The notes under the pieces are model-generated. The model did not search any database. It was not told where the DNA came from and saw only the letters and a list, made by a program, of their open reading frames with translations. A DNA stretch of 23,239 bases from a virus, in IMG/VR virus record IMGVR_UViG_3300027499_000038, positions 1-23,239 of that record; one strand, 5' to 3'. Every line of letters starts with the position of its first letter. Positions within the stretch are counted from its first letter, which is position 1. Below, piece after piece: positions 1-23,239 of this stretch. The position numbers and the translations under genes are program-made.

Positions 1-15
1 CACAAGGAGTGTACA

Positions 16-1023
16 ATGTCAGATAAGGATAACGCCGAAATCGTTGAGAATCTTGAAGTTCAAGACGAAATCGAAGAATCTGCAGGCTCAGATACCCTGA
101 AGCCGGGTGCAGGTTCCAGCACAGTTGAAAAGCTTGCTACTTTCACATCGCTATTAGCACAACTTAAGGGTGAAGATCTTTCTCACTTCCTTAACGATGC
201 ACTTGCACAGATCGGCAAGGAAGCTGCTTTGACGCCATCTGCTACAGCTCCTGGTGGCAAGCCAGCTCTGGGCCAGATGCCACGTGCAACGCTCGGTGCT
301 GTCAAGGAAGATATCACTGCAATGTTTGCTGGTGAAGATCTTACAGAAGAATTCAAGGAAAGTGCATCAACACTTTTCGAAGCAGCTCTTACAGCTCGCA
401 TGAATCTTGAAACAGTTCGCCTTGAAGAAGAATTTGCTGAGAAGCTTTCTGAAGAAGTCGAAGCTGTCAAGGAAGAAATGACAACCAAGATCGATCAGTA
501 TCTTGATTATGTTGTTGAACAGTGGGTCGAAGACAACAAGCTTGCTATCGAGTCTTCACTCCGCTCTGAGATTGCTGAGAACTTCATGGAAGGTCTTTAC
601 AATCTATTCGCTGAATCGTATATCAATGTTCCTGAAGATCGTATCGATGTTCTTGGCGAACTTCAAGCTCAGATGGAAGAACTCCAGGCAAAGCTTGATG
701 AGTCGATCAATAAGCAGATCGAACTTCAGACTGTTATCGATGAAGCTACACAAGAAGCCACATTCGACGAAGTTAGCGAAGGTCTTGCAGCCACTCAGGT
801 TGAAAAGCTTCGTACACTAGCCGAAGGCATTGAATTCAGTGATGCTGATACGTATGCTCGCAAGCTGAACATCATCAAGGACAAGTATTTCACCGAAGGT
901 AAGAAGGTTGTCTCGACTGGTGTTGTTGCTGAAGAAGCTGAAGAACTAACAGAAGAAACAGCTGCTCCTGTGCCTGCTCACATGGCACATTACGCTGCAG
1001 CGATTTCAAGAACTGTAAAATAA
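16..1023 (+). CDS. gp22: Prohead core scaffolding protein, T4 gp22-like
   Basis: Seen: 335 aa, very acidic and alanine/glutamate rich, predicted largely helical and coiled-coil (roughly residues 100-250 with repeated E/K heptad-like stretches), no membrane segments. An AAGGAG Shine-Dalgarno lies six bases before ATG 16. It sits immediately upstream of the major capsid gene, exactly where T4 places gene 22. Known: gp22 forms the inner core of the prohead on which gp23 assembles and is degraded by the gp21 protease during maturation. T4 gp22 is about 270 aa, so this one is longer. Inference: the assignment rests on composition and position more than on detailed sequence identity. The protease, portal and other head genes are probably just upstream, outside the window. 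Confidence 0.8.
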   Translation: MSDKDNAEIVENLEVQDEIEESAGSDTLKPGAGSSTVEKLATFTSLLAQLKGEDLSHFLNDALAQIGKEAALTPSATAPGGKPALGQMPRATLGAVKEDITAMFAGEDLTEEFKESASTLFEAALTARMNLETVRLEEEFAEKLSEEVEAVKEEMTTKIDQYLDYVVEQWVEDNKLAIESSLRSEIAENFMEGLYNLFAESYINVPEDRIDVLGELQAQMEELQAKLDESINKQIELQTVIDEATQEATFDEVSEGLAATQVEKLRTLAEGIEFSDADTYARKLNIIKDKYFTEGKKVVSTGVVAEEAEELTEETAAPVPAHMAHYAAAISRTVK

Positions 1024-1029
1024 TAAATA
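1022..1029 (+). promoter_or_regulatory. Possible T4-type late promoter for gp23
   Basis: AATAAATA lies at the very end of gp22, 43 bases before the gp23 ATG; T4 late promoters use a TATAAATA -10 box recognised by gp55. The stretch is A/T-rich, so a chance match is possible. The leader also holds a 9-base direct repeat, ATACCAAAA at 1032-1040 and 1046-1054. Confidence 0.35.
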
Positions 1030-1071
1030 AAATACCAAAACCAAGATACCAAAAGGTAAAGGGAGAATACA

Positions 1072-2433
1072 ATGTTAGCTGAGGAAGTCCAAAATAAGTG
1101 GAAGCCCGTTCTTGAGCACGCCGATCTACCAACGATCGAGTCCGCTCACAAGCGCGCTGTCACAGCACAAATTCTAGAAAACACTGAAAATGCTCTTCGC
1201 GAAGATGCACAGAACGGTGTTTCGCAGCAGCTTCTTGGCGAGTCGCCAACGAACGTTGCTGGTAACGTTTCAAACTTTGACCCAGTGCTTATCTCACTGG
1301 TTCGTCGTTCGATGCCAAACCTGATCGCATACGATGTTTGCGGCGTTCAGCCAATGACAGGTCCAACAGGCCTTATCTTCGCAATGCGTTCTAAGTATGC
1401 TAACTCGACCGCTCTGGGCGCTGAAGCATTCTACAACGAAGCAAACACAGGTCACTCGTCACGCCTAGGCGCTGGTGTTGACTATGCAAACACAGGTGCA
1501 GCTTCAACAACTGCTGTTGGTGCTAACACTGTGTCGGCTAACGGTTCAACTCTTGCTTCGTCAAACAACGCTGGCAACTCAACGTATAACTATACGATGG
1601 GTCTTCTGCTTGGTACAGGCGAACTTCTTGGTTCAAACTCGACCTACATCTTCCCAGAAATGGGCTTCAGTATCGAAAAGGTTACAGTATCTGCAAAGAC
1701 ACGTGCCCTTAAGGCTGAATACTCGCTTGAACTTGCACAGGATCTGAAGGCAATTCATGGTCTTGACGCTGAAACAGAACTCAGCAACATCCTTTCGGGT
1801 GAAATCCTTGCTGAAATCAACCGTGAAGTTGTTCGCTCGATCATCATCACTGCTGAAAAGGGTGCAACTGAGGGTACTACAACTGCTGGTATCTTCGATC
1901 TTGACACTGACTCAAACGGTCGTTGGTCGGTTGAAAAGTTCAAGGGTCTTCTGTTCCAGATTGAACGCGAATGCAACCAGATTGCTAAGCAGACACGTCG
2001 TGGTAAGGGTAACATCATCATCTGTTCGTCTGACGTTGCGTCTGCTCTTCAGATGGCTGGTGTTCTTGACTACGCCCCTGCTCTTAACAGCAACAACCTG
2101 AACATCGACGACACAGGCAACACATTTGCTGGTGTTCTTAACGGTCGTATCAAGGTTTATATCGATCCATATGCAGGCACCAACTTCCTGGTTGTTGGCT
2201 ACAAGGGTTCGAATGCCTTTGACGCTGGTTTGTTCTACTGCCCATACGTTCCACTTCAGATGGTTCGTGCAGTCGATCCTAGCAGCTTCCAGCCAAAGAT
2301 CGGCTTTAAGACACGTTACGGTATGGCTCCAAATCCATTCGCCAAGGGTACAACTGCAGCCGATTCGACTGCAACTCTTGAGCAGGATTCGAACAAGTAC
2401 TACCGTCGCGTTCTTGTTTCTAACCTTATGTAA
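1072..2433 (+). CDS. gp23: Major capsid protein, T4 gp23-like
   Basis: Seen: 453 aa, ATG 1072 preceded by GGGAG at 1061-1065. The segment LVRRSMPNLIAYDVCGVQPM (residues about 76-95) matches the highly conserved gp23 segment VRRAIPNLIAFDICGVQPM, followed by a conserved TGPTG/FAMR region. Known: gp23 forms the hexameric capsomers of T4-like heads and is trimmed at its N-terminus by the gp21 prohead protease at (L/I)xE sites. Inference: LGE at residues 55-57 is a good candidate cleavage site, giving a mature protein starting near Ser58. T4 gp23 is 521 aa, so this is a shorter version. No gp24 vertex-protein paralogue follows, unlike coliphage T4. A strong terminator follows the gene. Confidence 0.97.
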   Translation: MLAEEVQNKWKPVLEHADLPTIESAHKRAVTAQILENTENALREDAQNGVSQQLLGESPTNVAGNVSNFDPVLISLVRRSMPNLIAYDVCGVQPMTGPTGLIFAMRSKYANSTALGAEAFYNEANTGHSSRLGAGVDYANTGAASTTAVGANTVSANGSTLASSNNAGNSTYNYTMGLLLGTGELLGSNSTYIFPEMGFSIEKVTVSAKTRALKAEYSLELAQDLKAIHGLDAETELSNILSGEILAEINREVVRSIIITAEKGATEGTTTAGIFDLDTDSNGRWSVEKFKGLLFQIERECNQIAKQTRRGKGNIIICSSDVASALQMAGVLDYAPALNSNNLNIDDTGNTFAGVLNGRIKVYIDPYAGTNFLVVGYKGSNAFDAGLFYCPYVPLQMVRAVDPSSFQPKIGFKTRYGMAPNPFAKGTTAADSTATLEQDSNKYYRRVLVSNLM

Positions 2434-2441
2434 TCATAAGA

Positions 2442-2455
2442 GTTGGGTAACCAAC
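2442..2455 (+). other. Small GNRA-loop hairpin after gp23
   Basis: GTTGG (2442-2446), loop GTAA, CCAAC (2451-2455): a perfect 5-bp stem with a GNRA tetraloop, just before the terminator hairpin. It may protect the 3' end of the abundant capsid mRNA; function not shown by sequence. Confidence 0.5.
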
Positions 2456-2464
2456 CAAAAACTG

Positions 2465-2497
2465 GGAGGGGGATCGAAAGGTCCTCCTCCTTTTTTT
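2465..2497 (+). terminator. Intrinsic terminator after major capsid gene
   Basis: An 11-bp stem GGAGGGGGATC (2465-2475) pairs with GGTCCTCCTCC (2480-2490), allowing two G-T pairs, around a GAAA tetraloop, followed by seven T (2491-2497). This is a textbook rho-independent terminator separating the head genes from the next unit. Confidence 0.93.
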
Positions 2498-2498
2498 A

Positions 2499-2527
2499 TG
2501 TACAATATAAATAGAACAGTATATAAT
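2499..2527 (+). promoter_or_regulatory. TGTACA-type promoter before tail-tube-like gene
   Basis: TGTACA (2499-2504), 17-nt spacer, TATAAT (2522-2527). It begins two bases after the terminator T-run and has the same layout as ten other promoters in the window. The spacer contains a T4 late-type box (see the next entry). Confidence 0.75.
2506..2513 (+). promoter_or_regulatory. T4-type late promoter box TATAAATA
   Basis: A perfect match to the T4 late -10 consensus TATAAATA, 41 bases upstream of the GTG at 2554 and downstream of a terminator, a sensible place for a gp55-dependent late start of a structural gene. It overlaps the spacer of the TGTACA-type promoter. Confidence 0.5.
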
Positions 2528-2538
2528 GCTAATTAGCA
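2527..2538 (+). repeat. 12-bp palindrome downstream of promoter
   Basis: TGCTAATTAGCA is a perfect palindrome that begins on the last base of the -10 box and covers the predicted transcription start. It could be an operator-like site or chance in A/T-rich sequence. Confidence 0.4.
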
Positions 2539-2553
2539 ACTTAGAGGTATATA

Positions 2554-3054
2554 GTGGCCAAGACAACTAATCCTAACTTCCTATCGCCTTTAGGCCATAA
2601 GTTTATACTGTCGCGCACGCCCAATCTGAACTTTAATGTTCAGTCGGTTCGTCTTCCTGGTATGTCATTGTCGTCTACTGAGACTGCCACACCATTCGTG
2701 TCTATTCCAAACTCTGGTAAGATTGTCTTTTCTCCTCTGACTATTACATTCCGTGTCAATGAAGATATGGCCGACTATCTTGAGATTCGTAACTGGATGA
2801 GCTCACTTGGTTCGCCAACAAGCTTTGAAGGGTATGCCAACCTTAAGGAAAGCAACGACGGATTATACTCTGATGCTACACTAGTTATCATGAACTCGGC
2901 TATGAGAGGCAATCTCTCTGCTACATTTTATGATCTATTTCCAATTGACATCTCTGATCTTCAGTTCACCACAATGGACACAGATGTGAACTACATAGAA
3001 TGCACCGTAGATTTTAGATATTTACGTTGCGAAATAGGTGTACTTAATTCGTAA
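2554..3054 (+). CDS. Tail tube-like (gp19-family) protein, tentative
   Basis: Seen: 166 aa starting at GTG 2554 with AGAGG at 2543-2547; no ATG fits as well. The N-terminal part reads as a beta-rich structural protein with the pattern NVQSVRLPGMSL, then a pattern of alternating strands and ITFRVNEDMADYLEIRNWM, ending in a strand-rich region with DFRYLRCEIG. Known: gp19/gp54 tail-tube-fold proteins of myoviruses carry an early LPG motif after a first beta strand and a helix like the DYLEIRNWM segment. Inference: a tail tube or tube-like protein, or a tail completion or baseplate protein of the same fold. In T4, gp19 is elsewhere and this slot after gp23 holds gp24, so position does not confirm the call. 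A late promoter and a TGTACA promoter precede it. Confidence 0.5.
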   Translation: MAKTTNPNFLSPLGHKFILSRTPNLNFNVQSVRLPGMSLSSTETATPFVSIPNSGKIVFSPLTITFRVNEDMADYLEIRNWMSSLGSPTSFEGYANLKESNDGLYSDATLVIMNSAMRGNLSATFYDLFPIDISDLQFTTMDTDVNYIECTVDFRYLRCEIGVLNS

Positions 3055-3074
3055 ACCGTGATATAAAGGTTATT

Positions 3075-3509
3075 ATGAAGATAGATGATATATACGCCTT
3101 GTGGGAGCAAGACTCTCATATCGACCGTTCAGAACTCGGGACAGAGGCACTGAATATCCCTAAACTCCATCATAAGTATTTCAAGATCTTTACGAATGAA
3201 CGACTGGTTCTTCGTAAGTACGAAGCCGAACTCAAGCAACTGAAGCTTGCCAAGAACGAGTTCTTTACTATGGGACCGACGGAGGAGACACATGCTAAGG
3301 GCTGGAAGCTTCCACCTCAGGGCAAAATCATCCGTTCAGACGTGCATAACTATATAGAGGCAGATCAAGAGGTAATCGATATGTCATTACGTATTGGTAT
3401 CCAACAAGAAAAGATTGAGCTTCTAGAATCGATCATCAAATCCCTGACAGGCCGTGGCTTTAATATCAAGGCTGCAATTGAATGGGAGAAATTTAAAGTT
3501 GGTATTTAA
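3075..3509 (+). CDS. uvsY: Recombination mediator UvsY
   Basis: Seen: 144 aa, close to T4 UvsY (137 aa), mostly helical and charged. It shares the architecture of an N-terminal IDSxxL-like segment (HIDRSELGTEALNIPKLHHK), a central variable loop, a motif around SDVHNYIEADQEVIDMSLR, and a C-terminal segment KSLTGRGFNIKAAIEWEKF comparable to KSRGFAIKHIQDMRAFE of T4. Known: UvsY is a hexameric mediator that loads UvsX recombinase onto gp32-covered single-stranded DNA. Context: its stop overlaps the uvsW start (TAATG at 3507-3511); T4 also keeps uvsW and uvsY together but in the opposite order. AAAGG precedes ATG 3075. Confidence 0.88.
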   Translation: MKIDDIYALWEQDSHIDRSELGTEALNIPKLHHKYFKIFTNERLVLRKYEAELKQLKLAKNEFFTMGPTEETHAKGWKLPPQGKIIRSDVHNYIEADQEVIDMSLRIGIQQEKIELLESIIKSLTGRGFNIKAAIEWEKFKVGI

Positions 3510-4984
3510 TGAGTGATGTCCACCTAAAATACATTAATAGTGTTCACATCAAGGTATGTGCAGATCCGTCAACCATCATGGAGTTGTCGGATCAATTCAC
3601 ATTCTATGCAGACAACTATAAGTTCCATCCTAAGTACCGTGCACGTATGTGGGACGGGAAGATCCGACTGGTCAACAACCTGTCTGGTACTTGCTATGCT
3701 GGTCTGAGTCAGAAGATCAAGAAGTTCTGTGATGCACGTGGATATACACTGACGTTTGATGACGAACTGATCTATGCCAACGTATCTGAGCATGAGTTAG
3801 AAGAGTTCATCGCGACTCTTAATATCCCTGAGAAGTACAAGGGACGCGACTATCAGTTCAAGGCGGTCTTAAAATGCATTCGTTCTGGACGTAGAACACT
3901 CGTCAGTCCTACGTCATCAGGCAAATCCCTCATGATCTACATTATCATGAGATGGTATCAACAACACAAAGGCCTAATCATCGTTCCTACGATCGGTCTG
4001 GTTGGACAGATGGAAAGTGACTTTAGAGATTATGGATACACAGGTAACATTCACGTTAGTACTGCTGGCCTCAGTAAATCTAATGATATCGACGCTGACA
4101 TTGTTATTACTACTTGGCAGTCGCTCAACAACGGCAAAACCAAAATGCCAAAGCAATGGTACAGCCAATTCGGGTGTGTGTTTGGAGATGAAGCTCACGG
4201 ATGCAAGGCAACGAGCCTCATACAAATCCTATCTAGCCTCGAAACCTGTCGGTACCGTTTCGGCGCAACCGGAACCCTCGACGGACATCCTCTCAATGAA
4301 ACGACCATCGAAGGGCTTTTTGGGCCGCAGTACAGATCGACAACAACAAAACAGTTGATGGATGATGGTTATGTTGCCAAACTCAAGATTAAGTGTATCG
4401 TGCTTAAGTATCCTGAGGATGTGAAGAAACAGTTCCATACTACTGTCAACAAGAAGAAGAAAACCTATCAGGAAGAGATCGACTTCTTGGTAAATAATGA
4501 AAAGAGAAACAAGTTTCTTAAGAACCTGACTCTGTCACTCAAGGGAAATAAGCTACTATTCTTTAGGATTATTGATCATGGAAAACTATTACATACCGCC
4601 ATTAGTGCAGTGTCTGACCATAATGTTTTTTACATTGATGGTAGTGTATCAGGCGTGGACCGGGAAAGTATCCGTCGCGCTATCGAAGATGAAGAGAATG
4701 CTGTCCTCATTGCGTCGCTAGGTACTACATCAACAGGTGTGAGCATCAACAAGCTTCACCATATGATTGCTGCATCTCCGTCTAAGTCTAAGATCAAGGT
4801 TCTACAGTCTATCGGCCGTATGTTACGTATGCATGAAGACAAGGAAGAGGCAGTACTCTACGATATTGTTGACGATATATCCTATAAGTCGCAGATGAAT
4901 TTTACCCTGAACCACTTCATGGAGCGTTGCAAGATCTATGACGCCGAGAAGTTTGAATACGAAATCTACAATGTGAGGTTATAA
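3509..4984 (+). CDS. uvsW: UvsW-type SF2 DNA/RNA helicase
   Basis: Seen: 491 aa, near T4 UvsW length (about 500). Motif I SPTSSGKS at residues 133-140, motif II DEAH at 227-230, motif III GATGT at 252-256, motif VI QSIGRMLR at 433-440. The N-terminal 105 residues, including KYRARMWDGKIRLVN, match the UvsW-specific double-stranded-DNA-binding domain. Known: UvsW is an ATP-dependent, RecG-like branch-migration helicase that unwinds R-loops and helps switch from origin- to recombination-dependent replication. Context: translationally coupled to uvsY upstream (TAATG overlap) and to the Sm-like gene downstream (TAATG at 4982-4986), forming a recombination unit with gp46/47. All helicase motifs are intact. 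Confidence 0.95.
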   Translation: MSDVHLKYINSVHIKVCADPSTIMELSDQFTFYADNYKFHPKYRARMWDGKIRLVNNLSGTCYAGLSQKIKKFCDARGYTLTFDDELIYANVSEHELEEFIATLNIPEKYKGRDYQFKAVLKCIRSGRRTLVSPTSSGKSLMIYIIMRWYQQHKGLIIVPTIGLVGQMESDFRDYGYTGNIHVSTAGLSKSNDIDADIVITTWQSLNNGKTKMPKQWYSQFGCVFGDEAHGCKATSLIQILSSLETCRYRFGATGTLDGHPLNETTIEGLFGPQYRSTTTKQLMDDGYVAKLKIKCIVLKYPEDVKKQFHTTVNKKKKTYQEEIDFLVNNEKRNKFLKNLTLSLKGNKLLFFRIIDHGKLLHTAISAVSDHNVFYIDGSVSGVDRESIRRAIEDEENAVLIASLGTTSTGVSINKLHHMIAASPSKSKIKVLQSIGRMLRMHEDKEEAVLYDIVDDISYKSQMNFTLNHFMERCKIYDAEKFEYEIYNVRL

Positions 4985-5364
4985 TGATTGCAATTTACAC
5001 GTTATCAAATGGCGAACAGATCATTGGAGAAAAGATTCGGACACTACGAGAAGGTGCTGATACTATTCAGAATCCATTCTATATTATGGAAACTCAAGAT
5101 GAGTATGGCAATAATGGCATGAAACTCATAAATGTGTGTACATTTTCTTCACAACAGTATATAGTTGTAGATAATATGCATATCATCTATAAGATGCCGG
5201 CTAATGAACCAATGACCAGGTATTATAACAAACTGGTAGAGGCATCTAAGAAAGCTGATACGTATAAGATGATTGAAGATTCCATCAGAGACATGGAAGA
5301 TATGGAAGCGACGTTGCGTGAAACAATCTCAAAAAGACTCGTAGGCGGGTCAACGATTAATTAA
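4984..5364 (+). CDS. Sm-like (LSm-fold) small protein
   Basis: Seen: 126 aa, starting on the uvsW stop. An N-terminal beta-rich part (residues about 1-80) carries IYTLSNGEQIIGEKI, then NPFYIM, a GMKLINV strand, and DNMHIIYKM, with the spacing of a small Sm-like barrel. The C-terminal 40 residues are a charged helix. Known: similar proteins occur beside gp55 in cyanophage-like T4 relatives, and a protein of putative cyanophage origin was reported to have an Sm-like structure. Inference: it may form a ring binding RNA or modulate transcription together with gp55; nothing in the sequence proves RNA binding. A TGTACA-type promoter lies inside this gene and could drive gp55. Family call is moderate. 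Confidence 0.55.
   Translation: MIAIYTLSNGEQIIGEKIRTLREGADTIQNPFYIMETQDEYGNNGMKLINVCTFSSQQYIVVDNMHIIYKMPANEPMTRYYNKLVEASKKADTYKMIEDSIRDMEDMEATLRETISKRLVGGSTIN
5137..5165 (+). promoter_or_regulatory. TGTACA-type promoter inside Sm-like gene
   Basis: TGTACA (5137-5142), 17-nt spacer, TATAGT (5160-5165). It is intragenic, about 210 bases upstream of gp55, and follows the same layout as the intergenic copies. It could give the late sigma gene and downstream recombination genes an independent start. Confidence 0.5.
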
Positions 5365-5373
5365 GGATATACC

Positions 5374-5952
5374 ATGAAAGAATCAATGCCGAATCCGGTC
5401 AAGAAGAAAAAAGCAAACAACTACATTGATAACAAGAAGTTCTACGCAGAAATGATCATCTATCGTAGACTTTATGATGAGTCTGTTATTAAAGGTGAAC
5501 CAAGACCGATTGTATCCAGATACATCGGTGAATGCATTATGTTGATTGCCACCCGCTTGGCGACACGCCCCAACTTTGTCGGCTACTCATACAAAGATGA
5601 GATGATCTCGGATGGCATTGAGAACTGTCTGGCATATATCCACAACTTCAATCCTGAGAAGTCTACAAACCCGTTTGCATACTTTACACAGATCATTTAC
5701 TATGCATTCCTACGTAGAATCCAAAAGGAAAAGAAGCAGCTGTACATCAAGCACAAGAGCTTCGAGAACAGCATGATCATGAACACACTGGTTGATATGG
5801 CTCCTGAAGACCGGTCACACTACTCTGCAGCATTCATAAATGTATCAGAGAAGCTTGGTGAACTCGTCGAGAAGTTTGAGGCCAAGAACCCAATAGCACC
5901 CAAGACTAAAAAGGGTGTAGAGAAATTTATCGAGGATGACGAAAATGAATAA
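5374..5952 (+). CDS. gp55: Late-transcription sigma factor gp55
   Basis: Seen: 192 aa (T4 gp55 is 185). The core segment SYKDEMISDGIENCLAYIHN (residues 72-91) followed by FNPEKSTNPFAYFTQIIYYAFLRRI resembles sigma region 2 and matches gp55. The tail is acidic and could carry the clamp-binding element. ATG 5374 has AAGGA at 5363-5367; ATG 5386 is an alternative start. Known: gp55 binds host RNA polymerase, recognises TATAAATA late promoters and is activated by the sliding clamp gp45 via gp33. Inference: it would read the TATAAATA box at 2506. Gp33 is not seen in this window. Confidence 0.93.
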   Translation: MKESMPNPVKKKKANNYIDNKKFYAEMIIYRRLYDESVIKGEPRPIVSRYIGECIMLIATRLATRPNFVGYSYKDEMISDGIENCLAYIHNFNPEKSTNPFAYFTQIIYYAFLRRIQKEKKQLYIKHKSFENSMIMNTLVDMAPEDRSHYSAAFINVSEKLGELVEKFEAKNPIAPKTKKGVEKFIEDDENE

Positions 5953-6106
5953 TGTACCAGTACTAATCCAACAACTGGCAGAGAATGCCCTGGATACCAA
6001 GACACCTGAACATATCCGTTACAACTATATGGTTGCATTAGAGAGTGTTCGAAACTATTGTGACTCTGCATTGAAGCAGTATAATAAGAAGAATGGCAAG
6101 CGTTAA
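5945..6106 (+). CDS. Small hypothetical protein between gp55 and gp47
   Basis: Seen: 53 aa starting MNNVPVLIQQLAENALDTKT and ending YNKKNGKR. It overlaps the end of gp55 by 8 bases and its TAA overlaps the gp47 ATG (TAATG at 6104-6108), so it fills the gap precisely and is likely translationally coupled. It looks helical with a basic tail and one cysteine. No known domain recognised. Other T4-like genomes also carry very small ORFs between 55 and 47; no function is inferred. Confidence 0.75.
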   Translation: MNNVPVLIQQLAENALDTKTPEHIRYNYMVALESVRNYCDSALKQYNKKNGKR

Positions 6107-7167
6107 TGAAAATTGCTTTGATTACCGATACTCACTGGGGTGCACGTGGGGATAGTCTTGCGTTCGCCGAATATTTTAATAGGTTTTATTATGAACAATT
6201 CTTTCCGTATCTGGCTGAACATCGGATTACTAATATCTTCCATCTTGGGGATATTGTCGATCGGCGTAAGTATATCAACTTCGTTACAGCAAGACACCTT
6301 CGTAAATTCGTCGAGTACTGTGATAGTTCCGGAATCAGACTCGATGTAATTATCGGCAACCATGACACTGCGTTCAAGAACACGAACGAGGTCAATTCTA
6401 TGAGGGAGCTCTTTGAGCATTCAACTTATGACATCCATTATTATTCTGATCCTACTGTTGTCAATCTCGGTAGTACCGACATTGCTGTACTACCCTGGGT
6501 ATGTTCAGGCAACTACGAAGAATCTATGGAATTCTTGCGTAGCACTAATTCACAAATCTTATTTGGCCATCTGGAGATTGCTGGCTTTGAAATGTACAAG
6601 GGGGCTGTAAACGATCATGGTTTTGACTCTAAAATCTTTGATAAGTTTGATACTGTTTGTTCCGGTCATTTTCATCATAAGTCTACTCGGGGCAACATTA
6701 ATTATCTGGGAGCTCCTTATGAAATGTCTTGGTCTGACTACAACGATCCTAGGGGGTTTCACGTCTTTGATACGGAAACTCGTGAGCTGACATTTATTCG
6801 TAACCCGTTGACGATGTTCAATAAGGTCCACTACCATGATCAGGACAAGACTCTTGACGATATCATGGATGTTGACTTCGACCACTACAAGGGATCTTAT
6901 GTCAAGCTGATCGTTCACAGCAAGACCAACCCTTACTGGTTCGACATGTTTGTCGACAAGATCGAGAAGGCTGGAGTGCTAGATCTTCAGGTCGTAGATG
7001 ACAACCTGAACCTGCAACTTGAGGATGATGGAGATCTTGTCAACGAGGCCGAGGATACACTGACTGTCCTGAACAAGGTCGTTGAGCAGGTAGACTCACG
7101 AGTAGACAAAAAAGTGTTGTACAATTTCCTCAGTTCGTTGTATAGTGAAGCTTTAAGCGTGGAGTAA
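6106..7167 (+). CDS. gp47: Recombination nuclease subunit gp47 (Mre11/SbcD-like)
   Basis: Seen: 353 aa (T4 gp47 is 339). Calcineurin-like phosphoesterase motifs in order: DTH at residues 8-10, GDIVDR at 48-53, GNHD at 84-87, GHLE at about 154-157, and GHFHH at 187-191. All metal-binding positions are present. The C-terminal third (from about residue 230) corresponds to the capping and gp46-binding region. Known: gp47 with the ATPase gp46 makes the Mre11-Rad50-type complex that resects double-strand ends for recombination-dependent replication and helps degrade host DNA. Context: followed directly by gp46 (3-base gap). A TGTACA promoter lies in its last 50 bases. Confidence 0.96.
   Translation: MKIALITDTHWGARGDSLAFAEYFNRFYYEQFFPYLAEHRITNIFHLGDIVDRRKYINFVTARHLRKFVEYCDSSGIRLDVIIGNHDTAFKNTNEVNSMRELFEHSTYDIHYYSDPTVVNLGSTDIAVLPWVCSGNYEESMEFLRSTNSQILFGHLEIAGFEMYKGAVNDHGFDSKIFDKFDTVCSGHFHHKSTRGNINYLGAPYEMSWSDYNDPRGFHVFDTETRELTFIRNPLTMFNKVHYHDQDKTLDDIMDVDFDHYKGSYVKLIVHSKTNPYWFDMFVDKIEKAGVLDLQVVDDNLNLQLEDDGDLVNEAEDTLTVLNKVVEQVDSRVDKKVLYNFLSSLYSEALSVE
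7118..7146 (+). promoter_or_regulatory. TGTACA-type promoter before gp46
   Basis: TGTACA (7118-7123), exact 17-nt spacer, TATAGT (7141-7146), inside the end of gp47. The predicted start near 7153 leaves a short leader containing GGAG at 7161-7164 before the GTG at 7171. Confidence 0.6.
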
Positions 7168-7170
7168 TGT

Positions 7171-8886
7171 GTGATCCTATTTAAGACTATTCGTTGGCAG
7201 AACATGCTGTCAACCGGTAACCAGTTTACCGAGGTGGCACTGGATCGTAGCAAGTCAACATTGATCGTCGGGGAAAACGGGGCTGGTAAGTCTACGATCC
7301 TCGACGCGTTGTCGTTTGCTCTTTACGGTAAGCCGTTCCGGAACATCAACAAGCCTCAGTTGCTCAATTCTATGACACAGAAGAATTTAGTCGTAGAATG
7401 CGAGTTTATGGTAGGTTCTAAGCATTTCCGTGTAAAACGCGGCATTAAACCTCAAATCTTCGAAATCTATCAAAATGGCGAAATGATTAATCAAAATTCA
7501 TCCGCCAGGGATTATCAAGAGTATCTTGAGAAGAGTATCTTGAAATTAAGTTTCAAGAGTTTTGGCCAAATTGTCATCTTAGGCAGTGCCAATTATCTCC
7601 CATTCATGCAATTGCCTGCACATGCTCGCCGTGAGGTCATTGAGGATCTTCTGGATATCCAGATCTTCACTACCATGAACAATCTTCTCAAAGAAAAGAT
7701 TGTCACAAACAAGGCAGCTATCACAGATACCGACTATCAGATCAACCTGATCGAGAACAAGATCGAGTTGACTCAGAAGCATATCGATTCTCTGAAGACG
7801 AACAACGATCATCTCATCAAGCAAAAGCAAGAGTTGATTGACGAAATCTCTAGCCATATCTTAATTGCAGAAATGGCTATCAGAAAACAAAATGCAATCT
7901 TGGATGAGAAATCTGCATTGGTTGCCGATGCCGAGAAGGTGAATGCCAAACTCACTAAGCTGGTAGAGTTGGAAAACCAACTTGAAAACAAGGTCCGTAG
8001 CCTTAGGAAGGAAATCAACTTCTATCATGATAACGATAGTTGTCCGACCTGCCGACAGGGTATCGACCATGACTTCAAGAATGAAACCATTGATGATCGT
8101 GCAAATAAGAAGCAGGAAGTTACTGATGCTCTTGTAAAGATCGAGGATGAAATTCTTGCCATCAATAAAAGAGTCAATGAGATCTCTGAGATCAACAAAG
8201 AGATCACGGCTATCAATACTAGGATCACCGAACTAAACTCTGACATCCGTTCGTGGAATTCCAGCATCCGTACTCTAGAGACCGAGATCGATGGTCTTGA
8301 GAAGAATACTGGTGTGATCGATGAGAGCAAGGAAGATTTGAGTGTACTTAATAGCCATCTTGCTGTACAACAGAAATACAAGGAAGAACTGGCTAACGAG
8401 CGTCAGGTGATCGAGGTTGCCGGTGTACTGCTCAAGGACTCTGGTATCAAGACAAGAATTATTAAGCAGTATGTTCCCATTATGAACAAGCTTATTAATA
8501 AATACCTCGCGGCTATGGACTTCTTTGTCCAGTTTGAATTGGACGAGAACTTTAATGAGAAGATTAAATCACGCTTTAGAGACGAGTTCTCTTATGCATC
8601 TTTCTCCGAGGGCGAGAAAATGCGTATTGATCTTGCTCTTATGTTTACCTGGAGGGCTATTGCTAAGCTCCGCAATTCTGCTTCAACCAACCTTCTCATC
8701 ATGGACGAAGTCTTCGACTCGTCGCTTGATGTCGGCGGCACGGAAGAGTTCCTCAAGATCCTTGAAGGACTGACAGCAGAGACGAACACGTTCATCATCT
8801 CACACAAGGGCGATCAACTGTTCGACAAGTTCCACAGCGTAATTAAGTTTGAGAAACACGCCAACTTTAGTAGGATTGCAGCATGA
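7171..8886 (+). CDS. gp46: Recombination ATPase gp46 (Rad50/SbcC-like)
   Basis: Seen: 571 aa (T4 gp46 is 560). Walker A GENGAGKST at residues 34-42, two long coiled-coil arms (about 170-285 and 305-415), a zinc-hook CPTC at 291-294 at the coil apex, ABC signature SFSEGEKMR at 477-485, Walker B LLIMDEVFD at 508-516, and an ISHK switch-histidine motif at 543-546. The start is GTG 7171, set by GGAG at 7161-7164; the ATG at 7167 is out of frame. Known: partner of the gp47 nuclease in end resection. Context: its ATGA overlap with the next ORF continues the operon. Confidence 0.96.
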   Translation: MILFKTIRWQNMLSTGNQFTEVALDRSKSTLIVGENGAGKSTILDALSFALYGKPFRNINKPQLLNSMTQKNLVVECEFMVGSKHFRVKRGIKPQIFEIYQNGEMINQNSSARDYQEYLEKSILKLSFKSFGQIVILGSANYLPFMQLPAHARREVIEDLLDIQIFTTMNNLLKEKIVTNKAAITDTDYQINLIENKIELTQKHIDSLKTNNDHLIKQKQELIDEISSHILIAEMAIRKQNAILDEKSALVADAEKVNAKLTKLVELENQLENKVRSLRKEINFYHDNDSCPTCRQGIDHDFKNETIDDRANKKQEVTDALVKIEDEILAINKRVNEISEINKEITAINTRITELNSDIRSWNSSIRTLETEIDGLEKNTGVIDESKEDLSVLNSHLAVQQKYKEELANERQVIEVAGVLLKDSGIKTRIIKQYVPIMNKLINKYLAAMDFFVQFELDENFNEKIKSRFRDEFSYASFSEGEKMRIDLALMFTWRAIAKLRNSASTNLLIMDEVFDSSLDVGGTEEFLKILEGLTAETNTFIISHKGDQLFDKFHSVIKFEKHANFSRIAA

Positions 8887-9095
8887 CAAAATTTATTTGG
8901 GTAAGAGACCGTGACAAAATTGATCACTATGTTAATGTAGATCATATTATTAAGGTGACTAAGATTCCTGCACATGGATCATTTTCGGCGGCTGCATATA
9001 TTATGCTTCGTGATGGAAAAGAGATTGGACTGTCAACCGATACGTTTGATACGTATGAGGATGTCATCGCCAAGATCCAGGTGGCATCGGCATGA
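8883..9095 (+). CDS. Small hypothetical protein after gp46
   Basis: Seen: 70 aa, starting at the ATGA overlap with gp46 and ending in an ATGA overlap with the deformylase gene, so it is coupled on both sides. The pattern KFIWVRD...YVNVDHIIKVTKI...AYIMLRDGKEIGL ends in a DVIAKIQ helix. This is a compact beta-sheet-plus-helix small phage protein. Similar 60-80 aa ORFs with an INVDxI and LxDGxxI pattern are common in phages and resemble FlbD-like small proteins. No catalytic residues can be pointed out and no function is assigned. Confidence 0.8.
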   Translation: MTKFIWVRDRDKIDHYVNVDHIIKVTKIPAHGSFSAAAYIMLRDGKEIGLSTDTFDTYEDVIAKIQVASA

Positions 9096-9646
9096 TTGTT
9101 CCTATCCTAGGTAAGGACCATCCGATCCTCAAAGAAGAGATGCCGGCATTCGACTTCAACAATACGGTTGTCGATCCTGTAGAACTGTATAACGATCTTG
9201 CTGAAACTATGCGAGAGAATGAAGGCATGGGTCTATCAGCCAATCAGATCGGTGTGCGTACACGTGCATTCGTAATGAGGGCAGAGGAGATTATCGGTGT
9301 CTTCAATCCTCGTGTAGTTGACATGTCTAATGAGACTGTTACACTCGAGGAAGGATGTCTATCGTATCCTAACCTGTTCGTGAAGGTCAAGAGACCGAAG
9401 AGCATCAAGGTTCGTTTCACGACTCCCGATGGTGAGACGTCTACCAAGACGTTCACCGGTATGACGGCTCGTGTATTCCTGCATGAACTAGATCACCTGA
9501 ATGGTATTGCACATACATCTCGTGCTAACCGTTATCATCTTGAGCAGGCCAAGAAGCTTGTCAAGAAGTTGAAGAAGCGTCCATTGGGTGTCTTGCCAAC
9601 CTTTAGTGATGAGGCAAGGGATCTTGTGAATGCTCTACAAGTTTAG
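9092..9646 (+). CDS. def: Peptide deformylase
   Basis: Seen: 184 aa. Motif I GMGLSANQIG at residues 45-54, motif II EGCLS at 87-91 (metal-ligand Cys89), motif III HELDH at 131-135 (His131, catalytic Glu132, His135). All metal ligands and the catalytic Glu are present. Known: PDF removes the N-formyl group from nascent proteins; cyanophage and other marine T4-like phages often encode their own. The C-terminal 40 residues are basic (KKLVKKLKKRP), longer than the shortest phage PDFs. Context: last gene of the gp55-47-46 group; a promoter follows immediately. Confidence 0.95.
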   Translation: MIVPILGKDHPILKEEMPAFDFNNTVVDPVELYNDLAETMRENEGMGLSANQIGVRTRAFVMRAEEIIGVFNPRVVDMSNETVTLEEGCLSYPNLFVKVKRPKSIKVRFTTPDGETSTKTFTGMTARVFLHELDHLNGIAHTSRANRYHLEQAKKLVKKLKKRPLGVLPTFSDEARDLVNALQV

Positions 9647-9648
9647 GG

Positions 9649-9677
9649 TTTACATTAATGCCCAACTGTGATAGAGT
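9649..9677 (+). promoter_or_regulatory. Variant promoter TTTACA-N17-TAGAGT
   Basis: TTTACA (9649-9654), 17-nt spacer, TAGAGT (9672-9677), then AGGAG at 9691-9695 and ATG 9702. It has the same geometry as the TGTACA promoters, with one mismatch in the -35 box and a weak -10. GTTTACATT and AATACAAAC (9682-9690) form an imperfect inverted repeat around it. Confidence 0.5.
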
Positions 9678-9701
9678 AAGAATACAAACAAGGAGAATAT
9701 T

Positions 9702-10109
9702 ATGAGTGAAGATTGGGTACGTGACATTGCCGGCATGCACAAGTATTACGGTGTCAATGAGAAGGTTAATGACTTTGATGCCGAGAAGTTGCAACAGTTC
9801 CTCGACTTCCGTATGTCATTCCTCGATGAGGAACTGACTGAAACTAAGAACGCAGTCAAGCGTAAGGATGCCGAAGAGATCGTAGATGGCCTGATCGATC
9901 TCTGTGTCGTTGCTATCGGCACACTCGATGCAATGGGTGTTGACAGTCACGAAGCATGGACTCAGGTCCTCCGTGCCAACCTTGCCAAGGAGGTAGGCAT
10001 CAAACCCGAACGGCCGAATCCTCTTGGGTTGCCGGACCTCATCAAACCGGCTGGATGGAAAGCACCATCCCATGCTAAAAATCACGGTTTGTTGTCAAAA
10101 CTAAAATAA
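9702..10109 (+). CDS. MazG-like nucleotide pyrophosphohydrolase
   Basis: Seen: 135 aa, helical, with the all-alpha NTP-pyrophosphohydrolase signature: DEELTE at residues 42-47 and EIVDGLIDL at 59-67 (ExxE...ExxD metal-binding pattern), then LRANLAK. The C-terminus IKPERPNPLGLPDLIKP is a typical extension in phage and PRA-PH-like members. Known: family enzymes hydrolyse nucleoside triphosphates to monophosphates; phage MazG proteins were once proposed to act on ppGpp, though dNTP hydrolysis is better supported. Inference: it probably feeds dNMPs such as dCMP to the hydroxymethylase and deaminase downstream. SD AGGAG at 9691-9695. Confidence 0.8.
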   Translation: MSEDWVRDIAGMHKYYGVNEKVNDFDAEKLQQFLDFRMSFLDEELTETKNAVKRKDAEEIVDGLIDLCVVAIGTLDAMGVDSHEAWTQVLRANLAKEVGIKPERPNPLGLPDLIKPAGWKAPSHAKNHGLLSKLK

Positions 10110-10112
10110 CTG

Positions 10113-10141
10113 TGTACAATTAATTCAAGTGGGTGTAAGGT
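10113..10141 (+). promoter_or_regulatory. TGTACA-type promoter with -10 inside a hairpin
   Basis: TGTACA (10113-10118), 17-nt spacer, TAAGGT (10136-10141). The upstream sequence AAATAACTG resembles AAATAGTTG found before three other copies. The -10 is a poor match to TATAAT and falls inside the hairpin at 10124-10159. Confidence 0.5.
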
Positions 10142-10159
10142 GACTTATATCCACTTGAA
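10124..10159 (+). promoter_or_regulatory. 16-bp hairpin with GTGA loop in a gene leader
   Basis: TTCAAGTGG (10124-10132) and CCACTTGAA (10151-10159) are perfect complements. The pairing continues inward through GTGTAAG/CTTATAT with two G-U pairs to a GTGA tetraloop (10140-10143), giving 16 base pairs. The 3' arm reaches into the GAAAGG ribosome-binding site (10157-10162) of the gene at 10173. Confidence 0.8.
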
Positions 10160-10172
10160 AGGCTAATATATT

Positions 10173-10436
10173 ATGAAAAACGATAACCAACTTGAAATCC
10201 TTCGTACACTAGACAAACTTCCTCTAAACGAGGCTAAGTCTATTGCTCTTGAAATCATCGAGACATTCCCGTCTAAAACTATTAAACAAAAGGCATCGGC
10301 CAATCGCTTGGCCTATGATATCCAAAACGCAAACACATCTAAGTATGTGTGTGAATCCATGTGGCGCCCTTATCTCGCATCGCTCGGTCTTCGTGTGACC
10401 GATTCGTCGTGGAATAAGCACTATTCGAGTATTTGA
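10173..10436 (+). CDS. Hypothetical protein downstream of hairpin leader
   Basis: Seen: 87 aa, ATG 10173. The N-terminal half is helical (LEILRTLDKLPLNEAKSIAL), with a basic middle and a Trp-containing C-terminus (MWRPYLASLGLRVTDSSWNK). No signal peptide or membrane segment. No family recognised. Its leader holds a long hairpin that overlaps a promoter and touches the ribosome-binding site, suggesting its expression is timed differently from the genes upstream. It is followed after two bases by the next ORF. Confidence 0.75.
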   Translation: MKNDNQLEILRTLDKLPLNEAKSIALEIIETFPSKTIKQKASANRLAYDIQNANTSKYVCESMWRPYLASLGLRVTDSSWNKHYSSI

Positions 10437-10438
10437 TT

Positions 10439-10942
10439 ATGATTATTGGAACATTTACTGCCAAAGTTTGGCCTGAGTTTATAACACGGCGAGATGGAAA
10501 GATCGCCGAACGTATCGCTGTAGGTGATACCAAAAATCTTTACAACCGTTGGGACTCTGAATTCCCAGAACAGCATCAATGTATGGTAGATCCTAAACAA
10601 ACTTTGTTTGAAGGAAACACAGTGCATACCCATCATGCTTTTGATACTATTGATGAAGATTATGGCAATTGTGATTGGAAGAGGTATGCTAAAGACGGTA
10701 TTCATCTTACAAATTATATCTATAATAAAATTAAAGAAGGCACCACAGATCATGTTGTTGTGTGGGAATGGGCCAATGGCAACCAACATAATAGATTGTA
10801 CGAAAATCATGAAGTGTCGTATACTGTACTTGGTGTAGTGCCTGCTAGCTACATAATTAAGAATGCAAAGATCGATGGTTATGACTCACAAGGTCGACCA
10901 TTCTATAGATTTCCATATGAGAAAGGTGTAAAGTATGTCTAA
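10439..10942 (+). CDS. Hypothetical protein, 167 aa
   Basis: Seen: ATG 10439 is preferred over an in-frame TTG at 10433; the spacing from a weak GAG fits. The protein begins MIIGTFTAKVWPEF, is rich in aromatics and histidines (EQHQCMVDP, VHTHHAFDTIDEDYGNCDW), and ends with VPASYIIKNAKIDGYDSQGR. It looks like a soluble mixed alpha/beta protein. No family recognised. Base composition is A/T-richer than its neighbours. Its end overlaps the DUF1599-like gene by 8 bases, so it is in the same transcription unit as the DNA-modification genes, but there is no direct evidence of a shared role. Confidence 0.75.
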   Translation: MIIGTFTAKVWPEFITRRDGKIAERIAVGDTKNLYNRWDSEFPEQHQCMVDPKQTLFEGNTVHTHHAFDTIDEDYGNCDWKRYAKDGIHLTNYIYNKIKEGTTDHVVVWEWANGNQHNRLYENHEVSYTVLGVVPASYIIKNAKIDGYDSQGRPFYRFPYEKGVKYV

Positions 10943-11267
10943 TGAACGTGAATCAGTAAAAGTCCTGCAAGAGTGTATCGACCTGCAGATCCGTAAGTCT
11001 AAAGACTATCAGAACCCCAACTCGAACGTAGTGCAGGCAATGCACTATCGCCGTGGTGTAGACTCTATCCATGACACAATGCATGGCAAGATGCTTCGTG
11101 CTCAGTCTCTCCTCGAGTCTGGCTCTGCTGCCAACTTCGAGTCTCTCGAAGACACTTACAAAGATCTGATCAACTATGCTAGCTTCGCTGTTTCGTACAT
11201 TCGTGGCAAGATGGAAGGCCAAGATCCTAACCGTGACTACCTTAATCGTCCTAAGAAAGGCAATTAA
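10935..11267 (+). CDS. DUF1599/Nmad1-like nucleotide-modification-associated protein
   Basis: Seen: 110 aa, helical. KSKDYQNPNSN near residue 20, then DTMHGKMLRAQSLLESG and LEDTYKDLINYASFAVSYIRG. The pattern KxxDY ... K..R...L ... E(D)TYxDLxNYA is that of the DUF1599 family, also called nucleotide modification associated domain 1. Known: the family was linked by genome context to hypermodified-base pathways of phages; its biochemistry is not settled. Context: its TAATG overlap with the dCMP hydroxymethylase gene (11265-11269) supports a linked role. The family call comes from motif memory and should be treated as probable. Confidence 0.65.
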   Translation: MSNERESVKVLQECIDLQIRKSKDYQNPNSNVVQAMHYRRGVDSIHDTMHGKMLRAQSLLESGSAANFESLEDTYKDLINYASFAVSYIRGKMEGQDPNRDYLNRPKKGN

Positions 11268-11917
11268 TGCTTATTGTTGAAGATATTCGGTGGCACTTCA
11301 TCGATGAGCTGAAGTATGGTAGGTTTGTCACTGACAAGACCGGTGTCAAGACCATTGAGATGATCGGTGCTTGCTTTGAAGCCAATCATCCTACCATCTT
11401 CGGTGATGTCAATGATGAGTACGTAGAGCGTGAGCTCGAGTGGTATAAGTCGATGTCTCTGTATGTCAAGGATATTCCTGGCAAGACACCGGCTATCTGG
11501 GAACAGGTTGCTTCGTCTGAAGGCAAGATCAACTCCAACTATGGTTGGGCTATCTACAGCGAAGACAACGGTTTCCAATATCTCAACGTTCTCCGTGAAC
11601 TATGTGTCAATCCTAACAGCCGCCGTGCTGTGATGATCTATACTCGTCCTACTATGTGGCAAGATTATAATCGCGATGGCATGTCTGATTTCATGTGCAC
11701 CAATGCTGTACAGTACATGATTCGTGATGGCCAGCTGGTTGCCGTAGTGCAGATGCGTTCCAATGACGTAGTCTTCGGTTATCGTAACGACTATGCATGG
11801 CAGTCCTATGTTGCTGATCAATTATCAAATGATCTTGGTCTTAAAGTATTGCCAAAGATTATCTGGAATGTCGGCAACCTGCATGTGTATGAACGTCACT
11901 TTGATAAGGTAAAGTAA
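11267..11917 (+). CDS. gp42: dCMP hydroxymethylase, T4 gp42-like
   Basis: Seen: 216 aa with near-identical blocks to T4 gp42, such as VDKTGVKTIE / VTDKTGVKTIE, NDEYVERELEWYKS, KDIPGKTP, INSNYGWAIYSEDN and RSNDVVFGYRNDYAWQ. Catalytic Cys144 (SDFMCTN) and Asp175 (RNDYAW) are 31 residues apart, as are Cys148 and Asp179 of T4. Known: this thymidylate-synthase-fold enzyme adds CH2OH from methylene-tetrahydrofolate to dCMP; the Asp, in place of the Asn of thymidylate synthase, selects cytosine. It ends about 30 residues before the T4 protein. Inference: phage DNA contains 5-hydroxymethylcytosine or a derivative. It overlaps the deaminase gene (TAATG at 11915-11919). Confidence 0.95.
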   Translation: MLIVEDIRWHFIDELKYGRFVTDKTGVKTIEMIGACFEANHPTIFGDVNDEYVERELEWYKSMSLYVKDIPGKTPAIWEQVASSEGKINSNYGWAIYSEDNGFQYLNVLRELCVNPNSRRAVMIYTRPTMWQDYNRDGMSDFMCTNAVQYMIRDGQLVAVVQMRSNDVVFGYRNDYAWQSYVADQLSNDLGLKVLPKIIWNVGNLHVYERHFDKVK

Positions 11918-12360
11918 TGAATAAATGGACACGGCGTTACTTGGATATTGCCAAGGAAGTTGCAACCTGGTCTAAAGATCCTTCTAAAAAGATTGGAGCA
12001 ATAGCAGTTGGTGACAAGGGACAGATCCTGAGTCAAGGATACAATGGTTTCCCACGCGGTGTCAAGGATACAAGTGCCCGTTACGATATCCGCGAGGACA
12101 AGTATAAGTATGTGGTGCATGGTGAGATGAACGCCATCTACAATGCATGCAACTCTGGTGTGTCGCTTAATGGTGCAACACTCTATGTCACCGGTCTTCC
12201 TGTCTGTTCTGAGTGCGCCAAGGGTATCATCCAGGTCGGTATCAAGAAGGTGATCATGGAATATCCTAAAGATATTCCTGACTTCTGGCGTGAATCAATG
12301 GCACTTACCACCCAGATGTTCCATGAAGCAGGTGTAATGTTTTTATGTCATGAGGAATAA
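11917..12360 (+). CDS. cd: dCMP deaminase
   Basis: Seen: 147 aa. Zinc and catalytic motif HGEMNAI at residues 68-74 (His68, Glu70) and PVCSEC at 95-100 (Cys97, Cys100), with SKDPSKKIGAIAVG and GYNGFPRG typical of dCMP deaminases. Shorter than the T4 enzyme (193 aa). Known: it converts dCMP to dUMP for dTTP synthesis. Here it competes for the same substrate as the adjacent hydroxymethylase, so the gene pair would balance hydroxymethyl-dCTP against dTTP. No thymidylate synthase is in this window. Confidence 0.93.
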   Translation: MNKWTRRYLDIAKEVATWSKDPSKKIGAIAVGDKGQILSQGYNGFPRGVKDTSARYDIREDKYKYVVHGEMNAIYNACNSGVSLNGATLYVTGLPVCSECAKGIIQVGIKKVIMEYPKDIPDFWRESMALTTQMFHEAGVMFLCHEE

Positions 12361-12362
12361 TA

Positions 12363-13511
12363 GTGGAATTAACACAATATTATGACGAATATCTAAGATA
12401 TTTTGAGTTGGCCAAGGACCAACAGGCCAAGTGCAACCTCGGCACAATTCCATATAAAGAGTCGGCCATGGCCGATGACCTGTTAGAGAACGTAGAACTA
12501 TACGACGTTGTCGAACGCAAGTTCGCCGGCTTTTCTCAGATTGTGAACGACGTCTTTTATGGTTGGACTGACAAGCATCCATACTTCCATAAGATGGAAC
12601 AGGGTATCCACACACGGGAGCGTGGGTACATCGCCCGTGACTGGACAGGCAAGCATGCCGACTTCAGTCTGCCCGAGTGGTTGTACATCTTTATCCTGCA
12701 CCGGGTGACCGGTTCCGGCATCAACTACTCGAAGAAGCCATCGGGTTATCACAACACCTTGCTACCACATCTGTATGAATGCATGTCGATCGAGGATATG
12801 GTTCGTCGTGTGAACCACCATCCGTATCCGTTCTATACGTCGGTTGGTTATCAGTTCCCTGCATTCCCTAAGGTTCCAGCTGGTGCAAACTACAAGAAGG
12901 GTGGCGATTACTACCTGTCTGAGTATGCTCCACGACTGGCCAGAGATCTTGCCGAATGGCTTCAGGGCAGTAACATGAAGAGAGATCTTCGTGAGATTGG
13001 TGACTGGATGCTGGCATGGAACGTAGCCAACGGTCTCCGTCAATACAAGTTCCAGTACGCAGCGGTTGTGGCCGACATCGCTGACTGGTATCCTGAGTAC
13101 TGCAACCTCGATAGTCCATTCTACTACGGTACGAATGCAGTCGAGTGTATCTCTTATCTGGCCAACAACACAGACAGAATGAAACAGGAACTATTCCTTG
13201 ACAAAGTGATGGAGAAGATTTATGCCGATACAGGTGCGTACCCCTACAACGCCGAAGATGTATGTTGCGACTTTATCAGATGGGTCGAGAACTATGTTAA
13301 GCCAGGATCAGATTATGACCACCTTTGTTTCGACTCCATCTGGTCCTCCTGTAGAATTAAAGATCACCCATATGGTCGTCAACGAGCTATGCTCGATCTT
13401 GGCCTCATCGACACCTTTAACAAATTGTCATCTCACCCCTCAGACGACTATATACTAAAGCAGGCAGGTATTTCTGTCCAGCAATATAAAGAAATGGTGA
13501 AAGCGCTATGA
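12363..13511 (+). CDS. Pyrophosphorylase / amino-acid:DNA transferase-like protein (AGPT-like), tentative
   Basis: Seen: 382 aa, GTG start set by GAGGA at 12352-12356, six bases upstream. No signal peptide. Blocks: EWLYIFILHRVTGSGINY (residues 105-122), GLRQYKFQYAAVVADIADWY (224-243) followed by YYGTNAVECISYL, then AEDVCCDFIRWVENY (297-311). Known: the alpha-glutamyl/putrescinyl thymidine pyrophosphorylase family of hypermodified phages has a comparable order: a D-hydrophobic-R helix, a V..DL segment leading to GpGA, and a CLCEFDKY-like helix; members replace a pyrophosphate on the base with an amine or amino acid. Inference: this could be a divergent member acting on a hydroxymethylated base. 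Context: directly after gp42 and dCMP deaminase, overlapping the PLP-like gene by 4 bases. The family link is by pattern only. Confidence 0.45.
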   Translation: MELTQYYDEYLRYFELAKDQQAKCNLGTIPYKESAMADDLLENVELYDVVERKFAGFSQIVNDVFYGWTDKHPYFHKMEQGIHTRERGYIARDWTGKHADFSLPEWLYIFILHRVTGSGINYSKKPSGYHNTLLPHLYECMSIEDMVRRVNHHPYPFYTSVGYQFPAFPKVPAGANYKKGGDYYLSEYAPRLARDLAEWLQGSNMKRDLREIGDWMLAWNVANGLRQYKFQYAAVVADIADWYPEYCNLDSPFYYGTNAVECISYLANNTDRMKQELFLDKVMEKIYADTGAYPYNAEDVCCDFIRWVENYVKPGSDYDHLCFDSIWSSCRIKDHPYGRQRAMLDLGLIDTFNKLSSHPSDDYILKQAGISVQQYKEMVKAL

Positions 13512-14410
13512 GTCATAATAACCACGTAATCGATGGATACAACCAGGATGTCGGCTACAGATCTTGGGAAGAGGCCAAGGACTATTATCTAGAACTTGCT
13601 GATACATGGACAGATCCGTATCCAGATCCAGTCGTAACCGTGCATGACGGTGTTCGTTGTGTCCGTGACGATCTTATCACAGGAACCAAGGTTCGTGGTG
13701 GCGACTGCCTGATGTCAAGGATCAATCAGTCGACAATTGTGTATGTGCAACCACGTACAGGTCTTGCCGGTGTCTCTATCCTTGATGTTGCCAAACGTTA
13801 TGATAAGAAGGTGAAACTGTTCATGCCTTCTGCTCAACGCATCTCACATCATCAGGCGTGTTGCATTGAGCGTGGTGCAGAAGCATCGTTCCATCGTATT
13901 GCTGCGATGCCGAACCTGAACAAGATCGCCAAGGACTGGGCAGACTCACAGGAGGATGCATTCTTCGTTCCGCTTGGTCTAAAGCATGAACTCGTGACTG
14001 CTGGTATCGTCAAGGCAGCATCTAAGATCCCTGCTCCTGATGAGGTCTATGTTGCCATCTCGACCGGTGTTCTTTCGAGAGCGATGCAGATTGCATGGCC
14101 AAATGCCAAGTTCCATTCGGTTGCTGTATCGCGTAACCTAAAGGCTGGTGAACTTGGTAGAGCAGATGTCATCTCAGAACCGATGGCATTCCAACAGAGT
14201 GAGAAGGCTGAGAACCTGCCACCATTTCCGTGCATAGATACATATGACGGTAAGGTATGGAAGTACATTCCGAAGAATACCGGCCGCAACATCCTGTTCT
14301 GGAATGTCGGCAAGGAACCAGTCCTCAACGATCCTACCATCTACGATCGTGTAGATTCTTACCGTGACTGGCCAAAAAAAGATGTACAATTTGCCACACT
14401 TGATGTATAG
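13508..14410 (+). CDS. Fold-type-II PLP-dependent enzyme-like protein
   Basis: Seen: 300 aa. RDDLITGTKVRGGDCLM (residues 53-69) matches the DD...GxKxRxxxxL pattern of fold-type-II PLP enzymes (ACC deaminase, cysteine/threonine synthase relatives), which puts Lys61 as the candidate Schiff-base lysine. GLAGVSILDVAKRYDKKVKLFMP fits the substrate/phosphate-site helix, and VYVAISTGVLSRAMQIAWPNAKFHSVAV fits the glycine-rich cofactor loop and next strand. The usual SGN-type loop is replaced by PRTGLAG. Inference: an enzyme making or altering an amine or amino-acid group; PLP enzymes occur in known DNA hypermodification pathways. ATGA overlap with the gene before it; its stop is in a TAGTG overlap. 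A run of seven A lies near its end. Confidence 0.6.
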   Translation: MSHNNHVIDGYNQDVGYRSWEEAKDYYLELADTWTDPYPDPVVTVHDGVRCVRDDLITGTKVRGGDCLMSRINQSTIVYVQPRTGLAGVSILDVAKRYDKKVKLFMPSAQRISHHQACCIERGAEASFHRIAAMPNLNKIAKDWADSQEDAFFVPLGLKHELVTAGIVKAASKIPAPDEVYVAISTGVLSRAMQIAWPNAKFHSVAVSRNLKAGELGRADVISEPMAFQQSEKAENLPPFPCIDTYDGKVWKYIPKNTGRNILFWNVGKEPVLNDPTIYDRVDSYRDWPKKDVQFATLDV

Positions 14411-14411
14411 T
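14383..14411 (+). promoter_or_regulatory. TGTACA-type promoter at end of PLP-like gene
   Basis: TGTACA (14383-14388), exact 17-nt spacer, TATAGT (14406-14411). A start near 14418 would fall at the ATG 14419 of the next gene, giving a leaderless or almost leaderless mRNA, or may serve the genes beyond. Intragenic, so moderately supported. Confidence 0.45.
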
Positions 14412-14418
14412 GAATAAT

Positions 14419-15450
14419 ATGAAAACGCTTGTAACCTCGCCATTCACCCATATCTCCTCCAACATTCATTCGCATCGTGCTGCTCAGGCTGCAATCTATG
14501 CAAACCAACTAGAGGAGAATGGGTATACCGTACATCTAGACCGTACTGGTGATATCCACCCTGATATCAATTCATTCGATAGTATCTGTGTCTACCACGG
14601 CAATGACTGGGGTGGATCTCTTAACCTATTCGGTGGAATGAAGAACTACGGTAACATCGATAACCTGATTAGGTACTCTCAGTTCAAGGGTACTGTGTAC
14701 TCGTTATGGATCGATCATCCTAAATACTCTGAGATGCTTGAGCCACGTATGAAGGGTGAGATCCATCCTGACTGGGCAAAGGTCGACTGGGAAAACCTGA
14801 AGCGTATCGAGAATACTGCCAAAACTCTTAGACAGATAACTCCAACAACCAAGGTGGTTGTAGGCGATAGCCATGCTATCTGCATGTACCGTCCTGGTTG
14901 GTTCGTTAACTCTGTACCTTTCAAGACTCTACATGGTGCACTCAAGGAAGGCCTTCAGTCGTTCATCCAACCACATCATGAGATTGCAGAGTTCTACTTC
15001 GGCAACATCGACGTACGCCACCATCTGATGCGTCAACCGAATCCTGAAGAGGCAACACGTGATCTTGCCAAGAGATACTACGAGCAACTATCTCAACTAG
15101 ATCTTGCTAAGGTCTATGCATACGAGCTGCTTCCTATCGAGAACGAGTCTCGTGCACTTCCTAAGACTGGTTACTATAAGGGCACACCGTTCTATGGTGT
15201 ATGGGAACATCGTGAGACTGTTCGCCTGATCTTCAAAGATGAGATGAAGAATCTCTGTGCACAGGGTAGTGTCAACTTCATTGAGTGGACTGACTACCTC
15301 AAGAATGACAAGGGCGAACTTGACTTTGAGCATATGGAAAAGCCAAAGTCTGTGCACCTATCGCGTAATTCATATCCGCATTGGCAAGGTCGTAAGTGGA
15401 GCGGCTTGCCTGAACATAAACCATCAACTCTAGAGGACTTCTTTATATAA
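14419..15450 (+). CDS. SGNH/GDSL-like hydrolase-like protein, tentative
   Basis: Seen: 343 aa from ATG 14419; an alternative GTG at 14410 overlaps the previous stop, and neither has a good SD. The N-terminal part (MKTLVTSPFTHISS...) looks Rossmann-like; the middle has KVVVGDSHAICMY, like SGNH block I (GDS), then EFYFGNIDVRHHL, like the FGEIDxRxH variant of block III. A late KSVHLSRN has the conserved His, but the expected Asp three residues before it is not evident. Known: SGNH proteins include esterases and acyl/acetyl transfer enzymes. Inference: it could act on a modified base or sugar, given its neighbours; an altered catalytic triad is possible. The C-terminus overlaps the DUF3310-like gene (TAATG). 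Confidence 0.45.
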   Translation: MKTLVTSPFTHISSNIHSHRAAQAAIYANQLEENGYTVHLDRTGDIHPDINSFDSICVYHGNDWGGSLNLFGGMKNYGNIDNLIRYSQFKGTVYSLWIDHPKYSEMLEPRMKGEIHPDWAKVDWENLKRIENTAKTLRQITPTTKVVVGDSHAICMYRPGWFVNSVPFKTLHGALKEGLQSFIQPHHEIAEFYFGNIDVRHHLMRQPNPEEATRDLAKRYYEQLSQLDLAKVYAYELLPIENESRALPKTGYYKGTPFYGVWEHRETVRLIFKDEMKNLCAQGSVNFIEWTDYLKNDKGELDFEHMEKPKSVHLSRNSYPHWQGRKWSGLPEHKPSTLEDFFI

Positions 15451-15860
15451 TGAAAAATGATACCATGCAAAACACTGTAGTCGGTCATGGAACTACAATA
15501 ACAACTGTTGATCTGATTCCATCGGGGATCTTGGAAACTACGACTGGTACAAATTTTGTCCCCGGGTTGACTGTAAAGCGTTTAATCGATTATAAATACA
15601 ATGAAGGCGAAACTCTGAAAGAGATTCAGTCTTACATCAATGCTACGTACGATCAGCATTATTCCCGAAATAAATTTCAAGCAACAGAATTCATCATTGA
15701 TGCTGGTCATGGTACTGGTTTCAATATTGGGAATATGATGAAATACACCCAACGATACGGTCGTAAGGGTGATCCTGCCGAGTGGCGGAAGGACCTACTT
15801 AAGGTCATTCACTATGCAATTATGCAACTCCATGTACATGATACTGAATATAAGGATTAA
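15450..15860 (+). CDS. DUF3310-like small protein
   Basis: Seen: 136 aa. The C-terminal 60 residues, FQATEFIIDA...GFNIGNMMKYTQRYGRKG...WRKDLLKVIHYAIMQL, match the DUF3310 pattern: Q..EFI......F..GN..KY..R.G.K....DL.K...Y. The first 70 residues, VVGHGTTITTVDLIPSG and onward, are unassigned. Known: DUF3310 proteins are common in phages with nucleotide-metabolism context; some databases label them nucleotide kinases without strong proof. No P-loop is visible here. A TATAAATA string at 15591-15598 is inside this coding region. Starts by a TAATG overlap with the gene before it. Confidence 0.65.
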   Translation: MKNDTMQNTVVGHGTTITTVDLIPSGILETTTGTNFVPGLTVKRLIDYKYNEGETLKEIQSYINATYDQHYSRNKFQATEFIIDAGHGTGFNIGNMMKYTQRYGRKGDPAEWRKDLLKVIHYAIMQLHVHDTEYKD

Positions 15861-15862
15861 TT

Positions 15863-16846
15863 ATGGGAATTGAAATCAAGGTACCAATCGAGAAGCTTCG
15901 TGAACGCAAGCTCTTCGTCGCTGCTCCAATGTATGGTGGTCAGTGTCAGGGCATGTTTGCCCGTTCGATCGCCGACCTCTCGGCACTCTGCACTCACTAT
16001 GGAATTCAGGTAAGATTCTACTTCCTGTTTAATGAGTCACTCATCACTCGTGCACGTAACTATTGCGCAGACGAGTTCATGCGTTCAGGTGATACACACT
16101 TGATGTTCATCGACTCTGATATCGGCTTCAATGCTAATGATGTCATCGCTTTGATGGCACTACAGAGTGAGAATCCGGATGATGACCAGTACGACATTCT
16201 TGCCGGTCCTTATCCTAAGAAGTGCATCAGCTGGGAAAAGATCAAGCATGCCGTAGACAAGGGCTTTGCTGACGAGGATCCTAACCGTCTTGAGAAGTAT
16301 GTAGGTGACTATGTCTTCAATCCAACAGGCGGTACTGGTGAGATTCCTCTTGGAGAACCAGTTGAAGTGTTGGAAGCTGGTACCGGATTCATGATGATCC
16401 GCCGTAATACTTTTGAGAAGTTCCAGGAAGCATATCCTCAGCAGTTGTATAAGCCTGACCATGTTCGTACCGAACACTTTGATGGTTCACGTTACATCAT
16501 GGCCTTCTTCGATACGCCTATCGATGCAAAGCGTGCGCAGTTGGTACCTGAACTACAGGCATACATCGAGAAGAATCCTGAAGCCACAAGTAATGAACTG
16601 ATTGAGTTTATCAAAGATGCCAAGAGTACTGCTCGAGATCGTCCTGAGTACTCGGAACGTTATTTGTCTGAAGACTATATGTTCTGTCAGTGGGTACGTA
16701 ATGCTGGCATGAAGGTATGGTTGTGCCCATGGATGCAGCTTCAGCATGTAGGCATGTATGTCTTCGGTGGTTCGTTGGTCGATCTGGCTCAGATCGGTGC
16801 GGCTGCTACTGCAGACCAAAGTGTGTTGAAAAAGAATAAGAAGTGA
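15863..16846 (+). CDS. GT-A-type glycosyltransferase
   Basis: Seen: 327 aa. LFVAAPMYGGQCQGMFARS near residue 17, a nucleotide-sugar DxD site FIDSDIGF (DSD at residues 84-86), GTGFMMIRRNTF in the middle, and SEDYMFCQWVRNAGMKVWL near the end with LQHVG. This is the usual order of phage GT-A (GT2-like) transferases. Known: such enzymes occur in T4-like phages and some glycosylate hydroxymethylated DNA or virion parts. Inference: given gp42 and its neighbours, the acceptor may be hydroxymethylcytosine or its derivative. AAGGA precedes ATG 15863. Last gene before the clamp promoter. Confidence 0.75.
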   Translation: MGIEIKVPIEKLRERKLFVAAPMYGGQCQGMFARSIADLSALCTHYGIQVRFYFLFNESLITRARNYCADEFMRSGDTHLMFIDSDIGFNANDVIALMALQSENPDDDQYDILAGPYPKKCISWEKIKHAVDKGFADEDPNRLEKYVGDYVFNPTGGTGEIPLGEPVEVLEAGTGFMMIRRNTFEKFQEAYPQQLYKPDHVRTEHFDGSRYIMAFFDTPIDAKRAQLVPELQAYIEKNPEATSNELIEFIKDAKSTARDRPEYSERYLSEDYMFCQWVRNAGMKVWLCPWMQLQHVGMYVFGGSLVDLAQIGAAATADQSVLKKNKK

Positions 16847-16875
16847 TGTACATTAATGGGTGGTTGTGTTATGTT
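16847..16875 (+). promoter_or_regulatory. TGTACA-type promoter for clamp/clamp-loader genes
   Basis: TGTACA (16847-16852), 17-nt spacer, TATGTT (16870-16875), just after the glycosyltransferase stop (16844-16846). The predicted start is near 16882. Confidence 0.65.
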
Positions 16876-16889
16876 GGTACAACCACCCA
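16857..16889 (+). promoter_or_regulatory. 11-bp inverted repeat bracketing the clamp promoter -10
   Basis: TGGGTGGTTGT (16857-16867) and ACAACCACCCA (16879-16889) are perfect complements around an 11-nt loop that holds most of the -10 box. It has no T-run, so it is not a terminator. It could be an operator or a leader hairpin in read-through RNA. The 3' arm ends seven bases before the GGAG site. Confidence 0.8.
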
Positions 16890-16895
16890 CATTAT

Positions 16896-16910
16896 TGGAG
16901 ATATATTATG
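16896..16910 (+). promoter_or_regulatory. Candidate RegA site at gp45 start
   Basis: TGGAGATATATTATG, identical over 15 bases to the gp44 start at 17635-17649. T4 RegA represses gene 44 and 45 mRNAs by binding around the start codon, and a RegA homologue is encoded here. Confidence 0.5.
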
Positions 16911-17567
16911 AAGCTTAACCCCGTTACCACACAGATCCTCAAGAACTTCTCGTCGATCAATCAGAATATCATGATTAAGCAAGGCAACCAAGTACGCACT
17001 ATCTCGCCTACTAAGTCTGTCCTTGCTCGTGCATTCCTTAGTCAAGAATTCGACTCGACGTTTGCAATCTACGACCTCAGCCGTTTCCTTGGCACAGTCT
17101 CACTCTTCAATGAGCCTGAACTGACTCTCAAGGAATCGTATGTCGAGATCTCCGAGGGTAACAACAAGTTCAAGTATGCATTCAGTGATCCGTCGCTGAT
17201 TATGGTTGCTCCTGACAAGGAGATCGAACTGCCTAATCCTGAAGTTCGTTTCACTCTGACCGAAGATGCACTCAACCGTGTCATGAAGGCATTGAGTGTT
17301 TCACAACTTCCTGACATCGCAGTAACCGGCATCGAAGGTCGTATCCTCCTGCAGGCTGTGGATACTAAGGGTGCAACCAACGACTCGTTCAGCGTTGAGG
17401 TCGGTGAGACCGATGCAAACTTCCGTATGGTATTCCGTTCGGACAATATCAAGTTGATTCCAGGCAAGTATGACGTATCCATCTCGTCTAAGGGTCTCAG
17501 CCACTTCAAGGGCGAGACTGTTGAATACTGGATTGCTGTGGAGTCTAACTCTAAGTACGACGGTTAA
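16908..17567 (+). CDS. gp45: DNA polymerase sliding clamp gp45
   Basis: Seen: 219 aa from ATG 16908 with GGAG at 16897-16900. The open frame continues upstream to 16860, but that would cross the hairpin and promoter, and the protein from 16908 aligns directly with T4 gp45: MKLNPVTTQILKNFSSIN, FAIYDLSRFLGTVSLF, and a C-terminal SSKGLSHFKGETVEYWIAVE. Known: gp45 trimers encircle DNA, tether gp43 and activate late transcription with gp55 and gp33. T4 gp45 is 228 aa. Context: first gene of the 45-44-62-regA operon with its own promoter and leader structure. Confidence 0.95.
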   Translation: MKLNPVTTQILKNFSSINQNIMIKQGNQVRTISPTKSVLARAFLSQEFDSTFAIYDLSRFLGTVSLFNEPELTLKESYVEISEGNNKFKYAFSDPSLIMVAPDKEIELPNPEVRFTLTEDALNRVMKALSVSQLPDIAVTGIEGRILLQAVDTKGATNDSFSVEVGETDANFRMVFRSDNIKLIPGKYDVSISSKGLSHFKGETVEYWIAVESNSKYDG

Positions 17568-17592
17568 TGTGGCTGCTGGTCACTAAGCCAGA

Positions 17593-17622
17593 GTCCGTGG
17601 ATGCACTAACTTCGCGACGGAC
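17593..17622 (+). promoter_or_regulatory. Hairpin between gp45 and gp44
   Basis: GTCCGT (17593-17598) and ACGGAC (17617-17622) are perfect complements with an 18-nt loop. The 79-base gap has no TGTACA promoter and no T-run, so the hairpin is more likely an mRNA processing or translational element than a terminator. Confidence 0.5.
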
Positions 17623-17634
17623 ATCACTTTATGA

Positions 17635-17649
17635 TGGAGATATATTATG
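17635..17649 (+). promoter_or_regulatory. Candidate RegA site at gp44 start
   Basis: TGGAGATATATTATG includes the SD and ATG 17647, and is identical to the gp45 start region. The A/U-rich tract between SD and AUUAUG resembles the T4 gene 44 RegA target. Confidence 0.5.
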
Positions 17650-18582
17650 CTTGAAGAATTCTTGTGGGTTGAGAAGTATCGCCCTAAGACCATTGCCGAT
17701 ACTATCCTGCCTACTCATTTGAAGACTGTGTTCCAACAGTTCATCGATCAGAAGAATATCCCTAACCTCATCCTGTCTGGTTCTGCTGGCGTCGGTAAGA
17801 CGACGGTTGCCAAGGCCATGTGTGAGGAACTAGGATGTGACTATATCGTTATCAACGGTTCTATGAACGGTGGTATCGATACCCTGCGTAACGACATTGC
17901 TCGTTTCGCCTCCTCCATCTCACTATCTGGTGGCCGTAAGTATGTTATCCTTGATGAGGCTGACTATCTTAACGCACAGTCTACCCAACCGGCTCTCCGT
18001 AACTTCATGGAAGAGTTCTCGGCCAACTGTGGTTTCATCCTGACCTGCAACTTCAAGGATCGTATCATCGAGCCGTTGCAGTCACGGTGTTCGGTCATCA
18101 ACTTCAAGATCTCTAAGGCAGAGATGGCAACCCTCGCAGCTCAGTTCATGAAGCGTGTGGTTGTTATTCTCGAGAAAGAGAACGTTCCATTCGACAAGGC
18201 AGTGGTTGCTCAGGTTCTGACCAAGCACTTCCCCGACTGGCGTCGTGTTCTCAATGAACTCCAGCAGTACTCTGCTACTGGAAACATTGACTCGGGTATT
18301 CTATCCAACTTCTCTGACAATGCACTTGCTAAACTCATCAGCTATCTGAAGGACCGAAACTTCAGTGCGATGCGTAAGTGGGTTGCAGAGTCCGACATGG
18401 ATACCACCGAGTTCTTCCGTGCCTTCTTTGACAAGGCGGAGGACTACATCAAGGCCGACTCCATTCCTGTGCTAGTCCTCCACCTTGCAAAGTATCAGTA
18501 TCAGAATGCATTCGCAGCTGATCCTGAGATCAACCTGACTGCCTGTCTCACCGAAGTCATGGCGGACTGTGAGTTCCTATGA
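17647..18582 (+). CDS. gp44: Clamp loader large subunit gp44
   Basis: Seen: 311 aa (T4 gp44 is 319). KYRP at residues 10-13, Walker A GSAGVGKT at 45-52, Walker B ILDEAD at 101-106, sensor 1 region ILTCN at 131-135, and SRC at 146-148 carrying the arginine finger. The C-terminal collar domain follows from about residue 225. Known: four gp44 and one gp62 form the AAA+ loader that opens gp45 rings onto primer junctions. Its end overlaps a small Cys-rich ORF by 4 bases (ATGA). Confidence 0.96.
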   Translation: MLEEFLWVEKYRPKTIADTILPTHLKTVFQQFIDQKNIPNLILSGSAGVGKTTVAKAMCEELGCDYIVINGSMNGGIDTLRNDIARFASSISLSGGRKYVILDEADYLNAQSTQPALRNFMEEFSANCGFILTCNFKDRIIEPLQSRCSVINFKISKAEMATLAAQFMKRVVVILEKENVPFDKAVVAQVLTKHFPDWRRVLNELQQYSATGNIDSGILSNFSDNALAKLISYLKDRNFSAMRKWVAESDMDTTEFFRAFFDKAEDYIKADSIPVLVLHLAKYQYQNAFAADPEINLTACLTEVMADCEFL

Positions 18583-18776
18583 CCTGGTTCGGACGGAACA
18601 AAACATGTGCCGTGTGTGAAGATAAGTATCTCAAGAGTGTACCATTCCATGAAATGCGGTTAAATACCGATGATGGACCGGTCTCTCTTGAGATCTGTGA
18701 GAAATGTGCAGACTTCTTTGACAAGTCTGCCGAAGTGATTATGAAGGGCAGACAATCCGATGAGTCAACCGTTTGA
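18579..18776 (+). CDS. Small zinc-ribbon-like protein between gp44 and gp62
   Basis: Seen: 65 aa, with CAVC (Cys10, Cys13) and CEKC (Cys40, Cys43) 26 residues apart, typical of a small zinc-binding ribbon. It begins at the ATGA overlap with gp44 and overlaps the gp62 start by 17 bases, so it is co-translated with the clamp loader. No clear homologue recognised; T4 has no gene here. Inference: it might contact the loader or nucleic acid, but this is only from position. Confidence 0.8.
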   Translation: MTWFGRNKTCAVCEDKYLKSVPFHEMRLNTDDGPVSLEICEKCADFFDKSAEVIMKGRQSDESTV

Positions 18777-19167
18777 TTTTGTAAACAGCATCAACTCGAC
18801 CAAGAAGAACCTGATGAAAGGCACTGAGAACGATCAGCTTGCCGAGAAGTCATACGCACCATTCATTACCAACAAGGCACTATCCTACTTCGCCGATACC
18901 GTACAGCTGGCCAACATGATGAACTGCAATCATGGTCTGGACAACAAGTTGCAATATTCGTTTCTAATAAATATTGTACGACCCAGCAAACGGTATTCAA
19001 AATGGGTGAAGAAAGATAAGGATAGTGATTTAGAACTGGTAATGTCTTACTACGGCTACAACCGTCAAAAGGCCAAAGCCGCACTTAAGTTACTTTCCCC
19101 GGATCAAATGAAAACAATAAAAAATAAACTTGATAAGGGTGGAGTTAGAAATGAACGTAGTCGATAG
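18760..19167 (+). CDS. gp62: Clamp loader small subunit gp62
   Basis: Seen: 135 aa, helical; VRPSKRYSKWVKKDKDSDLE corresponds to the T4 gp62 segment VPRGKRYGKWAKLVEDSTE, and the last part is helical and lysine rich. Shorter than T4 gp62 (187 aa). Known: gp62 is the single non-ATPase subunit of the gp44/62 loader. ATG 18760 lies within the preceding small ORF. The end overlaps regA by 17 bases. Call supported by motif, length class and position. Confidence 0.85.
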   Translation: MSQPFDFVNSINSTKKNLMKGTENDQLAEKSYAPFITNKALSYFADTVQLANMMNCNHGLDNKLQYSFLINIVRPSKRYSKWVKKDKDSDLELVMSYYGYNRQKAKAALKLLSPDQMKTIKNKLDKGGVRNERSR

Positions 19168-19546
19168 TTTAATCGAGGTAAAGCTGGGTGAGGAAGACGA
19201 TTTCCTAAAGGTCCGTGAGACGCTGACACGCATCGGTGTCGCATCACGTAAGGACAAGACGCTATACCAATCATGCCATATCCTGCACAAGCAGGGCAAA
19301 TACTATATCGTCCACTTCAAAGAGCTGTTTGCTCTGGACGGTAAACCATCAAACTTCTCGGATGAGGATAAGGGTCGTAGAAATGCTATCACGAATCTTC
19401 TGGTCGATTGGGGTCTGATTAAGCTGGCCGAGGAAGGTTCAACCGATGATCCTCTGACACCTATGAATCAGATCAAGATCCTTCCGTTCAAGGAGAAGGA
19501 TGAGTGGAACCTTGTGACCAAGTACAATATCGGTCGTAAAAAGTAA
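19151..19546 (+). CDS. regA: Translational repressor RegA
   Basis: Seen: 131 aa from ATG 19151 with GGAG at 19141-19144; an upstream in-frame TTG at 19130 is less likely. DDFLKVRETLTRIGVASRKD matches T4 RegA EDFLKVKETLTRMGIANNKD, then LYQSCHILHKQGKYYIVHFK, GRRNAITNLLVDWGLI, and KEKDEWNLVTKYNIG near the end. Known: RegA binds the ribosome-binding region of many early mRNAs, including 44 and 45, and represses translation. Inference: the shared TGGAGATATATTATG starts of 45 and 44 are likely targets. Terminator follows. Confidence 0.96.
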   Translation: MNVVDSLIEVKLGEEDDFLKVRETLTRIGVASRKDKTLYQSCHILHKQGKYYIVHFKELFALDGKPSNFSDEDKGRRNAITNLLVDWGLIKLAEEGSTDDPLTPMNQIKILPFKEKDEWNLVTKYNIGRKK

Positions 19547-19561
19547 CACTAAAAACATTTC

Positions 19562-19600
19562 AAAAAAATGCGCTCGGATTGATTCTGGGCGCATTTTTTT
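19562..19600 (+). terminator. Terminator after regA
   Basis: ATGCGCTC (19568-19575) pairs with GGGCGCAT (19587-19594, one G-T) around an 11-nt loop, with seven A before and seven T after. The symmetric A/T flanks would let it work in both directions. It closes the 45-44-62-regA unit. Confidence 0.92.
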
Positions 19601-19601
19601 A

Positions 19602-19630
19602 TGTACATTATTTCGAAAAGAGATTATACT
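19602..19630 (+). promoter_or_regulatory. TGTACA-type promoter after regA terminator
   Basis: TGTACA (19602-19607), 17-nt spacer, TATACT (19625-19630), starting two bases after the terminator T-run, just as at 2499. The predicted start near 19637 gives a 20-base leader to ATG 19658. Confidence 0.75.
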
Positions 19631-19657
19631 GGGTATATGATGATGAAAGGAACAAAT

Positions 19658-19879
19658 ATGATCACTAACCTCTGCGGTGGTTCGTTCGAACTGAAGTCTG
19701 GTCGCAAGTGGACCCATGGTATCAGCCCCTTCCGTGAACGTGAAGCTCTCAAGCTTCGTTGGGAAAAGGTCGGTCCAATCGGTGGTCGGCACTTCTTCGA
19801 GATCGACGGTGTGCAGTACTCTGCCAAGACGATCTCACCTCGCATCGAAGGTATTCAAATGCATACGGAAGGATTTTAA
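19658..19879 (+). CDS. Small hypothetical protein (73 aa)
   Basis: Seen: ATG 19658 with AAAGGAA seven bases upstream; the frame is open back to 19601, but that start would lie inside the promoter. The protein MITNLCGGSFELKSGRKWTH has a basic middle (REREALKLRWEKVG) and IDGVQYSAKTISPR near the end. Two related features suggest a compact beta protein. No family recognised. One base separates it from the next ORF, so they form a pair. Confidence 0.75.
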   Translation: MITNLCGGSFELKSGRKWTHGISPFREREALKLRWEKVGPIGGRHFFEIDGVQYSAKTISPRIEGIQMHTEGF

Positions 19880-19880
19880 T

Positions 19881-20069
19881 ATGACTCCACGTCTCGGTTC
19901 AGCTCAAATTATCATGTCTATTAACGACAAGGAAGGTCTTGTGGTTCGCCACGGCGATCAGCCCGATCTCATTCTGGCACACCTGCCAGCAGATCAGTGT
20001 GACGGTACAACCTGGAATAAGATCTGGGAAACGCTTGACGGTCTTGGTGTTATTCGCAGCGAATTTTAA
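19881..20069 (+). CDS. Small hypothetical protein (62 aa)
   Basis: Seen: ATG 19881 with GGAAGGA at 19867-19873, the best SD for this frame; the longer frame opening at 19716 lies within the preceding gene. The protein MTPRLGSAQIIMSINDKEGL contains HGDQPDLILAHLPADQ and ends WETLDGLGVIRSEF. No cysteines, no membrane segment, no family recognised. Followed by a TGTACA promoter. Confidence 0.7.
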   Translation: MTPRLGSAQIIMSINDKEGLVVRHGDQPDLILAHLPADQCDGTTWNKIWETLDGLGVIRSEF

Positions 20070-20078
20070 AAATAGTTG

Positions 20079-20106
20079 TGTACATTAATTCAGATCAGTG
20101 TATAAT
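20079..20106 (+). promoter_or_regulatory. TGTACA-type promoter, best -10 match
   Basis: TGTACA (20079-20084), 16-nt spacer, TATAAT (20101-20106), preceded by AAATAGTTG shared with two other copies. This is the only copy with a 16-nt spacer. Confidence 0.75.
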
Positions 20107-20138
20107 GGTAATATCAATTGTGAATGAGGATTTTTATT

Positions 20139-20537
20139 ATGCTTACTCTTGCTGATATCAATGCCGCCACCAATTCCAAGGATGGCGACATCTACTCTGA
20201 TCTGTACAAAGATGTGTACGGTAGTCGTCCTCGTTACGCCACCTTCGAATCGATCGAAGACTTTGATGTCGACTACGAGCGCCTTGTCAAGCGTCTGAGC
20301 GAACAGCTCGTCAAGGAGAAGATCCAACAAGATCGTAACTTTGCCGACTTTGTGGCCCGCGTTGATGGTGTCATGCAGATGGTTCAGGGTGCTACCCGCG
20401 AACGTGCTGTTGAGATCATCGCCGATGCAGAAGGCATCGATGCTGAGGAGTTCAGCTTCTACGGTCTCGAGTCTCTCGAGTACAAGTTCAACCTCAAGTA
20501 TGGTTCAATCGCCAAATGGCTTTCGGAAGAAGTGTAA
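20139..20537 (+). CDS. Hypothetical phage protein (132 aa)
   Basis: Seen: ATG 20139 with GAGGA at 20126-20130. Acidic and helical. DIYSDLYKDVYGSRPRYATF near residue 17 contains the YGxRPR phrase found in many uncharacterised phage proteins, then a long helical segment DYERLVKRLSEQLVKEKIQQD and RERAVEIIADAEG. No catalytic motif visible. It is the first gene after a strong TGTACA promoter, so it is probably well expressed. Ends in a TAATG overlap with the next small ORF. Confidence 0.8.
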   Translation: MLTLADINAATNSKDGDIYSDLYKDVYGSRPRYATFESIEDFDVDYERLVKRLSEQLVKEKIQQDRNFADFVARVDGVMQMVQGATRERAVEIIADAEGIDAEEFSFYGLESLEYKFNLKYGSIAKWLSEEV

Positions 20538-20686
20538 TGAAAGTTTATTTGATTTACATGCAGTATGCCTTCGAAGGCCCAGAGTATGTTGTCGGCGTGT
20601 ATTCTACACTTGAAAAAGCGCAGACTGCACAAGAAACCGTTTCAAAGCGGCATCGTTCATGGATTGAAGAAGAGGAAGTAAAATAG
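20537..20686 (+). CDS. Small hypothetical protein (49 aa)
   Basis: Seen: MKVYLIYMQYAFEGPEYVVG followed by a VYSTLEKAQTAQE helix and an acidic end EEEEVK. The start overlaps the previous stop (TAATG at 20535-20539). The pattern strand, YVVGVYST, EKA helix is common in short phage proteins that show a ferredoxin-like or DUF7336-like outline. Its TAG is part of the AAATAGTTG sequence that leads into the next promoter. No function assigned. Confidence 0.7.
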   Translation: MKVYLIYMQYAFEGPEYVVGVYSTLEKAQTAQETVSKRHRSWIEEEEVK

Positions 20687-20689
20687 TTG

Positions 20690-20718
20690 TGTACATTTAG
20701 TCGAAAATAGACTATATT
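20690..20718 (+). promoter_or_regulatory. TGTACA-type promoter with nested short dyads
   Basis: TGTACA (20690-20695), 17-nt spacer, TATATT (20713-20718). TAGTC (20699-20703) pairs with GACTA (20710-20714), and ACTATAT (20711-20717) pairs with ATATAGT (20723-20729) across the -10. Confidence 0.7.
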
Positions 20719-20747
20719 GTATATATAGTAAGCTATGGAGAATGATT

Positions 20748-20912
20748 ATGCAAGTAGAGATGTTTTCGTTACCTACACTTAATGATGGTGTCATGGCCGT
20801 AGAACAGAAGTTCTGCGAAGTGCTCAGTGCATATCGTAACGGTGAGAAGCTAGATCCTGAGGTTCTTGACTGGATGGATACGGCCAACACCTGGTTGATG
20901 GAGTCTAAGTGA
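20748..20912 (+). CDS. Small hypothetical protein (54 aa)
   Basis: Seen: ATG 20748 with GGAG at 20737-20740, spacing seven. MQVEMFSLPTLNDGVMAVEQ, one Cys, then RNGEKLDPEVLDWMDTANTW: an acidic helical protein. No family recognised. The upstream promoter and a short leader support the gene. Its TGATG overlap with the next ORF suggests coupled translation. Confidence 0.7.
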   Translation: MQVEMFSLPTLNDGVMAVEQKFCEVLSAYRNGEKLDPEVLDWMDTANTWLMESK

Positions 20913-21118
20913 TGAGTGATTTTATTCCTGGTTTTGGCACAGAGGCTCGTCAAGAGGATCTTGGTCCTAAGCAAGCCAAGGGTGGAGTCTTCTCTTCGGC
21001 TGATGTTCCATTGATCAAGCGGGCATTGCTGTTCTTTGCAAAGAATTGCTTTGTTATTGAGGATCATGAGACGAAGCAACTATCCAACCTGCTTCATCGT
21101 TTGGAACGTATCAACTAA
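20912..21118 (+). CDS. Small hypothetical protein (68 aa)
   Basis: Seen: ATG 20912 overlapping the TGA of the preceding gene (TGATG); an in-frame GTG just before it is unnecessary. MSDFIPGFGTEARQEDLGPK, then VPLIKRALLFFAKNCFVIED and a helical end LSNLLHRLERIN. One short hydrophobic patch is too brief for a clear membrane helix. No family recognised. It ends six bases before the tRNA cluster. Confidence 0.7.
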   Translation: MSDFIPGFGTEARQEDLGPKQAKGGVFSSADVPLIKRALLFFAKNCFVIEDHETKQLSNLLHRLERIN

Positions 21119-21124
21119 TACAAT

Positions 21125-21201
21125 GCGCCGTTAGCTCATCTGGATAGAGCGCGAGACTTCTAATCTTGAGGCAGTAGGTTCGAGTCCTACACGGCGCGCC
21201 A
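21125..21201 (+). tRNA. tRNA-Arg (TCT)
   Basis: Acceptor GCGCCGT/ACGGCGC, anticodon stem CGAGA/TCTTG (one G-T) with loop CTTCTAA (anticodon TCT at 21159-21161), T-loop TTCGAGT, encoded CCA at 21199-21201. It would read AGA codons. Confidence 0.93.
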
Positions 21202-21205
21202 ATTC

Positions 21206-21280
21206 ACTCCTGTAGCTTAAAGGTGAAGCCAGCCGCTCATAACGGCTTGAGTGTGGGTTCAAGTCCTACCAGGAGTACCA
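21206..21280 (+). tRNA. tRNA-Met or Ile2 (CAT)
   Basis: Acceptor ACTCCTG/CAGGAGT, anticodon stem AGCCG/CGGCT, loop CTCATAA (anticodon CAT at 21238-21240), T-arm loop TTCAAGT, encoded CCA at 21278-21280. The A1-T72 pair differs from the unpaired end of bacterial initiators, so elongator Met or, if lysidine-modified, Ile2; sequence alone does not decide. Confidence 0.9.
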
Positions 21281-21281
21281 C

Positions 21282-21359
21282 GTCACGGTGGCAGAGTGGT
21301 CCAATGCAACGGATTGCAAATCCGTAAAGCCGCCGGTTCGAATCCGGCCCGTGACTCCA
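21282..21359 (+). tRNA. tRNA-Cys (GCA)
   Basis: Acceptor GTCACGG/CCGTGAC, anticodon stem ACGGA/TCCGT, loop TTGCAAA (anticodon GCA at 21316-21318), discriminator T as usual for tRNA-Cys, encoded CCA at 21357-21359. One base separates it from the preceding tRNA. Confidence 0.94.
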
Positions 21360-21374
21360 TAAAGAGTAATTGTA

Positions 21375-22013
21375 ATGACTAGGTTTGTTAACAGGTTCGT
21401 AATCTCCGACACACACTTTGGACATACGAACTCATGGGAAAAGTTCACGCTGCCTGACGGTAGTCCTCTACGTCCGTTCACCTCTACCGAGGAGATGGAT
21501 GAGACTATGATTGAACGCTGGAACGCGAAGGTCAAGCCGACGGACACTGTCTACCATCTTGGTGACGTTGTTATTAACCAGAAGTCTCTGCATCTGGTTA
21601 GTCGCCTGAACGGGCGTAAGATCCTGGTGCGTGGTAACCATGACATCTTCAACGACAAGCAGTACGCTGATGTTGGCTTTGAGCAGATCCATGGTGTTCG
21701 TGTGTTTGTTGATAAGTTCATTCTGAGCCACATACCTCTGCATCCTGACTGTGTGACTGAACGTTTCAAGGTCAATGTGCATGGACATCTTCATGCGAAT
21801 GAGATCATGCGGACAAGAACTAATATGGTTCATGGATACATGACCGGTCTTGTTACTGAACCAGATCCTCGTTACCTGTGTGTCTCGGTTGAGCATACTA
21901 ACTACGAGCCTCTGCACTTCGATGAAGTTCAAGCTCGCATAGATAAGCGTTGGGAAGAGGCTAGATACACTGGTCCTATCAATGCTTGGGGTAATGGAAG
22001 TGGACCGAACTGA
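21375..22013 (+). CDS. Calcineurin-like metallophosphoesterase
   Basis: Seen: 212 aa with all family motifs: DTHFGH at residues 12-17, GDVV at 63-66, GNHD at 87-90, His119, and GHLH at 137-140. It is of the small YfcE/phage-type class, close to the smaller stand-alone phosphoesterases rather than gp47. Substrate not evident; phosphodiesters or nucleotide phosphates are possible. It follows the tRNA genes by 15 bases with only a weak GAG upstream. The end overlaps the next ORF (TGATG). Confidence 0.9.
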   Translation: MTRFVNRFVISDTHFGHTNSWEKFTLPDGSPLRPFTSTEEMDETMIERWNAKVKPTDTVYHLGDVVINQKSLHLVSRLNGRKILVRGNHDIFNDKQYADVGFEQIHGVRVFVDKFILSHIPLHPDCVTERFKVNVHGHLHANEIMRTRTNMVHGYMTGLVTEPDPRYLCVSVEHTNYEPLHFDEVQARIDKRWEEARYTGPINAWGNGSGPN

Positions 22014-22273
22014 TGAAGAACTGCCTAACGTGTAAGACACGTATCAAAGCAGATGCGCATTGGGATGAGAATCAGGGCGATTTCTGGCACTGTACAGCAG
22101 TCGTTCCTGTTCAAGGATTTGGTATCATGTGGATTGAAAATCGCAATAAAAACCCTACCGACCCAAAGTCTGTTGGCCGTCTGATTAATCTCAACTTGTT
22201 TAGACCAGAACATGCACATCATAAGTCTGGTTTAAATTGTAATTGTCCGTTATGGAGTGGGACAAATGATTGA
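22013..22273 (+). CDS. Small Cys/His-rich hypothetical protein
   Basis: Seen: 86 aa. CLTC near the start (Cys4, Cys7), one Cys/His pair in the middle (WHCTAV), and HAHHKSGLNCNCPLW at the end, a plausible zinc-binding layout. The rest is hydrophilic. No family recognised. TGATG overlap with the phosphoesterase before it and an 8-base overlap with the YkuK-like gene after it suggest translation as one operon. Confidence 0.75.
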   Translation: MKNCLTCKTRIKADAHWDENQGDFWHCTAVVPVQGFGIMWIENRNKNPTDPKSVGRLINLNLFRPEHAHHKSGLNCNCPLWSGTND

Positions 22274-22703
22274 AGAAGCTAAAGAACTAATTGCTACATC
22301 AAGTCCACAGTCTTCTGTATACATCGGATGTGACTCGATACGTTATCGTAAGAATAACCAGTGGTACGCAAAGTACTCGACTGTGATTATCGTCCACATG
22401 GACTCTAAGCATGGTTGTAGACTGTTCCACGAGTCTCATGATCTGCCTGATTATGGCAATCTGAAGCAACGACTGTTGAGCGAAGTTAACTATGCCGTAG
22501 CTGCTGCGACGGAGATTATTGACGTTCTGGGTGATCGCCACATGGAAGTTCACTTGGATATCAATCCTAATCCGAAGCATAAGTCATCTGTGGCGGTTAA
22601 GGAAGCTCTTGGATGGGTCAAGGGCTCACTCGGCATCGATGCCAAGGTAAAGCCTGATTCGTTCGCAGCTACTCATGCAGCAGATCATGTTGTAAGACAC
22701 TAA
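22266..22703 (+). CDS. YkuK-like RNase-H-fold protein (DUF458)
   Basis: Seen: 145 aa from ATG 22266 with GGAG at 22254-22257; the in-frame GTG at 22257 is less likely. YIGCDSIRY (acidic Asp23 on the first strand), STVIIVHMDSKHGCRL, VHLDINPNPKHKSS, and KPDSFAATHAADH near the end. Known: this is the YkuK/DUF458 pattern, an RNase-H-like fold of unknown activity found in bacilli and many phages. The repeated Asp and His could form a metal site. Confidence 0.8.
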   Translation: MIEEAKELIATSSPQSSVYIGCDSIRYRKNNQWYAKYSTVIIVHMDSKHGCRLFHESHDLPDYGNLKQRLLSEVNYAVAAATEIIDVLGDRHMEVHLDINPNPKHKSSVAVKEALGWVKGSLGIDAKVKPDSFAATHAADHVVRH

Positions 22704-22711
22704 AATAGTTG

Positions 22712-22740
22712 TGTACAATTAATCCATTGTGGTGTAGGTT
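22712..22740 (+). promoter_or_regulatory. TGTACA-type promoter before HD hydrolase gene
   Basis: TGTACA (22712-22717), 17-nt spacer, TAGGTT (22735-22740), preceded by AAATAGTTG. The -10 is weak and lies within the loop of an inverted repeat. Confidence 0.6.
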
Positions 22741-22758
22741 AAGAATATAAGCAATGGA
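22723..22758 (+). promoter_or_regulatory. Inverted repeat masking the SD of the HD gene
   Basis: TCCATTG (22723-22729) and CAATGGA (22752-22758) are perfect complements; an inner TGTA/TATA pair (22733-22736 with 22746-22749) can extend it. The 3' arm contains the GGA of the GGAG ribosome-binding site (22756-22759) for ATG 22766. Confidence 0.7.
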
Positions 22759-22765
22759 GATTTTT

Positions 22766-23215
22766 ATGAGAAAAGGCGAACTCCTCGGTAAAGTACTGGT
22801 TCTAGCAACCAATGCCCATGCCGGACAGTTTGATCGTGGTGGTAATCCGTACATCCTTCATCCTTTGAAGGTTATGCACTACCTGAAAAGCGACGACGAA
22901 GAACTCCAGTGTATTGCCCTGCTCCACGATGTGGTAGAGGATACCAATACTACCTGGGAAGATCTCGTTGCTATCGGTTGTACGACACGGATCATCAACG
23001 CGGTTAAAGCTCTTACTAAGATGCCTGGTGAAAACTACGACACTTACAAAGAGTACGTTTTTGGTAATGAAGACGCGATGCGAGTAAAGATGGCTGATCT
23101 TCGTCATAACAGCGATATCCGTCGTCTTAAGGGTGTAACACAGAAAGATATCGATCGGATTGCAAAATACAATCGATTCTATCTTGAAATACAAACTCGC
23201 CTAGCGCAAAAATAA
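22766..23215 (+). CDS. HD-domain hydrolase, SpoT/MESH1-like (candidate ppGpp hydrolase)
   Basis: Seen: 149 aa from ATG 22766 with GGAG at 22756-22759; the in-frame ATG at 22754 lies inside the hairpin arm and has no SD. HAGQFDRGGNPYILHPLKV at residues 18-36, HDVVEDT at 54-60, and MRVKMADLRHN at 105-115 match the HD hydrolase half of RelA/SpoT proteins: His32, His54-Asp55 and Asp111 as metal ligands, and the ED pair. There is no synthetase or regulatory domain. Known: small alarmone hydrolases of this type remove the 3' pyrophosphate of ppGpp. Inference: it could keep host growth metabolism active during infection; another nucleotide substrate is possible. Confidence 0.85.
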   Translation: MRKGELLGKVLVLATNAHAGQFDRGGNPYILHPLKVMHYLKSDDEELQCIALLHDVVEDTNTTWEDLVAIGCTTRIINAVKALTKMPGENYDTYKEYVFGNEDAMRVKMADLRHNSDIRRLKGVTQKDIDRIAKYNRFYLEIQTRLAQK

Positions 23216-23216
23216 T

Positions 23217-23239
23217 TGTACAAAAAACAGTAATAATGT
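23217..23239 (+). promoter_or_regulatory. TGTACA-type promoter, truncated at window edge
   Basis: TGTACA (23217-23222) starts two bases after the last stop. Exactly 17 bases remain, so any -10 box would begin on the first base outside the window. Confidence 0.5.

Follow-up and report, generated by a model that had tools for sequence, protein, structure and literature searches.

Gene organization of the X382 locus

The window analysed here, an entire IMG/VR record of 23,239 bases, carries T4-like core genes in the order major capsid, tail tube, UvsW, gp47, gp46, gp45, gp44 and gp62, named by sequence and conserved order. Stenotrophomonas phage DLP_6, pelagiphages and cyanophages have capsid proteins 60–66% identical to that of the window. 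The gene in question, X382 (12363–13511, plus strand), encodes a protein of 382 aa, and this reading frame, proposed in an earlier note on the same DNA, was confirmed. Its GTG start is located 2 nt past the stop of the upstream ORF and coincides in position with the ATG starts of its relatives. On the same strand, X382 is preceded by a gene for a DUF1599/nucleotide modification associated domain 1 protein (10935–11267; PF07659, E=7e-7), a T4 gp42-like dCMP hydroxymethylase gene (11267–11917; 67% identity to T4 gp42) and a dCMP deaminase-like gene (11917–12360; PF00383, E=3e-21; phrog_174). It is followed by the genes for a PLP-dependent enzyme (13508–14410; phrog_7093, E=2e-40), whose first 4 nt are also the last 4 of X382, and for a protein of 346 aa (14410–15450). 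The hydroxymethylase that had been named as the neighbour of X382 is thus present, but does not adjoin it, the dCMP deaminase-like gene lying between the two.

The gene order in the relatives was DUF1599, hydroxymethylase, X382, PLP enzyme and 346-aa protein, with three variable members: the dCMP deaminase and a UDG-like gene between hydroxymethylase and X382, and Ins1 between X382 and the PLP gene. The DUF1599 gene is located directly upstream of the hydroxymethylase gene, and this order is also kept in relatives. Most X382-bearing records are fragments; among the 49 distinct well-flanked loci (>4 kb on either side), the PLP enzyme and the 346-aa gene were found within 6 kb of X382 in every case, the hydroxymethylase in 34 (it was absent from this interval in 15) and Ins1 in 32. 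The module is kept even in lineages that are only 29% identical to X382 (L366 and L367). Ins1 is a second unnamed family of approximately 330 aa that fills the gap between X382 and the PLP gene in many phages (for example L025:3483–4487, L063:2989–3972 and L328:7935–9038); neither the window nor a 164-kb record with X382 has it.

The UDG-superfamily-like gene, which occurs between the hydroxymethylase or deaminase gene and X382 in many relatives, encodes approximately 120–140 aa with the motif HPSPxNRxL and matches PF03167 below threshold (L004:7651–8007, L025:1951–2361, L049:7598–8002 and L063:1447–1854). In L205 (4218–5280), X382 is broken into two ORFs with a gap ahead of the PLP gene, possibly by an insertion or a sequencing error.

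Distribution and conservation of the X382 family

At least 485 relatives of X382 were found in IMG/VR, a first scan having given 109 close ones. No Pfam or PHROG family matched X382, and tblastn with X382, its divergent clade and Ins1 gave no match in 50,697 phage records. The genome-contig matches were metagenome bins of mixed taxa; these are probably misbinned phage sequences and uninformative on the host.

Forty diverse members, the most distant at 28% identity, could be aligned from end to end, indicating strong purifying selection; 56 residues were invariant down to that identity. The three blocks on which the earlier note had based its assignment (residues 105–122, 224–263 and 297–311) proved to be real: covering 19% of X382, they contain 22 of the 56 invariant residues. 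These are W106, H113, R114, G117 and S118 in the first block; F230, Y232, A233, A234, D238, D241, Y254, G256, N258 and C262 in the second; and E298, D299, C302, D303, R306, N310 and Y311 in the third. Two further stretches missing from that note, 47–63 and 158–170 (YTSVGYQFPAFPK), are as conserved as the three blocks.

Association of X382 with a cytosine-type hydroxymethylase

In this enzyme family, the residue at the position of thymidylate synthase (TS) N177 specifies the substrate, Asn for uracil and Asp for cytosine. Aligned with T4 gp42 and the M6 enzyme, the hydroxymethylase of the window keeps Asp179 of T4 gp42 at this position (RSNDVVFGYRND). In environmental phages, Asp at the substrate position goes together with contigs of modified cytosine (PMC8670742). 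The hydroxymethylase was of the Asp type in all 158 scored copies from X382/Ins1 loci and of the Asn type in all 43 scored copies from ADDT/HMUDK_hel loci, counts in which overlapping loci of one contig recur, so that the copies are not all independent. The suggestion, drawn earlier from the neighbouring gene, of a cytosine-derived substrate is well supported by these counts and by the T4 gp42 alignment, and the link of the X382 cassette to cytosine is strong.

A lineage of large phages lacks a nearby hydroxymethylase gene. In two of its long records, a more remote region encodes an Asp-type copy with the motif GLTFD, in addition to an ordinary thymidylate synthase; several others, which may be incomplete, show none.

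A uracil-type cassette was observed in L187 (3034–6861), consisting of ADDT, two P-loop kinase-like genes, HMUDK_hel and an Asn-type hydroxymethylase; it is a thymine counterpart of the X382 cassette.

Predicted fold of X382 and its relation to ADDT and HMUDK_hel

An initial AlphaFold (AF2) model built on 21 close relatives had a pLDDT of only 58.9. After addition of a clade of 28–31% identity, spotted next to the PLP gene in L244, the model reached pLDDT 87.7 and pTM 0.87 and was nearly all helical. Foldseek searches with this model against the viral structures of BFVD gave three apparent relatives of X382 itself at the top (68, 27 and 21% identity), followed by the ADDT-domain protein A0A6J5LCY1 (prob 1.00, TM 0.42/0.48, E 0.0045), the helical domain of the 5-hmdU DNA kinase of Delftia phage PhiW-14 (HMUDK_hel; prob 0.98, TM 0.38–0.42), a viral endonuclease III (prob 0.93) and aGPT-Pplase1 (prob 0.92). 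The TM-scores against the named homologues were only 0.31–0.48, with E-values of 0.0045–0.16, as would be expected for distant homologues. Against the PDB, the best match, to an 8-oxoguanine glycosylase of archaeal origin, was weak (prob 0.63, E 0.88). We read the predicted structure as the helix-hairpin-helix (HhH) glycosylase-type fold common to the aGPT/ADDT proteins, and the model supports a fold shared by X382 and ADDT at the superfamily level only. The UniProt name of the 68%-identical protein A0A6J5L8T5, 'amino acid:DNA transferase domain-containing', was not used as proof, because our own Pfam scan does not reproduce it.

At the sequence level, the curated models gave a different result. 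Neither PF18724 (ADDT) nor PF18723 (HMUDK_hel) matched any of the 40 X382 members, even at E-values up to 10. ADDT gave a single weak sub-threshold stretch in the long X382 records, compared with 159.7 bits for the M6 control, and, at E-values of up to 1, HMUDK_hel matched none of 14 records with X382 or Ins1, compared with 189.6 bits for its M6 control. Membership of X382 in ADDT or HMUDK_hel, tested in this way, failed.

Profiles were then compared by hhalign within a panel of approximately 40 phage families, including those built from recovered relatives of ADDT (M6 gp51) and HMUDK_hel (M6 gp55). In this panel, Ins1 matched X382 best (31.2 versus 21.8 for the next family) and ADDT matched HMUDK_hel best (35.0 versus 23.4), while X382 scored 29.8 with HMUDK_hel and 27.9 with Ins1; its top score, 31.5 with an unrelated family, was counted as a chance match. 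The X382–HMUDK_hel comparison gave scores of 26–30 and E-values of 0.006–0.016 in a matching register at low probability, and that between X382 and ADDT gave nothing. Comparisons with shallow alignments (Neff 1.6) were uninformative. The alignments of X382 with Ins1 and with HMUDK_hel have a common register, which pairs VVADIAD with VVTDL, GTNAVECI with GPGAIRGL and GGTGxFDG, and AEDVCCDFIRW with xEHxLCEFDKY and xEDKxCxxYK. By fold and, weakly, by profile, X382 thus seems to resemble these families, but it falls outside the curated models. Most members of all four families have a third-block motif of the form E/D/Q-x3-C-x-aromatic; the E/D-x3-C part also occurs in 4 of 37 unrelated families and is weak evidence by itself. 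The motif AEAETVCC of one divergent ADDT clade, considered as a bridge to X382, did not hold.

The proposed AGPT-like identity is therefore supported for the predicted fold, which appears to belong with ADDT, HMUDK_hel and aGPT-Pplase and, behind them, the HhH DNA glycosylases, but not for sequence-level membership, as PF18724, PF18723 and the ADDT profile failed and the HMUDK_hel profile was weak. The order of the blocks does resemble that of aGPT/ADDT-type families in our reading of the alignments, which the profile alignments back in part, and the structural comparison that had been suggested as a check returned the ADDT-domain and PhiW-14 proteins described above.

The same structural matches could be taken to mean that X382 is a phage HhH DNA glycosylase, which would remove cytosine that is unmodified or carries the wrong modification, either to check quality or to attack host or rival DNA. 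The 8-oxoguanine glycosylases among the PDB matches and the viral endonuclease III in BFVD are consistent with this, as is the UDG-like gene that shares many X382 cassettes. However, no PDB match reaches significance, the lowest E being 0.88, and the position at which the catalytic Asp would be expected after the HhH hairpin varies among D, E, T and M (residue 250 in the window, placed by eye and not by structural superposition). A glycosylase would also fail to explain why X382 is always linked to a homologue of an M6 hypermodification enzyme, the PLP enzyme, and we consider this role improbable.

The PLP-dependent enzyme and the 346-aa protein

Pseudomonas phage M6 possesses enzymes by which an amino acid is attached to 5-hmdU and then trimmed. 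The PLP enzyme encoded behind X382 is homologous to M6 gp52 (BLASTP E=7e-7), and an M6 gp52 profile matched 113 distinct ORFs in X382 loci. Its Lys61 is invariant, M6 included, together with an STG/SSG loop. From sequence, we assign this protein to the M6 gp52 family (phrog_7093), with the PLP lysine present; the type of reaction is not readable from the sequence. This M6-gp52-like enzyme in the same operon, missed by the earlier note, is the best functional clue for X382.

Relatives of the PLP enzyme were also observed under 'DNA modification methylase' annotations in Erythrobacter phage R6L (L356) and Microcystis phage Mae-JY30 (L357), in the latter adjoining two ParB/sulfiredoxin genes, suggesting that the family serves further DNA-modification systems.

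The 346-aa protein combines an N-terminal segment like T4 beta-glucosyltransferase (BGT; NxFGG) with a C-terminal SGNH/GDSL-like signature (GDSH...GNIDxRHH...SVHLS). The likeness to T4 BGT was detected by hhalign (prob 55%, E=1e-4, 49 columns around NxFGG), and Pfam searches of 18 family members gave PF09198 in 7 and Lipase_GDSL in 2, all sub-threshold. The strongest conservation falls on GDSH, GxIDxRHH and SxH, which look to us like an SGNH-type active site. A first impression of a glycosyltransferase was abandoned, as these residues fall in the SGNH-like C-terminal part and the BGT-like segment is N-terminal only. A protein that recognizes hmC-containing DNA and adds or removes an acyl or other group is plausible, and it may serve in activation, capping or trimming. 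Relatives were found in T4-like phages of Aeromonas, where, in 44RR2.8t, the match lies within the N-terminal part of a protein of approximately 795 aa (L358, 8004–10391).

The cassette could also act on nucleotides or metabolites instead of DNA, for instance in the nucleotide or amino-acid metabolism of the phage. The surrounding genes are nucleotide-metabolic (MazG-like, DUF1599, dCMP deaminase and dCMP hydroxymethylase), as such a role would predict. Nevertheless, the fold relatives of X382 act on DNA and the third gene, that of the 346-aa protein, has the T4 BGT-like segment, and we regard a purely metabolic cassette as highly improbable.

Comparison with known hypermodification systems

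The M6-like cassette consists of a hydroxymethylase, Nmad5, aGPT-Pplase1, a kinase, a radical SAM protein, a PLP enzyme and aGPT-Pplase2 (PMC9476957), and a 5hmdU DNA kinase acting before alkylamine transferases has been described (PMC6449724). In the 5-hmdU cassette of Pseudomonas phages M6 and SN1, these are gp55 (aGPT-Pplase1), gp54 (kinase), gp53 (radical SAM), gp52 (PLP) and gp51 (aGPT-Pplase2/ADDT), the ADDT gene gp51 being directly followed by the PLP gene gp52. The X382 cassette likewise has a pyrimidine hydroxymethylase, a helical aGPT-type gene directly before a phrog_7093 PLP gene and often a second helical protein. Unlike that of M6/SN1, its hydroxymethylase is of the Asp type (cytosine) and not the Asn type, a BGT-N/SGNH-like protein is always added, and kinase, radical SAM, Nmad5, ADDT and HMUDK_hel are missing by sequence.

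This last difference was seen in several searches. Profiles of the M6 kinase, radical SAM, Nmad5, ADDT and HMUDK_hel found no match in X382 loci; the kinase-profile matches obtained there turned out to be the clamp loader gp44 and one gp46-like ORF. A Pfam search of long records (up to 256 kb) gave no kinase, ADDT or HMUDK_hel above cut-off, and PF18748 (5-hmdU DNA kinase) gave none above cut-off in 18 X382/Ins1 records. As far as these sequences indicate, X382 does not keep the ADDT-style partnership of a 5-hmdU DNA kinase with a uracil-type hydroxymethylase. With no M6-type kinase or radical SAM protein beside X382, activation of the hydroxyl would have to differ, or else to come from an unrelated kinase or a gene elsewhere.

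The comparison with M6 offers another role for X382, namely that of a partner or regulatory helical subunit like M6 gp55 (HMUDK_hel/aGPT-Pplase1), which would not be the transferase itself but would present the hydroxymethyl group to, or activate it for, a further cassette enzyme. The best non-chance profile match of X382 is with HMUDK_hel and not with ADDT, the PhiW-14 HMUDK_hel is among its best structural matches, and the frequent presence of Ins1 after X382 recalls M6, which has one protein of each kind. On the other hand, X382 would have to act without a second helical protein in the many loci that lack Ins1, such as the window and the 164-kb record, and no kinase partner was found in the X382 loci and records searched. 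We judge a subunit role to be rather unlikely.

Other systems act on cytosine. As in T4 hmC glucosylation (gp42 plus beta-glucosyltransferase), the X382 cassette has the same dCMP hydroxymethylase, a T4-like context (gp23, gp19, gp44–47 and gp62) and a BGT-like segment in the 346-aa protein; unlike T4, it is without an intact BGT and has X382 and the PLP enzyme in addition. Environmental phages with 5-carbamoyloxymethylcytosine have a carbamoyltransferase adjoining an Asp-type hydroxymethylase and likewise derivatize hmC with a non-sugar group, but by other enzyme families, with no aGPT-fold protein or PLP enzyme described (PMC8670742). In Synechococcus phage S-B43, CmoX and CmoY form 5-carboxymethylcytosine-glycine (PMC12783734), also a cytosine–amino acid linkage in phage DNA; in contrast to the scheme proposed for X382, it is formed by a carboxymethylation that uses Cx-SAM and by a ligase that requires ATP, and not from hmC or with an aGPT-fold protein. 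Glucosyl and arabinosyl hmC are further cytosine hypermodifications (PMC8056088, PMC6024577).

Proposed role of the X382 cassette

Some form of hmC hypermodification by the X382 cassette is likely, and the group attached to hmC is probably an amino acid or an amine. As the complete explanation, we propose, with modest confidence, a post-replicative hmC hypermodification cassette in a T4-like phage. In the first step, which is well supported, the gp42-type enzyme would form hm-dCMP, leading to hmC in DNA at replication. X382, an HhH-fold protein structurally akin to the aGPT-Pplase/amino-acid:DNA transferases, would then flip or bind hmC in duplex DNA and use an amino acid or amine to replace or derivatize the oxygen of its 5-hydroxymethyl group, Ins1 possibly being a second protein that shares this task in many relatives; amino-acid transfer as the chemistry is about as likely as not. 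By homology to M6 gp52, the PLP enzyme would trim the amino acid once attached, decarboxylation being the simplest possibility. More speculatively, the BGT-N/SGNH-like protein might bind hmC-containing DNA and activate, acylate or de-acylate the modification. The product of the cassette should protect phage DNA against restriction.

A tentative extension, less probable than the scheme above, is a kinase-independent amino-acid or amine route on hmC in DNA, in which a new HhH-fold family would work with a PLP enzyme and a BGT/SGNH-like protein. Such a route would be widespread among aquatic phages that have not been cultured, and none of the isolated phages searched has it. Known aGPT-type amino-acid or amine hypermodification concerns thymine (5-hydroxymethyluracil), and the X382/Ins1 branch, carried by aquatic T4-like contigs numbering in the hundreds as well as by other large phages, would apparently be a second one, on hydroxymethylcytosine. 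Our literature search, which most subscription papers lay outside, found no description of aGPT-fold proteins acting on cytosine. If the proposal is true, a new natural DNA base and a new enzymatic activation of hmC are predicted, which could provide tools for hmC labelling and bear on the evasion of restriction and of hmC-targeting defences. The present work also annotates two large families currently named 'hypothetical protein'.

Additional genes in the window and related loci

In L361 (14347–15546), a gene of 399 aa with a PCxGxSxFS-like motif, possibly a cytosine methyltransferase, is inserted behind the 346-aa gene. In the window, a phrog_1574 protein (15863–16846) with sub-threshold likeness to glycosyltransferases (PF13506, E=0.045) is kept between a DUF3310 gene and gp45, and three clustered tRNA genes, Arg(tct), Met(cat) and Cys(gca), are located at 21125–21359.
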